Below are positions 1-64,000 of a stretch of DNA of 64,000 bases, piece by piece. The notes beneath the pieces were generated by a model. That model was not told where the DNA came from. It did no database searches and saw only the letters and a program-made list of their open reading frames with translations. How positions within the stretch are numbered: position 1 is the stretch's first letter; the number at the start of each line of letters is the position of its first letter. The translations under genes and the position numbers were made by a program. The stretch comes from Aquificota bacterium (lineage in GTDB: Bacteria; Thermosulfidibacterota; Thermosulfidibacteria; Thermosulfidibacterales; B14-G1). Where the stretch lies: the NCBI GenBank assembly GCA_015486015.1, contig WFSL01000024.1, positions 1 through 64,000 of the forward strand, given 5' to 3'.

Positions 1-1878
1 GCCCATGAGGTGGCCAGTCTGCTCAGGGGGGGTGTAAGGCCTGAGGAGATTGGTGTCTTGGTGAGGGATATAGGTGAGTATAGGGCGGTGTTGGAGGAGG
101 CTTTTGATGTATGGGGCATTCCTTATAGGGTGAGTCAACACCCCGCCCTTGCCGAACATCCATTGGTGAACCTTGGGGTAATGCTTAGCCGGACTCGCTT
201 GGAGGACCTACCTGTGAGCAGGCTTGTTTCCTTGACCCTCTCTTCTTTTATACCGCTAGACCCACTCACTAAGAGTGAGGTGCTGAGATTGGTGGAGAGG
301 GTTCAGTATCTTGTGGGGATTGAGAGGTGGAGGGAGAGACTGAAGGGCTTAGGGGAGCTCCCAAGGGCAAGGGGATGGATACTCTCTACCCTAATCCCTG
401 CCTTAGAGGCCATTCCTCTAAGGGGGGAAGGTCGAGAGATCATAAAAGGACTCGACAATGCCTTGAGGTTGTTGGGGGTGGGTGTGGAGGGGGAAGAGGT
501 GCTTTCCCATTTATGGGAGGCCTTGCTCTCCATGGTGAGGGGTAAGGAGCTGGCTGGTGTCTCTCAGTTTACGCTGGAAGAATTCCTCATCAGCGCCTCG
601 GGGGTGTTGAGGGAATCCCACTACTCTCCGCCCCAGTTGAAGGGTGGTGTAACTATTATGGGGCTATTGGACGGGCGTCAGTCTGTCTTTCCCCATCTCT
701 TCTTTATGGGGCTTAGCCAAGAGGCCTTTCCATCCCAGGTCTATTCCGATCCCCTTTTGAGGGATGCGGACAGGGAGAGGATCAACAGGGCCTATGGTAG
801 GGTGATGCTCCCTCTTCAAGGTGAGCGGAGCTTATCCGAAGACCGGCTCCTATTCTATATAGGTTTCACCAGGGCAAGGGAGACCCTTCATTTGTCTTAC
901 AGTTGCAGGGATGACCAAGGGAGGCCCCTTCTGCCTTCCCCTTATCTACAAGAGCTTCTAAGGGGACTCACCCTAACCCCTGTTCAGGGCTCCCCTCCTC
1001 TACCAATGCCATTGGGTCCTGGCACCCATTTCGAGGCATCACCCGTGAGTGATGTCCCGTTGCCTCAAGCATTTACACCTACTCAATTGGAGACCTATGC
1101 CCACTGCCCCTGCGCCTTCTTCTTTCGGTATGTGTTGAAGGTGGAGCCCTTCCAAGTGCCCATGGAGGAGGCGCTGGCCACTCGCATTGGTGATCTGTAT
1201 CACGAGGTGCTCCAGCGGTATGGAGAGGCGAGGAGGCGTGGGGAAGGAGGGGGATTGAGGGAAAATCTGAGTCTTTTGGAAGGGTTGGCACGGGAGATCT
1301 TTCTCGAGTACCTGGAAGAGGGGAAAGTGGGTCATCAGGAGCTATTTAGGGCGGAGAGTGAACGGCACTTGGAGAATCTGAGGAATTTTGTACGCTGGGA
1401 GACAGAGCAAGAGGTTTCTCCTCCTTTAGCGGTGGAGAAACCATTGGAAGGGGAATTTGGGGGTCTTCATCTGAGGGGGAAACTGGACAGGGTCCAGATG
1501 ATGGATGGGGAGACGGGTATATGGGACTATAAGGTAAGCCAGGGGTACGATTACAGGGAGAGGGAAAGGAAAGGGCTCCTGTTTCAACCCCATATTTATG
1601 CCTATCTGTGGAGGCAAAAGGGTGGCTCCTGCTCCCAGTTCTGGTACCTCTTCCTTCCCCGCATTTTAGATCGTGGAGGGGGCATTTATAGGGCAAACGT
1701 TTCGGATGAGGCGATAAAGGGGCAGCTGAAGCGGGCGATTGAGCTGGTGAAGCACATGAAAGCTGGGTGTTTCTCTCCTTATTCCAAGGACATAGGGTTA
1801 GAGGAGGCAGGGGGAAAATGCCGTCACTGTCTGTATCGCCTCATTTGTAGGAGGGAGGATAAGGTTCTTGGGTGGTGA
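1..1878 (+). CDS. addB: AddB-type helicase-like/nuclease subunit, 5' partial
   Basis: The reading frame is open through the left edge, so the N-terminal ATPase part is missing; about 625 residues are visible. The first half resembles the C-terminal helicase-like region of AddB/RexB, including a motif-VI-like stretch (FYIGFTRARETLHLSY, about 850-900). The C-terminal half is a RecB-family PD-(D/E)XK nuclease with GKLDRV followed by IWDYK (about 1480-1530). Cysteines at about 1105-1113 (AHCPC) and a C-x2-C-x5-C set near the C terminus (about 1819-1850) match the 4Fe-4S cluster that brackets the AddB nuclease domain. It overlaps the addA-like gene by 11 bp, the usual addBA order. Inferred role: double-strand break end resection for recombination. 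The family is secure; AddB rather than a related PD-(D/E)XK helicase-nuclease is inferred from the partner gene. Confidence 0.85.
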   Translation, partial: AHEVASLLRGGVRPEEIGVLVRDIGEYRAVLEEAFDVWGIPYRVSQHPALAEHPLVNLGVMLSRTRLEDLPVSRLVSLTLSSFIPLDPLTKSEVLRLVERVQYLVGIERWRERLKGLGELPRARGWILSTLIPALEAIPLRGEGREIIKGLDNALRLLGVGVEGEEVLSHLWEALLSMVRGKELAGVSQFTLEEFLISASGVLRESHYSPPQLKGGVTIMGLLDGRQSVFPHLFFMGLSQEAFPSQVYSDPLLRDADRERINRAYGRVMLPLQGERSLSEDRLLFYIGFTRARETLHLSYSCRDDQGRPLLPSPYLQELLRGLTLTPVQGSPPLPMPLGPGTHFEASPVSDVPLPQAFTPTQLETYAHCPCAFFFRYVLKVEPFQVPMEEALATRIGDLYHEVLQRYGEARRRGEGGGLRENLSLLEGLAREIFLEYLEEGKVGHQELFRAESERHLENLRNFVRWETEQEVSPPLAVEKPLEGEFGGLHLRGKLDRVQMMDGETGIWDYKVSQGYDYRERERKGLLFQPHIYAYLWRQKGGSCSQFWYLFLPRILDRGGGIYRANVSDEAIKGQLKRAIELVKHMKAGCFSPYSKDIGLEEAGGKCRHCLYRLICRREDKVLGW

Positions 1879-4800
1879 TGAAGTTGTCTTCCTCAATTAC
1901 CTGAAAGAGTCAGGATTCACCATTCAGCAAAGGGAAGCTATCCTTTCTTCCGAAAACCTCATTGTGGAGGCAGGGGCAGGCACTGGCAAGACAAAGACTT
2001 TGGTAGCCCGTTACCTGCGTCATATCTTGGTGGATGGGCTTTCACCCCGAGAGGTGGTAGCCCTTACCTTCACAGAGAAGGCAGCCCAGGAGATGCGGGA
2101 AAGGGTGCAGGATCAGCTTCTCTGCTTTCGGGGCACCCGGCTATGGACGAGGGCCTCTGAGGCCCTCGAGATGATGGCTCAGGCTCCTATCAAGACCTTC
2201 CATGGATTTTCGTCATTTCTGCTTAGAGAATATCCCGTTGAAACGGGCGTTGATCCTTTGTTTTCTCTGATTGACGAGATGGGTGAGGCTATCCTCTTGG
2301 AGGAGGCTATAAATGGCTACCTTTCTAATCATCTTGGTGGGAAGGAGGTCACCACCCTGCTGGAGTATTTGAGCGTATTCCAGCTTAAGAGGGCTTTGAG
2401 GATCTTTTTTGACTCTGTGCTCCCGGTCCTGGACGAGGAGGCCTTAGAAGGTGATGCATTAATAGACCTCAGCGGTTCCTCTATCCCTCTCACCGAGGTG
2501 ATAGGGGAGATAAGGAAGGCGGTGGAAATGATTCCAGATGTGAGGGATCACCTCTCTCAAGGGCACTGTCTTAGTGTGTTCCCAAAGCTTCTATCCTCCT
2601 TAGAGACCTTGGACTATCTTCTAAGCCTCTTCGATGATGGGGAGGAGACCCTGAAGGTGCTTGTAAGGATGGCTAAGGAACTGGGTCGGTTCCCCAAGTG
2701 GGGCAGATGCAGGTATTTGGAAGAGCTGAAACGTTTGGGGGCACTCTCTCATCACTTGTGTCTTTGGCTGGAAAAGACCGTGGGGGAAGGATTTTATGGC
2801 TCTTTTTTAGCTGTTGTGAGGGGGGTACGGCGGGAGATAGAGGGATTGAAGGTAAGAGAAGGGGTACTTACCTTCTCAGATCTTCAGCAAAGGATGGTGG
2901 GGGCCTTAAGGAGAGACGGGACGCTGAGGGAAGAGATCAAGCGCCGGTTTCGTCGTGTGTTGGTGGATGAGTACCAAGACACCAACGAGCTTCAGAGGGA
3001 GATTGTTACCTATCTGTGTGAAGAAAAGGGGAGGTTTGCCAGGGATTATCGCCAGGCCTCGCTGGAGGAGGGAAAGCTCTTTATCGTGGGGGACCCCAAA
3101 CAGTCCATTTACGCCTTCAGGGGGGCAGATGTAGGGGTATACGCCAGGACCAAAAGGCAATTGGGAGAAGGAAGGGGCATGTATCTCACCCACTGTTTTC
3201 GCAGTGGAGAGGGGCTGGTCTCAAAGGCCAATGCTTTATTCAAGAGGATCTTCGAGGATGCATCCCCCCTGCTTGGTCCAGACTACATTGTTCCTTTTAC
3301 CCCCTTAAAGTCGGAGGCGCCTGGGGGGGAGCTGTGGGCGTGGTGGGTGGATGCAGGAATGGTCGTGGAGGAGGCATTGGCACGTATAGTGCTTAAACAA
3401 CGTGAGAAGGGATATAGGTGGGGCGACATAGGGGTGTTGGTGAGAAGGAACGCTACGGTGGTGCGCCTCTATCATAAATTTTTATCTCTTGGGATCCCTG
3501 TAGTCTCTTCCACTTCGGGAGGGCTCCTGGAGAGGAGGGAAATTCAGGATATCCTCCTCTATCTCAAGGCGCTGGATAATCCCGCCGATGACTACTCCAT
3601 TTTGGGTCTCCTCATTGCCCCATTTGTGGGTTTAGACCAGGGTACGGTCCTTGCCCTCTCCTCGAGCAGAGGGGAAGGCCAGGGGCTCTATGAGGCCTGG
3701 AGGAAGGCAGTGGAGGATGGGGCGTTTCCTGAGGAGAAGGTAAGGGCCCTTTCTCGGGCCTTTGAGGCCTTTGAGAGATTGAGGGTCCGCAAGGACCGGC
3801 TAAGCATTAATGGGCTTATTCAGGCAGTGGTGAGGGAGACGGGCTATGGATACTGGCTCTCCCAGCAACCTTATGGGGAGCAGGCCTTGGCCAATATTGA
3901 CGCCCTCTCCCGGCTGGCCTGGAGGTTTCAGAAAGGGCGGCTTTTTACCCTATCAGAATTTCTCATTTCTGTGGAGAATAGGGGGCTGCCCTCTAAGGAG
4001 GCCCCGGAGGAGGTAGAGGTGCAGGACGCCGTATCTATTCTCACTGTTCATGCTGCGAAGGGGTTGGAGTTTCCCGTGGTGATTTTGGGGGAAAGCTGGC
4101 TTTACCCACGGAAGGATCTGGCTCCTGTGCTCTATGATCACCAAGGGGGCTTCAGCCTTAAGATACCTATCCTGGATTTTAACCCTAAGTACCGATGTGT
4201 GCAGGCCCTAAAGGAGAATAAAAAGAGGGAAGAGGAGAAGAGGCTCCTCTACGTGGCATTTACCAGGGCTAAGCAAGAGCTTCACATACTCTTCAGGGAG
4301 GAGGGCAAAGGGGGAAGCTGGCAAGCCTGGCTTCTCAATGCTGGCATAGAAGGCATGGCGAGGAAAGGCTCGTGGGACCAGACACCTCAACTTGAGCCAA
4401 AGAAGGTGGAGCCAAGGGAGGTGGGACATTCAATTCCATCCCCTTTGGTGGGAGTTGCCCAGTCGGCATTGAGGGTGGAGGTGGTTAGGTTGCTTCCTGG
4501 AGAGATCTGCGATGGTAATCCCATCCTTGGATCCTTCTTCCACAAGGCCATGAAGGAGATAGGTCATCCTGGCGAGGCCTCTCGCTGGTATGACTTGCAC
4601 TCTGCCCTTCTGGCTGTCAGGGGGGTATCCCTCACCAAGAGAAGGTTTACCGCCAGGATGAGGGCCTACTTTAAAGGTGCCTTTTATAGGGATGTGATAG
4701 CACCAGCTGAAAAGGTTCTTAGGGAAGTGCCTTTGGAAGCCCCCTTTGGAAGACTGCTGGTGACGGGTAGGCCGGATGTGGTGGTGATCGGCCAAGATGG

Positions 4801-5062
4801 GGAGGTGATGGTGGGGGAGTACAAGTTGGAGGGGAGCCCCCTCCATAGGGAGAGGTTTGTGGATCAGTTGGCACTCTATTCATGGCTTGTGGAACAGTAC
4901 ATGGGTAAGTGGCCCCATGCTGCCTTTTTGTATTACATCCTTCCTGGCAAGTGGGAAAGGCTATCCGGAGAGGGACTCAGGGAAAGGGCCCTTGCCCTTT
5001 TGAATCAGGGGATTATAAATCTTACCCAAGAAGGGGATGACTCGGTGGGAGGAGAGGGATAA
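1868..5062 (+). CDS. addA: AddA helicase-nuclease (UvrD/RecB family)
   Basis: A 1064-residue superfamily 1 helicase with a C-terminal nuclease. Visible motifs in order: Walker A AGAGTGKT near residue 37, VDEYQDTNE near 365, GDPKQSIYAFRGAD near 410, the HAAKGLEFPVV motif near 725, LLYVAFTRAKQEL near 790, and a RecB-type nuclease GRPDVVV...VGEYK near 967-985. Length and domain order match AddA. The TTG start is chosen because a GGAGGGAGG ribosome site at 1851-1859 lies 8 nt upstream and no ATG or GTG is closer. It overlaps addB by 11 bp, so the two are translationally coupled. Expected role: with AddB, an ATP-driven helicase-nuclease that processes DNA ends for RecA. Its stop codon overlaps the putative AUA start of the HflX extension. 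Confidence 0.93.
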   Translation: MGGDEVVFLNYLKESGFTIQQREAILSSENLIVEAGAGTGKTKTLVARYLRHILVDGLSPREVVALTFTEKAAQEMRERVQDQLLCFRGTRLWTRASEALEMMAQAPIKTFHGFSSFLLREYPVETGVDPLFSLIDEMGEAILLEEAINGYLSNHLGGKEVTTLLEYLSVFQLKRALRIFFDSVLPVLDEEALEGDALIDLSGSSIPLTEVIGEIRKAVEMIPDVRDHLSQGHCLSVFPKLLSSLETLDYLLSLFDDGEETLKVLVRMAKELGRFPKWGRCRYLEELKRLGALSHHLCLWLEKTVGEGFYGSFLAVVRGVRREIEGLKVREGVLTFSDLQQRMVGALRRDGTLREEIKRRFRRVLVDEYQDTNELQREIVTYLCEEKGRFARDYRQASLEEGKLFIVGDPKQSIYAFRGADVGVYARTKRQLGEGRGMYLTHCFRSGEGLVSKANALFKRIFEDASPLLGPDYIVPFTPLKSEAPGGELWAWWVDAGMVVEEALARIVLKQREKGYRWGDIGVLVRRNATVVRLYHKFLSLGIPVVSSTSGGLLERREIQDILLYLKALDNPADDYSILGLLIAPFVGLDQGTVLALSSSRGEGQGLYEAWRKAVEDGAFPEEKVRALSRAFEAFERLRVRKDRLSINGLIQAVVRETGYGYWLSQQPYGEQALANIDALSRLAWRFQKGRLFTLSEFLISVENRGLPSKEAPEEVEVQDAVSILTVHAAKGLEFPVVILGESWLYPRKDLAPVLYDHQGGFSLKIPILDFNPKYRCVQALKENKKREEEKRLLYVAFTRAKQELHILFREEGKGGSWQAWLLNAGIEGMARKGSWDQTPQLEPKKVEPREVGHSIPSPLVGVAQSALRVEVVRLLPGEICDGNPILGSFFHKAMKEIGHPGEASRWYDLHSALLAVRGVSLTKRRFTARMRAYFKGAFYRDVIAPAEKVLREVPLEAPFGRLLVTGRPDVVVIGQDGEVMVGEYKLEGSPLHRERFVDQLALYSWLVEQYMGKWPHAAFLYYILPGKWERLSGEGLRERALALLNQGIINLTQEGDDSVGGEG

Positions 5063-5133
5063 GGGTTTACGGAGATCTAAGGGGGCTTTCACCAAGTGAA
5101 AAGAGGGCATTAGAACGTCTCTATAGGAGGAGG
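5059..5133 (+). other. Probable N-terminal coding extension of hflX with an ATA start
   Basis: The frame of hflX stays open upstream of the first ATG (5134) to a TGA at 5038-5040. The 25 upstream codons read IRVYGDLRGLSPSEKR..., which resembles the usual first residues of long HflX proteins. No ATG, GTG or TTG occurs in this stretch. The only candidate is ATA at 5059-5061, a few nt after GGAGG and overlapping the addA stop (ATAA). A non-canonical AUA start is inferred from this; a sequence error is the alternative. Confidence 0.5.
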
Positions 5134-6681
5134 ATGCCTCCTCAGGCCCTCATTACTCCTGAGGTAGCCAAGGCCTTGGCCCGTATTTCATGGGATCTCA
5201 ATCGCCAGTTGGCCATTCTGGTGGATCGCAAGGGGCATGTGCATCATGTGATCCTGGGGGATTATGCCTCCATTTTTATCCCCGATCTTTCCCAGTATAG
5301 GGTGGGACCTGGCAGCCTGAGGGGGCTAAGGTGCATTCATACGCACCTTAGCCAGGAGGGTGTTACCCAAGAGGACCTTTCTGACTTGGCGCTGTTGCGC
5401 CTTGATGCCATGGTGGTGCTGCAAGTGAGGGAGGGGCTCCCCAAAGGGGTGATTATGGCCTATCTCATGCCCCCAAATGGTGATGGGAAGCGCTATGGGG
5501 TAGAAGAGTGGAAACACCCCGCCCATGTAGGCCTCTCTTTCAGTGATTTCGTGAGGGAGCTGGAGGATGCTATTCATAGGTCCTTTACTGCGAGGGAGCT
5601 AAGGGGAGGGGAGGAGAGGGCTATCCTGATCAGCGTGACAAAGGAGGGAAAGTGGGAGGCCCAGCGTTCCATGAGGGAGCTGGAGGCCTTGGCCGCTTCT
5701 GCCAATGTAAGGGTTTTGGAGAGTGTGATACAACGGGTGAGTAAATACAACCCTGCCTCCCTCATAGGTAAGGGTAAGCTCAGGGAGATCATGGTCAAGG
5801 CCCTCCATTTGGGTGCGACGATGCTCATCTTTGACCAAGAGCTAAGTCCAGTTCAGGTGAACAGCATTGCTCGGATGGTGGATCTCAAGGTGATAGACCG
5901 GACCCAGCTTATCTTGGATATCTTTGCGAGCCGCGCTATGAGCAGGGTGGGCAAGATACAGGTGGAGCTAGCTCAGCTCCGATATCTCCTTCCACGTCTT
6001 GTGGGCAGAGGAACAGCAATGTCCAGGCTGATGGGAGGGATTGGTGGAAGGGGGCCAGGGGAGACTAAGTTGGAGGTGGATCGCAGGAGGGTGAAGGAGA
6101 GGATTTCTGCCTTAGAACGGCAGCTGAGGGAGCTGGAGAGGGGGCGTTGGGAGAGGAGGAAGGGGAGATTAAGAAGTGGGGTACCCGTGGTGTCCTTGGT
6201 GGGTTACACCAATGCGGGTAAGTCAACCCTCTTGAATCGCATCACCAAGGCCAGTGTCCTGGCCGGGGATCGTCTCTTTGCTACCCTGGATCCCACCAAC
6301 AGGAAAGCGATTCTTCCCGGTGGCACCCCCTGTGTCTTCTCTGACACTGTAGGCTTCATCAGACGGATGCCCGCTGATCTTAAGGCGGCTTTTAGGGCCA
6401 CCTTGGAGGAACTACAAGACGCTCATCTCATCCTTCATTTAGTGGACGCTGCGAGCCCTTATGCGTATGAGGAAGCGGCGGCAGTGGATGAGATGCTCCA
6501 GGAGCTGGGTTTGGATGATAAGCCAAGGATCGTGGTCTATAACAAGATTGACTTGCTTGAGGATGAGGACGCTTTACCCCCTCATGTCATAGCTGTGTCT
6601 GCCAAGAGAGGGGACTATATAGACCAGCTCCTTTCCATTATAGAGGAGAGGCTATTGCAAACTGCCTGCTGCAGTGCATGA
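5134..6681 (+). CDS. hflX: GTPase HflX
   Basis: From the first ATG this is 515 residues; with the upstream extension it would be 540. The N-terminal HflX domain (about 1-190) is followed by a glycine-rich segment GGRGPGETKLEVDRR and the G domain: G1 GYTNAGKST near 356, G3 DTVGFI near 403, G4 NKID near 469, and SAK for G5. HflX binds the 50S ribosome and splits stalled or heat-stressed ribosomes using GTP. The ATG follows AGGAGGAGG immediately (5125-5133), too close for an ideal ribosome site, which is another reason to suspect initiation at 5059. It lies directly downstream of addA and is probably cotranscribed. Function is secure from the family. Confidence 0.95.
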   Translation: MPPQALITPEVAKALARISWDLNRQLAILVDRKGHVHHVILGDYASIFIPDLSQYRVGPGSLRGLRCIHTHLSQEGVTQEDLSDLALLRLDAMVVLQVREGLPKGVIMAYLMPPNGDGKRYGVEEWKHPAHVGLSFSDFVRELEDAIHRSFTARELRGGEERAILISVTKEGKWEAQRSMRELEALAASANVRVLESVIQRVSKYNPASLIGKGKLREIMVKALHLGATMLIFDQELSPVQVNSIARMVDLKVIDRTQLILDIFASRAMSRVGKIQVELAQLRYLLPRLVGRGTAMSRLMGGIGGRGPGETKLEVDRRRVKERISALERQLRELERGRWERRKGRLRSGVPVVSLVGYTNAGKSTLLNRITKASVLAGDRLFATLDPTNRKAILPGGTPCVFSDTVGFIRRMPADLKAAFRATLEELQDAHLILHLVDAASPYAYEEAAAVDEMLQELGLDDKPRIVVYNKIDLLEDEDALPPHVIAVSAKRGDYIDQLLSIIEERLLQTACCSA

Positions 6682-6716
6682 GGTGTGGCAGGTATAACCT
6701 TCTTTATTTTAAGGGT

Positions 6717-7424
6717 TTATGTTAGAAGCTGCGGCAGCATGTTATCTATGATGAACACTGCTAAAATGTGAGATGCCCTTTCTACTTCCCATTTATCCCT
6801 TTCTCGTTTTCCTGCCATATTGCTTATTGCCCTCACTTCTATTAATGGTGTGCCATAGAAGGCTGCTACATGGGCGATAGCGGCACCCTCCATGTTTTCA
6901 CATAGCGCTTCAGGGTATAGCCTTTCCAGTTCAGCCGCTCGCTCTTGCATCCCAGTGATGGCTGAGAGGGTGATGAAAGGGCCTTTAGGTAAGCCAAGGT
7001 TTTGGGGAACGATGAGGGGGAACCGGTGGTAGATGGTGTTCCCTTTTTTGATCAGATAGGGTGTGCCCATGTCTAAAGGGGTTAGCCAGCCCTCCTCTGT
7101 CATGCAGCCCTCGTCTCCGTAGATCTCTTCTGTGGCCAAGGCCAGATCCAAGGGTTTGAGCCCCGAGGAGGGCATGGCTCCGGCCACGCCTGTGAGTAGT
7201 AATTGGGAGGGGCTCCACTTCTCTATGACCAGGGCCGTAGCAACAGCAGCATTCACCTTGCCTACGCCCATTTCCACCAGGAGAATCCTTTGGTCTTCCC
7301 ATTCCCCCAGCCAAACCCTTCGCCATGGCTCAGCCAGAAGCTCGGCCTCCAAGGACCTGGCCAGGGGCTCCAGCTCTTCCCATGTGGCGGCCAGTATAGC
7401 AAGGCTTCTCTCTTTGCTGTTCAA
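6717..7424 (-). CDS. mqnB: Futalosine hydrolase
   Basis: A 235-residue nucleoside phosphorylase/MTAN-fold protein. MEMGVGKVNA-type and LTGVAGA motifs are present, and the active-site segment CENMEGAAIAHVA with EVRAISNMAG is characteristic of MqnB rather than of MTA/SAH nucleosidase. It cleaves futalosine to hypoxanthine and dehypoxanthine futalosine, a cytoplasmic step of the alternative menaquinone pathway. The start is a TTG (complement of 7422-7424) preceded by GAAGAGG. It is the last gene of a minus-strand set with a BASS transporter and a thioesterase, about 90 bp after the transporter. No other mqn gene is adjacent, though an amidohydrolase at 30.5-31.6 kb might act in the same pathway. 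It ends tail-to-tail with hflX. Confidence 0.88.
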   Translation of the reverse strand: MNSKERSLAILAATWEELEPLARSLEAELLAEPWRRVWLGEWEDQRILLVEMGVGKVNAAVATALVIEKWSPSQLLLTGVAGAMPSSGLKPLDLALATEEIYGDEGCMTEEGWLTPLDMGTPYLIKKGNTIYHRFPLIVPQNLGLPKGPFITLSAITGMQERAAELERLYPEALCENMEGAAIAHVAAFYGTPLIEVRAISNMAGKRERDKWEVERASHILAVFIIDNMLPQLLT

Positions 7425-7517
7425 GATGCGCCTCTTCGTGGTCCGTGTTCCTCCAAGATAATTCTTGGTAAGCTTCAGAAGCAGTGTAACCGATCATTGA
7501 ACCAAGTTCCAGTATGA

Positions 7518-8453
7518 TTAAACCAGTTGTTCTTTGTGCTTATAGCGCCAATACCTATCTATGACACTGGCTATGGGCTGCTGACAGGCGATGGCTAAGG
7601 CTACAGGGAGGGTGGCCTGGGGGGGAAAGCCTGCCAGGGCCATGACCAGGGCGGCGCCGTTGTTCTTCATGCCCAGGTAGTAGGTGAGGGTGATCCTGCT
7701 CTTCGGTGGCAGCCTGAGGATCCGGCCCGTCATGCTGCCTGTGGCGTAAAAGAGTGAGACCTGGATAGCCATGACTCCCATGACCAGTGGGACCTGGAAG
7801 TTCAATGGTGTGCTCATGGCTGCTACAGAGGTATTGAGGACAATCATATAGAGCATACCTATTTTGGCTATTATGCCCATTGCAGGTTTCGCCTTGTCTG
7901 TGGGGTAAAGGTGATAGACCGTGAGGGCCAGGAGTGTGGGGAGAAGGACAGCCACAAAGAGCCTCTCTGCAAGGGGGAGCAGGGGGACATGGACACTTTT
8001 GCCTACGGTGAGCTTGAGGATTAGGGGGGCGGCAATGGGGATGAGGAGGACATGGGCCCCTACAGCTAAGATCCCCAGGGCCACGTCTCCTCCTGATATG
8101 CGGCTCCAGATGATGGTAGAGATGGCTGCCGGAGATGCAGCCACGCATAAGTGTCCCACCCTCCAAAGGGGATGATGAGGGTAGAAGAGGTGAGTAACGA
8201 CTAAGGCGATAAGTGGAAGTACGGTGAGCTGGATGAGGAGGGATAAGAGGAGAGGATAGAGGTGCTCCTGGGGATGGAGAAATGCTTGCCATGTGAGACC
8301 GAAGGTGGAGCAAAACATGATGGCGAAAAGCACCGGGGTGGCAGTCCACCCATAGTGGGGCATGAAGTAGCGGGTCAGATAGCCGATGGGGAAGGAGAGG
8401 GGGATGAGATAGATGAGGGCAGAGGCTAAGGCTTCATCTGCCTGCTGTATCAT
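7518..8453 (-). CDS. Bile acid:sodium symporter (BASS/SBF) family membrane transporter
   Basis: A 311-residue, very hydrophobic protein with about nine to ten predicted membrane segments and the SBF-like fold signature, including the C-terminal YLGMKNNGAALVMALAGFP stretch typical of the family. Members move organic anions (bile acids, pantoate, pyruvate) or arsenite, usually with sodium; the substrate here cannot be read from sequence. Its ATG overlaps the stop of the thioesterase gene (ATGA at 8450-8453), so the two are translationally coupled. MqnB follows downstream. A link to menaquinone precursor transport is possible but unsupported. Confidence 0.8.
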   Translation of the reverse strand: MIQQADEALASALIYLIPLSFPIGYLTRYFMPHYGWTATPVLFAIMFCSTFGLTWQAFLHPQEHLYPLLLSLLIQLTVLPLIALVVTHLFYPHHPLWRVGHLCVAASPAAISTIIWSRISGGDVALGILAVGAHVLLIPIAAPLILKLTVGKSVHVPLLPLAERLFVAVLLPTLLALTVYHLYPTDKAKPAMGIIAKIGMLYMIVLNTSVAAMSTPLNFQVPLVMGVMAIQVSLFYATGSMTGRILRLPPKSRITLTYYLGMKNNGAALVMALAGFPPQATLPVALAIACQQPIASVIDRYWRYKHKEQLV

Positions 8454-8914
8454 TCCTTAAGGAAGAAGGAGGGATTATCAAGCCCCTTAAGAAGCCGGTC
8501 CCATTCTGAATCTGGTAACGCTATGAACCTGGCCTCGGACTGAGCGCAAAGCCTGCCTTTGGAGTCCATCACTCGGGCAATAGCCACAAAGACGCGGTGC
8601 CTGGGTCTCTCCTTTACCCACCCTTCTACAGTGTAGGTGTCTCGGAGGGTGACAGGCCTATGGAACTTGACTTGCATGTCTGCGGTTACAGCGCACTTCT
8701 TGCCCTCTACAGCAATGGCCCACCACATAGCCTCATCCAAGAGCGTACAGACGATGCCCCCGTGAATAACGCCCTCAAAACCTGCGTACTCCACCCTGGG
8801 GAAGAAGGAAGCCCTTACCTTTTCTCCATCCCACTCCAAGGGAAGCGCCAACCCGAAAGGATTGTCTCTGCCGCACCCAAAGCATCCATGGTAAGAAGGT
8901 AGGGGTTCTGCCAT
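8450..8914 (-). CDS. Hotdog-fold thioesterase (PaaI-like)
   Basis: A 154-residue single-domain hotdog protein. An N-terminal CFGCGRDNPFGL motif precedes the core segment GVIHGGIVCTLLDEAMWWA (about residues 49-67), the usual PaaI/4HBT active-site helix. Proteins of this class hydrolyse acyl-CoA or acyl-ACP thioesters in the cytoplasm; substrate unknown. The ATG is preceded by GGGAGGTGAACC on the minus strand. It is the first gene of the minus-strand set thioesterase-BASS transporter-mqnB and is divergent from rsmI across a 198-bp gap. An acyl substrate exported by the BASS protein is a speculative reading of the coupling. Confidence 0.8.
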   Translation of the reverse strand: MAEPLPSYHGCFGCGRDNPFGLALPLEWDGEKVRASFFPRVEYAGFEGVIHGGIVCTLLDEAMWWAIAVEGKKCAVTADMQVKFHRPVTLRDTYTVEGWVKERPRHRVFVAIARVMDSKGRLCAQSEARFIALPDSEWDRLLKGLDNPSFFLKE

Positions 8915-9076
8915 GGTTCACCTCCCAGTGATGTGGCCCTTTTGTTAGCACAGGGTATCATGGATGGGCAACGGTGGGACTTACAAATGTGCTTCGATGG
9001 AGTAGAGGCCTGATGGTTTCTTGTTTCTCTTGTATACGCCTTTCACAGAGAAGGCCTTCCCAATAGCTTCTTCCCC

Positions 9077-9105
9077 TTGTTTTGATTGCCCTTACTCGTT
9101 ATAGA
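9077..9105 (+). promoter_or_regulatory. Predicted sigma70-type promoter of rsmI
   Basis: TTGTTT (9077-9082), 17 bp, then TATAGA (9100-9105). The predicted transcription start, 7-8 nt after the -10 box, falls at or next to the A of the rsmI ATG at 9113, and no ribosome site is seen upstream, so the transcript may be leaderless. Confidence 0.45.
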
Positions 9106-9112
9106 TTTTTTC

Positions 9113-9943
9113 ATGGAAAAGGGATTGGGTGTTCTTTACGTGGTTTCTACTCCCATTGGAAATCTGGAGGATATCACCCTCAGGGCTCTTAAGGTCTTGA
9201 AGGAAGTGGATCTTATCGCCTGCGAAGATACACGCCGCAGCAGGAAGCTCCTTTCTCACTATAACATCAGCAAGCCGTTGGTGAGTTATTATGCCCCCAA
9301 GGAGGCTCAGAAAGCGGGACTAATTCTTAATCGGCTGAAGAAAGGGGAGAAAGTGGCCCTTATCACCGATGCCGGTACCCCTCTCCTTTCTGATCCCGGC
9401 TGGAGGTTGGTGAAGGGGGCTGTTGAGATGGGTATTTCTGTGGTTCCAGTTCCCGGTCCCTCATCCCTGTTGGCTGCCCTGGTGGCCTCTGGTCTCAGCA
9501 CCTGCCCCTTCATCTTCTGGGGCTTTCCACCAAAGAAGAAGGGGGAACTTGTCTCTTTTCTTGGGGATCTTAGGGGGATGAAGGCAACCCATGTCTTCTT
9601 TGAGTCCCCAAGAAGGATAAAAGGGCTCCTTGAGGTTATGGAGGGTGTATTGGGGGATAGGAGGGCGGTGGTGGCCCGGGAGATCACAAAGATGCATGAG
9701 GAGTTCCTTAGGGGTACTCTGAGGGAGGTAAGGGAGCTGATAGAGGAGAGGGGAGAGGTAAAGGGGGAGTTGGTGCTCTTAGTGGAGGGTGGAGAGGAGC
9801 AGGAGGTGTGGTGGGAAGGGGCCCAACGTTTAGCGGGTGCGGGATTTACTGTCAAGGAGGTAGCCAAGGCCCTTAGGGTCTTATACGGTGTTCCTAAGAG
9901 GGAGGTGTACGCCCTATTGAGTGGAGGGGAGGCACGCGGATGA
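9113..9943 (+). CDS. rsmI: 16S rRNA 2'-O-ribose C1402 methyltransferase RsmI
   Basis: A 276-residue SAM-dependent methyltransferase of the tetrapyrrole-methylase fold. The family signatures are clear: VVSTPIGNLEDITLRA near the N terminus, ACEDTRRSRKLL, LITDAGTPLLSDPG, VVPVPGPSSLLAALV and FFESPRRI. RsmI methylates the 2'-OH of C1402 in 16S rRNA. The ATG at 9113 is chosen because family members start about ten residues before the VVSTPIGN motif; an in-frame upstream extension exists from 9086 but adds no conserved sequence. The 3' end overlaps the next gene by 4 bp (ATGA). The C-terminal segment (VKEVAKALRVLYGVPKREVY) is the usual small helical tail. Confidence 0.95.
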   Translation: MEKGLGVLYVVSTPIGNLEDITLRALKVLKEVDLIACEDTRRSRKLLSHYNISKPLVSYYAPKEAQKAGLILNRLKKGEKVALITDAGTPLLSDPGWRLVKGAVEMGISVVPVPGPSSLLAALVASGLSTCPFIFWGFPPKKKGELVSFLGDLRGMKATHVFFESPRRIKGLLEVMEGVLGDRRAVVAREITKMHEEFLRGTLREVRELIEERGEVKGELVLLVEGGEEQEVWWEGAQRLAGAGFTVKEVAKALRVLYGVPKREVYALLSGGEARG

Positions 9944-10434
9944 GTCCCCCTTTGAGGGATGAGGCGCCCGCTTTCGTGGCAGATGTGATGCTGGGGCGTC
10001 TGACAAGATGGCTGAGGATATTGGGATTTGATGTGCTCTATTTCCACAGAGCACCTGACGATTTCCTCATTTATGTGGTTTTGGAGAGTGGTAGAACCCT
10101 GATAACCAGGGACAGGGCACTGGCGCAGGAATCTTTGTTGGCAGGGAGGATCCTTTTGATTGATGAGACCCATCTGCCTCACCAGCTTAGGGCGTTTATG
10201 GAGAGGTATCCCATGGGTGGAGGGCCCAGGTGTGCAGAGTGCAATGGACTGTTAATGGAGGTCACGAGGAAGGAGGTGGAGGATTTGGTTCCCCTTTACG
10301 TATATCTTACCTCCCCTAAGTTCTGGAGGTGCCCTTCCTGTGGCAAGGTGCTTTGGGAGGGTACCCACAAGAGGAACATGCTTAAATACTTAGGCTTTGA
10401 TCCTTGGAGGGGCTGTGAGGGACGTTCAGAGTGA
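9940..10434 (+). CDS. Mut7-C RNase-domain protein (PIN-like, zinc-ribbon C terminus)
   Basis: A 164-residue protein matching the Mut7-C/DUF82 family: an N-terminal PIN-like part with FVADVMLGRLTRWLRILG and LITRDRALA (acidic residues typical of PIN nucleases) and a C-terminal zinc ribbon with C-x2-C pairs (RCAECN and RCPSCGK). The family is predicted to be RNase-like; biochemical proof in bacteria is limited. It overlaps rsmI by 4 bp and folE2 by about 20 bp, so it sits inside a coupled operon. Length is normal for the family. Confidence 0.8.
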   Translation: MSPPLRDEAPAFVADVMLGRLTRWLRILGFDVLYFHRAPDDFLIYVVLESGRTLITRDRALAQESLLAGRILLIDETHLPHQLRAFMERYPMGGGPRCAECNGLLMEVTRKEVEDLVPLYVYLTSPKFWRCPSCGKVLWEGTHKRNMLKYLGFDPWRGCEGRSE

Positions 10435-11215
10435 GAGAGATTATCGGCATATAGAAATTGATAAGGTGGGAGTAAAGGGACTCCGCTTCCCTATCACGGT
10501 GCTAGACAGAGCCCACAAGGAGCAACCCACCGTGGCGTCTATTAATTTGTTCATATCCCTACCCCATCACTTCAGGGGCACCCATATGAGTCGCTTTGTA
10601 GATATTCTCAATGAATATCGATGGAGGGTGCATGTGGCAAAAGTGGGGGATATACTTAAAAAAACCAAGGAGAGGATCCCTGCCTTAGCCGCCCATATAG
10701 AGATCTCTTTTCCCTATTTCGTAGAGAAGGAGGCGCCAATCTCGGGTGAGAGGAGTATCATGGGATATGACTGCCACATCCTTGCCACCTTGGATGCCAA
10801 TGATGAATGTGACCTCAGGATAGGGGTAGATGTGCCTGTCACCAGTGTCTGCCCTTGCTCCAGGGAGATTAGTGAGAGGGGTGCCCATAGTCAGAGGGGT
10901 ATTGTGAGGCTATCAGTGAGGTTTCAGGGGATGGTGTGGTTGGAGGAGCTCATTGAGGTAGCAGAGTCCTGCGGTAGTTCTCGTATCTATCCCCTCCTCA
11001 AGAGGGAGGATGAGAAGTTTGTGACTGAGTGGGCGTATGACCATCCTGTCTTTGTAGAGGATATAGTGAGGGAAGTGGCCCTCAGGCTCCAGAGGGATGA
11101 GAGGATCACGTGGTTCCTGGTTGAGGTGGAGAATCAGGAGTCCATTCACCAACACAATGCTTACGCTTCTGTGGCCAGGGAGAAGAGGGGCAAGAGGTGG
11201 GTAGCCTCCGGATAA
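10415..11215 (+). CDS. folE2: GTP cyclohydrolase I type 2 (FolE2/MptA)
   Basis: About 266 residues of the FolE2 (GCYH-IB) family. [19 protein letters not shown] is the usual N-terminal signature and [18 protein letters not shown] holds the metal-binding cysteine. It converts GTP to 7,8-dihydroneopterin triphosphate, the first step of folate or queuosine-type pterin synthesis; the IB enzyme can use metals other than zinc. The GTG at 10415 is chosen because homologs begin at this MRDVQSERD position and GGAGGGG (10406-10412) precedes it; a TTG at 10397 is an alternative. It overlaps the upstream Mut7-C gene and the downstream rlpA, implying coupled translation. Confidence 0.93.
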
Positions 11216-11850
11216 AGGTGGCGCTGATGGGCCTGCTCTTTCTCGTGGGATGTGGTGGTGGGCGCCACTGGGTCCCCTGTACCATGTATCCTCCACCCAA
11301 GCCAGGTTGGAGTGAGGTGGGGATGGCCTCCTGGTATGGTTCTGACTTCCATGGAAAGAGGACGGCTAGTGGTGAGATTTACAACATGTATGGCTACACT
11401 GCTGCCCACAGGTGTCTCCCCTTCGGTACATATGTGAGGGTGCTGAACTTGGAGAATGGGAGGTCTGTAGTGGTTCGAATAAACGACAGAGGCCCTTTTA
11501 TCCGTGGGAGGATTGTGGATCTCTCCTATGCGGCGGCCCGTGCCATAGGCATGATAGGTTCTGGTACTGCCATGGTAAAACTCACCGTGCTCCCCGCACG
11601 TCCCAGGCCCTTAACCCACGTGGGTTTTTACTATGTTCAGGTGGGCTCCTTTGTTGAACCTTACAGGGCCTATAGACTTCAGGGTGCGCTTCTCACCAAG
11701 CTGGATTCGGTCACAGTGGTTAGGGTGGTGGTGAGGGGTGTTACATACTATAGGGTGAGGGTGGGGCCTTATCTTTCCTATGCCTCTGCCGAATGGAGAA
11801 GGAGGTGGCTCAGGAGGCACGGGTACCCTGCGGTGTTGGTGAGGGAATGA
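11197..11850 (+). CDS. rlpA: RlpA-family septal lipoprotein with SPOR domain
   Basis: A 217-residue exported lipoprotein. A short signal with lipobox LVGC (about residues 16-19) is followed by a double-psi beta-barrel domain ([19 protein letters not shown]..., [21 protein letters not shown]) and a C-terminal SPOR domain (YYVQVGSF...VRVGPY, about 146-215). RlpA proteins cleave or bind denuded peptidoglycan at the septum. The GTG start overlaps the folE2 end by 19 bp. Its stop overlaps the ATG of the ATPase gene (ATGA at 11847-11850). Family and localisation are clear; lytic transglycosylase activity is family knowledge. Confidence 0.92.
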
Positions 11851-12812
11851 GCACTCCAATCCTTGAAGGGAAGGGGTTAAAGAAGGGATACCCTATCAAG
11901 ACGCCTATGGGAAGGCTAAAGGGGATTGTCAAGGCAGTGGATGGGGTAAGTTTTTCCCTTTCAGAGTCTGAGATTTTGGGGGTGGTAGGTGAGTCGGGGT
12001 GTGGGAAGTCTACTCTTGCGAGGCTCATCCTTCGCCTTGAGAGGCCTGACGGGGGCTGCATCCTTTTTAAGGGGAGGGACATTACCATGTGCAAAGAGAG
12101 GGAAATGAGGGAGTTCAGAAGGAGGGTCCAGATTGTGTTTCAAGACCCCTTTTCTTCCCTGAATCCGCGAATGAAGGTGGGCACCATGCTCATGGAACCC
12201 CTGCTGGTTCACCGCTTGGTACCTTCTAAAAGGGTTGCAAGGGATAGGGTGGCATCCTTACTGGAAAGGGTGGGCCTCTCTACTCAGGATATGGAGAGAT
12301 ACCCCCACCAGTTCAGTGGAGGGGAACGCCAGAGGATCGGCATCGCCAGGGCCTTGGTATTGGACCCCCAAGTGGTGGTGGCCGATGAGCCTACATCGAG
12401 TCTGGACGTCTTTGTCCAAGCCCAGGTGGTGAATCTCATGCTGGGGCTTATGGAAGAGCGGAGATTATCCTATGTTTTTATCTCCCACAATCTCAGTTTG
12501 GTTGGGCAGATAGCTCATAGAATCATGGTGCTCTATCTGGGGAGGGTGATGGAGGCTGGCCCCGCCCATCAACTGATGGAAGAGCCTCTGCATCCATATA
12601 CGCAGGTCTTACTGGATTCTATCCCTGCTCCCGATCCTAAGGAGGCACACTTGCACAGACTTCCTCCCCTTGGTGATGTTCCCAGTCCCATTAATCCGCC
12701 CCCTGGCTGCCCTTTTCATCCCAGGTGCCCCCAGGCCCAGGAGGTGTGTAGGAGGGAGGCGCCTTCTCTCTGTAGCCTGGGAGACAGGGAGGTCGCCTGC
12801 CACCTGGTCTAA
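11847..12812 (+). CDS. Oligopeptide/dipeptide-type ABC transporter ATPase (OppF/DppF), orphan
   Basis: A 321-residue ABC ATPase. Walker [11 protein letters not shown]-loop [15 protein letters not shown], signature [15 protein letters not shown], Walker [13 protein letters not shown] and the H-loop FISHNLS are all present. The C-terminal oligopeptide_HPY segment with [15 protein letters not shown], containing the cysteines that bind a 4Fe-4S cluster in this subfamily, identifies the OppF/DppF class. The upstream ATG overlapping the rlpA stop is preferred to an earlier in-frame start at 11793. No permease, substrate-binding protein or OppD partner lies in the window, so it either serves a transporter encoded elsewhere or the rest of the system was lost. 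The import substrate is unknown. Confidence 0.88.
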
Positions 12813-12881
12813 GGGGATCCCAACTTGACCACTGAACCTATGCCGCCCTATTTAAGGTACAGCAGCCCTTGGAGGAGAGTG

Positions 12882-14228
12882 ATGGATTATAATGTTTTGG
12901 TAGAAAAGGATTTAAGGTATCTATGGCACCCCTTCACTCAGATGTCAGACTATGCTTCGCGTCCTCCCCTCATCATAGAGAGGGGTGAGGGGATCTACCT
13001 CATTGATGTACACGGGAGGCGGTACATCGATGGGGTCTCTTCACTCTGGGTCAATATCCATGGTCATAGAAGGCCTGAGATAGACAGGGCTATCAAGTCT
13101 CAATTGGATAGGATTGCCCATTCCACCATGCTGGGGATAGCCAATGTGCCTGCCATTCTCTTGGCAGAGAAGCTGGTGGAAAAGACGCCCGAACCCCTGA
13201 CTCGGGTCTTTTTCTCTGACAACGGCTCCACCGCCATGGAGATCGCCTTGAAGATGGCCTACCAGTACTGGGTGAATAGGGGTGTGAAGGGGAAGAGCCG
13301 GTTTGTCTCTCTGGTGAACGCTTACCATGGAGACACCATAGGGGCGGTGAGTGTGGGAGGTATAGACCTGTTTCATGCCGTCTATCGGCCCCTATTGTTC
13401 CCTGCCTATCATGCCCCCTCTCCTTACTGCTATCGCTGCCCCCTGGGTAAGGCCTATCCTTCATGTGCCCTGGCCTGTTTGAGGGAGCTGGAAAGGATCG
13501 TAGACGAGCATCAGGATGAGGTGATTGGTATCGTCTCCGAGTCTGCGGTTCAAGGGGCTGCAGGCATGATCGTCATGCCTGATGGGTACATGAGAGGCTT
13601 AAGGGAAATTGCTGACAAGTACGGGGTACTCCTTATCCTGGACGAAGTGGCCATGGGTTTTGGGAGAACAGGGAGGATGTGGGCCTGCGAGCATGAAGGT
13701 GCATGGCCTGACATCATGGCTATCTCCAAGGGGATCACAAATGGCTATTTACCCCTTGCAGCCACCCTTACCACCGAAGAGGTTTACTCCTCGTTTCTGG
13801 GGGATTATACGAAAACCTTCTATCATGGCCACTCTTATACAGGGAACCCATTAGGGTGTGTGGCCGCGCTGGCCAATTTGGAGATATTTGAAAAGGATCG
13901 GACCCTTGAGGCCCTGGTACCCAAGATTAGGCGCCTCTCTCAGTGGCTGGAGGAGTTCAGGAGGCTGGATTTCGTGGGGGATGTGAGGCAGAAGGGCTTG
14001 GTGGCAGGGATCGAGCTTGTCAGTGACAGGGAGACCAAAAGTCCCTTTCCTCGGGAGGAGGCGGTGGGATTCCAGGTGGTCTACAAGGCCCGGGAGATGG
14101 GAGTAGTCATAAGACCCTTGGGAGACGTTATGGTGGTCATGCCTCCATTGGTTATCTCTGTGAAGGAACTGGACAGGCTCATGGAAGTCATATATGTGTG
14201 CGTTAAAGAGGTTACAGAAAGGCAATAG
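12882..14228 (+). CDS. bioA: Adenosylmethionine-8-amino-7-oxononanoate aminotransferase
   Basis: A 448-residue class III PLP aminotransferase. WHPFTQMSDY at the N terminus and the substrate-site order YIDGVSSLWVNIHGH match BioA; the PLP lysine is in MAISKGITNGYLPLAATL, preceded by LILDEVAMGFGRTG. It makes 7,8-diaminopelargonate in biotin synthesis. The ATG at 12882 is chosen because GGAGG at 12871-12875 lies 6 nt upstream; an earlier in-frame start (12825) adds unconserved sequence. No other bio gene is in the window. Biotin is needed by the AccB/AccC pair encoded at 42-44 kb. Confidence 0.94.
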   Translation: MDYNVLVEKDLRYLWHPFTQMSDYASRPPLIIERGEGIYLIDVHGRRYIDGVSSLWVNIHGHRRPEIDRAIKSQLDRIAHSTMLGIANVPAILLAEKLVEKTPEPLTRVFFSDNGSTAMEIALKMAYQYWVNRGVKGKSRFVSLVNAYHGDTIGAVSVGGIDLFHAVYRPLLFPAYHAPSPYCYRCPLGKAYPSCALACLRELERIVDEHQDEVIGIVSESAVQGAAGMIVMPDGYMRGLREIADKYGVLLILDEVAMGFGRTGRMWACEHEGAWPDIMAISKGITNGYLPLAATLTTEEVYSSFLGDYTKTFYHGHSYTGNPLGCVAALANLEIFEKDRTLEALVPKIRRLSQWLEEFRRLDFVGDVRQKGLVAGIELVSDRETKSPFPREEAVGFQVVYKAREMGVVIRPLGDVMVVMPPLVISVKELDRLMEVIYVCVKEVTERQ

Positions 14229-14333
14229 TTTCTTGCACGTGTACCCAGAGGAGGAAGTTTTTTGGGTTAAGGCGTATAGTTTAGTGTATTGATTTTTCTT
14301 CTGTCGCTGTCATGTGGTGGAAGAATCCATTTC

Positions 14334-14360
14334 TTGACATGGTGGAGGCATTTTTATAAG
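14334..14360 (+). promoter_or_regulatory. Predicted promoter of the split glutamate synthase operon
   Basis: TTGACA (14334-14339), a short 15-bp spacer, then TATAAG (14355-14360). The spacer begins TGGTGG, which also occurs in the POR promoter at the same distance from the -10 box. The surrounding gap (14229-14429) holds nothing else that I can identify. Confidence 0.4.
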
Positions 14361-14429
14361 AAGAGCCGTTGCTTTTTAGTAGGCTGAGGTTGTGTTGTAT
14401 GCGGGTTCTTCGAAGGGATGGGAGGTGCG

Positions 14430-15953
14430 ATGCTGTACGAGTCTATTTTTGTTTTTCCCACCTTCGAGGTGGAGAGGGATTATGAGAAGTGCATTGTATG
14501 TAAGACCTGTGTCCAGCAGTGTACCTTTAACGCTACCTATTACCTTCCACATCGTCACAAGGTGGTCACCAGGGACACCGAATGTGTTGGCTGTCGTCGT
14601 TGTGAGGCCATGTGTCCTACGGGGGCCATTAAAGTTAGGCGTTACCAAGGAGAATTCAAGGAAAACGCATATTGGAGCCCCAGGGATCTGAAGGACCTCT
14701 ATAAACAGGCAGAGCAGGGGGGGGTGATCCTCACTGGTGGAGGGAACGACCGGGAGTATCCTATTTACTGGGACCATATCCTCCTTGATGCATGCCAAGT
14801 GACCAACCCATCCATCGATCCTCTGAGGGAGCCCATGGAGCTGCGCACTTATCTGGGCAGGAAACCCGATAAGTTGGATATTGGGTACAACGAAAAGGGG
14901 GAACCTGAGCTCAGGACCAAGATTCCTCCCAATCTCGTGGCTGACATTCCTGTGATATTTGCCCCTATGTCTTATGGGGCCCTAAACCTCAATATGCACA
15001 GGGCCGAGGCCGCAGCTGCAAAGGCTATGGGAACGTATTGGAATACAGGTGAGGGGGGACTTCACAGGGAGCTTTACCCATATGGTGATCATACTATAGT
15101 GCAGGTGGCCTCTGGACGGTTCGGTGTACATGCTGAGTATCTGCAAGTCTCGGCGGCCATGGAGATCAAGATTGGGCAAGGTGCCAAGCCTGGGATTGGG
15201 GGTCACCTTCCAGGGGGGAAGGTGGACGAAGAGATCTCCAAGACCAGGATGATACCGGTGGGGACGGATGCCCTTTCTCCCGCACCGCACCATGATATCT
15301 ATTCCATAGAGGACCTGCGGCAGCTCATCTATGCATTGAAGGAGGCGACCAACTACGAAAAGCCTGTTAGTGTCAAGATCGCTGCCGTCCACAATGTGGC
15401 TGCCATTGCCAGTGGTATAGCCAGGGCAGGGGCGGATATTATTGTTTTAGATGGTTTTAGGGGTGGCACAGGGGCATCCCCTGCTATTGTGAGGGACTAT
15501 GTGGGGATCCCCATCGAGTTGGCCTTGGCAGCTGTGGATCAGAGGCTCAGGGACGAGGGGATCAGGAACTGGGTCTCCCTCATTGCAGCGGGGGGCATCA
15601 GGAACAGTGGAGATGTGATCAAGGCAGTGGCCTTGGGGGCGGATGCGGTCTATATTGGCACGGCTGCCCTATTGGCCGTTGGATGTACCCTCTGCCATAA
15701 GTGCTATACGGGGAGATGTGCCTGGGGGATCACCACCAATGATCCTTTCATTGCCAAGAGGCTAAATCCAGAGATTGCTGCAGAACGACTCACCAACCTC
15801 CTGAGGGCATGGGCCCAGGAGATGAAGGAGATGTTGGGTTTGATGGGTATCAATGCCATAGAGAGCCTAAGGGGGAATCGCCTGAGGCTCAGGGCTGTGG
15901 GTTTGAGCAAGGAAGAGATGGACATCCTGGGTATCCTACCTGCGGGGGCGTGA
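14430..15953 (+). CDS. Glutamate synthase FMN-domain protein with N-terminal ferredoxin (archaeal-type GOGAT)
   Basis: About 507 residues. The N-terminal 2[4Fe-4S] ferredoxin (CIVCKTCVQQC and CVGCRRCEAMCP, residues about 16-70) is fused to the glutamate synthase FMN domain. Landmarks are APMSYGALNLNMHRAEA, NTGEGGLH, QVASGRFGVH, KIGQGAKPGIGGHLPG and DGFRGGTGASP, then a C-x2-C-x4-C set (CTLCHKCYTGRC) for the 3Fe-4S cluster. It reduces 2-iminoglutarate to glutamate with electrons from ferredoxin or a partner flavoprotein. The ATG at 14430 follows GGAGGT; a start at 14418 is possible. It heads the five-gene split GOGAT operon. Confidence 0.92.
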   Translation: MLYESIFVFPTFEVERDYEKCIVCKTCVQQCTFNATYYLPHRHKVVTRDTECVGCRRCEAMCPTGAIKVRRYQGEFKENAYWSPRDLKDLYKQAEQGGVILTGGGNDREYPIYWDHILLDACQVTNPSIDPLREPMELRTYLGRKPDKLDIGYNEKGEPELRTKIPPNLVADIPVIFAPMSYGALNLNMHRAEAAAAKAMGTYWNTGEGGLHRELYPYGDHTIVQVASGRFGVHAEYLQVSAAMEIKIGQGAKPGIGGHLPGGKVDEEISKTRMIPVGTDALSPAPHHDIYSIEDLRQLIYALKEATNYEKPVSVKIAAVHNVAAIASGIARAGADIIVLDGFRGGTGASPAIVRDYVGIPIELALAAVDQRLRDEGIRNWVSLIAAGGIRNSGDVIKAVALGADAVYIGTAALLAVGCTLCHKCYTGRCAWGITTNDPFIAKRLNPEIAAERLTNLLRAWAQEMKEMLGLMGINAIESLRGNRLRLRAVGLSKEEMDILGILPAGA

Positions 15954-15957
15954 TTTG

Positions 15958-16455
15958 GTGAAGCAGATCAGGAGGAGGGTTTATCCTATAGAGGAGAACT
16001 GCATGGGTTGCAGACTTTGCGAGGTTGCCTGTGCAGTGGAGCATTCCAAAACCAAGGACCCTATATCGGCCTTTTTGGAGGAGGGGAATCCCTTTTCCCT
16101 TACAGTGGTGGAGATGGCGGGCCCTGTCTCGTTTTCCTTGGCATGCCGCCACTGCGATGAGCCGTACTGTGTAGAGGCTTGCATTTCTGGGGCCCTCAGG
16201 GTGGAAGATGATGGCCGGGTGTTGGTGTACGAGGAGGTGTGTGTGGCCTGTGGGATGTGTGTGGTCTCTTGCCCTTGGGGTGCTATAAGGTTTCGTGAGG
16301 TGGACGGTGTCAAAAAGGCTGCCAAATGTGATTTGTGCCCTGGCAGAGAGGTACCTGCATGTGTGGCTGCTTGTCCTAACAGGGCCCTTATATTCGATAC
16401 GGCTCTGGGACCCGGATTGGAATTGGTAGAGGAAGAGGAGATTATAGAGGGATGA
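15958..16455 (+). CDS. Four-cluster ferredoxin (HycB/DmsB-like electron-transfer subunit)
   Basis: A 165-residue polyferredoxin. Four cysteine sets are visible in the order typical of HycB/DmsB-like proteins: CMGCRLCEVAC, CRHCDEPYCVEAC, CVACGMCVVSC and a C-x2-C...C-x3-C set ending ACVAAC, consistent with four [4Fe-4S] clusters. It lies 4 nt after the FMN-domain gene and 1 nt before the FAD oxidoreductase, so it probably wires electrons between these two subunits of the glutamate synthase. The start is GTG 15958 or the TTG just before it (15955). Function is inferred from position and motifs. Confidence 0.85.
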   Translation: MKQIRRRVYPIEENCMGCRLCEVACAVEHSKTKDPISAFLEEGNPFSLTVVEMAGPVSFSLACRHCDEPYCVEACISGALRVEDDGRVLVYEEVCVACGMCVVSCPWGAIRFREVDGVKKAAKCDLCPGREVPACVAACPNRALIFDTALGPGLELVEEEEIIEG

Positions 16456-16456
16456 G

Positions 16457-17854
16457 ATGAGGTACGTGATAGCGGGAAACTCTGTGGCGGCAGTCTCTGC
16501 TATTGATGCAATACGGAGGAGGGATCAGGATGGGGAGATATATGTGATCTCCCCGGAGCCCAGAACTGCTTATTGTCGGCCCCTTATCACGTACAAGTTG
16601 GCAGGTCAGGTGCCCCCTGAGCGCCTACCGTACCGTCAAGAGGGATATTACAGGGCTAAGGGGGTCAATCTGATTTACGGGAAATCCCTGGAGGGACTTG
16701 AGCCAGAGAAGGGAAGGGTGGCGCTAACGGGGGGGGAGAGACTGGAATATGATAGGCTCCTCCTTGCTATGGGTGCTGTGCCTTTTATGCCCCCAATTGA
16801 GGGGTTGGACGGACCAGGTGTCTATCCTTTTACCACCATGGAGCACCTGGAGCTTGTTGAAGCTGCCCTTAGAGACTGGAGAGAGGTAGTAGTGGTGGGG
16901 GCTGGAATGATAGGGATAAAGGCCGCAGAGGCCCTTCACTTAAGGGGTTTGAGGGTGACAGTGGTGGAGCTGTTGGACCGGATCCTTCCCATAGTACTGG
17001 ACGGGACTTCCAGTGTGTGGGCCCAGCGGGAGATGGAGAAGCATGGAATGGGGTATATCTTGGGTGATTCTGTAGTGGCTATTGAGCGGGATAGAAAGGG
17101 TAACGTTCAAGGGGTGTCTTTGAAGAGTGGCACCCGGGTCCCTGCCCAAGGGGTGATCGTGGCGGTGGGCGTGAGGCCCAATGTGGGGCCCTTGTCTTCC
17201 TCTCCCCTGCAAATAAACAAGGGGGTGGTGGTGGATGATTGCATGGAGACCAATATAGAGGGGGTCTATGCCGCTGGGGACATAGTGGAGGCTTATGATC
17301 TTATCCTGGGTGCGAAGCGGCCTATTCAGGTATGGCCCTTGGCATTTCGTCAGGGTCTCATTGCCGGCGCCAATATGGCCGGTGGTAGGAGGCGCTACGT
17401 GGGTGGTTTTCCTATTAATGCAGTAGGTTTCTTTGGGTTCAAGGTAGCCTCAGCAGGGCTCTCCACGGTGGAACCTGACATGGAGGAGTCTATAGAGGTG
17501 CTGCGCTTTGTGGACGAGGAGCGGGGCATATTCAGGAAGGTGGTGCTGGGCAATAATAAAGTGATGGGTTTTTTGATACTAAACGATATTAGCAGGGCAG
17601 GAATCTACACAGGGCTCATATGGTCGAGAATGGATGTAGCAGGGTTCAAAGAGTATCTGGTGGATGAGGTATCTGTGCCAGAGTCGTGTAGGCCTATCGT
17701 ATCTGGTACAGAACCATGGAGTTTTGACACCATGAAGACGCACAGAAGATTTGGATGGGCCCTGTTCCCCCTGAGCTATAGAAAGCAATTTACAGCCATG
17801 CCCAGCCGGATAGAGGAGATATGTGCGTTTGACTCGGAGGTATATACCCTATGA
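16457..17854 (+). CDS. FAD/NAD(P)-dependent oxidoreductase of the glutamate synthase operon
   Basis: A 465-residue two-dinucleotide-binding-domain flavoprotein of the nitrite reductase/rubredoxin reductase type. FAD-binding [13 protein letters not shown] is at the N terminus, the second Rossmann site [17 protein letters not shown] is near 137-153, and the C-terminal FAD motif [11 protein letters not shown] is near 270. No redox-active CxxC of the thioredoxin reductase type is seen. Expected role: take hydride from NAD(P)H and pass electrons via the neighbouring ferredoxin to the FMN subunit, replacing the small subunit of bacterial GOGAT. It overlaps the amidotransferase gene by 4 bp (ATGA at 17851). 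Confidence 0.85.
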
Positions 17855-18960
17855 GCGGGTATCGAGAGACTTCGGGCTGTGGGCTTTCAGGCATTATCAG
17901 CAGGAAAAGAGAGCTCATCCCTGGGGAAGAGATCATCAGGAGCATTGTTCACCTGGAGGAGAGGGGAAACCAGTTGGGGGCAGGGTTTGCAGGGTATGGG
18001 ATATACCCTCAGTTTCCTGACTGTTATGCCCTTCATATTATGTACGATGGTCCTTACGTCAGGGAGGATACAGAAGAGTATCTCAAGAGCCGCTTTATTG
18101 TGGAACACTTCGAGGGCATACCCACCCGTAAGGTCCCTTCCATTGTGGATAGACCCATATTCTACAGATACTTTGTAGTACCCATGGAGCTCCCCGGAGA
18201 GGAGGTGAGCCCAGACGACTATGTGATGGCTACCGTAATGAGGATCAACGAGGGGATAGATGGTGCCTTTGTGGTCTCGTCTGGCAAGAATATGGGGGCC
18301 TTTAAAGGTGTGGGTGGATCTGCAGAGATCGCTGAGTTCTTCAGGATAGATGAGTATGCAGCCCATCAGTGGATTGCCCATACCCGTTTCCCTACTAATA
18401 CGCCTGGGTGGTGGGGAGGTGCCCATCCTTTCACGTTGTTGGACTGGGCAGTGGTGCACAATGGGGAGATCTCCAGCTATGGTACGAATAAGCGATACTT
18501 AGAGATGTTTGGCTACAAGTGCACCCTTATGACAGATACGGAGGTGGTAGCGTATCTCGTTGATCTCATAGTACGGCGTCACAGGCTCCCGCTTAAGCTG
18601 GCTGCAGACGTGTTAGCGACACCCTTTTGGAAGGACATAGATCGGATGGAAGATGGGAAGAGGGACCTATTTACTGCCCTTCGTATGGTCTATGGCAGTG
18701 CCCTCCTTAATGGCCCCTTTGCCATCCTGGTGGCCTGGAACGGGGGTATGATGGGTCTCAATGATAGGATAAAGCTAAGGCCTTTGGTGGCTGCTGTTCA
18801 TGGGGATAGGGTTTACATGGCCAGTGAGGAGTCGGCTATCAGAAGTGTCTGTCCTCAGCCTGATAGGGTGTGGGCCCCGAAGGCAGGGGATCCTGTGATA
18901 GTCCCCTTTGATGATGCAAAGGATGCCTGGGAGGTGAGGGGGTGTCAGGCCCTTTTGTGA
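17851..18960 (+). CDS. Glutamate synthase amidotransferase domain protein (class II GATase)
   Basis: A 369-residue stand-alone class II glutamine amidotransferase. The nucleophile is expected to be the cysteine of [12 protein letters not shown] (residue 10), so N-terminal processing or an internal cysteine is needed, as in other split archaeal-type enzymes. Further family marks are [22 protein letters not shown] and [13 protein letters not shown]. It hydrolyses glutamine and supplies ammonia to the FMN subunit. Both ends overlap neighbours (4 bp upstream, 19 bp downstream), pointing to stoichiometric synthesis. The insertion between residues 40 and 130 is longer than in fused bacterial GltB and belongs to this subfamily. 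Confidence 0.9.
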
Positions 18961-19697
18961 TAGATGCCAAGGAGATGTACTACAGGGAACTGAATCAGAT
19001 CGTCCGGGACAAGGTGAAGGAGGGTGTGACCCACTTTCGGTTGTTGAATGTAAACGGCCAGCGTTACATTGGTGCAGGGATTACCCGGGATGTGAAGATA
19101 GAGGTGTATGGTGTTGCTGGGCAAGATCTTGGGGTATTCATGAACGGTCCTACTATAGAGGTCTTTGGGAATGCCCAGGACTGCGTGGGCAATACTATGG
19201 AAGGGAAGAAGATAGTGGTGCATGGATTGGCAGGGGACGTGTGTGGATATGGTATGAGGGGTGGGAAACTCCACATCTTGGGAGACGTGGGATACCGGGT
19301 GGGCATTCATATGAAGACTTATAAGGATATGGTGCCGGTCATTGTCGTGGGCGGTAAGGCGGGGGATTTCTTTGGGGAATACATGGCGGGGGGCATTCTC
19401 ATCCTCCTTAACCTGTGGGACAACGGCTCCCGGCCTGCAGTAGGGGATTACGTGGCTACAGGCATGCATGGGGGTACCATCTACATCCGTGGTGAGGTTA
19501 ATCCTTATCTCATGGGTAAAGAGGTGGGGCAAGTGGAGATCACATCGGAGGATGAGCTCCTACTCAAGGGTCTTGTAGAGGATTACTGCCGCGACTTTGC
19601 ACAGCACGGCCTGGACCCCGAGGTTATTCTCCGGTCGCAATTCACGAAGTTGGTGCCCGTCTCTCTTAGGCCTTACGGCAAGGTCTACGCTTACTGA
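18942..19697 (+). CDS. Glutamate synthase GXGXG-domain protein
   Basis: A 251-residue right-handed beta-helix domain, the third piece of GltB in split glutamate synthases. Repeating G-x-G-type turns are plain from about residue 55 to 190 (for example [54 protein letters not shown]). It is structural, holding the amidotransferase and FMN domains in register. The GTG at 18942 is preceded by GGAGG with a 7-nt gap; a second GTG at 18957 overlaps the upstream stop and is an alternative. It closes the GOGAT set. Confidence 0.9.
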
Positions 19698-19701
19698 AGC
19701 C

Positions 19702-20562
19702 TTGCGGTTTGGTTTTCATTGTTCTATAGCGGGTGGGCTTTTCAAGGCCTTGGAGCGCGCCAAGGCCCTCGAGTGCGATACAGTCCAGTTTTTCACCAGA
19801 AACCCCAGAGGTTGGCGCTATTCGCCCTTGGATCCTAAGGAGGTGAATACCTTCCGCCACCTTGCCAGGGCGCTCGATCTCTCACCTCTTGTGGTACACA
19901 TGCCCTATCTTCCGAACCTATCTACCCCAGATCCGGGCTTGTATGCCAGGAGTGTTGAGTCTTTGAAGGTGGAAGTCACCCGGTGCAGGGAATTGGGGGT
20001 AAATTATTTGGTGACCCATGTGGGGAGGGCTACGGATGGAAAACCAAGATGGGCCAGACGGCGAGTGGCGAGGGCCCTCATGGAGGCCTTGGAGCTCGAG
20101 GGTCCAATGATACTCCTGGAAAATACTGCGGGGCAGGGATTGGAGATTGGGGCGGGGATAGCTGAATTGGGCTCTATAATAGAATTGGCAGGGGGAAGCC
20201 CCCGTTTGGGACTATGTTTAGACACGGCCCATGCCTTTCAGGCGGGTTATCCTATCCACAGGCCTGAGGGTTTGGAGGCCCTGATGGCCGAGGTGAATTG
20301 CCACGTGGGATTGGGTCGCTTGAGGCTCATACACCTCAACGATTCCAAGACACCGCTTGGCTCTCATGTAGATAGGCACTGGCACATTGGGGAAGGAGAG
20401 ATAGGTTTGGATGGCCTCAAGAGAATAGTGAACCATCCACTTTTGAGGGACCTTCCAGCCATTATGGAAACCCCATATTCCCTTGAGTGGGATAAGATAA
20501 ATATGGGTAGGGTGAGGGCCCTAAGTGAGGATTTATCCCTGTCCTCAGAGGAGATGGCGTGA
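19702..20562 (+). CDS. nfo: Endonuclease IV / AP endonuclease family 2
   Basis: A 286-residue TIM-barrel AP endonuclease. RFGFHCSIAGGL...A at the N terminus, VQFFTRNPRGW, VVHMPYL, LLENTAGQG, LGLCLDTAHAFQAGY, LIHLNDSK and HWHIGEGEIG are the trinuclear-zinc-site motifs of the family. It cleaves DNA 5' of abasic sites. The TTG at 19702 is taken because homologs start at this MKFGxHxSxAGG position; upstream in-frame sequence lies inside the GXGXG gene. The ribosome site is weak, and it is probably read by coupling, 4 nt after the previous stop. It has no functional link to glutamate synthase. Confidence 0.9.
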   Translation: MRFGFHCSIAGGLFKALERAKALECDTVQFFTRNPRGWRYSPLDPKEVNTFRHLARALDLSPLVVHMPYLPNLSTPDPGLYARSVESLKVEVTRCRELGVNYLVTHVGRATDGKPRWARRRVARALMEALELEGPMILLENTAGQGLEIGAGIAELGSIIELAGGSPRLGLCLDTAHAFQAGYPIHRPEGLEALMAEVNCHVGLGRLRLIHLNDSKTPLGSHVDRHWHIGEGEIGLDGLKRIVNHPLLRDLPAIMETPYSLEWDKINMGRVRALSEDLSLSSEEMA

Positions 20563-20572
20563 GGCTCTTTTG

Positions 20573-20601
20573 TTGACACATGGTGGGGCCCGTAATATAA
20601 A
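20573..20601 (+). promoter_or_regulatory. Near-consensus sigma70 promoter of the POR-NuoEFG operon
   Basis: TTGACA (20573-20578), exactly 17 bp, TATAAA (20596-20601). The predicted start is near 20608, giving a short leader with an AGGAGGGG ribosome site (20621-20628) before the ATG at 20631. This is the best sigma70-type promoter I see in the window. Confidence 0.75.
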
Positions 20602-20630
20602 GCAATTGTTTATTCTGATAAGGAGGGGCC

Positions 20631-21179
20631 ATGGTAGAGATCAGATTCCACGGAAGAGGAGGACAGGGTGCAGTCACTTCGGCCGAACTTCTTGCTCAGG
20701 CTGCTATAGAGGAAGGTAGATATGCCCAAGCCTTCCCTGCCTTTGGTGCAGAGAGGAGGGGGGCACCTGTTCTGGCATTTACGCGCATTTCGGATGAGGC
20801 GATCAAGCTTAGAACAGGTGTGTATGAACCTGATGTGGTTCTTATCCTGGATACCTCCTTGGTCCAGAGTGTCCCTGTTATGGGTGGCCTTAAGGAGGGG
20901 GGGCTGGTGGTTCTCAATTCCAAGAAGGGGCCGGGTGTCTGGAAGAGGGAATTGGGAAGAGAGGACGTGTCGGTGGCCTCAGTGGATGCCACCGGCATTG
21001 CCCTAAAAGAGCTGGGTGTACCCATAACTAATGTGATTATGTTGGGGGCCCTGTTGAAGGCGACGCCTCTGGTGGTTACAGAGACCCTGGAGGGATTCAT
21101 TGCCCAGAGGTTTCCGAGGATTGCGGAGAAGGAGATCAGGGCCTTCCGTAAGGCTTATGAAGAGGCGAGGGTAGAGTGA
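20631..21179 (+). CDS. porC: 2-oxoacid:ferredoxin oxidoreductase, gamma subunit
   Basis: A 182-residue POR gamma-family protein. RFHGRGGQGAVTSAELLAQAA and the FPAFGAERRGAPV motif are diagnostic. The gamma domain contacts coenzyme A in the assembled enzyme. First gene of the operon gamma-delta-alpha-beta, the order of archaeal and thermophile four-subunit pyruvate or ketoisovalerate oxidoreductases. Its stop overlaps the delta start (TGATG). Pyruvate is the likeliest substrate because alpha and beta look most like POR; 2-ketoisovalerate cannot be excluded. Confidence 0.92.
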   Translation: MVEIRFHGRGGQGAVTSAELLAQAAIEEGRYAQAFPAFGAERRGAPVLAFTRISDEAIKLRTGVYEPDVVLILDTSLVQSVPVMGGLKEGGLVVLNSKKGPGVWKRELGREDVSVASVDATGIALKELGVPITNVIMLGALLKATPLVVTETLEGFIAQRFPRIAEKEIRAFRKAYEEARVE

Positions 21180-21472
21180 TGAAGCTGAAGGAGAAACCTA
21201 CTTGGAGGGAGTTGCCCTTTGCCTGTTGCATTCCAGAGCCAGGCAACAGTGTCTATTACAAGACAGGGGACTGGAAGACTCTTAGGCCTGTTGTGGATAA
21301 GGAAAAGTGTATTAAGTGTGGCACATGTTGGATTTTCTGCCCTGAGTATGCATTTGAAGAAGATGAGTATGGCTACTATAACCCGAATTATGATTACTGT
21401 AAGGGATGCGGTATTTGTGCCACGGAGTGTCCTGCTCAGTGTATTAAGATGGAAGAAGAGGTGGTGGAATAA
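21179..21472 (+). CDS. porD: 2-oxoacid:ferredoxin oxidoreductase, delta (ferredoxin) subunit
   Basis: A 97-residue ferredoxin-like subunit with two 4Fe-4S motifs, CIKCGTCWIFCPE and CKGCGICATECP, preceded by the delta-specific N-terminal stretch KTGDWKTLRPVVDKEK. It passes electrons from the proximal cluster of the beta subunit to external ferredoxin or, here, perhaps to the downstream NuoEFG-like module. The ATG at 21179 overlaps the gamma stop; a GTG one codon earlier is equally possible. The alpha start overlaps its stop (TAATG). Confidence 0.92.
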   Translation: MKLKEKPTWRELPFACCIPEPGNSVYYKTGDWKTLRPVVDKEKCIKCGTCWIFCPEYAFEEDEYGYYNPNYDYCKGCGICATECPAQCIKMEEEVVE

Positions 21473-22668
21473 TGGCTAAGAGAAGGGGAATTGAGGTGTC
21501 TATTGCCATTGCCGAGGCTGCCCGTCAGGCCGATGTAGATGTGGTCTCTGCTTATCCCATAACCCCACAGACCCATATAGTAGAGCACTTGGCACAATTA
21601 GTGGCAGATGGGGTTCTGGATGCCAATTATATCACGGTTGAGTCTGAACATACAGCTATGAGTGCCTGTGTGGGGGCTTCAGCAGCTGGGGCCAGGGTCT
21701 TTACCTCTACCAGTTCCCAGGGTTTGGCCCTCATGAACGAGATCGTCTATCTGGCTTCCAGTCTTCGGACCCCGGTGGTCATGGCTTTGGCTAACAGGTC
21801 CTTGTCGGGGCCTATATCTATCTGGAACGATCATTCCGATGTCATGAACGAGAGGGACACGGGATGGATTTCCATTTTCGCCAATAATGGTCAAGAGGCC
21901 TATGATCTTACCCTTATGGCTTTCAGGATTGGTGAAGATAGACGGGTGATGCTTCCGGTGATGATCAACTTTGATGGTTTCATCCTTACCCATGTGATTG
22001 AGCCCATCTACATATTTGACGACGAGGAAATTGCAGGCTTCATCCCTCCCTTCGAGCCTATTTATCGCCTCGATCCTGATAACCCCGTCACCATGGGTCC
22101 TGTGGGGGTGCCTGATGTATACACCGAGGCCAAGAAGCAGCAGGAGGTGGCCATTCGGGAGTCTCGCCCTGTCATAGACGAGGTCTTCGAGGAGTTCGCC
22201 CAGCGCTATGGGAGGCGTTACAGGGCTGTGGAAACGTACAGGACCGAGGATGCAGAGGTGGTGTTGTTGGCCCAGGGTTCCGTGATAGAGGCAGCTGAGG
22301 TGGCAGTGGATCACTTGAGGGAACAAGGTAAGAAGGTAGGGGCTGTAGAGTTGAGGCTCTGGAGGCCTTTTCCTTTTAAGGACCTGAAAGAGGCTCTTTG
22401 CGGCAATACCATTAAGCAGGTGGTGGTCTTGGATAGGTGCATCTCATTTGGGGGTCAGGCGGGTCCTGTGATGTCTGAGGTGAGGTCTGCCCTGTACCAT
22501 GAACCCAAAAGGCCTATGGTTGTGGGAGTTGTGGCTGGTCTCGGGGGGAGAGATATACCCTTGAGTGATTATGTAAAGATGTTCGAGATTGGGGAGGAGT
22601 GCCTTAGGACGGGTAAGGAACCTGGCGAGGAGCCGGAATTAGTGAAGATAGTGGGGTTGAGAGAATGA
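21472..22668 (+). CDS. porA: 2-oxoacid:ferredoxin oxidoreductase, alpha subunit
   Basis: A 398-residue alpha subunit. VDVVSAYPITPQTHIVE, VESEHTAMSACVGASAAGARVFTSTSSQGLALM and NERDTGWI are the conserved TPP-pyrimidine-domain segments. With beta it forms the active site that oxidatively decarboxylates a 2-oxoacid to acyl-CoA, CO2 and reduced ferredoxin. Size matches four-subunit PORs. It is coupled to delta (1-bp overlap) and beta (4-bp overlap). Confidence 0.94.
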   Translation: MAKRRGIEVSIAIAEAARQADVDVVSAYPITPQTHIVEHLAQLVADGVLDANYITVESEHTAMSACVGASAAGARVFTSTSSQGLALMNEIVYLASSLRTPVVMALANRSLSGPISIWNDHSDVMNERDTGWISIFANNGQEAYDLTLMAFRIGEDRRVMLPVMINFDGFILTHVIEPIYIFDDEEIAGFIPPFEPIYRLDPDNPVTMGPVGVPDVYTEAKKQQEVAIRESRPVIDEVFEEFAQRYGRRYRAVETYRTEDAEVVLLAQGSVIEAAEVAVDHLREQGKKVGAVELRLWRPFPFKDLKEALCGNTIKQVVVLDRCISFGGQAGPVMSEVRSALYHEPKRPMVVGVVAGLGGRDIPLSDYVKMFEIGEECLRTGKEPGEEPELVKIVGLRE

Positions 22669-23627
22669 GTGTGGTGGCGAAAAGACCAAAAGAGGCGTAT
22701 TTAAGTGTATTTGCCTATCGGATGGCCCCAAGAGAGGAGTACTTTGTTAGGGGGCACAGGGCCTGTCAGGGATGTGGGCCAGCCTTGGGATTACGCCATA
22801 TCATGAAAGCAGCGGGCAGGGACACCATTGTGGTGAATGCTACTGGGTGTATGGAGATCATCTGCTCCCCTTATCCTTACACTTCTTGGGCGGTACCCTG
22901 GTTGCATGTGGCCTTTGAAAATGCTGCTGCTGTGGCCTCTGGTGTTGATGCGGCCATCAAGGCCTTACAGAGAAAGGGGCGTATTCCCAAAAAGAAGATC
23001 AACATCCTTGCCATTGCGGGGGATGGTGGAACAGCGGACATAGGGATCCAGGCCCTCTCCGGCATGCTGGCCAGATGGCACAATGTGACCTACATCTGTT
23101 ATGACAACGAGGCATACATGAATACCGGGGTCCAGGGTTCCTCTTCTACACCCTTCGGGGCCAGCACTACTACCACCCCTGCGGGGAAGGTGAGTTTCGG
23201 TGCGGGTTACTGGAAGAAGAATGTGGCCGCCATTGCCGCTGCCCACGATGTGCCTTATGTGGCTACGGCCTGTCCCAGCTATCCCTTGGATCTTATTCGT
23301 AAGGTCAGGAGGTCCTTCGAACTGGAGGGGCCCGCTTATATTCACCTCTTCGCTGTATGTCCTACAGGGTGGGGAATTCCTCCTGAACTCACGGTGAGGA
23401 TGGGGAGACTGGCCGTAGAAACAGGGATTTTCCCCCTTTATGAAGTGGAGTATGGCCGTTATAAACTCACTATAGACTTTCCCCAGGGGCTTAGGCCCGT
23501 GGAGGATTACCTGAGGCAGCAGAGGAGGTTTAGGCACCTACCTCCAGAGGTGATCGAGCAGATTCAGGAGAGGGTGACCGCAGAGTATGAGCGGCTCAAG
23601 AAGATGGAAAAAGTGACACAGGAGTGA
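22665..23627 (+). CDS. porB: 2-oxoacid:ferredoxin oxidoreductase, beta (TPP-binding) subunit
   Basis: A 320-residue beta subunit. Cysteines in ACQGCGPALG, NATGCMEIICS and CPTGWG fit the proximal 4Fe-4S site; the TPP/Mg motif is GDGGTADIG...DNEAYMNTG. The PYTSW segment near the N terminus is typical of PorB. It binds TPP and makes the first electron transfer out of the active site. It overlaps alpha by 4 bp and is followed within 6 nt by the NuoE-like gene, so the NADH module is very likely cotranscribed. Confidence 0.94.
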   Translation: MSVVAKRPKEAYLSVFAYRMAPREEYFVRGHRACQGCGPALGLRHIMKAAGRDTIVVNATGCMEIICSPYPYTSWAVPWLHVAFENAAAVASGVDAAIKALQRKGRIPKKKINILAIAGDGGTADIGIQALSGMLARWHNVTYICYDNEAYMNTGVQGSSSTPFGASTTTTPAGKVSFGAGYWKKNVAAIAAAHDVPYVATACPSYPLDLIRKVRRSFELEGPAYIHLFAVCPTGWGIPPELTVRMGRLAVETGIFPLYEVEYGRYKLTIDFPQGLRPVEDYLRQQRRFRHLPPEVIEQIQERVTAEYERLKKMEKVTQE

Positions 23628-23632
23628 AGGTC

Positions 23633-24112
23633 ATGGCTCAGGTAGTGATAGAGGGTGTTGAGGAAAATGTTAGAGAGGTAATGGCCCGTTATGGGAACAA
23701 TCCTGCCAGGATGATCGAGATCCTTCAAGACCTGCAGGACCTTTACGGCTACCTCCCTAAGGAGGTACTGGAGGAAGTGAGTCGCCAAACAGAGGTACCC
23801 CTGACGAGGGTGTATCATGTAGCCACATTTTTTAAGGCTTTTACCCTCAAGCCGAGGGGTAAGTATACTATTCAAGTCTGTACGGGTACTGCCTGTCATG
23901 TGAAGGGTTCCTACAGGGTGTTGGAGAGGTTTGAGGATCTTTTGGGCGTAAGGCCTGGGGACACCACCGATGACCTTATGTTCACCTTAGAAACGGTAAA
24001 CTGTGTTGGCTGTTGTGCCCTGGGTCCTGTGGTGATTATCAATGGGAAGTACCATGGCCATGTTGCCCCAGTGCAGGTGGAATCTTTGATAAAGGAGTAT
24101 AGAGAGCGATGA
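23633..24112 (+). CDS. NuoE/HndA-like 2Fe-2S thioredoxin-fold subunit
   Basis: A 159-residue protein with the NuoE fold: an N-terminal helical part (RYGNNPARMIEILQDLQDLYGYLP) and cysteines in CTGTACHVKGS and NCVGCCALGP that bind the N1a-type 2Fe-2S cluster. The ATG at 23633 has GGAG 8 nt upstream; a GTG at 23624 is possible. It sits directly after porB and overlaps the NuoF-like gene by 4 bp. Such trios (NuoE, F, G-like) form NAD(H)-reactive modules of bifurcating hydrogenases, formate dehydrogenases and related complexes. No hydrogenase or formate dehydrogenase catalytic gene is present here. Confidence 0.9.
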   Translation: MAQVVIEGVEENVREVMARYGNNPARMIEILQDLQDLYGYLPKEVLEEVSRQTEVPLTRVYHVATFFKAFTLKPRGKYTIQVCTGTACHVKGSYRVLERFEDLLGVRPGDTTDDLMFTLETVNCVGCCALGPVVIINGKYHGHVAPVQVESLIKEYRER

Positions 24113-25947
24113 GGCGCTTAGGGAGTCGAGAGGATCTGGAAAGACTGAGGGAAGAGGCCCTTTCTAAGAGTCCGAAAAGGTTTATTTCCCTGGGCATGGG
24201 CACGGCCTCCAGGGCGCATGGCGCCGAGGCCGTTTATGAGGCGTTGAAGGAGGAATTGGCCAAAAGGCACTTGGGAATTCCCGTCAAGGCTACAGGGGAT
24301 CATGGACTCTGTGGATACGCCCCTGTTATGGTGGTATTTCCCGAGGGCATTTTGTACCATAGTGTGAAGCCAGCAGATGTGCCAGATGTCCTGGAGGCCA
24401 TTGATAAGGGAGAGGTGCTGGAGAAGCTGCTCTATACCGATCCTATCACAAGCGAGACCTACATTTACGAGAAGGACATTCCATTTTATAAAAAGCAGAT
24501 GAGGCTGGTAATGGGCCTTATGGAATCAGTAGAACCCCTTTCCATTGACGATTACCTCTGTAACGGTGGATTCTCGGCCTTGGCCAAGGCCATGTTTGAC
24601 ATGGGCCCTCAGGCCATCATTCAGGAAGTGATCACCTCGGGTCTAAGGGGGAGGGGAGGGGCCGGTTTCATGACGGGTTGGAAGTGGGAAGACGCAGCCT
24701 CCAGGTCTTCTCCTGTTAAGTACATCGTTTGCAATGGGGATGAAGGTGACCCAGGGGCTTACATGGACAGGTGTCTCTTGGAAGGTCTCCCTTTCGAGGT
24801 GCTGGAAGGGATGATCATTGGGGCATTTGCCGTGGGGGCCCATCAGGGTTTTGTTTATGTACGGAAGGAGTATCCCCTGGCCACCCAGAACGTTCAAGCA
24901 GCCATAGAGGTCTTAAGGGAGTTGGGGCTGTTGGGTGAAGACATCCTGGGCAGTGGCTTTGACTTTGATATTCAGGTGGTGAGGGGAGGAGGGGCCTTTG
25001 TATGCGGTGAGTCTTCTGCCCTCATTGCCTCAATTGAGGGTAGAGTAGGGGAGCCCAGATCCAAGCATGTCCATGCCACCGAAAGTGGCCTGTGGGGAAG
25101 GCCCACGGTTTTGAACAATGTAGAGACCCTTGCCAATGTGCCTCACATAGTGAACAAGGGGGGGGAGTGGTTCGCCTCCATAGGGACAAAAGAGAGCAAG
25201 GGCACGAAGGTCTTTTCTTTGGCAGGGGATATATACAACACAGGCCTGGTAGAGGTGCCTATGGGTATCACCCTTAGGGAGGTGGTGTACGACATAGGTG
25301 GTGGCATTCAGGGGGGGAAGGCCTTTAAGGCCGTCCAGACCGGAGGTCCCTCTGGGGGTTGCCTTCCTGAATCTCAGCTGGACCTGCCTGTGGATTTTGA
25401 TACCCTCACAGAGGCTGGTTCTATGATGGGTTCTGGGGGCATGATTGTGATGGATGAGCACACCTGCATGGTGGATGTGGCCAGGTATTTCGTCAAATTC
25501 CTGACAGAGGAGTCTTGTGGAAAGTGCGTCCCTTGCAGGGAAGGGCTCAAGCATATGCTGGAGATCCTCGATCGCATAACCCAGGGGGAGGGTACCATGG
25601 AGGATTTAGAGCTCCTTGAGGATCTCGGGTATGTGATCTCCAATGCCTCCCTTTGTGGGCTGGGCAAGTCTGCTCCCAACCCTGTACTTTCTACCTTACG
25701 CTATTTCAGGGAAGAGTATGTAGAACATGTGCGGGACAAGAAGTGTAGGGCTGGTGTGTGTAAAGCCTTGGTGAAGTATGAGATTGTTCCAGAGAACTGT
25801 AATGGGTGTCATGTGTGCTTTAAGGAGTGTCCTGAGGGTGCCATCTCAGGTGAGCCTAAGGGTGTCCATGTGATAGACCAGCAGAAGTGTATAAAATGCG
25901 GCATCTGCAGGGATGTCTGCAAGTTTGACGCGGTGAGGGTGGTGTAA
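24109..25947 (+). CDS. NuoF/HndC-like FMN-, NADH-binding iron-sulfur subunit
   Basis: A 612-residue diaphorase subunit. A thioredoxin-like 2Fe-2S-type domain (about 1-115) precedes the NuoF core: GLRGRGGAGFMTGWKW (NADH/FMN), CNGDEGDPGAYMDRCLLEG (FMN), an SLBB domain, and ESCGKCVPCREG for the N3 4Fe-4S cluster. The C terminus adds a 2[4Fe-4S] ferredoxin (CNGCHVCFKECP, CIKCGICRDVC), as in HndC/HydB of bifurcating enzymes. It oxidises or reduces NAD(H). Placed directly after POR, it could let this enzyme exchange electrons with NAD as well as ferredoxin. Confidence 0.92.
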   Translation: MRRLGSREDLERLREEALSKSPKRFISLGMGTASRAHGAEAVYEALKEELAKRHLGIPVKATGDHGLCGYAPVMVVFPEGILYHSVKPADVPDVLEAIDKGEVLEKLLYTDPITSETYIYEKDIPFYKKQMRLVMGLMESVEPLSIDDYLCNGGFSALAKAMFDMGPQAIIQEVITSGLRGRGGAGFMTGWKWEDAASRSSPVKYIVCNGDEGDPGAYMDRCLLEGLPFEVLEGMIIGAFAVGAHQGFVYVRKEYPLATQNVQAAIEVLRELGLLGEDILGSGFDFDIQVVRGGGAFVCGESSALIASIEGRVGEPRSKHVHATESGLWGRPTVLNNVETLANVPHIVNKGGEWFASIGTKESKGTKVFSLAGDIYNTGLVEVPMGITLREVVYDIGGGIQGGKAFKAVQTGGPSGGCLPESQLDLPVDFDTLTEAGSMMGSGGMIVMDEHTCMVDVARYFVKFLTEESCGKCVPCREGLKHMLEILDRITQGEGTMEDLELLEDLGYVISNASLCGLGKSAPNPVLSTLRYFREEYVEHVRDKKCRAGVCKALVKYEIVPENCNGCHVCFKECPEGAISGEPKGVHVIDQQKCIKCGICRDVCKFDAVRVV

Positions 25948-25948
25948 C

Positions 25949-26659
25949 ATGGTAAAACTGATCATAGACGGAAAAGAGGTTATTGCTGAGGAGGGGCAGA
26001 CTGTCCTTCAAGCTGCCCAAGAGGCGGGTATTTACATTCCAACCCTTTGCTATCATCATGAGGTAAAGCCTTACACGGCATGCCGGCTATGTATGGTAGA
26101 GGTGACTAAGGGCAAGAGGACCCGCTTCGTTACGGCCTGTGACTATCCCGTGGCCGAGGGAATGGTAGTGAGGACGAATACTGATAAGATTCAACGATGT
26201 AGAAAGTTGATTATAGAACTCTTGTTGGCCCAGTGCCCAGGGCTCCCAAGGCTACAGGAGCTTGCCGAGAGGTTCGGCGTGGAGAAGGTTCGCTTCTCTA
26301 AGGGTGAGAGTGATTGTATCCTCTGTGGGCTCTGCGTTCGGACTTGCCAGGAGGTGGTGGGTCTCAGTGCCATAGGTTTTGAAGGGAGGGGGTTTACCCG
26401 TCGTGTTTGTACCCCTTTTGACGAAGCCAGTGATCCCTGTATCTTATGTGGTGCATGTGCCTATGTATGCCCCGTGGACGCTATCCCAGTGGAGGAAGTG
26501 GATGGGTATAGGGTGATGGAGCGCTGGCATAAGAGGTCCAAATTGGTAGCTTGTAGCAAGTGTGGTAGATACTTTATGACCGAAGACGAGCTTCGCCTCC
26601 TCAAGGAGAAAACGGGCCTCCCAGAAGAGTCTTTGAGGCTCTGCATGGATTGCAGGTAG
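25949..26659 (+). CDS. NuoG N-domain/HoxU-like iron-sulfur subunit with extra C-terminal cysteine motif
   Basis: A 236-residue protein. An N-terminal plant-type 2Fe-2S domain (TLCYHHEVKPYTACRLC) is followed by the His/Cys-type NuoG cluster region and a 2[4Fe-4S] ferredoxin (CILCGLCVRTC, CILCGACAYVCP). The molybdopterin or hydrogenase domain that follows in NuoG or HydA is absent. Instead there is a short tail with C-x2-C...C-x2-C (CSKCGRYF and CMDCR), a possible zinc or iron-sulfur site. It completes the NuoEFG-like set 1 nt after the NuoF-like gene. The physiological partner is not shown by sequence. Confidence 0.88.
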   Translation: MVKLIIDGKEVIAEEGQTVLQAAQEAGIYIPTLCYHHEVKPYTACRLCMVEVTKGKRTRFVTACDYPVAEGMVVRTNTDKIQRCRKLIIELLLAQCPGLPRLQELAERFGVEKVRFSKGESDCILCGLCVRTCQEVVGLSAIGFEGRGFTRRVCTPFDEASDPCILCGACAYVCPVDAIPVEEVDGYRVMERWHKRSKLVACSKCGRYFMTEDELRLLKEKTGLPEESLRLCMDCR

Positions 26660-26714
26660 GGGAAACGATATGCCAGGTTGGGGGCTGGAGGGGTAAGGCG
26701 CAAATGCGAAAGGG

Positions 26715-27734
26715 CTAACGCACTTTCCTTATCCAGCCTCCGCCTATCACTTCGTTGTCCATATAGAATACTGCCAGTTGGCCTGGAGTGGGTGCCTTTT
26801 GGGGTGTGTCGAATAGTACAGTGAGGCATCCTCCTTCCTCTTTGATCCATGCGGGGCTTTCCTTGTGTCTATACCGGATCTTTACAGCAACCCTCCAAGG
26901 GCCTTTACCCCTGGGCCTGTGGATCCAGTGGGGAGCGTTGACAGTTAATCTCTTCGAGAGGAGTGCCTCCCTTGGTCCTACTATGATAGTGTTCTCTTCA
27001 GGCAAAATGCGCGTTACGTATAAGGGGCGCCTTGAGCTGATGCCCAGTCCCCTCCTCTGGCCTACGGTGTAATGGATGTAGCCCTTGTGCATCCCCTTGG
27101 TTTCTCCCTTTTCATCCTTTATGGGGCCTGGGCCGGGGGATATCCCCAAGGTTTTCAGCAGTTGCGTATAATGCCCATCTACGAAGCATATCTCCTGGCT
27201 CCCGCGGTCACCTTTCTTCAATATTCCGAGGTGGTGGGCAAGTTCTTTCACCTTCTTGCGTGTCAGGTCTCCCAGGGGGAGTATGAGGTGGCAGAGTTGG
27301 TCCTCGTTTAATAGGGCGAGCAAGTAGGACTGGTCCTCTTCTGTGCCCTTCATCAAGTGGTAGCTGTTTTCTTTTTCCATCACCTTGGCGTAGTGCCCAG
27401 TAGCCATCTTTTCTGCCCCTTCCCTCAGCGCCTTTTCCATTAGGAGTCCCAGCTTCATCCGCTGATTGCACAGGGGGCAAGGGTTGGGCGTTTCGCCCCT
27501 CGCATACCCTTCTGCAAATGGGATGATCACCTCCCTGTAAAAGGCCTCCTTCATATTTATGGTGATCAGGGGGATGTGAAGCCTGCCTGCTATCTCCTTG
27601 ACTCGATGCATAGAGGCCTCCATAGTGGGGCAGTGTACCATGGTGATGCCCCATACCTGGTGTCCCTCCTCCTTGAGGAGGTATGCCGCTATGGCGGAGT
27701 CTATTCCCCCGGAAAGTGCTACGGCTATTCTCAT
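26715..27734 (-). CDS. mnmA: tRNA 2-thiouridylase MnmA
   Basis: A 339-residue protein with the PP-loop SGGIDSAIAAYLL at the N terminus, the catalytic cysteines in TPNPCPLCNQ and SQEICFV, and the ATGHYAKV and GQRRGLGI motifs of MnmA. It activates U34 of tRNA-Lys, Glu and Gln with ATP and adds sulfur. The start ATG (complement of 27732-27734) begins the PP-loop at the usual distance. It is convergent with the NuoEFG operon (55 bp apart) and divergent from the M16 pair. No cysteine desulfurase is adjacent. Confidence 0.94.
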   Translation of the reverse strand: MRIAVALSGGIDSAIAAYLLKEEGHQVWGITMVHCPTMEASMHRVKEIAGRLHIPLITINMKEAFYREVIIPFAEGYARGETPNPCPLCNQRMKLGLLMEKALREGAEKMATGHYAKVMEKENSYHLMKGTEEDQSYLLALLNEDQLCHLILPLGDLTRKKVKELAHHLGILKKGDRGSQEICFVDGHYTQLLKTLGISPGPGPIKDEKGETKGMHKGYIHYTVGQRRGLGISSRRPLYVTRILPEENTIIVGPREALLSKRLTVNAPHWIHRPRGKGPWRVAVKIRYRHKESPAWIKEEGGCLTVLFDTPQKAPTPGQLAVFYMDNEVIGGGWIRKVR

Positions 27735-27884
27735 TTGGTCCTCGCCTTTGCTTTATCAGAACAGTAGGTCTTAAAAATGGGGGCTTCAAGTTAAATTTGG
27801 AGCTTAGATAGGATGGTAGGATCGCACAGGTTAGTGGTAAGGCCATGATAGACACTTGGGTGAAGGTATGGTTGAATAAAGACG

Positions 27885-29225
27885 GTGACGTTATCTCTCT
27901 TTTGTTTGTCACTATGTTTGGGAGGAGGCTCTATGGCAGGATCCATGCGCATGGATGTGAAGTGCAGGGTGCTGGACAATGGACTCAGAGTGTGTGTCCT
28001 GGAGGATCATTCCACCCCAACTGCCACTTTTCAGGTATGGTATAGGGTAGGTTCCAGGAACGAGGCCAGTGGCAAGACGGGGATTTCACATCTGTTGGAG
28101 CATATGATGTTCAAGGGGACGAAGAAGTATGGTCCTGGAGAGTTTTCCAAGATCGTGGCTAAAAATGGCGGCGTGGAGAATGCCTTTACCAGTAGGGATT
28201 ACACAGCGTATTTTGAAAACTGGGCCAGCGATCGTCTCTCGGTTAGCATGGAGCTGGAGTCGGACAGGATGAGGAATTTGAGGCTTGATCCGCAGGAGTT
28301 TCAACGAGAGAAACAGGTGGTGATGGAAGAGAGGAGATTGAGAACGGAGGATGATCCTGTTTCCCTGCTGGTAGAGGAGGTCTATGCTACTGCCTATAAG
28401 GTTCATCCTTATCACTGGCCAGTTATAGGTTGGATGAGTGACGTGGAGAGTATCACCTTGGAGGATCTAAGGAAGCATTATGAAACTTATTATACCCCGA
28501 ATAATGCCACCCTTGTGGTGGTGGGGGACGTTAGGGAAAAGGAGATATTCTCTATGGCAGAGAGGCATTTTGGTGCTCTCCCTAAGGGCAGGGAACCCGC
28601 TGAGGTGAAAAGCGAGGAACCCCCCCAGTGTGGTGAGAAGAGGGTAGTGGTGGAGAGTCCGGAGGCCCGTCTCCCCTTTGTGATGCTGGCGTATCACACC
28701 CCTTCCATTGGCTCTGGTAAAGAGTATGCCCTCGAGGTCCTTACCCATATTATAGGAGAGGGTAAGAGTTCTCGGCTCTATCGGCGTCTGGTTTATGAGG
28801 AGAAGGTCGCCGTCTTTACCAGCGCCCGGTACCAGAGGATGTCCAAGGACCCTGGCCTCCTCTACCTCTATGCAGGAGCTGTCCCAGGGAGGTTGCCTAA
28901 GGATGTGGAGGTGATGATGAGAGAAGAGGTCTCCTCTATAAAGGCGGGGGAGCTTACCGAGGAGGAGCTGAGGAAAGCCAAGAATCAAGTGAAGGCAGGT
29001 TTTGTTTATGGTCTGGACTCTAACTTTTATAGGGCCATGGTCATAGGCCGCTTAGAGACCTTGGGCGTAGGATATGAGTATCTTAACACTTACCTCGATA
29101 GGGTGGCATCGGTTGTCAAGGCTGATGTGGTAGAAGTGGCGAGAGAGTACCTCTTGGACAAGAACCTCACTGTGGGGGTGCTTATACCTGAAGGAGAGGG
29201 TGGAAAGGGTGGAGGGCCTTCATGA
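27885..29225 (+). CDS. M16 zinc peptidase, catalytic subunit
   Basis: A 446-residue M16B peptidase. The inverted zinc motif HLLEH (GISHLLEHMMFKG, about residues 68-80) and the downstream glutamate region are intact. The C-terminal half has SSRLYRRL but lacks the matching R/Y pair, which the partner carries. From the GTG at 27885 the first 20 residues look like a short signal peptide, fitting the periplasmic type (LDNGLRV...VWYRVGSRNEASGKTG). An ATG at 27933 has a strong GGAGGAGG upstream and would give a cytoplasmic form, so the start is uncertain. It overlaps the second M16 gene by 4 bp. Confidence 0.88.
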   Translation: MTLSLFCLSLCLGGGSMAGSMRMDVKCRVLDNGLRVCVLEDHSTPTATFQVWYRVGSRNEASGKTGISHLLEHMMFKGTKKYGPGEFSKIVAKNGGVENAFTSRDYTAYFENWASDRLSVSMELESDRMRNLRLDPQEFQREKQVVMEERRLRTEDDPVSLLVEEVYATAYKVHPYHWPVIGWMSDVESITLEDLRKHYETYYTPNNATLVVVGDVREKEIFSMAERHFGALPKGREPAEVKSEEPPQCGEKRVVVESPEARLPFVMLAYHTPSIGSGKEYALEVLTHIIGEGKSSRLYRRLVYEEKVAVFTSARYQRMSKDPGLLYLYAGAVPGRLPKDVEVMMREEVSSIKAGELTEEELRKAKNQVKAGFVYGLDSNFYRAMVIGRLETLGVGYEYLNTYLDRVASVVKADVVEVAREYLLDKNLTVGVLIPEGEGGKGGGPS

Positions 29226-30499
29226 TATTGGGGGTTCGGCAAATTAAGGGTGAGGCGATTCCTACAAGTTGGACAACGCGGGAGGGGATAACAGTATGGC
29301 TAATCTCCAGGCATTCCCTCCCCTTTGTGGTGTTGAAGGTCTTGGTGAGGGGCGGCTCGGTATACGATCCGGAGGAGAAAGCGGGTGTGGCCTATCTCCT
29401 GTCGCAGCTTCTTCCAGAGGGGGCAGGAGGGATGACGGGGCTTCAGATATCCCAAGCCTTAGATTATATGGGCTCCGATCTGGAGACCAGTTGCTGTAAG
29501 GATTACGCCGCCGCTACCTTGACCACCTTAAAGGAGCACTTAGAAGAGGGGTTTAAGATCCTCTCATGGATACTCACCAAGCCATCCCTTTCTAAGGGGG
29601 AATTTGAGAGGGTGAAGAGGGAGGTGATGGGTGAGCTTCTCAAAGAAGAGGAGGACCCTGGGCTTGTGGCCTCTAAGGCCTTTAATGAAGCCCTATTCAG
29701 AGGGCATCCCTATCACAGGCCAGAAAAGGGGTATATGAAGACAGTTGAATCCATCTCTCTAATGGATGTGAAGGCATTCTATAAGCGTTTCTACCGACCC
29801 AACTTCACCATCTTCTCTGTGGCAGGGGATATAACCAAAGAGGAACTCCAGGGGCTCATGGATAGGTACCTCAAAGGGTGGGAGGCCTCAAGGCAGTCCC
29901 TTCCCCCAGTGGCAGATCCATTGCCATTGGAAGGGCCTAAAACGCAGGTGCTGGAGAAGGTGGTGACCCAGGCCAACATCATCCTGGGCCACTTAGGCGT
30001 GAAGAGAAGTAATCCTGATTTTGCAAAGGTGTATGTAATGAATCAAATAGTAGGTGGAGGAGGACTCACTTCTCGCCTCTTTCGGAGGATCCGTGAGGAG
30101 AGGGGGTTCTCTTACAGTGTCTACTCTTATTTCCAGTCTTCCTATTGGGGTGGGGCGTTCCGCGTGGTTTTGCAGACCAAGAACGAGAGGGCCCAAGAGG
30201 CCATAGGCGAGGTAAGAAAGGTGTTGATGGATTATAAGGACGAGGGCCCCTCCGAGGCAGAATTGGAGGATGCCAAGAGATATTTGACTGGTAGCTTTCC
30301 ACTGAGGATAGAGACAAATCGGGAGATCGCCGACTACATGGCCTTTGCTGCCTTTCATGGTTTGGGGACCGACTACTTTGAGGCGTTTCCGGAGGAGATA
30401 GAAGGGGTCACCTTGGAGGATGTAAAGATGGCAGCCAGGAGGTATCTTCATCCTGATAGGTTGTTGGTTGTGGTGGTCAAAGCACCTTCCGCCCCTTGA
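29222..30499 (+). CDS. M16 peptidase-like partner subunit, non-catalytic
   Basis: A 425-residue M16 homolog. The zinc motif is lost: the corresponding stretch reads LLSQLLPEGAGG. The substrate-binding R/Y pair is kept (LTSRLFRRIREERGFSYSVYSYF region, about 280-300; only key residues matter). Known M16B heterodimers pair one zinc subunit with one R/Y subunit, which matches the division seen here. Its ATG overlaps the stop of the catalytic subunit, which favours equal synthesis. Its 3' end overlaps the convergent amidohydrolase gene by 23 bp. Confidence 0.88.
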   Translation: MILGVRQIKGEAIPTSWTTREGITVWLISRHSLPFVVLKVLVRGGSVYDPEEKAGVAYLLSQLLPEGAGGMTGLQISQALDYMGSDLETSCCKDYAAATLTTLKEHLEEGFKILSWILTKPSLSKGEFERVKREVMGELLKEEEDPGLVASKAFNEALFRGHPYHRPEKGYMKTVESISLMDVKAFYKRFYRPNFTIFSVAGDITKEELQGLMDRYLKGWEASRQSLPPVADPLPLEGPKTQVLEKVVTQANIILGHLGVKRSNPDFAKVYVMNQIVGGGGLTSRLFRRIREERGFSYSVYSYFQSSYWGGAFRVVLQTKNERAQEAIGEVRKVLMDYKDEGPSEAELEDAKRYLTGSFPLRIETNREIADYMAFAAFHGLGTDYFEAFPEEIEGVTLEDVKMAARRYLHPDRLLVVVVKAPSAP

Positions 30500-31619
30500 T
30501 GTACACGCTTTTCAAGTGGGTATCCCCTTGAAGGAGCACAAACCCAGCCAGCTCCTCTGGGGATAAGGGGGCGGGCATTTCTATCACCAAGAATGAGGCC
30601 TCTTTTCCTATTTCAATTGAGGATAGCTCCCTTATCCTGAGTATGGAACCTCCCCCTCCAGTGGCCATGCTGAGGATCTTTTGGGGAGGCAGACTCCACC
30701 CTTGGGCCTTGGCATAAAACCAGAGGGTTCTCATCTCTTCCCAGAGATTCAGGTTTGGGGAGCTTCCCAGCCCATCTGTTCCCAATGCTACGGATATGTG
30801 GGCCTCTACAAGGAGCGGGAGGGGGGCTATCTCACCGGATAAGTAAAGGTTACTCCTGGGGCACACCACCACTGAGGCACCCCTCTTCTCCAAGATTTCT
30901 GCGTCCCTCTGAGTCATAAAGACGGCATGTATAGCTATGGTATTTGAATCCAGGCAACCTATCTCTTCCATGTATTGGATAGGGGTGCTTGCCTTGGGGC
31001 GGTGGAAGGACCTCCTCCCCGCTAATGGAAGGACCTCCTCTTCTATAGCATTGGGTTTCCCTTGGACAAAAGCAGTCTCCTCATAGGATTCAGAGAGATG
31101 AATGGCTTTAAGCTCCTTGGGTCTTTCCCTCCATATCCTTCGGAGGAGGGCTGGCGAGGTGGAGTAGGGGGCATGTGGGGATAATGGTAGGCCCTTGGGG
31201 GGGAGCGGGGCGTCTTCATCACCCAGGACCTCCAGGAAGGGGACTACGGTGTTGGCTATGTATGAGGTTTTTCCTTTCTCCCATGGGTATGGAACTATGT
31301 TCCCCCACGCCACTGTGCCCGTCTTTACCATGGCCTCCTCCTGGGGCAGGGAGGAGCTGGGGCGATGCTGTCTCCTGAGTTTAATAACTTTTTTGATCCA
31401 CGGAATGAAGGAAGGAGGGGAGATCAGGTGAGAAAAGTCGGCATGGACGTGGGCGTTTATGAGGCCAGGGACTATGATTACCGGGGGAGGGTGGTGACAA
31501 GGTTCCAGAGACACAATCTCTTCCCCCTCCCATACGAGGGTGACACCCTCTCGGGGGGGTGAATTCCACTGGCTTATCAGCCATTTACAGGCCACGCTTT
31601 TCCCATTGAAATGGGCCAT
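30477..31619 (-). CDS. Metal-dependent amidohydrolase (cytosine deaminase/TrzN-like), possible aminodeoxyfutalosine deaminase
   Basis: A 380-residue amidohydrolase when started at the ATG complementary to 31617-31619. A complete metal site is visible: GLINAHVH, SPHAPYSTS, IHLSESYEE, IAIHAVFM and LGTDGLGSS, with the deaminase-type HLSES-E pattern. Substrate candidates are amino-purine or aminodeoxyfutalosine-type compounds. Because the genome encodes MqnB, a deaminase making futalosine is a reasonable guess, but this is inference only. An in-frame extension up to 31712 would run across the clpC promoter region, so the internal ATG is preferred. It is divergent from clpC and convergent with the M16 pair. 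Confidence 0.75.
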   Translation of the reverse strand: MAHFNGKSVACKWLISQWNSPPREGVTLVWEGEEIVSLEPCHHPPPVIIVPGLINAHVHADFSHLISPPSFIPWIKKVIKLRRQHRPSSSLPQEEAMVKTGTVAWGNIVPYPWEKGKTSYIANTVVPFLEVLGDEDAPLPPKGLPLSPHAPYSTSPALLRRIWRERPKELKAIHLSESYEETAFVQGKPNAIEEEVLPLAGRRSFHRPKASTPIQYMEEIGCLDSNTIAIHAVFMTQRDAEILEKRGASVVVCPRSNLYLSGEIAPLPLLVEAHISVALGTDGLGSSPNLNLWEEMRTLWFYAKAQGWSLPPQKILSMATGGGGSILRIRELSSIEIGKEASFLVIEMPAPLSPEELAGFVLLQGDTHLKSVYIKGRKVL

Positions 31620-31638
31620 AGGACACCCTCTAAAGGAT

Positions 31639-31673
31639 TTGACAAGGTTCAGGCCTGGATGTAAGTTACATCC
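31639..31673 (+). promoter_or_regulatory. Predicted clpC promoter with overlapping palindromic operator
   Basis: TTGACA (31639-31644), 17 bp, TAAGTT (31662-31667). Overlapping the -10 box is a perfect 8-bp inverted repeat with one central base, GGATGTAA-G-TTACATCC (31657-31673). This is a likely repressor site controlling clpC. It does not look like CIRCE or a CtsR box. Confidence 0.6.
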
Positions 31674-31695
31674 AAAAGGGAAACGAGGTAAAGGG

Positions 31696-34131
31696 ATGTT
31701 CGATAGATACACTGAAAGGGCAAGGCGTTCCCTCCTCCTGGCCCGAGGTGAAGCAGAGCGACATCAGCATGATCATCTTACCACAGCTCATATCCTCTTA
31801 GGGCTCATAAAAGAAGGTTCCGGACTGGGGCTCCTTCTGTTGGAGAGATTGGGGGTAAATATAGAACAGCTCAAACAAGAGTTGGAGAGGCGTATCCCTT
31901 ATGGGAGAAGGGGTTTTGTTATGGGAGCTATCCCCTTTGCCCCCGATGCAAAGAAGGTGTTAGAGTACGCCATGGAGGAGGCCAAGTATCTCCATCAAGA
32001 CTACATAGGTACCGAGCATCTGGTGTTGGGTATCCTTCGGGAGAAGACTGGCCTTGGCGGGAAACTCTTGAGGCGCCTTGGGGTTGAGGGGAACGAGGCG
32101 AGGGAGATCCTGAAGGATATGGTGGGTGAGGAGGGGCTGGGTCGAAAGAAGAGGCATAAGAAAACCCCTGCCTTGGACGAGTTTGGTATGGATCTTACTG
32201 AGATGGCCAGGGAGGGGAAGTTGGATCCTGTTATAGGTAGGACCAAGGAGATAGAGCGTGTGATCCAGATACTGGTGAGAAAGACAAAGAACAATCCGGT
32301 CCTCATTGGGGAGCCAGGAGTAGGTAAAACAGCTATTGTTGAGGGATTAGCCCAAAGGATTGTGGAGAAAGAGGTCCCAGAGCCCCTTATGAATAGGCGC
32401 CTCATCTCTTTAGATCTGGGGGCCATTGTGGCAGGTACTAAGTATAGAGGCCAATTTGAGTCCCGGATGAAGGCCATTATAAAGGAGGCATCTGAGGATG
32501 AGGACGTGATGCTTTTTATAGATGAGATTCATACTTTGGTAGGGGCAGGGGCTGCTGAGGGTTCAATAGATGCAGCCAACATGTTGAAGCCTGCCTTGGC
32601 CCGAGGGGATATCCACTGCATAGGGGCCACTACCCTTTCTGAGTACAGGAAATATATAGAAAAGGATGGGGCCTTGGAAAGGAGATTTCAGGTTGTGATG
32701 GTAGAACCTCCTACGGTGGAGGAGACCTTGGAAATCCTTAGGGGACTGCGTTCAAGATATGAGGAGTTCCACCATGTAGAGATCACAGATGAGGCCTTGG
32801 TAGCTGCCGCCCGCTTGGCGGACAGATACATGACGGACAAGTTCCTACCAGACAAGGCTATAGACCTATTAGATGAGGCCTGTTCTATGGTACACATCCG
32901 TTGTTCCCATATCCCCGCCCATATTAGAGAGGTGGAGCTGGAGTTGGACAGGCTGGAACAGAGAAAGCGTCAAGCTATTAACAATCAGGAGTTTGAGAAG
33001 GCTGCTGGTGTAAGGGATGAAGAGCTTCAAGTGCTTCATCGCCTGCGGGATCTAAGGAGGGAGTGGCTCAGGGAGAGGGATAAGGAAAAACCCAAGGTGA
33101 CAGAGACCGATGTGGCACTGGTTATATCCAATGCTACGGGTATACCCCTCAATAGGCTAAGTGCGGAGGAGGAGAAGCGTCTCCTGGATTTGGAATCTGA
33201 ATTGAAGGCTATGGTGGTGGGTCAGGATGAGGCAGTGGAGAGGGTGGCCAAGGCCATAAGAAAGGCAAGGGTAGGGCTGAGGAGTCATACTCGTCCTGTA
33301 GGCGCCTTCTTCTTCTTAGGTCCCACAGGGGTAGGGAAGACCAGGTTGGCAGAGGCCTTGGCAGAGGTGCTCTTCGGAGGAGTGGATGCCCTTCTGCGTT
33401 TCGACATGTCGGAGTATATGGAGAAGTTTAATGTATCCAGGTTAATAGGTGCTCCACCTGGGTACGTGGGCTACGACGAAGGGGGGCAACTCACAGAGGC
33501 GGTGAGGAGGAGGCCTTACTCTGTGATCCTTTTTGATGAGATGGAGAAGGCGCATCCCGAGGTTTTCAACATCCTATTGCAGATCTTTGACTCTGGAAGG
33601 CTAACAGATGCCTTTGGCCGCACGGTGGACTTTAAGAACACCCTCATAATAATGACCTCTAATATTGGTGCCAAGCTCTTTTTCAAAGGGGTCTCCTTTG
33701 GTTTTGGCGAAAGCGAAACAGACTTCCGTAACATTAAGAATAAGGTGCTTTCCCAGTTTAAGAGGCGCTTTGCCCCCGAATTTATCAACAGGCTTGACGA
33801 TGTTATCGTTTTCAATCCCCTCGGTCAGGAGGAGGTGCTCCTTATACTGGATCTGGTGTTGGACGAGCTGCGGGGGAGGTTGGAGGAGAGGGGGATGCGT
33901 TTAAGGGTGACACCAAGGGCCAGAAGATTTCTGGTTTCTCAGGGGTTCGATGCCCAGATGGGTGCCAGGCCTTTGAGGAGGGCAGTGGAAAGGCTTGTGT
34001 CTGAGCCCTTGTCTGAAGAGATACTGCGGGGAGCTTTTTCGGAGGGTGACACCATTGTGGTGGATGTGGTAAAGCAAAAGGTAAGGTTTAAGAAGGGGGG
34101 GAAACGCAGGGCGGAAACAACTGTTTTGTAG
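31696..34131 (+). CDS. clpC: ATP-dependent Clp protease ATPase subunit ClpC
   Basis: An 811-residue Hsp100. The N domain ([16 protein letters not shown]..., about 1-145) is followed by AAA1 with Walker [10 protein letters not shown], a short middle domain carrying a UVR-like stretch ([16 protein letters not shown]), and AAA2 with GPTGVGKTR and [21 protein letters not shown]. The short middle region separates ClpC from ClpB. It unfolds proteins for ClpP. The ATG at 31696 gives the standard N terminus and follows GAGGTAAAGGG; an in-frame upstream extension runs through the divergent gene's start and is not conserved. No mcsA, mcsB or ctsR is adjacent; bamA follows after 34 bp. Confidence 0.95.
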
Positions 34132-34165
34132 TCGCCAGGGGCATTGGCCGATAAAGGAGGAGGCG

Positions 34166-36481
34166 GTGGAGAGAAAGAAAGGGGTGTTATCTTCAATTTT
34201 TCTGATATTCGCTTTGTTTGTGTTTCTCCTGCTTCTTCCAGGGGGGGGGAATGCTGGTCAATCCTCACAGTTGATTGTGAAGGCCATCGAGATTCAGGGT
34301 AATAAGCGTGTTGACCGCAATTCCATTCTTATCAAGTTAAAGACCAGAGAGGGTGAGCCTTTCTCTGTAGAGAAGACCCGGCAGGATGTCAAGGCGCTGT
34401 ACCAGACAGGCTTCTTTGAGGATGTGGAGGTGGATGCCAGGCCTTTTGAGGGTGGCGTAAAGCTGGTCTACATCGTTAAGGAGAGGCCTCTGGTGGGCCG
34501 CATTCTCATTAAGGGAAACAAGAAGATCAAAGAGAAGGATTTGCGTAAAGAGCTGAAGCCTTTTCCTTTCTCTATCTATAATGAAAACATTGTACATGAA
34601 AACGTAAGTAAGATTACCCGGATGTATCAGGCCAAGGGGTATTACAATGCCCAGGTTGAGGTGATCAAGAAAAAGGAGAGGGGCGGGCTTGAGCTGATTT
34701 ATCACATAAGAGAGGGTCGGAAGGCCCATGTAGCCAAGATAGATTTCGTGGGTAATAAGCACTTCAGTGATAGGGAATTAAAGGCTCAGATGCTTACCAA
34801 GGAGAAGAACATTTGGACCATGGTCACTACCCTCATAGGCCAGTTTTTGGGGAAGCCCAGCACTTACTATTACATACCGGATCTCCTTAGGGTGGATCTT
34901 ATGAAGGTTAGGGAATTCTATAGAGACCACGGCTTCATTAGGGTGGCCGTGGGTGCCCCTGAGGTGAAGGTGAAGAAGAAGGGGGAGATTCTAATCAGGG
35001 TGCCCATAGAGGAGGGGCCCAGATACAAGGTGGCAAAGGTGGAGATGAAACTTGGGGAGAATGACCCTTTTAAGCCAGATGATTTGGAAAAGATCCTCAG
35101 GCTGAAGCCTAATGGGTGGTATGACGCTGCCGCCATGCGTAAGGATGTAGATAACCTTACAGATTTGTATGGTTCCAAGGGCTATGTTAATGCCGATGTG
35201 AGACCTCTAACGGATGTGGATGACAAACATCACACGGTCTCTGTGGCCTACAGGGTGGAGAAGGGGGAGAAGTATTATGTGGGTAGGATAGAGATTCAGG
35301 GGAATGTGAAGACCAGGGACAAGGTGATCAGAAGAGAGGTAGGGCTGGCTGAGGGTGATGTGATGAACACCTTGGCCCTGAAGTCTGCGAAGGATAGGCT
35401 CAGTAAGTTGGGTTATTTCTCTCAGGTGGATATTGAGACCAAGCCCGCTGGGAATCACTTGGAGAACGTGGTAGTGAATGTAGAGGAACAGCCTACAGGT
35501 TCCCTCATGCTTGGTGGTGGTTTCAGTACCAAGGAGGCATTTGGGGCAATGGCCCAGCTTCAGGAGAAAAACCTGTTTGGCAGAGGGCAGTCTGTGAGCC
35601 TCAGTGGGGACTTCAGTGGTAAGAGGACCGAATATGAACTCTCCTTCTATGACCCCTATGTCTTTGACAGACCCCTCTCACTCGGTATAAGGAGCCATCG
35701 TCTGTTATACGAATACGACACCTTCGATGAGGACACCTTGGGCGTCACCTTCACACTTAGCAGGAGGATATGGAATTGGTACACTACTGCCTCTTTGGCT
35801 TATGAATTTAATAGCGTGGATATTTCCAGTGTGGATCATCGTGCACCAGGGTTTATCCATGATCAAAGGGGCAGGTCTACGTCCAGCGCTATGATACTGA
35901 CCCTGAGTCAAGATACTAGAAACAGTAGGGTATTACCCACCAGAGGATTTCAGCGCAGGCTCACTGTAAAACTGGCTGGCCTGGGAGGGGATGAGTACTA
36001 CTATAGGGTGGTAGCGGATGCAGGTTGGTATCTCTCGGCTGGCAAGTTTATCAAAAACTCTGTCTTCCACGTGAGGGGGCGCTTGGGGTTCTTGAACCCC
36101 TTGCCCTTGGGACACAAGGAACGCCCCGTCTATGAGAGGTTCTTTGTTGGTGGCAACGACACGGTTAGGGGGTTCAGTGAAGATGAGGCTAGCCCTGAGG
36201 AAGACGGTCAGGCTTACGGGGGAACCAAGGAGTTGATCTTGAACTTTGAGTATCTCTTCCCATTGGTAGGGGGGTTGAGGGGTCTATTCTTTTACGATAC
36301 GGGAGCTGCTTTCGATAATGGGGAGCAGATTGGGCTTGCCGGTCTGAGGCATGGGGCAGGGATGGGGATCAGATTTGTTACTCCTTTTGGCCCCTTGAGC
36401 ATTGATTTGGCCTTTAAGCTGGACAGGAAGAGAGACGAGAGTCTCACAAAATTACACTTTTCTGTGGGCTCAGCCTTTTGA
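34166..36481 (+). CDS. bamA: Outer membrane protein assembly factor BamA
   Basis: A 771-residue Omp85 protein. The N-terminal signal peptide (hydrophobic residues about 8-28) leads to five POTRA domains (about 33-420; the first begins LIVKAIEIQGNKRVDR) and a C-terminal 16-strand barrel. The FFVGGNDTVRGFSEDE segment near 655 is the VRGF lid-lock motif of the family. It ends in phenylalanine, as outer-membrane barrels usually do. The GTG start has AAGGAGGAGG just upstream. It inserts beta-barrel proteins into the outer membrane. The downstream ompH gene overlaps by position of its ribosome site, and the pair is a classic neighbour set. Confidence 0.95.
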   Translation: MERKKGVLSSIFLIFALFVFLLLLPGGGNAGQSSQLIVKAIEIQGNKRVDRNSILIKLKTREGEPFSVEKTRQDVKALYQTGFFEDVEVDARPFEGGVKLVYIVKERPLVGRILIKGNKKIKEKDLRKELKPFPFSIYNENIVHENVSKITRMYQAKGYYNAQVEVIKKKERGGLELIYHIREGRKAHVAKIDFVGNKHFSDRELKAQMLTKEKNIWTMVTTLIGQFLGKPSTYYYIPDLLRVDLMKVREFYRDHGFIRVAVGAPEVKVKKKGEILIRVPIEEGPRYKVAKVEMKLGENDPFKPDDLEKILRLKPNGWYDAAAMRKDVDNLTDLYGSKGYVNADVRPLTDVDDKHHTVSVAYRVEKGEKYYVGRIEIQGNVKTRDKVIRREVGLAEGDVMNTLALKSAKDRLSKLGYFSQVDIETKPAGNHLENVVVNVEEQPTGSLMLGGGFSTKEAFGAMAQLQEKNLFGRGQSVSLSGDFSGKRTEYELSFYDPYVFDRPLSLGIRSHRLLYEYDTFDEDTLGVTFTLSRRIWNWYTTASLAYEFNSVDISSVDHRAPGFIHDQRGRSTSSAMILTLSQDTRNSRVLPTRGFQRRLTVKLAGLGGDEYYYRVVADAGWYLSAGKFIKNSVFHVRGRLGFLNPLPLGHKERPVYERFFVGGNDTVRGFSEDEASPEEDGQAYGGTKELILNFEYLFPLVGGLRGLFFYDTGAAFDNGEQIGLAGLRHGAGMGIRFVTPFGPLSIDLAFKLDRKRDESLTKLHFSVGSAF

Positions 36482-36495
36482 AGGAGGAAGGGTTG

Positions 36496-37059
36496 ATGGG
36501 GAGAAAGAGATTGTTGTGTCTGGGGGCCTTCTTGGCCCTGGTAATGGTGTTGATTCCCTTGCCTGCGGGTGCCGAGATGAAGATAGGAGTGGTAGATCTT
36601 CAGAAGGCCCTCAATCAGTCTGAGCGGGGGAAGCGGGCCAAGGAGGAGTTGAAGGCTGAATTTGACGCTAAAACCAAGGAGATAGAGGCCAAGAAGGCAG
36701 AAATTGAGGCCCTGAGGCGGGAGTTGCAAAAGAAGGGTGTCCTCTTGTCCCCAAAGGCCAGGACTGAGAAGGAAGAGGAGTACAGGACAAAGCTCAGGGA
36801 CCTTAAGTATGCCATAGATGATGCGAAGGCGGAGCTTGCCACTAAGGAGAACGAACTCAGTTCCCAGATACTCAAAGAGTTGGTTGACATGATCCGTAAA
36901 AAGGGAAGGAAGGAAGGTTATGCTCTCATCCTTGAGGCAAATGGGGGTGTTATCTATGTTGCCCCTTCTTTGGATATTACCTCTAAGGTGATCAAGGCCT
37001 ACGATGCCATGTATGGCCTGAGGCCTTCTGGTGCTGTCAAAAGGAAGAAGAAGAGATAG
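36496..37059 (+). CDS. ompH: OmpH/Skp-family periplasmic chaperone
   Basis: A 187-residue exported protein. A signal peptide ([16 protein letters not shown]...AGA) precedes [18 protein letters not shown], the standard Skp start, and a long charged coiled coil (about 45-125) forming the tentacles. Skp holds unfolded outer-membrane proteins for BamA. The ATG at 36496 follows GGAGG by 8 nt; an upstream start at 36478 overlapping bamA adds only a few residues. It lies between bamA and lpxD, the usual order. Confidence 0.9.
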
Positions 37060-38114
37060 TGTCCATCGGCGTAGAGAATTTAACAGCTTTGGATATCAGG
37101 GAGATCCTAAGGACAGGCGAGATAATAGGCGATCCTTATAGGCCTGTTACGGGTGTTGCCCCCCCTGATGAGGCAAAGGAAGGGGATTTAACATTTGTCT
37201 TTTCGGCGGAGTGGCTGAGGTCTCTCAGTAATGTGAGGGCCTCTGTTGTGGTGTTACCCCAGATGGAGGTTTCTCCATCCACTGATGTAACATATATCCT
37301 TGTGGATAGGATAGAGGAGGCCCTCATCAGGATCCTTTCCCTTTTTCTTCGGCCGGTGGTGGACAGGAATGTGGGAGTCTCTCCCCTTGCCTTTGTATCC
37401 CCTAAGGCCACTGTGGAGGACAGGGTCGTGGTCTATCCGTTTTCCTTTGTAGATGAAGGTGTATGCCTTGGGGAAGGTACCGTCATTATGTCTCATGTGT
37501 TCGTGGGAAAGGGGGCCACAATTGGGAGGGGGTGTACGCTCTACCCAGGGGTAGTTGTTTACCCTGGAGTGGTGGTGGAGGAGGGGTGCATCATTCATGC
37601 AGGTGCAGTGTTGGGGTCCGATGGATTCGGGTATGTTGAGCACCAGGGTAAGAGGGTGAAGATTCCCCAAGTAGGCAGTGTGAAGGTTGAGCGGGGGGTG
37701 GAGATAGGGGCCAATTCGTGTGTGGATAGGGCCACTATGGGCACCACGGTGGTAGGTGAGGGAACCAAGATAGACAACTTGGTCCAGATAGGCCACAATG
37801 TCAAAATAGGGAAGCACTGTGCTTTTGCAGGTCAGGTAGGCATATCTGGGAGTGTTAAAGTAGGGGATAGGGTGCTCATGGGGGGACAGGCTGGGGTTGC
37901 TGACCATGCAAGTATAGGTAGTGGCGTGATGATAGGGGCGAAGTCTGGGCTTGCAGGGAAGGTGGAGGATGGATCCGTGGTGATGGGGATTCCTGCCCTT
38001 CCTCACATGTTTTTCAAGAGGGTCCAGGCCTCTTTGCTGAGGTTACCAGAAATGGTGAAGAGACTGAGGAGACTGGAGAAGGCTGTGGAGGAGATGAGGC
38101 ATGGAGGATATTGA
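37059..38114 (+). CDS. lpxD: UDP-3-O-acylglucosamine N-acyltransferase LpxD
   Basis: A 351-residue left-handed beta-helix acyltransferase. The N-terminal LpxD domain ([19 protein letters not shown]) is followed by hexapeptide repeats from about 105 to 320 and a C-terminal helix. The catalytic histidine lies in the [14 protein letters not shown] region. It adds the second acyl chain in lipid A synthesis. The GTG start overlaps the ompH stop by 1 nt and the 3' end overlaps fabZ by 14 bp. Together with the GT9 gene it shows the organism makes LPS. Confidence 0.95.
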
Positions 38115-38544
38115 TATCAAGGCGATCCTTGGCTTGCTTCCTCATCGTTATCCTTTTCTCATGGTGGATAGGGTATTGGAATTGGAGAAGGGTAAGAGGA
38201 TAAGGGCTCTTAAGAACGTGACCTTCGACGAGCCCCACTTCATGGGTCACTTCCCGGGAGAACCCCTTATGCCTGGGGTCTTGATGATAGAGGCCCTGGC
38301 CCAGATGGGTGGCATCCTCATAAGGCTGTCATCCGATTTAGAGGGGGAGTTTGAGGTCTTCTTCACTGGTGTGGATAAGGCCCGCTTCAGGAGACCTGTT
38401 AGGCCAGGAGATAGGCTCCTCTTGGAGGGCGAGATCATAGCGAGAAAGGGTGTCTTCTGGAAGATGAGGTGCAGGGGGTCGGTGGACGGGGAGGTGGTGG
38501 TGGAGGCCGATCTCATGGGTGTTCTCAGATTGAAGGATGCATAG
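38101..38544 (+). CDS. fabZ: 3-hydroxyacyl-ACP dehydratase FabZ
   Basis: A 147-residue hotdog dehydratase. [14 protein letters not shown] and [20 protein letters not shown] carry the catalytic histidine and glutamate. It dehydrates 3-hydroxyacyl-ACP in fatty acid elongation and shares substrate with lipid A synthesis, hence the place next to lpxD. In many Gram-negative genomes lpxA follows fabZ; here a secreted VCBS-repeat protein takes that place. It overlaps lpxD by 14 bp and the next gene by 8 bp. Confidence 0.95.
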
Positions 38545-40348
38545 ATGCATGGGTGTTAGGAAGGCCATTTTTGTTGTATGCGCCATTCTTCTTGTTTTTT
38601 CCGTTGAAGCGTTCGGCAGTTTCGATACAGCCCTAAGAGACCTGGCGCAGGGTATAGCCCAGGATTTTCCTCCCTTAGAAGGGCACCTATTGGCTGTGCG
38701 GGGCAACTGGGGGATGGTGGATTTGGGGAGGAATAAGGGTGTCTTCCCCGGAATGGTCTTCACGGTCTTTCGTCAGGGTAAACCTTTCTATCACCCTATT
38801 ACTGGGGCCCTTTTGGGTTACACGGAGGACGATTTAGGCGTCTTTCAGGTGGTGAAGGCTTATCCTGAGGCGTCCATGGGCATCTTAAAGGTGAAAGAGG
38901 AGGCCCGACCTGGTGATGGGGTGAGGATCACGGCAGCCAGGGTAAACCTGTATCTGTTTCCACTCATAGATGAGACGGGAGAGGGCTTTAATCTGATGGC
39001 CTTTACCAGGAGGCTTAGGACTTACTTAGGGGAGACAAACAGATTTAACGTGTACGGCGAGGAGAGGGTAATCCTTGCTATCTCTTCTGCATCCGAGAAG
39101 GGCTATCTGGACGCCTTGGAGAAGCTAAGGGAAGACCCAAAGGTTCACGGGGCAGTTCTTATGGGTTCTATCTTGAAGGTGAAGGGAGACTACTATTTTC
39201 GGGGAGACCTTATCTCCTTGGATACGGGAAAAAGGATTGACGCCTTCTACGTTATGCTGGGTAAAGGGGGATGGAGGCCCATGATAGAGAGGGGTCTTGT
39301 GTTTGCTTCCCCCAACTGGTTGGACGAGGGTGTGGGATTGGGTGTGGGGGACGTGGATGGAGATGGAAGGCCTGAGATCCTCGTAGCGTTTAAGGATCGC
39401 TTGGATATGTACCGGTTGGATGTAAGGGCCTCAACGATGAAGCTCATCTCTTCATTTCCCCTGAAAGCCAGGACGCGTCTCCTTTCTCTCGATGTGGTGG
39501 ATATAAATGGTGACAAGAAGGCAGAGGTGATACTCTCTTTGGCAGATGAGACCCTCTTTGCCCTTCGATCGGCTATCCTCTCTTTCGACCCCCAGAAGAG
39601 GCAGTGGCACTATGTGGTGAGGGGGAAGGAGATGCTTATCAGGGGATATGATGTGGCAGGGGAGGGGGTCCTTTTAACTCAAAGTATCTCTAAGGAGAAC
39701 CCCTTGGCCTATGCCCCTCGTTTGGCGAGGTTTGTGAAGGGGAAGCTCAAGAGTGGCAGGAAACTCACAGGGCTCAAGGGGGACATTATCTGTGGGGCAC
39801 AGTTGATTGACCTGAATAACAACGGGGCCTTGGGGGTATTGGTGAACGAACAGGGAAGGGTAGTACTAAAGAATCCGCTCAAGGGCGATATATTGTGGGA
39901 TACCGGTGGGATGTACGGAAACTGGGGGAGGGCGTTCTTTTTCAGGGAACCTGTGGCCAAGAGCTTTTATATGGGCCATGAGTTCATAGAGGAAAAGGAC
40001 TATATCCAGTATGCCGATGATGTCCTTTCGGTGCCTGGGAGATCCCTTGTCTTTAAAGACAGTGGGCGCGTCAAGCTGGCCCTTTTCACCAACAAGCCCA
40101 ATACATGGGGGGTCCACTTCTCCCCTTATAAGAGTACCGTTATCCGCCTATATCAGTGGAGGGGCTCCTACTTTGAGGATACTGGGTGGGTAAAGAGGCT
40201 TCGGGGTGGTGTAGTGGATCTTCAGGCAGCGGATGTGAATGGGGACGGGCATAAGGAGATGCTGGTACTCATCAAGCATGGGCATAAGACCCGTGAGGGT
40301 GGAGAGAGATGCTACACCAGGTTGTTGGTATATAGGATTGGTCGATGA
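38537..40348 (+). CDS. Exported protein with FG-GAP/VCBS-type repeats, function unknown
   Basis: A 603-residue protein with a signal peptide (FVVCAILLVFSVEAFG, residues about 11-27). An N-terminal domain of unknown fold (about 30-260) begins with LEGHLLAVRGNWGMVDLGRNKG, resembling FlgT-type or similar periplasmic modules. The rest carries calcium-binding-like loops typical of FG-GAP/VCBS propeller repeats: DVDGDGRPE near 271, DINGDKKAE near 321, DLNNNGALG near 424 and DVNGDGHKE near 566. It is probably periplasmic or surface-exposed and may form a beta-propeller. It is embedded between fabZ and acpS with overlaps at both ends (8 and 4 bp), so its dose is tied to envelope synthesis. I cannot assign a function. 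Confidence 0.8.
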   Translation: MHRCMGVRKAIFVVCAILLVFSVEAFGSFDTALRDLAQGIAQDFPPLEGHLLAVRGNWGMVDLGRNKGVFPGMVFTVFRQGKPFYHPITGALLGYTEDDLGVFQVVKAYPEASMGILKVKEEARPGDGVRITAARVNLYLFPLIDETGEGFNLMAFTRRLRTYLGETNRFNVYGEERVILAISSASEKGYLDALEKLREDPKVHGAVLMGSILKVKGDYYFRGDLISLDTGKRIDAFYVMLGKGGWRPMIERGLVFASPNWLDEGVGLGVGDVDGDGRPEILVAFKDRLDMYRLDVRASTMKLISSFPLKARTRLLSLDVVDINGDKKAEVILSLADETLFALRSAILSFDPQKRQWHYVVRGKEMLIRGYDVAGEGVLLTQSISKENPLAYAPRLARFVKGKLKSGRKLTGLKGDIICGAQLIDLNNNGALGVLVNEQGRVVLKNPLKGDILWDTGGMYGNWGRAFFFREPVAKSFYMGHEFIEEKDYIQYADDVLSVPGRSLVFKDSGRVKLALFTNKPNTWGVHFSPYKSTVIRLYQWRGSYFEDTGWVKRLRGGVVDLQAADVNGDGHKEMLVLIKHGHKTREGGERCYTRLLVYRIGR

Positions 40349-40776
40349 TTGGAGGGATTGGCATAGACACTGTAGAGATACAGAGGATGAAACGGGCCAT
40401 GGCCCGCTGGCCCAGATTAGTAGAGAGGATTTTGACTGAGGGAGAGGTGAGAGAGACGGCGGGAGCGCCCCATAGGGTAGCGGCCCGCTGGGCTGCTAAG
40501 GAGGCCTTGTTTAAGGCGGTGGACATGCCGGCTCGAGGTCTGGCACTGGCGTGGCGCGAGATAGAGGTAAGGAATACAGCAAGTGGCAGGCCGTTTTTTG
40601 TCCTTTCAGGTAGAACAGCGGCCCTGATGAGGAGGCTGGGTTGGAGATTGCACCTCTCCATTTCCCATGATAGAGGGTGGGCTATAGCGGTTGTGGTTGC
40701 CGAGAAGGGACCTCGCTCCAGAGGAAGGCGCCTTTGGGGCTATAAATCCGGGAGGAGGAAGAGTTCATGGAACTGA
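40345..40776 (+). CDS. acpS: Holo-[acyl-carrier-protein] synthase
   Basis: A 143-residue phosphopantetheinyl transferase. GGIGIDTVEIQRM holds the magnesium-binding aspartate, RWAAKEALFKAV the glutamate and lysine, and HLSISHDRGWAIA closes the fold. It primes acyl carrier proteins with phosphopantetheine. It is slightly longer than the usual 120-126 residues because of a basic C-terminal tail that overlaps rpsF by 10 bp. It overlaps the VCBS gene by 4 bp. It might also activate the carrier protein encoded at 53.7-54.0 kb. Confidence 0.93.
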   Translation: MIGGIGIDTVEIQRMKRAMARWPRLVERILTEGEVRETAGAPHRVAARWAAKEALFKAVDMPARGLALAWREIEVRNTASGRPFFVLSGRTAALMRRLGWRLHLSISHDRGWAIAVVVAEKGPRSRGRRLWGYKSGRRKSSWN

Positions 40777-41135
40777 GGTGTTATGAGTCGGTAGTGGTAT
40801 TTGTACCAGAGCTGGAAGACCCCCAGTTGGAGGAGGAGGTCAACTGGGTGAAAGGCCTTCTCGAGGGAGGAGGGGCGCAGCTCGTTACTCTGGAATCCTG
40901 GGGGAAGAGACGTCTTGCATATGAGATTGAGGAGAGGAGGGAAGGGCACTATTTCCTCTTTCGTTTCAGGGCCTCGGGGGCCATGGTGGATGAGTTGGAA
41001 AGGAACTATAGGTTGAGGGGGAGCATTATTAGGTATCTCACGGTAAGGCTTAAGGAGAGGGAGTGTAAAAGGCCCCAGGAGACCCCAAGACCTGGTAGTG
41101 AGGTAGAGGAGGAGAGTGTTGGCCATCAATATTAA
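40767..41135 (+). CDS. rpsF: 30S ribosomal protein S6
   Basis: A 122-residue S6. The family pattern is clear: YESVVVFVPEL at the N terminus, ESWGKRRLAYEIEERREGHYFLFRF in the middle and a short acidic tail. The ATG is preceded by GGGAGGAGGAAGAG. It is first of the conserved trio rpsF-ssb-rpsR and overlaps ssb by 20 bp. Confidence 0.95.
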   Translation: MELRCYESVVVFVPELEDPQLEEEVNWVKGLLEGGGAQLVTLESWGKRRLAYEIEERREGHYFLFRFRASGAMVDELERNYRLRGSIIRYLTVRLKERECKRPQETPRPGSEVEEESVGHQY

Positions 41136-41535
41136 CAGGGTGATATTGGCGGGGAATCTCACGAAGGATCCCGATGTGAGGTATCTCCCCAGCGGTACCC
41201 CTGTCACTGCCTTCAGGATGGCAGTGAATAGGCGTTTCAAGGGCAAGTCTGGGGATGTGGATGAAACGTGTTTCATTGATGTGAAGGTCTATGGGAGGCA
41301 AGCCGAAAATTGTGGGGAGTATCTCTCTAAGGGGAGAAATGTTCTGGTAGAGGGTTATCTCCGTTTGGAGGAATGGGACTCAGAGGGGGGAAAGCGTTCC
41401 AAGCATGTGGTGGTGGCAGATAGGGTGCAGTTCCTGGGCTTTGGCAAGGAGAGGGAGGATGAAAAGGTAGTGGCCCCCGATGTGAGTGATGTGCCCATTG
41501 GTGATGAAGGAGAGGACGACGATTTTCCCTTTTGA
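41116..41535 (+). CDS. ssb: Single-stranded DNA-binding protein
   Basis: A 139-residue SSB. The OB fold (NRVILAGNLTKDPDVRYLPSG..., VEGYLRLEEW) is followed by a short linker and the canonical acidic tip DDDFPF, which recruits partner proteins. The GTG start lies inside rpsF, preceded by GAGGAGGAGA. The rpsF-ssb-rpsR order is widely conserved. Confidence 0.95.
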   Translation: MLAININRVILAGNLTKDPDVRYLPSGTPVTAFRMAVNRRFKGKSGDVDETCFIDVKVYGRQAENCGEYLSKGRNVLVEGYLRLEEWDSEGGKRSKHVVVADRVQFLGFGKEREDEKVVAPDVSDVPIGDEGEDDDFPF

Positions 41536-41553
41536 CAGGGAGGAGGCTCGATT

Positions 41554-41793
41554 ATGGCGAGGGACGAGAGGAAGAAGAGGTTTTACAGGAAGAAGGTGTG
41601 CCGTTTCTGTGTCGATGGGATTAAAGAGATTGACTATAAGGATGTGAAGAGGCTTAGGAACTATATCACAGAGAGGGGTAAGATTGTGCCCAGGAGAATA
41701 TCTGGGACATGTGCCCGCCATCAGCGGCAGTTGGCGAGGGCCATTAAGAGGGCAAGGATACTGGCCCTTTTGCCATTTACAGTAACCAGGTAG
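41554..41793 (+). CDS. rpsR: 30S ribosomal protein S18
   Basis: A 79-residue S18. [22 protein letters not shown] and [22 protein letters not shown] are family marks. N-terminal CxxC-type cysteines suggest the zinc-binding form. It binds S6 in the platform of the 30S subunit. A ribosome site GGGAGGAGG precedes the ATG. Confidence 0.96.
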
Positions 41794-41803
41794 GGGAGTG
41801 AGA

Positions 41804-42364
41804 ATGATCAACGCCGGTGCTGTCAGGCCTAACATGAAGCTGGAGATAGAGGGTGATCCTTATATAGTGGTTAATGCAGATCATGTGAAGCCTGGCAAAG
41901 GGCAGGCATTCTCGCGCTTTAAGTTGAAGAACCTCAAGACGGGCTTAGTGGTGGAGAAGACCTACAAGGCCGGGGAGAAGTTGAAGAGGGCGGACTTTCT
42001 GGTCAAGAAGGCTCAGTATCTTTACAAGCAGGGGGGTGAGTATTTCTTCATGGACTTGGAAACCTACGAACAGATCCCTATCTTGGGGGATGTGTTGGGT
42101 ACGGACAAAGACTTTTTGGCAGAGAATGTGGAGGTGAGGCTTCTGCTCTTCAAAGGTGAACCTGTGGGTGTGGAGCTTCCCACCGCCGTGGACCTTCGAG
42201 TAGTGGAGACGGAACCAGGGGTGAAGGGTGATACGGCATCGGGAGGGACCAAGCCTGCAAGGCTGGAAACGGGGGTCGTGGTTCAAGTGCCTTTCTTCAT
42301 AAGCGAAGGGGACATAGTGAGGGTGGATACCAGAAAGGGGGAGTATGTGGAGAGGGTGAAGTGA
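41804..42364 (+). CDS. efp: Elongation factor P
   Basis: A 186-residue EF-P with all three beta-barrel domains. [20 protein letters not shown] opens the KOW-like domain and the loop [10 protein letters not shown] carries the lysine modified in many bacteria. It relieves ribosome stalling at polyproline stretches. The ATG at 41804 has AGGGGAG 6 nt upstream; a GTG at 41798 would overlap that ribosome site. Its stop overlaps the accB start. The efp-accB-accC order is common. Confidence 0.95.
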
Positions 42365-42825
42365 TGGACACAAGGGAGCTTTTGGAGCTGGTTAAGGCCC
42401 TTGCCGAGATGCCTGTAGATGAGCTGGAATTAGAAGTAGAGGGGGTAAGGCTGAGGATAAAGAAGGCCATCCCTAAACCGGTTTCTGAAAAGGTTGAGGT
42501 CCCCTCCGCTTCAGTCTCTGTGCCTTCTGTTGCCCATCGAGTTGCCCAAGATGTGGGCCTTTCTCCCACTTTTCCACCTGATGCAGTGGTTGTCCGATCA
42601 CCCATTGTGGGCACCTTTTATAGATCACCTTCCCCTGACTCTCCCCCCTACGTTGAGATAGGTGACATTGTGGAAAAGGGGCAGACTCTATGTATCATTG
42701 AGGCCATGAAGATCATGAACGAGATAGAGTCGGAGGTTAAGGGGGAGATCCTGGATATCTTGGTGGAGAATGCGGACTCTGTGGAGTATGGGCAGCCCCT
42801 CTTCTTGGTGAAGCCTTTTTCCTAA
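42364..42825 (+). CDS. accB: Biotin carboxyl carrier protein of acetyl-CoA carboxylase
   Basis: A 153-residue BCCP. An N-terminal dimerisation helix and a proline/valine-rich linker lead to the biotinyl domain with [11 protein letters not shown], whose lysine is biotinylated, and the thumb segment [19 protein letters not shown] typical of acetyl-CoA carboxylase BCCPs. It overlaps the efp stop and lies 13 bp before accC. The carboxyltransferase genes accA and accD are not in the window. Confidence 0.94.
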
Positions 42826-42838
42826 GTACTTGGCTGTG

Positions 42839-44173
42839 ATGGTGAGGAGGGTTCTTATAGCCAACAGGGGGGAGATTGCTCTCAGGATACTCAGGGCTTG
42901 CAGGGAGTTGGGTTTGGAAACAGTAGTGGTCTATTCTGAAGCGGATTGCGATTCCTTGCCGGTGCAACTGGCGGACAGGGCCATCTGTATAGGTCCTCCC
43001 GAGCCTGTTAATAGCTATCTCAATGTTCAGAGCATCATGAGTGCTGCGGAGATAGCGATGGCCGATGCGGTTCATCCCGGCTATGGTTTTTTGTCTGAAA
43101 ACCCAGAGTTTGCTGAGATTTGCATGGCCTGCGATCTGGTGTTTATTGGCCCTCCAGCGCATGTGATGCGCCTCATGGGGCACAAGGCAGGTGCCAGGGC
43201 CAAGGTGGCTTCATGGGGCATTCCGGTGATCCCTGGGAGCGAGGGAGAGATAGAGGCGGAGGAAGAGGCAATAGAGGTGGCGCGCGAGGTAGGATACCCT
43301 GTACTTATGAAGGCGGCGGCAGGTGGTGGTGGTAGGGGGATGCGCTTGGCAAGGGACGAGGATGAGTTGCGCCAGGTCTTTAATACCGCAAGATCAGAGG
43401 CTGGGGCGGCCTTTGGGTATGCCGGCCTGTATGTGGAGAAGCTTATCCATCCTGCCAGACATATAGAGGTCCAAGTTGTGGCCGATGCCAATGGTAATGT
43501 GCTGGTGCTGGGGGAGAGGGACTGCTCTCTACAGAGGAGGCATCAGAAGGTGATGGAGGAGGCGCCAGCCTTTCTGCCTTCACAGCTTAGGGAGCGGCTT
43601 TTCGAGGATGCCCGATTAATAACCGAGAGGCTGGGTTATGTGAATGTGGGCACTGTGGAGTTTCTGGTTGATGAGCGTGGGGACCACTACTTTATCGAGA
43701 TGAATACAAGAATTCAGGTGGAGCATCCCGTCACAGAGATGGTGACAGGGGTGGACTTGGTGAAGGAGCAGATAAGGATTGCATCTGGTGAGCCCCTTTC
43801 TGTCTCTCAGAATGATATTAAGGTGGAGGGATGGGCCATTGAGTGTAGGATAAATGCGGAGGACCCAAAGACCTTTCAACCGTCTCCTGGCTTAGTGGAG
43901 AGGTGGGTGGTCCCTGGTGGTCCAGGGGTGAGGGTGGATAGCGCCGTTTATCAGGGATATGAGATACCTCCATTTTATGATTCCCTTGTGGCGAAACTTA
44001 TTGCACATGGTCGCGATAGAGATGAGGCCATCCAGAGGTGTAGGAGGGCATTGGAGGAGTTTCAAATTAAGGGCATTAAGACCACCATCCCATTGAGCAT
44101 GGCCATTCTGGAGTCTGATGATTACCTCCAATGCCGATGTCATATAGATTGGTTGGAGAGGTTCCTTTGGTAA
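42839..44173 (+). CDS. accC: Acetyl-CoA carboxylase, biotin carboxylase subunit
   Basis: A 444-residue ATP-grasp biotin carboxylase. RRVLIANRGEIALRILRACRE, the glycine-rich loop KAAAGGGGRGMR, ERDCSLQRRHQKVMEEAPA and FIEMNTRIQVEHPVTEMVTG are the family motifs. It carboxylates biotin on AccB using bicarbonate and ATP. The ATG at 42839 is preferred; a TTG at 42830 is possible. The next gene begins 1 nt after its stop. Confidence 0.95.
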   Translation: MVRRVLIANRGEIALRILRACRELGLETVVVYSEADCDSLPVQLADRAICIGPPEPVNSYLNVQSIMSAAEIAMADAVHPGYGFLSENPEFAEICMACDLVFIGPPAHVMRLMGHKAGARAKVASWGIPVIPGSEGEIEAEEEAIEVAREVGYPVLMKAAAGGGGRGMRLARDEDELRQVFNTARSEAGAAFGYAGLYVEKLIHPARHIEVQVVADANGNVLVLGERDCSLQRRHQKVMEEAPAFLPSQLRERLFEDARLITERLGYVNVGTVEFLVDERGDHYFIEMNTRIQVEHPVTEMVTGVDLVKEQIRIASGEPLSVSQNDIKVEGWAIECRINAEDPKTFQPSPGLVERWVVPGGPGVRVDSAVYQGYEIPPFYDSLVAKLIAHGRDRDEAIQRCRRALEEFQIKGIKTTIPLSMAILESDDYLQCRCHIDWLERFLW

Positions 44174-44174
44174 G

Positions 44175-45173
44175 GTGAATGATACGCTACTTGTGGTGTG
44201 CCTTTCCTCTTTGGGGGATGTAGTTTACACTATCCCAGCGGTTCGGTATTTGAAGGAACTCTATCCAGACGATAGGATAGTGTGGGTAGTAAATAGGGGT
44301 TATGAGAGCCTCCTGCGTTTCCTCCCCTTCGTGGATAGGGCTGTAGCTATGGCCCCGAAGCGTGAGGGGTTTAAAGCAGCCCTTTATCAGGTGAAGGCTG
44401 AAAAGCCAGCGGTGGCCTATGATTTTCAGGGGAGCTTGAAGAGCATGCTGTTGATCTATCTCTCAGGGGCCAAGAGCAGGATAGGCCAAATTGCAAGTGG
44501 ATGGAGGGGGCTCCTTGGGAGTCTGTTTTTGAACAAGAGGGTGAATCCTCCTGCCTTGCTCCATAAGGTGGATGAACGAATGGCCCTTGTCTCTCATGAG
44601 GGGGTGACCGGTTTATCCTCCTTTGGGCTGGAGATCCCCAGGGATGAGGATCAAAAGGCACGTTCCCTCATTGGACCTCTGGGTATCAGGGGCCCCTATG
44701 TTGCCCTCTTGCCTGGTGCCTGTTGGCCTACAAAGCGGTGGCCTGTGGAGCATTTTGCCTGGTTAGCTGGGATGTTGAAGAGGTATTATTCTATTCCTTC
44801 CCTGGTTCTCTGGAGGCCAGTGGATGAGGAGGTGATAGTTCCGCTGCGCGGTGATACTCGTGTGAAGGTGACTCCTCTCATGAGCCTTGGGGAAACAATG
44901 GCGCTATTGAAGCGCAGTCTCGTGGTTGTAGGTGGAGACACGGGCCTCCTACATCTGGCGGCTGCCTTGGGGCGACCCACTCTGGGTCTCTATGGTCCAT
45001 CTCATGCCTGGAGGGAGGGTCCTTATGGCGATCATCACCTCGTCTTAGAGGTTTCCTGTGAAGAGAGGGGCTGCTACAGGAAGAGGTGCAGTCGGGCATG
45101 CGTGGCTTCTATCCCTAAGGAGATGGTGTGGGATGCACTAAAGGTGATACTGGATGAGGAGATGGGCAGGTGA
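44175..45173 (+). CDS. Glycosyltransferase family 9 (heptosyltransferase-like)
   Basis: A 332-residue GT9 protein with GT-B fold. SSLGDVVYTIPAVRYLKELYPD at the N terminus, LLPGACWPTKRWPVEHFAWL in the middle, and VVGGDTGLLHLAAALGRPTLGLYGPS for the donor site are characteristic of WaaC/WaaF-like enzymes. It transfers heptose to the lipid A-Kdo core. Which heptosyltransferase it is cannot be read. The C terminus has four cysteines (CEERGCYRKRCSRAC), common in this group. Its GTG start is 1 nt past the accC stop. Confidence 0.9.
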   Translation: MNDTLLVVCLSSLGDVVYTIPAVRYLKELYPDDRIVWVVNRGYESLLRFLPFVDRAVAMAPKREGFKAALYQVKAEKPAVAYDFQGSLKSMLLIYLSGAKSRIGQIASGWRGLLGSLFLNKRVNPPALLHKVDERMALVSHEGVTGLSSFGLEIPRDEDQKARSLIGPLGIRGPYVALLPGACWPTKRWPVEHFAWLAGMLKRYYSIPSLVLWRPVDEEVIVPLRGDTRVKVTPLMSLGETMALLKRSLVVVGGDTGLLHLAAALGRPTLGLYGPSHAWREGPYGDHHLVLEVSCEERGCYRKRCSRACVASIPKEMVWDALKVILDEEMGR

Positions 45174-45217
45174 GCTTTTGAGGGGTTATCTTTGGGGAGT
45201 TTTAGGGGGTGGTGGGT

Positions 45218-45490
45218 ATGCAGCGTGCCCATATATGGGTTTCAGGAAGGGTTCAGGGTGTGTGGTATCGGGCGTCCACTGTGGAGGAGGCTCGGAAGTT
45301 AGGTTTGAAGGGCTGGGTGAGAAACCTTCCGGATGGGAGAGTGGAGATCTTGGTCGAGGGTCGTAAGGAGAACTTGGATAGGCTCATTGCTTGGTGTCAT
45401 GAGGGTCCCCCATTGGCCATAGTGGATGAGGTTAGGGTGGTCTGGGAACCTTACATTGGGGATCTCTCCGGCTTTACGTTGGCCTATTAA
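45218..45490 (+). CDS. acyP: Acylphosphatase
   Basis: A 90-residue acylphosphatase. VSGRVQGVWYRAST holds the phosphate-binding loop and catalytic arginine and GWVRNLPDGRVEILVEG the catalytic asparagine. It hydrolyses acyl phosphates. Start ATG 45218 has AGGGGG about 8 nt upstream; two GTGs at 45209 and 45212 are alternatives. It is the last gene of the long co-directional run and converges on the ADP-ribosylglycohydrolase gene (53-bp gap). Confidence 0.92.
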   Translation: MQRAHIWVSGRVQGVWYRASTVEEARKLGLKGWVRNLPDGRVEILVEGRKENLDRLIAWCHEGPPLAIVDEVRVVWEPYIGDLSGFTLAY

Positions 45491-45543
45491 AGGTGGGAGA
45501 AAGGTGGGCAGATCATACTTGAACGGGGTGAAGTGTGATTTTC

Positions 45544-46461
45544 TCAGGCGTTATAGAGTTGAAGTGCTAATTGTTCAATGTAGGGGCGATTCTCAAGTTT
45601 TGAGATCCAAGTAGTGGGAATGGCATCAATTCCAAGATATGCCCCAGAAATAGCCCCTGCCATAGCTCCAAGTGTGTCACGGTCACCGCCGTTTAACACT
45701 GCGCACATCAGGCAGTTTTTGTAAGAATCAGTATGGCGTAAAAAGGCATAGACCGCAAAAGGCATGGATTCGTGGATAGCAACGGATCTACCTATCTTGC
45801 TGGCGGCATCCGATGGTTGACTCCCTTTTGTGATAAGCTCCTTAATGAAGGCCATCTTGTTGCGGATCTCTCCTGTTTCTGCTGCCTCTATGAGAGATTC
45901 TATGAAGCTGCTGAGAGGAAAAGGCTTAGAGGGGTCCAATTCTAAGGCCTTTGCTATGGCCAAGGCCTGAATTGCTGCCCCATCTCTCCCTATGGGATGG
46001 GCATGGGTTACCTCTGCAGATAGTTTGGCCTTTTCTAAGATATCGGGCTTGCCGTGGAAAAAGATGCCCACTGGCACAATGCGCATTGCTGAGCCGTTCC
46101 CAAAAGACCCCTGCCCGCCAAAGAGGCTTTGAGCCGCCTCTTTATATGTGATCTTTTGGCGGCTCACCAGATCAAAGACCTTTGGGGGGCCAGGGGCATA
46201 CCCCCGCCACGGTTCTCTAAGGAAGTTGCGCCGGAAGGTCTCTCCTATATGCTCCTGGTCTATGTCCCCTTTTTCCAAGAGAGATTCGGCAAGGCCAATT
46301 GCCATGGCGGTATCGTCCGTGTATCTAAGTACTGTAGTGCGATCTATTATCTGAACAAGGGCATCCTCCCGAGAATAGCGAAAGGCCAGCTCCCCGATGG
46401 CATCACCCAGGGCGCTCCCTATCATCGCTCCCACGAATTTGCTTTTGAGATCAAGGGGCAT
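45544..46461 (-). CDS. ADP-ribosylglycohydrolase family protein (DraG/ARH3-like)
   Basis: A 305-residue protein. GAMIGSALGDAIGE near the N terminus, RYTDDTAMAIG (metal-binding TDDT) and the C-terminal GGDRDTLGAMAGAISGAYLG are the dinuclear magnesium-site motifs of the family. Members remove ADP-ribose from proteins, nucleic acids or O-acetyl-ADP-ribose; DraG reactivates nitrogenase reductase. The substrate here is unknown and no DraT is seen. It is divergent from the porin and double-cubane genes, which makes a regulatory link worth testing but unproven. Base composition is slightly richer in AT than the upstream operon. Confidence 0.88.
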   Translation of the reverse strand: MPLDLKSKFVGAMIGSALGDAIGELAFRYSREDALVQIIDRTTVLRYTDDTAMAIGLAESLLEKGDIDQEHIGETFRRNFLREPWRGYAPGPPKVFDLVSRQKITYKEAAQSLFGGQGSFGNGSAMRIVPVGIFFHGKPDILEKAKLSAEVTHAHPIGRDGAAIQALAIAKALELDPSKPFPLSSFIESLIEAAETGEIRNKMAFIKELITKGSQPSDAASKIGRSVAIHESMPFAVYAFLRHTDSYKNCLMCAVLNGGDRDTLGAMAGAISGAYLGIDAIPTTWISKLENRPYIEQLALQLYNA

Positions 46462-46522
46462 GAATCTCGACCTCTGACAAATCTATGATCACTTCTAATT
46501 TAGAATTTATCATGGAGAACTA

Positions 46523-46534
46523 CCAAATTCAAGA
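46523..46534 (+). repeat. Short partial match to the dispersed repeat
   Basis: CCAAATTCAAGA is identical to the core of the two repeats at 50.26 and 52.21 kb. At 12 bp it may be a truncated copy or chance. It lies in the 214-bp gap between the divergent DraG-like and porin genes. Confidence 0.25.
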
Positions 46535-46598
46535 TCAGTGTAGTTTTTGGACCTTTTAAGATCCCAATATACAGGAGGATTATTATTTAATAAATCAA

Positions 46599-46626
46599 TT
46601 TGATCTATTGGTTTTTTATATATAAA
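46599..46626 (+). promoter_or_regulatory. Predicted promoter of the porin-DCCP operon
   Basis: TTTGAT (46599-46604), 16 bp, TATAAA (46621-46626) inside an AT-rich gap. The predicted start is near 46633, about 43 nt before the porin ATG, which has AGGGGG 7 nt upstream. Confidence 0.45.
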
Positions 46627-46675
46627 AGTTTGGCTGGACCGTTAGGTCAGCATGAAATCTTGAGGGGGTGTGGGT

Positions 46676-48139
46676 ATGGAACAAGTGAAATGCACTGTGC
46701 CCAAGGCCCTAACAAAAAGGATAGGCCTTGTCTTGGTAATGTTGGTGTCCTTGGTGCTGATATTGGTAACGCAGAATATTTCCTTTGGTGCCGAGGTGGT
46801 GTTTGTGAATGCACCCAGGGAGACCTGGCCTAAGGAGAAGCTTACCTTAGGGACTGAGGCAAGACTCAGATACGAAAGCCTCCATAATTTTAATTTCCTT
46901 GGGTATGGTAATTCTGTCCCCGTTGGTAAGAAAAGGGACGATATCCTTCTTGGAAGATTAAGGGTTGGTGTTAATTACAAGTTTAGTGAAAGGTTAAGGG
47001 CCTCTTTATGGGGTTATCAGGCAAATGCCTGGGATTTCTCGATTCCTCTAAAGACCTTTAAAAACCCCATCTTTGGTATGGAAGATCAGCCATTCGAGGA
47101 CAGATTAGAGCTATACAAGGCTTATATTGAGGTGAGGCTTTTGGATAAACTCAAGCTCAAAGTGGGCAGACAACGGCTGGATTATGGGGATTTTAGAACG
47201 TTTGGCCTCTGTAACTGGACCAATACGGGTCCTTATCTTTGGGATGCAGTAAAGCTTTCATATGATTTTAACAGGGGCGATTTCATAGATATCTTTTATG
47301 GGAGAACCAAGATAAATGATTCAAAGAAATTCAGCTTAAACCACAGGCATGCCTTCAATGGCGTAGGCATGTACAGCAGCTTCAAGCTTCCCTTTTTAAA
47401 GGCAACAATCGAGCCTTTCTTCTCATACAAGGGGGATAATACAGATAAATACAGTGGTGAAAAAGGTGGGGAAGGAAGGCTGAACGAATACTATATAGGC
47501 GCCAGAATCTGGGGCAGAGACTTTTATAACTTCGATTATGATTTCTGGTTCTCTAAGGAGTTTGGAAGGAGAGGTCCAGACGGTATAGATGCTTATGCCT
47601 ATCATTTGCTTGTGGGTTATAATTTCAAAAATCTGTGGGCTAAGCCAAGGCTCAGTTTGGAGTTTACCTACTCCTCAGGGGATGACGACCCTGACGATGG
47701 GGACCATAAGACCTTCGATGTAGGGTATGGTGTGTGGGGTTCTTGGTATGGAAACCAATGGAGTTTCTTCCGTTGGAGGAACTTTCAAGACCTCCAGACA
47801 AACCTTGAGCTGTGGCCTGTTAAAGGGGTACACGTGGTTTTGGGTCTGCATAACTATTGGTTGGCAAAGAGGGAGGACGCCTGGTACCTGAATCCGCATC
47901 TCTATAGAGACCCTAAAGGCGATTCGGGTAGAAAGGTGGGGGAGACCTTCGATGTTACTGTTAATGTGAATTTAAGCAAGGTATTTCCAAATGCTTCTCT
48001 GCTTAAAGGCCACTTTTTGAGTGCTACCTATGGGCACTTCTTCCCCAGCGAGGTTCCACAAAATATGGCGGATGAGGAAAGTGGAGCAAACTGGTTTTAC
48101 ATCCAATGGGGTTTTAAGCGTTCATGGAAGATTCTCTGA
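46676..48139 (+). CDS. Outer-membrane porin of the alginate-export (AlgE-like) family
   Basis: A 487-residue outer-membrane barrel. A long signal peptide (hydrophobic about 16-36, ending SFGA) precedes TLGTEARLRYESLHNFNFLG and many alternating aromatic beta-strands. Landmarks of the alginate_exp family are LGRLRVGVNYKFSERLRA, KAYIEVRLLDKLKLKVGRQRLDYGD and DAVKLSYDF. Family porins pass organic anions or oligosaccharides; alginate itself is not implied. It is 12 bp upstream of the double-cubane gene and probably cotranscribed, suggesting substrate entry for that enzyme. The last residue is leucine rather than the usual phenylalanine. Confidence 0.8.
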   Translation: MEQVKCTVPKALTKRIGLVLVMLVSLVLILVTQNISFGAEVVFVNAPRETWPKEKLTLGTEARLRYESLHNFNFLGYGNSVPVGKKRDDILLGRLRVGVNYKFSERLRASLWGYQANAWDFSIPLKTFKNPIFGMEDQPFEDRLELYKAYIEVRLLDKLKLKVGRQRLDYGDFRTFGLCNWTNTGPYLWDAVKLSYDFNRGDFIDIFYGRTKINDSKKFSLNHRHAFNGVGMYSSFKLPFLKATIEPFFSYKGDNTDKYSGEKGGEGRLNEYYIGARIWGRDFYNFDYDFWFSKEFGRRGPDGIDAYAYHLLVGYNFKNLWAKPRLSLEFTYSSGDDDPDDGDHKTFDVGYGVWGSWYGNQWSFFRWRNFQDLQTNLELWPVKGVHVVLGLHNYWLAKREDAWYLNPHLYRDPKGDSGRKVGETFDVTVNVNLSKVFPNASLLKGHFLSATYGHFFPSEVPQNMADEESGANWFYIQWGFKRSWKIL

Positions 48140-48151
48140 GGAGGTAGGATT

Positions 48152-49423
48152 ATGGAAGACTACCATGGAATGTGGGCAGAGCTTGGTCTTGATTTAGAAA
48201 GACACGATGAGTTCTTAAAGGGTCTCGGCCCTGCTTACCAGGAAATATACCTGAGTCAGAGATTCAGGCCCAAGGGCATGGAGTACTTTGATTTCATCAC
48301 CTCTGAGGTTCATGGATTGAGGATTAAAGAGCTATTGGAGCTTAAAGAAAAGGGATGCAGGATTGTGGGTACCTTTTGTGTCTATGTGCCCGAGGAGATC
48401 GTCATGGCTACAAGTGGCGTATGGGTTGGTGTCTGTGGAGGCTCTCAGTTCTCTATTCCCGATGCTGAAACGACGCTACCCAGAAACCTGTGCCCCCTTA
48501 TCAAATCTGCCTTTGGATTCATGAAGGCCAAAGCCTCTCCCTACTATAGGGTCCCTGATCTATTTGTGGGTGAGGCTACCTGTGACGGGAAGAAGAAGGT
48601 ATGGGAGATATTTGGAAACTATGTGCCCTTCTACACCATGGAGATTCCCAATGCCAAAAATTATATGGGCAAAAGGCTATGGTTGGAGGAGGTGATAAAG
48701 TTCAAGGAGAAGATGGAGATGGAGTCTGGTATTTCCATCACCCCTGAAAGGTTAGAGGAGGGGATCCTGGCAGTAAATAGGAAAAGGAGGGCTTTGGCCA
48801 GGCTCTTCGACCTCAGAAAGGCTGATCCTCCTCCCATTAGCGGGAAGGATGCCCTCTTGGTGTCGCAGATCGCCTATTATGATGATCCCGAAAGGTTTGC
48901 CACAAAAGTGAATGACCTTTGCGACGAGCTGGAGGAAAGGGTGCAAAAGGGGATGGGTGTTGTAGAAAAAGGGACACCCAGGATCATGATTTCGGGCTGC
49001 CCATTTGCCCTTCCTTTCTGGAAGGTTCACCACATTGTTGAAAGCAGTAAAGCGGTTGTTGTTTGTGAAGAGAGCTGTGTGGGTACCAGATATTTCACCA
49101 ACCTGGTAGACGAGGGACTTCCCACATTAGAGGATAAGTTAGAGGCCATAGCCGAGCGCTATCTCAAGATAAACTGTAGCTGCTTTACTCCTAATGATGA
49201 AAGGATCGAAGAAATTGCACAATATGTTAAAGATTTTAAGGTTGATGGGGTCATTCTCTTTACCCTCCAGTTTTGCCTTACCTATAGCATAGAGTGTATT
49301 AAGGTACAGGAGGCCTTAAAGAAGCTCAGTGTTCCAGTGTTAGAGATAGAGACAGACTATGGGGAGCAAGATGTAGGGCAGTTGCAAACAAGGATAGAGG
49401 CGTTTATAGAGCAAATATTATAG
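48152..49423 (+). CDS. Double-cubane cluster protein (DCCP), 2-hydroxyacyl-CoA dehydratase HgdB superfamily
   Basis: A 423-residue HgdB/BcrC-superfamily reductase. Its cysteine layout fits DCCP rather than a dehydratase subunit: C76 (GTFCVYVPEE), C95, C114 (LCPLIKSAFGF), C144 (GEATCDGKKK), then C283 (SGCPFALP), C305, C309, C342, C344 and C375. The GEATCDGKKK and CPLIKS motifs are marks of the group. In Carboxydothermus DCCP holds an Fe8S9 double cubane and reduces small molecules such as acetylene with ATP-driven electrons from its reductase; the natural substrate is unknown. No second dehydratase subunit or CoA-transferase lies nearby, which argues against a HgdAB-type dehydratase. The activator gene follows 13 bp later. 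Confidence 0.8.
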   Translation: MEDYHGMWAELGLDLERHDEFLKGLGPAYQEIYLSQRFRPKGMEYFDFITSEVHGLRIKELLELKEKGCRIVGTFCVYVPEEIVMATSGVWVGVCGGSQFSIPDAETTLPRNLCPLIKSAFGFMKAKASPYYRVPDLFVGEATCDGKKKVWEIFGNYVPFYTMEIPNAKNYMGKRLWLEEVIKFKEKMEMESGISITPERLEEGILAVNRKRRALARLFDLRKADPPPISGKDALLVSQIAYYDDPERFATKVNDLCDELEERVQKGMGVVEKGTPRIMISGCPFALPFWKVHHIVESSKAVVVCEESCVGTRYFTNLVDEGLPTLEDKLEAIAERYLKINCSCFTPNDERIEEIAQYVKDFKVDGVILFTLQFCLTYSIECIKVQEALKKLSVPVLEIETDYGEQDVGQLQTRIEAFIEQIL

Positions 49424-49436
49424 GGGTTTTGATGGC

Positions 49437-50180
49437 ATGTTTGGTGGTATTGATATCGGCTCTCGGACAGTGAAGATTGTGATTATGGAGAATGGACATG
49501 TAAGGGATTTTCAGGTGATAAATAGCGGTCATGACCCTTATGCTCAGGCCTTTAAGCTAATAAATACCTATAAACCAAAAAGATTAGTGGCTACAGGATA
49601 CGGACGTCATGCCCTGGAGTTGGATCTTGCTCATAAGGTGATTACGGAGATAAAGGCCCATGCCATAGGCGCAAGGCATCTTTATCCCAGCTGCAGGACA
49701 GTGATTGATGTGGGGGGCCAGGATAGCAAGGTCATGTCCTTGAGTGAGAACGGGAAAGTTATGGATTTTAAGATGAATGATCGTTGTGCCGCTGGGACTG
49801 GAAGGTTCCTTGAGATTATGGCCAAAACCCTGGGGTTTTCAATAGAAGAGTTTGGTGAAGAGGCGTTATCCGCTCAGGAGTCGGTAAAGATAAACAGCAT
49901 GTGTACCGTCTTCGCAGAATCGGAGGTGATCTCTCTCATATCAAGGCGTGTACCTTTGTTGAGCATTGCCTTGGGCGTGCATGAGGCCATTGCGGATCGC
50001 ATCTCCTCTTTGGCTCACAGGGTGGAGGTCTTGTCCGATGTAGTCTTTACCGGAGGGGTGGCCAGGAACCCTTGTGTCCACAGGTTGTTGGAAGAGAGGC
50101 TTAGGCAGAGGATATTAGTGCCTCAACATCCGGAGATAGTGGGGGCTTTGGGTGCAGCTATTGAGGCAGAGACCATTTAA
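49437..50180 (+). CDS. ATP-dependent activator/reductase of the double-cubane protein (HgdC/BcrA-BadF family)
   Basis: A 247-residue ASKHA ATPase. FGGIDIGSRTVKIVI and VIDVGGQDSKVMSL are phosphate-binding motifs; C117 (NDRCAAGTGRFLEIM) and C156 (NSMCTVFAESEVISL) are the two cysteines that bind one 4Fe-4S cluster across the dimer. It hydrolyses ATP and sends low-potential electrons to its partner, a mechanism like that of nitrogenase Fe protein but of different fold. Its place right after the DCCP gene makes it the DCCP reductase. The ATG at 49437 gives the standard N terminus. No terminator is evident in the 172-bp gap that follows. Confidence 0.88.
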   Translation: MFGGIDIGSRTVKIVIMENGHVRDFQVINSGHDPYAQAFKLINTYKPKRLVATGYGRHALELDLAHKVITEIKAHAIGARHLYPSCRTVIDVGGQDSKVMSLSENGKVMDFKMNDRCAAGTGRFLEIMAKTLGFSIEEFGEEALSAQESVKINSMCTVFAESEVISLISRRVPLLSIALGVHEAIADRISSLAHRVEVLSDVVFTGGVARNPCVHRLLEERLRQRILVPQHPEIVGALGAAIEAETI

Positions 50181-50263
50181 GGCTGATCTGAGCGCTATGC
50201 TCCGGCCTTTGGAGAGTGCCTCGCGGGGCCTAACATCGGATTCATGGGAGTGGCACTTTTGCA

Positions 50264-50333
50264 GGCATTATAGGACACATCCGCCTGTAGTGATCCTTAT
50301 GGCGAGGAATTGCCAAATTCAATGGTAGACCCC
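50264..50333 (+). repeat. Dispersed repeat, copy 1 (about 70 bp)
   Basis: Direct copy of the repeat at 52206-52274, aligned from GGCATT to GACCCC with one indel. The most conserved blocks are GTAGTGATC and ATTGCCAAATTCAA. It lies 19 bp from the stop of the minus-strand synthetase gene. It resembles the short intergenic repeats mobilised by REP-type transposases; no transposase is in the window. Confidence 0.7.
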
Positions 50334-50352
50334 AAAACTGTTAGTCTCGACC

Positions 50353-52026
50353 TTACGTACCAGTCTCAAACAGATCTTTATATCTTTCGCGCAGTTCGTA
50401 TTTCTTTACTTTAGTCCCCACAGAAGTGGGTAACTGATCGAGAAAGACCACCTTTCTTGGTGTCTCAAAACCCGCCAGCTTTGCGCGGCAAAAATCAATC
50501 AGTTCTTGCTCAGTGGCGGTTTCTCCAGGTTTCAACACCACAGCGGCGACGACTGCTTCTCCCCAACGCCTATGTGGCACGCCAAACACAGCCGCTCTCT
50601 CTACCTTAGGGCACATCATCAACGCATTTTCGACACGAATGGTTGAGATGCTCTCGCCTCGAGATTTGATAATATCTTTGATCCGGTCTACCATGATTAT
50701 CAGGCCATTCTCGTCGTATTTACAGGCATCACCGCTGTGTAGCCACCCTCCACTAAAGGCTTTTTCTGTTGCTTCTTCGTTTTTATAATAGCCAGCCATC
50801 ATAACTGGGGACCGCATTACCTTTTCCCCCACTACACCTGGAGGGCAGGTATTCATGTCTTCATCGACAATTTTTGTGGCGTAAAATGGGTGCGTCATGC
50901 CAAGATAGTTCACTGTGGGCGAGTTTTTCTCATATTTATCGTAAAATTTATGATGCCATCCTCTGGTATCGTAGACACACTCAGTTTGTCCATCATAACT
51001 GAGAATCACAAGATCCCTACCAAAGATCTCTCTCAGCCTCTTATCAACGCTAGGGGGTAAAGGGCCCCATCCATACGAACACGTTCTGAGGAATCTCGTT
51101 TCGTACGTACCAGGATTCTTCTCGTATATCTCTGCTATTTTGGCGAAATCAGCAGGACTTCCAAATACGCTGGTGAGTTTCTCTCTTGTTATTGTGTCAA
51201 CTATGTGTTGGGGAGTTGGCAATCGAGTCATCACAGCCGTACCACCTGTTATATGGGCTGACAACATCATACCCTGAGCTGCAATGTGAAAAATAGGGTA
51301 ATAGATGCCTATTTTGTAATCTAACTCTGTCAAAACTCCTGCCCCCCGAGAGTGGGTCAAAGCATGACTAATGGCGCAAAAGTATAAGTATACATGGCTA
51401 ATCATAGCCCCCCTGGGCCACGCAGTGGTACCAGAAGTATACAATATCTCTGCAATATCATCGCCATGAATTCTTACATCTGGCTCATCCTTGGATTGTT
51501 TATCAATAAATTCATCAAAAGAGGAGCTCCCAGGAGCAACATCCCCTCCGATGGGAATAGTAACGCCAATATCGATTCCAGTGTTCTTAAGTGTTTCTTC
51601 GATCTTCTGAATAAATCGTGCTTCAACGACAGAAAAAGACGGTTCAGTTTGCTTGATGATGTAGCTTACAACATCGTCTGCAAGCATCACATTAATCGGT
51701 ACCAGCACCATTCCAGCCTTAAAGGTTCCAAGCTGAGAAATGTAATGTTCAGCACTGTTCAAAGCAAATGTGACGATTCTGTCTCCCCTTTTGAGTCCCC
51801 TTTCGAGCAAGGCGTTAGCAAACTGGTTTGCCTTTTCGTTGAGTTGTTTGTAAGTCAGCCTTTCGTTGTCCTTGAAAGCATATGCTCCTTGCCATGAGAC
51901 TAATGCTTCCTGATTGGGGCGGCTCCAAGTTATTCTTTCCGGGATGTCGCCTACTGCAATCCTATCCCATGGATGGTCGGCCCGTCTGTTGATCAGGCTT
52001 GTAACGTCAAATTTTATTTTTTTCAT
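50353..52026 (-). CDS. AMP-dependent acyl-CoA synthetase/ligase
   Basis: A 557-residue adenylate-forming enzyme from the ATG complementary to 52024-52026, which has AGGGGG at good spacing; a start at 52074 would add 16 unconserved residues. Core motifs: P-loop-like TSGTTAWPRGAMISH (glycine and lysine of the usual TTGxPKG are replaced by alanine and arginine), the YDGQTEC adenylate motif, SGDACKYDENG and the C-terminal SVGTKVKKYELRE lysine. It activates a carboxylic acid as acyl-AMP and acyl-CoA; the acid is unknown. An FNR-type site lies upstream. The gene is framed by the two repeats and is AT-richer than the envelope operon. Confidence 0.85.
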   Translation of the reverse strand: MKKIKFDVTSLINRRADHPWDRIAVGDIPERITWSRPNQEALVSWQGAYAFKDNERLTYKQLNEKANQFANALLERGLKRGDRIVTFALNSAEHYISQLGTFKAGMVLVPINVMLADDVVSYIIKQTEPSFSVVEARFIQKIEETLKNTGIDIGVTIPIGGDVAPGSSSFDEFIDKQSKDEPDVRIHGDDIAEILYTSGTTAWPRGAMISHVYLYFCAISHALTHSRGAGVLTELDYKIGIYYPIFHIAAQGMMLSAHITGGTAVMTRLPTPQHIVDTITREKLTSVFGSPADFAKIAEIYEKNPGTYETRFLRTCSYGWGPLPPSVDKRLREIFGRDLVILSYDGQTECVYDTRGWHHKFYDKYEKNSPTVNYLGMTHPFYATKIVDEDMNTCPPGVVGEKVMRSPVMMAGYYKNEEATEKAFSGGWLHSGDACKYDENGLIIMVDRIKDIIKSRGESISTIRVENALMMCPKVERAAVFGVPHRRWGEAVVAAVVLKPGETATEQELIDFCRAKLAGFETPRKVVFLDQLPTSVGTKVKKYELRERYKDLFETGT

Positions 52027-52148
52027 ATATACCCCCTTTGCACAATTTCCTCCAATCTCCTTTGTCCCCCTCAAAGGCCCTTCGCAAGTAGCACTTCACA
52101 GCTCTAAAACGGATTTCCGATGATCCTATCACCTTTGCCAAATAACTT

Positions 52149-52190
52149 TTATATATTGTGAGATTTAGATAAATTCTTGATATTAATCAA
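52149..52190 (-). promoter_or_regulatory. FNR/CRP-family operator and promoter of the acyl-CoA synthetase
   Basis: TTGAT-ATTA-ATCAA (52177-52190) is a perfect FNR-type inverted repeat. Downstream on the minus strand, at the spacing of a class II FNR promoter (box centred near -41.5), is a -10-like ATATAA/TATAAA at about 52148-52154. The predicted start is near 52142, leaving a leader of about 115 nt before the ATG at 52026. Confidence 0.6.
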
Positions 52191-52205
52191 GTCCCCATTC
52201 TTGTG

Positions 52206-52274
52206 GGCATTGTAGGGTATGTCCGCTTGTAGTGATCTTTGCGGCGAAAATTGCCAAATTCAAGACCTGACCCC
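52206..52274 (+). repeat. Dispersed repeat, copy 2 (about 70 bp)
   Basis: Second copy of the repeat at 50264-50333, same orientation, ending ACCTGACCCC only 5 bp from the stop codon of the next minus-strand ligase gene. The two copies therefore each follow a ligase gene. Confidence 0.7.
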
Positions 52275-52279
52275 CAGAT

Positions 52280-53734
52280 CTAAAGGAGTTCTGCCAGCCT
52301 TTTCTTGTCTATCTTTCCTACCGAATTCTTGGGGATCTCTTTTAGAACTATAAATTCTCTCGGGCGCTTGAAATCTGCCAACTTTTCTTTACAAATAGCC
52401 TTGAGTTTTTCAGTAATATCTTCACCACTTTCATCTGTAGGTGAGATGAATGCAACTGGTTGTTGGCCCAGTATCGTGTCTCTTCCCATTACACATACTT
52501 CTTTTAAAAGCCCAGTCTCCATGAGGACTTTTTCAATCTCGATTGGATATACATTTTCACCTTGAACAATTATCATGTCCCCCATCCTACCAAACAGGGT
52601 CAAGAAACCTTCTTTATCTAACTTCCCCAAGTCTCCCATCCTAAGATAATCACCAAAGAATGCACTCTTTGTGTCTGCATTAATGTAGCCCTTCATATAT
52701 CTGGGTCGTGTTACTACCTCTCCTACCTTACCCACTACGAATTTATTTTCATCTAAGATCTTCACTTCGACCCCTTTGACCGCCTTGCCAACCGTTTCTG
52801 AATGGGAGATGGCGTACTTATCATCTAAAATTGTTATTGTCCCACCTACTTCTGTTGATCCATAGAAATTGAATAATTTTATGTGAGGGAATCTTTTCTT
52901 GAGTGCCCTTATGACCTGAGGTCTCATAGGAGCACCTGCGTACCCGAATATTTTAGTTCCTAAAAGCTTGTACTTTTTTGATATGCCGGAAAGAATTAAA
53001 AGAGCAAAAATGGTTGGAGGGCCTAATAGCACATCTATACTATACTCTTCCAGAAGATGTGCCACATTTTGAGGCGTAGTATCGTTAGTTAATATGACGG
53101 TTTCACCCAGTATTATGGCGGGTATTAATTGATCCTCGCAACCTATCGCATGATATAAAGGTGCAGCTATCAGTTGCTTCATATCTGACTCGAATCCAAG
53201 ACCTTCGATCATTACATTTGCATAAAATAGGCTGTTTCTATTCGTATGTAAGACCCCTTTTGGAGTACCTGTTGTACCAGAAGTGAAGAGTATGAAAGCG
53301 TTTTCGCTCTTGGAAACTGGAGTTTCTCCGCTTATATCCAGCTCTTTTGCAATTTTTGCGTTTATCTTTGTAACTCTTTTTATACTACTTACTTTTCCCC
53401 CATAAATGGGATTCAATATAATCGCCTTCGATTGAGAAGCATCTATTATATATTTTATTTCTTCTGAAGTTAGGCGATTGTTTACAGGGACAGTTACCAT
53501 ACCCAATTTGTTTAGTGACAAAAGAGATATTACAAATTCTACCTGGTTATTTAAGAGTAGGGCTACGCTATCACCTTCGTTTAAACCGATCTCATTTTTT
53601 AGATAGTATGAGAATTTATCGACAAGTTTAGATATCTGGCCAAAGGTGAATCTGCTCTCATTGTCAACAACGAAAAGTTTGCTTTTATTTAACTGGCTAA
53701 TCTTATAAAACTGTTGATAGATTGACATATTCAT
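52280..53734 (-). CDS. AMP-dependent ligase loading the adjacent carrier protein (predicted)
   Basis: A 484-residue adenylate-forming enzyme. LFTSGTTGTPKGVLHTN is the canonical P-loop, FNFYGSTEVGGT the adenine site, YLRMGDLGKLDKEG the ribose-binding aspartate, and NSVGKIDKKRL the catalytic C-terminal lysine. It is shorter than the synthetase at 50-52 kb and only distantly similar. Its ATG overlaps the stop of the acyl carrier protein gene (ATGA at 53731-53734), so the likely acceptor is that carrier rather than CoA. The acid substrate is unknown. Clearly AT-rich compared with the core genes. It is the last gene of the four-gene cassette. Confidence 0.82.
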   Translation of the reverse strand: MNMSIYQQFYKISQLNKSKLFVVDNESRFTFGQISKLVDKFSYYLKNEIGLNEGDSVALLLNNQVEFVISLLSLNKLGMVTVPVNNRLTSEEIKYIIDASQSKAIILNPIYGGKVSSIKRVTKINAKIAKELDISGETPVSKSENAFILFTSGTTGTPKGVLHTNRNSLFYANVMIEGLGFESDMKQLIAAPLYHAIGCEDQLIPAIILGETVILTNDTTPQNVAHLLEEYSIDVLLGPPTIFALLILSGISKKYKLLGTKIFGYAGAPMRPQVIRALKKRFPHIKLFNFYGSTEVGGTITILDDKYAISHSETVGKAVKGVEVKILDENKFVVGKVGEVVTRPRYMKGYINADTKSAFFGDYLRMGDLGKLDKEGFLTLFGRMGDMIIVQGENVYPIEIEKVLMETGLLKEVCVMGRDTILGQQPVAFISPTDESGEDITEKLKAICKEKLADFKRPREFIVLKEIPKNSVGKIDKKRLAELL

Positions 53735-54000
53735 CGTGCATCCTCTTGTGTTTTTTTAGAAATGTATCTGCACAAAGAGCCGAAATTTTCAAATGCATCC
53801 ATGTCCATAAGTTCATCATCATCTATCTCTATATTAAATTTTTGTTCTAAAATGCTGATAAGCTCTGTTAGCGCTAATGAGTCAAGACCAAAATCGCTAC
53901 CGTATATTTCAGTTTCATCAGTAACCTTACTGTACTCTATATTTTGGACGTTATCTACTGCTGTAATTGCTTCATAACATAATTTTCTTATGTCTTTCAT
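53731..54000 (-). CDS. Acyl/peptidyl carrier protein
   Basis: An 89-residue four-helix carrier protein. DFGLDSLALTELI contains the serine (residue 41) that takes phosphopantetheine. It is very acidic, as usual. It is not the fatty-acid ACP by context: it lies between a nitroreductase (9 bp upstream, with TAGGAGGATATC as ribosome site) and an AMP ligase (4-bp overlap). It probably carries a dedicated acyl or aminoacyl group while neighbouring enzymes act on it. Confidence 0.85.
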   Translation of the reverse strand: MKDIRKLCYEAITAVDNVQNIEYSKVTDETEIYGSDFGLDSLALTELISILEQKFNIEIDDDELMDMDAFENFGSLCRYISKKTQEDAR

Positions 54001-54009
54001 GATATCCTC

Positions 54010-54594
54010 CTATTCTAAAAACCAGATGTGAAAAGGTTTTCTTTCAAGAGTCTTGATCCTCTGATCCGGTATTCCAATTGTAATAAGTGCCAAGAGTTCT
54101 CCTTTATCCTTATCAATTCCTAATATCTCCTGAGCTTCAGTTCGACTTTTTTCATCTATTCCTATCCAACATGTTCCTAATCCTTTATCATAGGCAAGCA
54201 ACAATATATTTTGGATCACTGCGTAAACAGAGGCCCTTTGGAATTCTATATCTGTATCTCCTATTCTATTGCTTCTCAGCGCACCAATAAGGTAGGGTGC
54301 ATTGCCAAAATTCTTCAAGAATTTTTTTATAATAAGTTGAGAAAGATCTTTCTTTTGGGAGATTTTTTCTATTGCCGTTTTCGCTTTCTCATAGAGAAAA
54401 TTTCCTATGTGGTCCTTTCTGCTTAGTACATATTCTCTGGAAAGGATTACAAAATTCCAGGGTTGAGAATTGAATGGGGAAGGTGCCCAGACCGCTGTAT
54501 TTATGATTTCTCTGATAATCTCCTCGCTTATCTTCTTATCTTTATACTTTCTAATAGATCTTCTATTTGTTATGATGTCGGAGAGCGGCTTCAT
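54010..54594 (-). CDS. Nitroreductase-family FMN oxidoreductase
   Basis: A 194-residue nitroreductase-fold protein. NRRSIRKYKDKKIS and WAPSPFNSQPWNFVI are the N-terminal FMN phosphate-binding parts, and YAVIQNILLLAYDKGLGTCW the helix that closes the flavin site. Family members reduce nitro or quinone groups, but some oxidise carrier- or peptide-bound substrates (for example azoline to azole). Its ATG is immediately next to the stop of the U32-like gene. Here a role in oxidising or reducing an ACP-bound group is inferred from the neighbours. Confidence 0.85.
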   Translation of the reverse strand: MKPLSDIITNRRSIRKYKDKKISEEIIREIINTAVWAPSPFNSQPWNFVILSREYVLSRKDHIGNFLYEKAKTAIEKISQKKDLSQLIIKKFLKNFGNAPYLIGALRSNRIGDTDIEFQRASVYAVIQNILLLAYDKGLGTCWIGIDEKSRTEAQEILGIDKDKGELLALITIGIPDQRIKTLERKPFHIWFLE

Positions 54595-55665
54595 CTAAAC
54601 CACCTTTACAGCTTTTGTTTTTTTGAGAAAATGGATTCTCTCTTCGTAAAAACGCTTGCAATAATCGCAGCTTCCGCCTACTGTGTAACAATCATTGTCA
54701 CAATCGGGTCTATACTCATAAAAATAATTTAAAAATCCGTCCAGATCTTTGTTCGATATAAATCTTCTGTTGTCTCTCAAATTTTCAGGTTTCTGTAAAA
54801 ACATGGGGAAAAGGTGCATCAAATTTCCATCATAGTCGAGGGATGTATAAGCATTCATGAAGAATTTAATTAGTTCTGGATGGCTTTCTCTACGAACAAT
54901 TTTGAAGTATTCAATGCCGAAATTGTCGTGATAAAATGGTACGTCTTCTGGTCTGATGAATCTTGTTTTCAAGATATTTACTGGAAACTCACTTAGAAGC
55001 TCTTTGTAACAGAATTTATAATAGTAATTGTGCGTCTTATCTTGGGCAAAATCTGGATTGGAACGGTGTAGATAGTGCTGAGGTAAAAAGGGACAGTCAA
55101 ATCTACAAATTTCATTACAGAGTATTTCATACTCTAAATCGGGGAATTTTCTTAGCTTTTCTAAAAAGTTGAAGTCTCTTCCTTTAAAAAGTGAAGGAAT
55201 AATTCTATGGACCCCCATATCTTTAAAACGTTTTATCTTTTGGAGGCTGTCTGCTTGGCATATAGCACTAACTGAAATTTCTAAATTGCTACTTTGAGCA
55301 GCCAATTCTATGAGGGGAATGGCGGTAAGGATAATACCTTTTACTCCTGTATCTTCTATCCTTTTTAGGAAATCGATGATCTTATTCCTATATTTTTCTA
55401 TAATATCAGGTGTTGCCCTCAAAGTATTTAAATTAAGATGAACATCTATGTTGTATTTTTTGCCCTTTTTCACGAACTCCACCAGATCCTTCCAGGAAGC
55501 ATGCTCTCTCCCCTTACCAAAACTAATAGAAGAGAAAGAAAATATATCATCTTCGACTGAACCATAAAATTCTTTAACTATGCCTTTCCCCTTCTGGTTA
55601 CAACGATCAGCATATTCTATAAGCTCGATATTTTTAAAGCTAGTGCCTACGCAAAATTTAATCAT
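54595..55665 (-). CDS. Peptidase U32/UbiU-like iron-sulfur protein
   Basis: A 356-residue protein that I assign to the U32 group on its TIM-barrel-like pattern and the signature ILCNEICRFDCPF (C183, C187, C191) with C219 following, comparable to the four-cysteine cluster site of UbiU and UbiV. A second group at the C terminus, C322-x3-C326-x6-C333-x2-C336, could hold another cluster. U32 proteins include collagenase-like peptidases and the oxygen-independent ubiquinone hydroxylases UbiU/UbiV and the RNA hydroxylase RlhA. A hydroxylase-like role without oxygen is attractive in an anaerobe but is inference. Strong GGAGGGAG ribosome site. It heads the cassette; the U32 assignment is moderately sure. 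Confidence 0.65.
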   Translation of the reverse strand: MIKFCVGTSFKNIELIEYADRCNQKGKGIVKEFYGSVEDDIFSFSSISFGKGREHASWKDLVEFVKKGKKYNIDVHLNLNTLRATPDIIEKYRNKIIDFLKRIEDTGVKGIILTAIPLIELAAQSSNLEISVSAICQADSLQKIKRFKDMGVHRIIPSLFKGRDFNFLEKLRKFPDLEYEILCNEICRFDCPFLPQHYLHRSNPDFAQDKTHNYYYKFCYKELLSEFPVNILKTRFIRPEDVPFYHDNFGIEYFKIVRRESHPELIKFFMNAYTSLDYDGNLMHLFPMFLQKPENLRDNRRFISNKDLDGFLNYFYEYRPDCDNDCYTVGGSCDYCKRFYEERIHFLKKTKAVKVV

Positions 55666-55864
55666 TTCTCCCTCCTTCTCTCTTCTTCGAATCTTCTAGA
55701 CCTATGCCCAAGAGAACTATAGGGGGAGAGCCCTTTCTCATAGAGTAACAAGCGCCAGCTCCCACTCTTTTGCTTGAGCCTTTTGATATGCTCCTATCTT
55801 TAAGCCTCCTCATCTCTGGGGCTGGATCCCAAGATGCTCCTTTTGGCGTTAGGTATTCCCCCAT
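55658..55864 (-). CDS. Small ORF upstream of the U32-like gene, unknown
   Basis: A 68-codon ATG-initiated frame on the minus strand, overlapping the U32-like start by 8 bp, in the largest gene-poor gap of the window (55666-56055). The product is basic, with a single cysteine (GAGACYSMRKGS) and a charged tail. I recognise no family. It could be a leader or a precursor peptide for the downstream enzymes, or simply chance. No convincing ribosome site precedes it. Apart from this frame and a promoter, I see nothing else in the gap. Confidence 0.25.
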   Translation of the reverse strand: MGEYLTPKGASWDPAPEMRRLKDRSISKGSSKRVGAGACYSMRKGSPPIVLLGIGLEDSKKREGGRND

Positions 55865-55933
55865 TCCAGCCTTCCACTTCAGTGATCCCGAGCTCTTGCT
55901 TTTTAGAGCGGCCTCGCTTCTCTCAAAATATGT

Positions 55934-55962
55934 AATTAATTTATACTCGGTAAGGATGTCAA
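55934..55962 (-). promoter_or_regulatory. Predicted promoter of the U32-nitroreductase-ACP-ligase cassette
   Basis: On the minus strand TTGACA (55957-55962), 17 bp, TTAATT (55934-55939). It would start transcription near 55927, about 260 nt before the U32-like ATG and upstream of the 68-codon frame. On the plus strand a TATACT at 55942-55947 in the same place might serve the divergent oxidoreductase operon. Confidence 0.4.
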
Positions 55963-56055
55963 GACCCCACAGAGGAGTTTTCGATTGATTTTTGGAGGGT
56001 GCTCGGACTATCTTTTGTTCGAGGGTGGTGAGATCGTTTAAGTTGGGGCTTGGCT

Positions 56056-57222
56056 ATGGAACGTGGGATGCATCTCATGTTGGGGAGCGAGGCCATGGCC
56101 TTTGGGGTGAAGCTTTGTCGCCCCCAGGTGATCGCTGCTTACCCCATTACTCCCCAGACCCATATTGTGGAATGTCTTGCGGATATGGTGGAGGGAGGGA
56201 AGTTGACCCCCTGTCGGTTTGTTACTGTGGAGTCAGAGCTCTCCAGTATCTCAGTAGCGTTGGGAGCATCTGGGGCAGGGGCCAGGGTCTTTACCGCTAC
56301 CTCTTCACAGGGTTTGGCCCTCATGCATGAAATCCTCCATTGGGTGGCAGGGATGCGCCTTCCAGTGGTCCTTGCCAATGCCAATCGCGCCCTGGGTGGG
56401 CCCTGGATCCTCTATATGGACCAGACAGATTCCCTTTCCCAGCGGGATACGGGTTGGATACAGGTCTACTGTGCCAGTGTCCAGGAAGCCCTGGATATGG
56501 TGCCCTTGGCCTATAGGGTTGCTGAGAATCATTTGCTGCCTGTGATGGTGGTGATGGATGGCTTTTGGATTTCCCACACAATGGAGCCTGTTAGCGTGCC
56601 ATCTCAGGGGGATATTGATGCCTTTCTCCCCCCCAGGAGCGACAGGCTTTTCATGGATCTTTCTGATCCTCAGGCCCTTGGGGCCCCAACCTCTTCCACT
56701 ACCTTCTATGCCATAAAGAGGGAGATTCAGGATGAGATGGAAGGGGTGCTAAGGGGGTTTCTGGATTATGCCAAGGAGTATGCCTCCTTTTCTGGGAGGC
56801 TTTATAGGATCGTAGAGGCCTGGCACATGGATGATGCAGAGGTGGCATTGGTGGGACTGGGAGGAATTATAGGCACTGCCCGATACACATGTTCCATCTT
56901 AAGGAGTCGTGGGATAAGGGCAGGGGTGGTCTTCCCCCGCTTTTTTAGACCCTTCCCAGTAGAGGGGATGAGGGATGCATTGAGGAATGTGAAGGTGGTG
57001 GTAGCCATGAACAGGGCCTTCTCTCCTGGAGTGGGGGGACAGCTTACCCAGGAGATAAAGTGGGCCCTCTATTCCCTCGACTCTCCGCCTCGTGTGGTGG
57101 ACTGGATGGCGGGGCTCGGGGGTGTAGATCCCACACCAGAGGCCATAGAGGAGGCAGTTGTAAGGGCCTTACAGGGAGAAGATGTAATATGGATGGAGAA
57201 CCCCGTGGGTCCTCAGCGATGA
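56056..57222 (+). CDS. Second 2-oxoacid:ferredoxin oxidoreductase alpha-like subunit
   Basis: A 388-residue POR alpha homolog. VIAAYPITPQTHIVE, FVTVESELSSISVALGASGAGARVFTATSSQGLALM and SQRDTGWI are retained. There is no fused gamma domain, unlike the large alpha subunits of two-subunit KorAB enzymes, and no gamma or delta gene is next to it. The VESEHTA of classical POR reads VESELSS here, so substrate preference may differ. It might share gamma and delta with the operon at 20.6 kb, as POR and VOR share gamma in Pyrococcus. Its stop overlaps the beta start (ATGA). Confidence 0.88.
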   Translation: MERGMHLMLGSEAMAFGVKLCRPQVIAAYPITPQTHIVECLADMVEGGKLTPCRFVTVESELSSISVALGASGAGARVFTATSSQGLALMHEILHWVAGMRLPVVLANANRALGGPWILYMDQTDSLSQRDTGWIQVYCASVQEALDMVPLAYRVAENHLLPVMVVMDGFWISHTMEPVSVPSQGDIDAFLPPRSDRLFMDLSDPQALGAPTSSTTFYAIKREIQDEMEGVLRGFLDYAKEYASFSGRLYRIVEAWHMDDAEVALVGLGGIIGTARYTCSILRSRGIRAGVVFPRFFRPFPVEGMRDALRNVKVVVAMNRAFSPGVGGQLTQEIKWALYSLDSPPRVVDWMAGLGGVDPTPEAIEEAVVRALQGEDVIWMENPVGPQR

Positions 57223-58085
57223 TCCCCAAGGATGAGCTCTTACATCCTGGTCATCCTGCCTGTCCTGGGTGTGGTGCAGCTCTTTCTATGCGTCTGGCCC
57301 TAAAGGCCTTAGGGAAGAGAGTGATGATGGTGATTCCCGCCTCGTGTTGGTCTATCATTGCTGGGGCCCATCCCTTCTTTTCCCTGGGGGTACCCTTGCT
57401 CCATGTTCCCTTCCTTTCCGCTGCTGCGGCAGCGGCAGGGGTGAGGGCTGCTTTGGAGGCCCGGGGTGAGGAGGACGTCACCGTGGTGGCGTGGGCAGGA
57501 GACGGTGGTACATACGATATAGGCTTTCAGGGTTTCTCAGGCGCGGCCGAGAGGGGCACAGACATGATATACGTCTGTTACGATAATGAGGCGTATATGA
57601 ATACAGGGGGGCAGCGGAGCTCTGCAACCCCAGTGGGTACCTTCACGGGTACTACACCGAAGGGGAAGAGGGAAGGGAAAAAGGATCTGTTGAGTGTTAT
57701 AGTGGCCCACGGTGCCTCTTATGTGGCTACTGCGACGATAGCCTATCCCCAGGATATGATAGAAAAGCTTAGGAAAGCCAAGCAGAAGAAGGGGTTTCGT
57801 TTTGTGCATCTGCTTTCACCTTGCCCCACGGGATGGGGTTACCCAGAGGATAGGACTGTAACCATGGCCAGGATGGCCGTGGAGTCTGGGGCCTATCCCC
57901 TTTTGGAGTGGGAGGAAGGGGGATGGCATGTTACCCAAAGGCCTTCATTTAGTGTCAGCGTAGAGGAGTACCTTGAGGCACAGGGACGGTTTAAGGGTTG
58001 GGAAAGGGAGGAACTCAAGGGATTGGCAAGGAGGGTGCTCTTACAGTGGCATAGGCTGAGAGATTTGGAGGGTATGCCTCGATGA
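57219..58085 (+). CDS. Second 2-oxoacid:ferredoxin oxidoreductase beta-like subunit (TPP-binding)
   Basis: A 288-residue POR beta homolog. The four cluster cysteines are kept (HPACPGCGAALS, PASCWSIIAG, SPCPTGWGYPE), as is the TPP site GDGGTYDIG...DNEAYMNTGGQ. It should therefore bind TPP and one 4Fe-4S cluster. The NATGC of classical PorB is replaced by IPASC, a possible active-site difference. The ATG at 57219 overlaps the alpha stop. Its own stop overlaps the start of the NtrC-type regulator, a direct link between enzyme and regulator. Confidence 0.88.
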   Translation: MIPKDELLHPGHPACPGCGAALSMRLALKALGKRVMMVIPASCWSIIAGAHPFFSLGVPLLHVPFLSAAAAAAGVRAALEARGEEDVTVVAWAGDGGTYDIGFQGFSGAAERGTDMIYVCYDNEAYMNTGGQRSSATPVGTFTGTTPKGKREGKKDLLSVIVAHGASYVATATIAYPQDMIEKLRKAKQKKGFRFVHLLSPCPTGWGYPEDRTVTMARMAVESGAYPLLEWEEGGWHVTQRPSFSVSVEEYLEAQGRFKGWEREELKGLARRVLLQWHRLRDLEGMPR

Positions 58086-59416
58086 TAGAGGAGAGGGACT
58101 TTCGAGTATTAGTGGTAGACGATGATAAGGCGTTTTCCCTGTTGCTCTCCAGTATCCTGAAGGATGAGGGATACCAAGTGGAGGTGGCATATTCTGGGGA
58201 GGCTGCTTTAAAGAAGATCAAGGGGTTTGCACCGCATCTGGTTTTGGTGGACTTGAAGATGCCAGGAATGGGTGGCCTGGAGCTTATGCAGAATGTGAAG
58301 GACGGTGGCTCTGATGTTGACTTTGTAGTGATCACTGCCTTTGGTACGGTAGAGACAGCGGTGGAGGCTATGAAGTTGGGCGCCTTCGATTATCTCACTA
58401 AGCCCTTGAAAGATCCGGAGGAACTGCGGCAGTTGGTAGGAAGGATATTTGAGAGACAGCGGCTGGTGCTGGAGAATCAGCTTCTCAAAGAGCAACTTGG
58501 TCGGGACATGCCTCCCGTAGAGCTCATCTTTCTGGGGATGGAGGATGTGAGGCGAGAGGTGGAAGAGGTGGCACCTACCAACGCCACTGTCATGCTTTAT
58601 GGGGAGAGTGGAACAGGCAAATCTCTCATAGCAAAAGTGCTCCACCAGTGGAGCGGGAGAAAGGGACCCTTTGTGGAGATAAATTGCGCGGCTATTCCAG
58701 AGACGCTTTTGGAGGCAGAACTTTTTGGTTACGAGAGGGGGGCCTTTACGGGTGCTGTTTCCAGCAAGAGAGGAAAGTTCGAATTGGCCCAAAAGGGAAC
58801 CATTTTTCTGGATGAGGTCTCGGAAATGGGATTCTCCTCACAGGCTAAACTCCTTAGGGTATTGCAGGATGGTGCCTTCGAGCGTTTGGGGGGACTGGCC
58901 ACCCTTAAGACCAATGCGAGGGTGGTTGCGGCCACAAATAGGAACCTGAGGGAGGCCATCAGGGAGAAGAGGTTTAGGGAGGATCTCTATTATCGCCTCA
59001 ATGTCTTCCCCATAGAAATCCCCCCTTTAAGACAAAGGAAGGGTGTGATACCGGACTTAGTGAGATACTTCGTGGCCTTATCAAGCAAGAGGTTAGGGAA
59101 GGAGATAAAGGAGGTGCCTGGGGGTGTGATGGATACCTTGCAAGGTTACCCTTGGCCTGGGAATATTCGGGAGTTGCAGAACGTGATTGAGAGGGCGGTG
59201 ATTCTGAGCAAGGGAGAGAGGCTTGCTCCACCTCGATTGGAGGTTGAGCAAGGAGAGGATTTCATTCCAGAAGGGAGCCTTAAGGAGGTGGAGAAAAGGG
59301 CCATCGAGAAGGCACTGAAGCGGTTTGGTGGGAACAGGAGGAGGGCCGCAGAGTTCTTAGGCATCTCCCTAAGGGCTCTTCAATACAAGATCAAGGGTTA
59401 TGGGATTACCCAGTGA
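58082..59416 (+). CDS. Sigma-54-dependent response regulator (NtrC family)
   Basis: A 444-residue regulator with three domains: receiver (1-125, phospho-acceptor D57 in LVLVDLKMPG), AAA+ (Walker A GESGTGKS near 174, GAFTGA near 219 for sigma-54 contact) and a C-terminal Fis-type helix-turn-helix (about 405-440, GGNRRRAAEFLGIS). It activates RpoN-dependent promoters. It is read by coupling to the alpha/beta oxidoreductase genes (4-bp overlap). No sensor kinase is nearby. rpoN itself lies 600 bp downstream on the other strand. Target promoters cannot be named: I found no convincing -24/-12 site in the window. Confidence 0.93.
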   Translation: MIEERDFRVLVVDDDKAFSLLLSSILKDEGYQVEVAYSGEAALKKIKGFAPHLVLVDLKMPGMGGLELMQNVKDGGSDVDFVVITAFGTVETAVEAMKLGAFDYLTKPLKDPEELRQLVGRIFERQRLVLENQLLKEQLGRDMPPVELIFLGMEDVRREVEEVAPTNATVMLYGESGTGKSLIAKVLHQWSGRKGPFVEINCAAIPETLLEAELFGYERGAFTGAVSSKRGKFELAQKGTIFLDEVSEMGFSSQAKLLRVLQDGAFERLGGLATLKTNARVVAATNRNLREAIREKRFREDLYYRLNVFPIEIPPLRQRKGVIPDLVRYFVALSSKRLGKEIKEVPGGVMDTLQGYPWPGNIRELQNVIERAVILSKGERLAPPRLEVEQGEDFIPEGSLKEVEKRAIEKALKRFGGNRRRAAEFLGISLRALQYKIKGYGITQ

Positions 59417-59595
59417 GGACCAGAATTTGCGCAGCGAGAGGAAATTTTTCGTATTATTCTTTACCTTTGTTGGCTTTTGCTTTAGAAAAAAGGAGGTTGT
59501 GCAAGTGGCACGATAGCTTCCATAATAAGATTGAGTAGTTATATGAGGGCTTGAGTGGGTGTTGTGGATTTGGATTGAAAGATGAGGAGGAGGGC

Positions 59596-60048
59596 ATGAA
59601 AAGGTGTTCTTTGAGTATATGTTTGAGCATACTTCTCACTGCCTTTCCGTCTGTGTTATGTGCTCGATCTGCCATCTTTATCCTGATGGAGAGGTATGAT
59701 CCCAACACCGAGCTTGCCCTTGAGGGTCAGGTCTTGAGGGACCTGACGGTAAAGGGGGCTTCTTCTGATAGACCTGTCGTAATCCCTGTCTCTATGAAGG
59801 GGAGGGTAATTTTTGTGATCCTGGGTCCCCATTGGTTTGTGAGGAACATGGGGATCTACCTGAGGAAAGGAGAATTGGTTCGGGTTGTGGGCTCAAAGGT
59901 CTATGGTAGAGATGGTAGGCTTTATATAATTGCCAGGGAGTTGTTCATCTCAGGTGGGAAGAGCTACCGTATCTATATATTTAGGAATAAGCGTTATGTG
60001 CCTTTCTGGTATAGAACGAAGGAGACAGGCTATCCCATGCGCAGGTGA
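59596..60048 (+). CDS. Small exported protein, possible OB-fold, function unknown
   Basis: A 150-residue protein with a signal peptide (SICLSILLTAFPSVLCARS). The mature part reads like an OB-fold beta-barrel: LALEGQVLRDLTV, PVVIPVSMKGRVIFVILGPHWF, LRKGELVRVVGSKVY and RLYIIARELFISGGKSYRI, similar in pattern to small periplasmic nucleic-acid-like or metal-binding OB proteins. A strong GGAGGAGGG lies just before the ATG at 59596. It follows the NtrC gene by 180 bp and its end overlaps the convergent rpoN gene by 19 bp. No function assigned. Confidence 0.7.
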   Translation: MKRCSLSICLSILLTAFPSVLCARSAIFILMERYDPNTELALEGQVLRDLTVKGASSDRPVVIPVSMKGRVIFVILGPHWFVRNMGIYLRKGELVRVVGSKVYGRDGRLYIIARELFISGGKSYRIYIFRNKRYVPFWYRTKETGYPMRR

Positions 60049-61310
60049 GGTCCTCTCCTTTCTCTGCTCGAGGGAATTCCAAGCTCCATTCGATATTTGG
60101 TCACCGTACGCCGGGCCACCTTGTAGCCCCTCTTATTGAGCTCTTGTGCTATTTTTTCATCCCCCATAGGGGAGCGAGGGTCTTCTGCCTTAATCAGATT
60201 GTAGATAATCTCCTTGACTTCTCCTGCTTCCCCTTTGAAGAAGACACGAAGGGGGAAGGTGCCCCTGGGAGTATGGATGTACTTCCCTGTGAGAAGCCTC
60301 TGGACGGTTGATTTGCTCACCCCAAGGATGCGGGCTGCCTCCTCTGTAGATAGGGCTACAGGACTTGACCGTTTTGCGAGAAAGAATTTCCATTCCTTTT
60401 CCCCTATGTAGCGTCCAAGTTTCTTCAGGTACCTCTCTCTTAGCATGAGGCCCCTGATGGTGCCCAGGGCCTTGGCCCTCTTGTCCCGTAGATAGTGCCG
60501 GAGTTCTGGATTCCCAGGTATGGCCTTCACCCTCCTGCTGAGTGCCAGTTTTGGAATTCTATCTTGAGTGAGGGATACGATAAGCTCTTCCCCTACATAC
60601 AGGATCACGATGTCAGCCCGGATCCCGCCTTCCGTGTCTTGTGAGAAAGATGCTCCTGGGAAAGGGGTGAGATGAGAGATACGCTCTACTACTTCTTCCA
60701 GCTCCTGAGGGGTGATCCTGAGCCTGGTGGCGAGGCGCCTTTTCTTCCCTTGCAAGAGAAGTTCCCAGCCCCTTGTCAGAAGTTCTTGTACCTTTTTGTC
60801 CTGTGGGTAAAGGAGCCTTGCCTGCATGAGGAGGCTCTCTTTCACGTTTCGGGCACCACACCCTATGGGATCTAAGGTAGAGAGGAGCCTTCTTCCTTCC
60901 TCTACATCCTCCAGGGTGGTAGATAACTCTTTTGCAATCTCGATAGGATCCCTTTCCAGGAACCCCTTGGGATTTAGATAGGGGATCAGTTGACTGGCAG
61001 CCTCTCGGGCCCTTTGGGGGATATTCATGGTATAGAGCTGTTCATTCAAGTGCTCATGGAGGGTTTTCCCCTTATCGGCCAGCTTTTCCCACCAAGGGGT
61101 GGAGTCCTGTTCTTCTTCATCCCATGGAAACTCCCTCACCTCTATGAAGGGGTTTTCTTCTGCCTCTTGCCATATGGTCTCTTCCAGCTCCACCTGGGGC
61201 ATGGCAATGAGACGCATGGCTTGGATAAGCACGGGCGTAACCCTGAGTTCAGGGCGTAGGGTGGTCTCTAAGTGTGTTTCAAGGGCCATGCCTGGGTGGT
61301 CCCTATCCTC
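60030..61310 (-). CDS. rpoN: RNA polymerase sigma-54 factor RpoN
   Basis: About 426 residues. Region I, rich in glutamine and leucine ([18 protein letters not shown]...MPQVELEE), the acidic linker, the core-binding region and the C-terminal RpoN box [17 protein letters not shown] are all present. The ATG complementary to 61308-61310 has AAAGGGG 6 nt upstream; an in-frame upstream extension to 61415 would lie inside hisIE. It directs transcription from -24/-12 promoters with activators such as the NtrC-type protein encoded at 58-59 kb. It overlaps hisIE by 8 bp. Confidence 0.93.
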
Positions 61311-62004
61311 CATCTTTTTCCCCTTTTTTAAGGCCCGACTTTCCAAAGCGCCTACCCAGCTCCCTGTATATCTCTTCAGGTGGGATATTGTGGTATCCCA
61401 TGGCGACCAATGCATGGAAAAACAGGTCCCCCATCTCGTATATGATCCTTTCCTTCTTTCCGTCTTTGCAGGCCATCACCACCTCTGTGGCCTCCTCGCC
61501 CACCTTCTTTAGGATGGCGTCGTGTCCCTCCCTGAAGAGAGAAGCCACATAGGAGTCTCTCCGCTCCACGTGGTGTCTCCTATCAAGTATCACTTCGTAT
61601 ATATGCTCCAGGATAGTGCATCCCTCACCGTACACCTCTTCAGGTTTGAATATCTTCTTCTCTGCTTTTCTCCAACCTTTTGCGCTCATGGTTCTGAAGA
61701 AACAGCTCCTGTAACCCATGTGGCAGGCAGCCCCTATCTGGTCTACCTTTACCAGGATGGTGTCGCTGTCGCAGTCAATGCGGATCTCCTGCACCTTCTG
61801 CACATGCCCTGACTCCTCCCCCTTTTTCCATAAGCGTCCCCTCGAACGGCTCCAGAAGTGAGTATAGCCTGTCTCCAGGGTTTTCCTCAGGGCCAGCTCA
61901 TTCATGTATGCCACCATGAGCACCTCACCGCTATGGACATCCTGAATGATCGCGGGTACCAAGCCCCTGTCGTCAAACTTTATCTCCTTTAGCAGGTGCT
62001 CCAT
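61303..62004 (-). CDS. hisIE: Bifunctional phosphoribosyl-AMP cyclohydrolase/phosphoribosyl-ATP pyrophosphatase
   Basis: A 233-residue fused enzyme. The N-terminal HisI domain (about 1-115) has [37 protein letters not shown] and [13 protein letters not shown] for zinc and magnesium; the C-terminal HisE domain (about 125-220) has [13 protein letters not shown] and [14 protein letters not shown]. It carries out steps 2 and 3 of histidine synthesis. Start ATG is the complement of 62002-62004. No other his gene is in the window. It is coupled to rpoN. Confidence 0.94.
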
Positions 62005-62035
62005 CCACCTTCCTCCTTCAGGTAGTATAAATGCC

Positions 62036-62084
62036 TATATAACATGAAAAATTCCTTTGCAAAGGTGAAGTGTTCATCTATACT
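62036..62084. promoter_or_regulatory. Divergent promoters of hisIE and nadE sharing a palindromic -35
   Basis: The palindrome TTTGCAAA (62056-62063) gives TTGCAA on both strands. On the plus strand it is 16 bp from TATACT (62079-62084), 21 nt before the nadE ATG. On the minus strand it is 15 bp from TATATA (62036-62041), upstream of hisIE. Confidence 0.4.
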
Positions 62085-62104
62085 TGCAACACAGGGAGAA
62101 GGGG

Positions 62105-63859
62105 ATGAATAGGGCCATAAAACATCTGCGTATCGCCTTAGCTCAGGTGAACATCACCGTGGGTGACTTAGATGGAAACGTGCAGAAGATCCTTCAATAT
62201 ACTCAAGAGGCTAAGGAGAAAGGGGCCCATATAGTGGCCTTTCCTGAGCTGGCAGTTCCAGGTTATCCTCCTGAGGACTTGCTTTTAAAACCTCAGTTTA
62301 TAGAAGAGAACGTGGATGCCCTCTACCACCTGGCTGCCCAGGTGCAGGGTATTACGGTGGTGGTAGGTTACGTGGATGCCAGCGATGATATCTATAATGC
62401 TGCCGCCATCATCCATGATGGGGAGGTGAAGGGGATATACAGGAAGATATTTCTCCCCAACTATGGGGTATTTGATGAAAATCGCTACTTTCAACAGGGG
62501 AGGGAGACCCCTGTGTTTGTCATCAATGGGGCTGTAGTTGGGATAAACATTTGTGAGGACATCTGGTATGCAGAGGGACCTGTCTTAGCCCAGTGTCTGG
62601 GGGGAGGGGCAGAGGTAATTATCAATATTTCTGGCTCCCCATTCCATGTGGGGAAGAGGGCCTTCCGTGAGAGGATGCTCTCGGTTAGGGCTTCTGACAA
62701 TTGCGCCATTGTGGCCTATGCCAACCTGGTAGGGGGGCAGGATGAACTGGTTTTCGATGGGGGCTCCATGGTCTTTGACGAAACTGGTCACCTCCTGGCT
62801 CAGGCCAAAATCTTCCACGAAGACCTCCTCGTTTTGGACCTGGATGTAGAGGCTGTATTTAGGACCCGGCTTCACGATCCCAGAAGGAGGAAAGAGAAGC
62901 TTTCTTTCCCCACCCAGGTTCCCGTCATTCATATATCAGGGCCTTCTCCTGTTCCTCTCGCGCCCTTGGAAGAGAGGGAGACCAGAGAGGTGCTTTCCAA
63001 GGAAGAGGAGATTACCAGGGCCCTCATAGTGGGAACCCGAGACTATATTCGGAAAAACGGATTCAAAAAGGTTGTGATAGGCCTCTCGGGGGGCATAGAT
63101 TCCAGTCTGGTGGCGGCCATTGCTGTTGAAGCCTTGGGCCCTGAGAACGTCATCGGGGTCCTTATGCCTTCCCAGTACACCTCCCAGGCCAGCATCACTG
63201 ATGCCCTGGATCTTGCTAAGAATCTGGGCATCAAGACTTACATCCTTTCGATACAGGAGATTTTCGATAACTATAAGGAGGAACTCCGAAAGGAGGCCTT
63301 CAGAGGTTTGGGGGAAGATGTTACTGAAGAGAACATCCAGGCCAGGATCAGGGGTAACTTTCTTATGGCCCTGTCCAATAAGTTTGGCTGGATAGTGCTC
63401 ACTACAGGGAATAAGAGCGAAATGAGCTGTGGTTACGCTACTCTTTATGGGGATATGGCCGGGGGATTTGCTGTCATCAAAGATGTTTTCAAGACCACGG
63501 TCTATAAAATAGCAGAGCATGTAAATAAAAGGGCCAACAGAGAGATTATTCCTAAGAATATCTTTCTCAAACCCCCTTCAGCAGAGCTGAAACCTGACCA
63601 GACAGACCAAGATACACTTCCCCCTTATGATGTCCTCGATCCTATCTTGGAAGCCTATGTGGAGAAAGACAAGAGCTTTCAGGAGATTGTAGCCATGGGA
63701 TTTGATCCTTTCCTGGTGAGGAGGGTGATAAATATGGTGGACAGAAACGAATATAAGCGCCGTCAGGCCCCTCCCGGGATTAAGATCACTCCCAGGGCCT
63801 TTGGTAGGGACAGGAGGCTCCCCATAACTAACAGATACAAGCCATTCCACAAGGTGTAG
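62105..63859 (+). CDS. nadE: Glutamine-dependent NAD+ synthetase
   Basis: A 584-residue two-domain enzyme. The N-terminal nitrilase-type amidase domain (about 1-270) has the Glu-Lys-Cys set in [27 protein letters not shown] and [10 protein letters not shown]. The C-terminal synthetase domain has the PP-loop-like [15 protein letters not shown], then [10 protein letters not shown] and [23 protein letters not shown]. It makes NAD+ from deamido-NAD+ with ammonia from glutamine. The ATG at 62105 follows AGGGAGAAGGGG; an in-frame TTG at 62084 falls within the -10 box and is rejected. Confidence 0.95.
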
Positions 63860-63968
63860 GTGGCTGGTTAGTAGGGCGCTCTCAATTGAAAAGCCGTTAG
63901 AAATCTGAGACTTTTGCAGGGTATGGTTAAAGATGTGCACTCTTTGACACATTTTTGAGGGGGTGTGT

Positions 63969-64000
63969 ATGGAACTTTCCACATTTACAAGGGGTTTGAT
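63969..64000 (+). CDS. Start of a gene cut by the right edge, unknown
   Basis: An ATG at 63969 preceded by TTGAGGGGGTG opens a frame to the window end (MELSTFTRGL). The good ribosome site suggests a real gene. Ten codons are too few to name it. The 109-bp gap after nadE holds nothing else I can identify. Confidence 0.4.
   Translation, partial: MELSTFTRGL

Follow-up and report, generated by a model that had tools for sequence, protein, structure and literature searches.

In the window, by which I mean the whole 64,000-nucleotide stretch of an Aquificota bacterium analysed here, four genes are packed tightly on the minus strand and are followed downstream by a second ligase gene and two copies of a repeat:

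54595..55665, minus strand: U32-like protein of 356 amino acids, the first gene of the operon
54010..54594, minus strand: nitroreductase-family flavoprotein of 194 amino acids, 0 bp from the U32 gene
53731..54000, minus strand: acyl carrier protein of 89 amino acids, with the DSL serine at position 41 and AGGAGG ahead of the gene
52280..53734, minus strand: AMP-forming acid ligase of 484 amino acids, with a 4-bp overlap with the carrier gene
52196..52274, minus strand: repeat, 6 bp past the ligase stop, with a core of about 27 bp, of which the genome has about 20 copies
50353..52074, minus strand: second AMP ligase of 573 amino acids, GC 0.45, 205 bp downstream of the cassette
50254..50333, minus strand: the repeat again, more diverged, past the end of the second ligase

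The ORF map confirms the close packing that had been described for this locus, with junctions of 0 bp, 9 bp and a 4-bp overlap (ATGA) in the order U32, nitroreductase, carrier and ligase. As far as the sequence can be read, genes that abut and overlap in this way suggest a single transcript for all four; promoter and terminator scans returned fewer sites than in shuffled sequence. The four gene classes given in the original prediction each find a Pfam match: Peptidase_U32 for the U32-like protein (29 bits against a cut-off of 22.4, residues 95-157 only), Nitroreductase for the flavoprotein (108 bits), PP-binding for the carrier (38 bits), and AMP-binding with its C-terminal domain for the ligase (224 and 50 bits, respectively). 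None of the four cassette proteins has, among the NCBIfam matches listed, one that reaches the cut-off. A defence system was also considered, but PADLOC yields one weak match on the carrier, probably due to chance.

The genes had been called AT-rich, and rightly so: the GC content is 0.347 for the U32-like gene, 0.362 for the nitroreductase, 0.330 for the carrier and 0.381 for the ligase, versus 0.533 +/- 0.016 across the window's 37 remaining long ORFs. A chance origin of such a compact and compositionally foreign block is unlikely, and because its genes are so strongly AT-rich, the operon has probably been acquired horizontally. The repeat that follows the cassette shares its core with the ends of a Y1 (IS200-like) transposase element; elsewhere in the genome this core is found in pairs around a Y1 transposase gene, or in copies about 110-170 bp apart. 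The repeats after both ligases were considered as possible gene-cassette recombination sites, but their pattern agrees better with a repeat associated with a Y1 transposase; this repeat may be the mark of a past rearrangement. The second ligase, which among nine genomes of the host's phylum has a match at 1e-80 in the host only, is possibly a mere neighbour of the cassette. Further downstream, the genes at 45544-50180 are of intermediate GC content (0.45-0.51), including a double-cubane reductase and its activator, and were perhaps likewise acquired.

The order of the four genes was expected to recur in other genomes if it reflects a conserved pathway. No second copy is found in roughly 640 distinct sampled genomes (a broad bacterial set of 386, 249 from the phylum of the genome G059 discussed below, and small phyla), including the eight others of the host's small phylum, and a repeat draw of the sample gave a nearly identical genome set. 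Lack of conservation was among the outcomes that the original prediction had named as refuting it. Since these genomes are a sample, the result speaks for rarity rather than absence, and with no second copy found, co-selection of the four genes is at most a conjecture. In the nine genomes of the host's phylum, a strong U32 match and a ligase match at 1e-60 are each present in the host only. At E 0.001, a U32 match is observed in 28 of the 386 genomes of the broad sample, those besides the host at 23-34% identity, and the further 249 genomes add two more; the four-gene order is absent from all 24 U32 neighbourhoods that I read. The best relatives of the nitroreductase are 36-42% identical and come mostly from the host's phylum, and none of them adjoins ligase, carrier or U32 genes. 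Among plasmids there is one distant U32 match, a Fusobacterium record that represents an ordinary U32 protein with no cassette genes nearby, and plasmid searches with two cellular U32 homologs gave no matches. The cassette is real, foreign and rare.

A ligase and carrier pair is expected to load an acid. The motifs of the ligase are intact (TSGTTGTPKG, YGSTE, GDL, GRMGDMI and the NSVGKI lysine), and its top PDB sequence matches are, in order, MenE, a domain of linear gramicidin synthase and FadD enzymes, the best being 5x8f (3e-51). It resembles the MenE and acyl-CoA ligases in its best match and in all core motifs, but differs from them in that it remains under every NCBIfam cut-off among the matches listed. 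Amino-acid adenylation domains have an FDxS core, with the Asp serving the amino group; at this position the window ligase reads PLYHAIGCED, and FDxS is not present, which makes an amino-acid substrate less likely. Loading of an amino acid is therefore not supported, although the PDB matches do include a domain from a peptide synthetase. Of the acid or amino acid that had been proposed as the substrate, the acid remains the likelier, with an acyl- or aryl-type ligase adjoining a carrier, and the amino acid has become unlikely. The carrier itself, with its PP-binding match, its GLDSL serine at Ser41 and a helical predicted model, is a stand-alone acyl carrier protein, and its adjacent position suggests that the window ligase loads the carrier instead of CoA. 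D-alanylation, named in the original prediction as an example of a known pathway to which ligase and carrier might belong, is not indicated, as there is no DltA-type model among the best 25 of 109 NCBIfam matches and no DltB or DltD in the flanks.

The AlphaFold model of the U32-like protein (pLDDT 74, pTM 0.76) has its best solved match in the U32 peptidase Mk0906 (5d88, Z 18.3 over 221 residues, 3.8 A rmsd), ahead of the next fold, CutC, with Z 14.6; together with the Pfam match above its cut-off, this places the protein in the U32 superfamily. The structure prediction that had been advised for a 4Fe-4S site at C183/C187/C191/C219 does yield the U32 fold, but the loop 187-221, which contains three of the cysteines, is modelled with low confidence (pLDDT under 50). 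Among the homologs, N80, C191, C219, P239, G250, K255, R259, C326, C333 and C336 are invariant in 26 of 26, and C187 and C322 are kept in 24. A U32 fold with an Fe-S-like cysteine pattern is borne out by these data, and three of the four proposed ligands (C187, C191 and C219) are conserved, while C183 is not. C187/C191/C219 and K255/R259 have aligned counterparts in UbiU, RlhA and TrhP of E. coli, whereas the C-terminal cluster C322/C326/C333/C336 has none there.

UbiU binds its Fe-S cluster with a four-cysteine motif, CX6CX16CX38C (PMC6747719), from which the window protein deviates by its CX3C spacing and the further cluster C322/C326/C333/C336. In a tree with the E. coli proteins, UbiU, UbiV, RlhA and TrhP lie on one side of a 99/95 branch and the window protein lies outside, so that tree and cysteine spacing rule out the UbiU-like identity initially assigned. 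In the same tree, the window protein clusters with G168a and the proteins of T4-like phages (97/95), a grouping not recovered in the tree without the E. coli proteins; the window branch is long, and identity to the full-length homologs is no more than 25-30%. Judged by sequence, it belongs to a separate U32 clade that combines three of the UbiU cysteine positions with a C-terminal four-cysteine cluster.

This clade extends to phages. The window protein matches phrog_5757, annotated as peptidase, over its full length (2.9e-27, residues 3-344), and this profile match and the presence of both cysteine groups make it a member of the phrog_5757 clade. In all, 243 phage records match, mostly T4-like, and the best of them shows about 27% over 96%. 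I read five T4-like phages, and in these the U32-like gene lies near a gene resembling dCMP hydroxymethylase or thymidylate synthase, and usually near sugar-nucleotide or isomerase genes as well, with some records annotated as UDP-arabinose biosynthesis. In the loci L004-L007 and L009 of T4-like phages, the U32-like 'peptidase' is found within the DNA-arabinosylation operon. RB69, which is of this T4-like group, has arabinosylated cytosine (PMC6024577), the titles of later papers name arabinosyl-hydroxy-cytosine and glycosylated 5-hydroxycytosine, and for Thanatos the authors left the hydroxyl on cytosine unexplained (PMC12838424). I infer that the phage U32-like protein is a candidate for the source of this hydroxyl. 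The cyanophage versions (L008 5728-7494, L027 4515-6191) are extended at the C-terminus by about 200 residues, which resemble a methyltransferase.

The bacterial neighbourhoods were surveyed descriptively, as raw occurrences uncorrected for chance. In G135 (L139 8085-10445) and G271 (L141 7618-10122), a DAHP synthase-chorismate mutase fusion lies directly upstream of U32; the product of chorismate mutase is prephenate. UbiD, UbiA and a UbiE-like methyltransferase surround the U32 gene, which has an internal stop codon, in G362 (L144 2944-8078), and U32, YceI and a type III polyketide synthase form one gene run in G164 (L145 8037-11167) and G075 (L146 839-3717). Three genomes of one small phylum (G194, G049 and G326) have U32, a NAD_binding_4 protein, a 362-residue protein and YceI in common; the NAD_binding_4 protein of G049 contains an SCP2 domain, which UbiT likewise carries (PMC6747719). 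Radical SAM genes occur as well: a radical SAM-SPASM gene adjoins the U32 copies of G565 and G590 in the two loci scanned of four, and a B12-type radical SAM gene lies beside U32 in G321. The four U32 loci of G565 and G590 (L157-L160) resemble one another in gene order; the two that were scanned have a second radical SAM gene further on, and near one of them lies a gene for a type IV leader peptidase. No aromatic neighbour is found among the neighbours scanned in G233, G093 and G145. The chorismate-mutase, quinone and polyketide neighbours favour a predicted O2-independent hydroxylation chemistry.

Compared with known systems, the window protein shares with UbiU and UbiV, the O2-independent ubiquinone hydroxylases of E. 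coli, the U32 TIM-barrel fold, cysteines aligned at C187/C191/C219, the lysine and arginine of the KIEGR signature, and one clade homolog situated among UbiD/UbiA/UbiE genes; it differs by its position outside the E. coli clade (99/95), its CX3C spacing, its C-terminal four-cysteine cluster, and an operon without an adjoining UbiV or UbiT partner. With the RNA hydroxylases RlhA and TrhP it has the core motif in common, and of the E. coli proteins RlhA is matched best, though weakly, by BLAST (26% over 118 residues, 4e-5), but these lack the C-terminal cluster and the window operon lacks an RNA link. The phrog_5757 'peptidase' is nearest by tree path, full-length at 26-27% over 96% and with both cysteine groups, yet in the phages it is accompanied by sugar-nucleotide and dCMP hydroxymethylase-like genes, and in the window by ligase, carrier and nitroreductase. 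A likeness in gene content is provided by G059, where an AMP ligase, an epimerase, a glycosyltransferase, U32, a carrier protein and further genes form what looks like a glycosylated natural product cluster: the carrier directly follows U32, and the ligase is three genes upstream. In contrast to the window, this cluster includes glycosyltransferases, an aminotransferase, a carbamoyltransferase, a UvrA-like protein and a transporter, and its annotated genes are without a nitroreductase; the cluster as a whole lies at L143 5562-17777.

From these observations I tentatively predict, at a little under an even chance, that the cassette hydroxylates a carrier-bound acid, with the U32 protein acting without O2. 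On the evidence of families and motifs, the substrate that the ligase would adenylate is a carboxylic acid, probably of the aryl or acyl kind and lacking an alpha-amino group, and the acid would then be loaded as a thioester on the stand-alone carrier. Once tethered, the acid or a product of it may be hydroxylated by the U32-fold protein independently of O2; prephenate is perhaps the oxygen donor, which fits the chorismate-mutase neighbours of the relatives. Prephenate is the oxygen source in anaerobic ubiquinone synthesis and has been suggested for the RNA-hydroxylating U32 enzymes (PMC11574389). The least certain part is the nitroreductase-fold flavoenzyme, which might add or remove two electrons on the same substrate or, alternatively, might supply electrons to the Fe-S protein. 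The components and the logic of the original prediction remain, whereas a pathway conserved in the sampled genomes and the UbiU identity are not supported. A broader proposal, possible but rather doubtful, is that the clade comprises unrecognised O2-independent hydroxylases with two Fe-S sites, in bacteria and phages, that act on quinones, polyketides and cytosine, and here on a carrier-tethered acid.

Alternatively, the carrier-bound acid could be oxidised, for instance desaturated, by the nitroreductase, with the U32 protein performing some other Fe-S redox step. The position of the clade apart from UbiU, RlhA and TrhP, its extra cysteine cluster, and the radical SAM enzymes rather than quinone genes beside some relatives would agree with this. 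However, hydroxylation is what the UbiD/UbiA/UbiE, chorismate-mutase and type III polyketide synthase neighbours fit, and the phages of the clade modify cytosine, with a hydroxyl reported on that of Thanatos (PMC12838424), and I regard this explanation as unlikely, although it deserves to be kept in mind.

Less probable still is that, as with the phage relatives, the target of the U32 protein is a nucleotide or nucleic acid, and that its ligase and carrier neighbours are an accident of transfer. The full-length phrog_5757 match, the many phage records and the grouping with the T4-like phage clade and G168a speak for this, but that grouping, on a long branch, is lost without the E. coli proteins, no phage modification genes are near the cassette, and the junctions point to one transcript. 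It is about equally improbable that a larger biosynthetic cluster was acquired and that the cassette is what is left of it, giving no product alone, with the missing steps lost or supplied by the second ligase and the host. An AT-rich island in one of nine genomes of the phylum, with a repeat element at its end and no adjoining gene for chain extension, release or export, would agree with such a remnant, yet all four frames are open, their motifs are intact, and their start and stop junctions are tight.

Routes that add oxygen to carbon without O2 are few. A clade connecting U32 chemistry with tethered acids, quinone genes, type III polyketide synthases and the modification of phage DNA would broaden the range of substrates known for it, and the cassette would be a small, expressible four-protein system for testing such chemistry. 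The clade is also a candidate for the source of the cytosine hydroxyl in Thanatos-type phages, which the authors left unexplained (PMC12838424).
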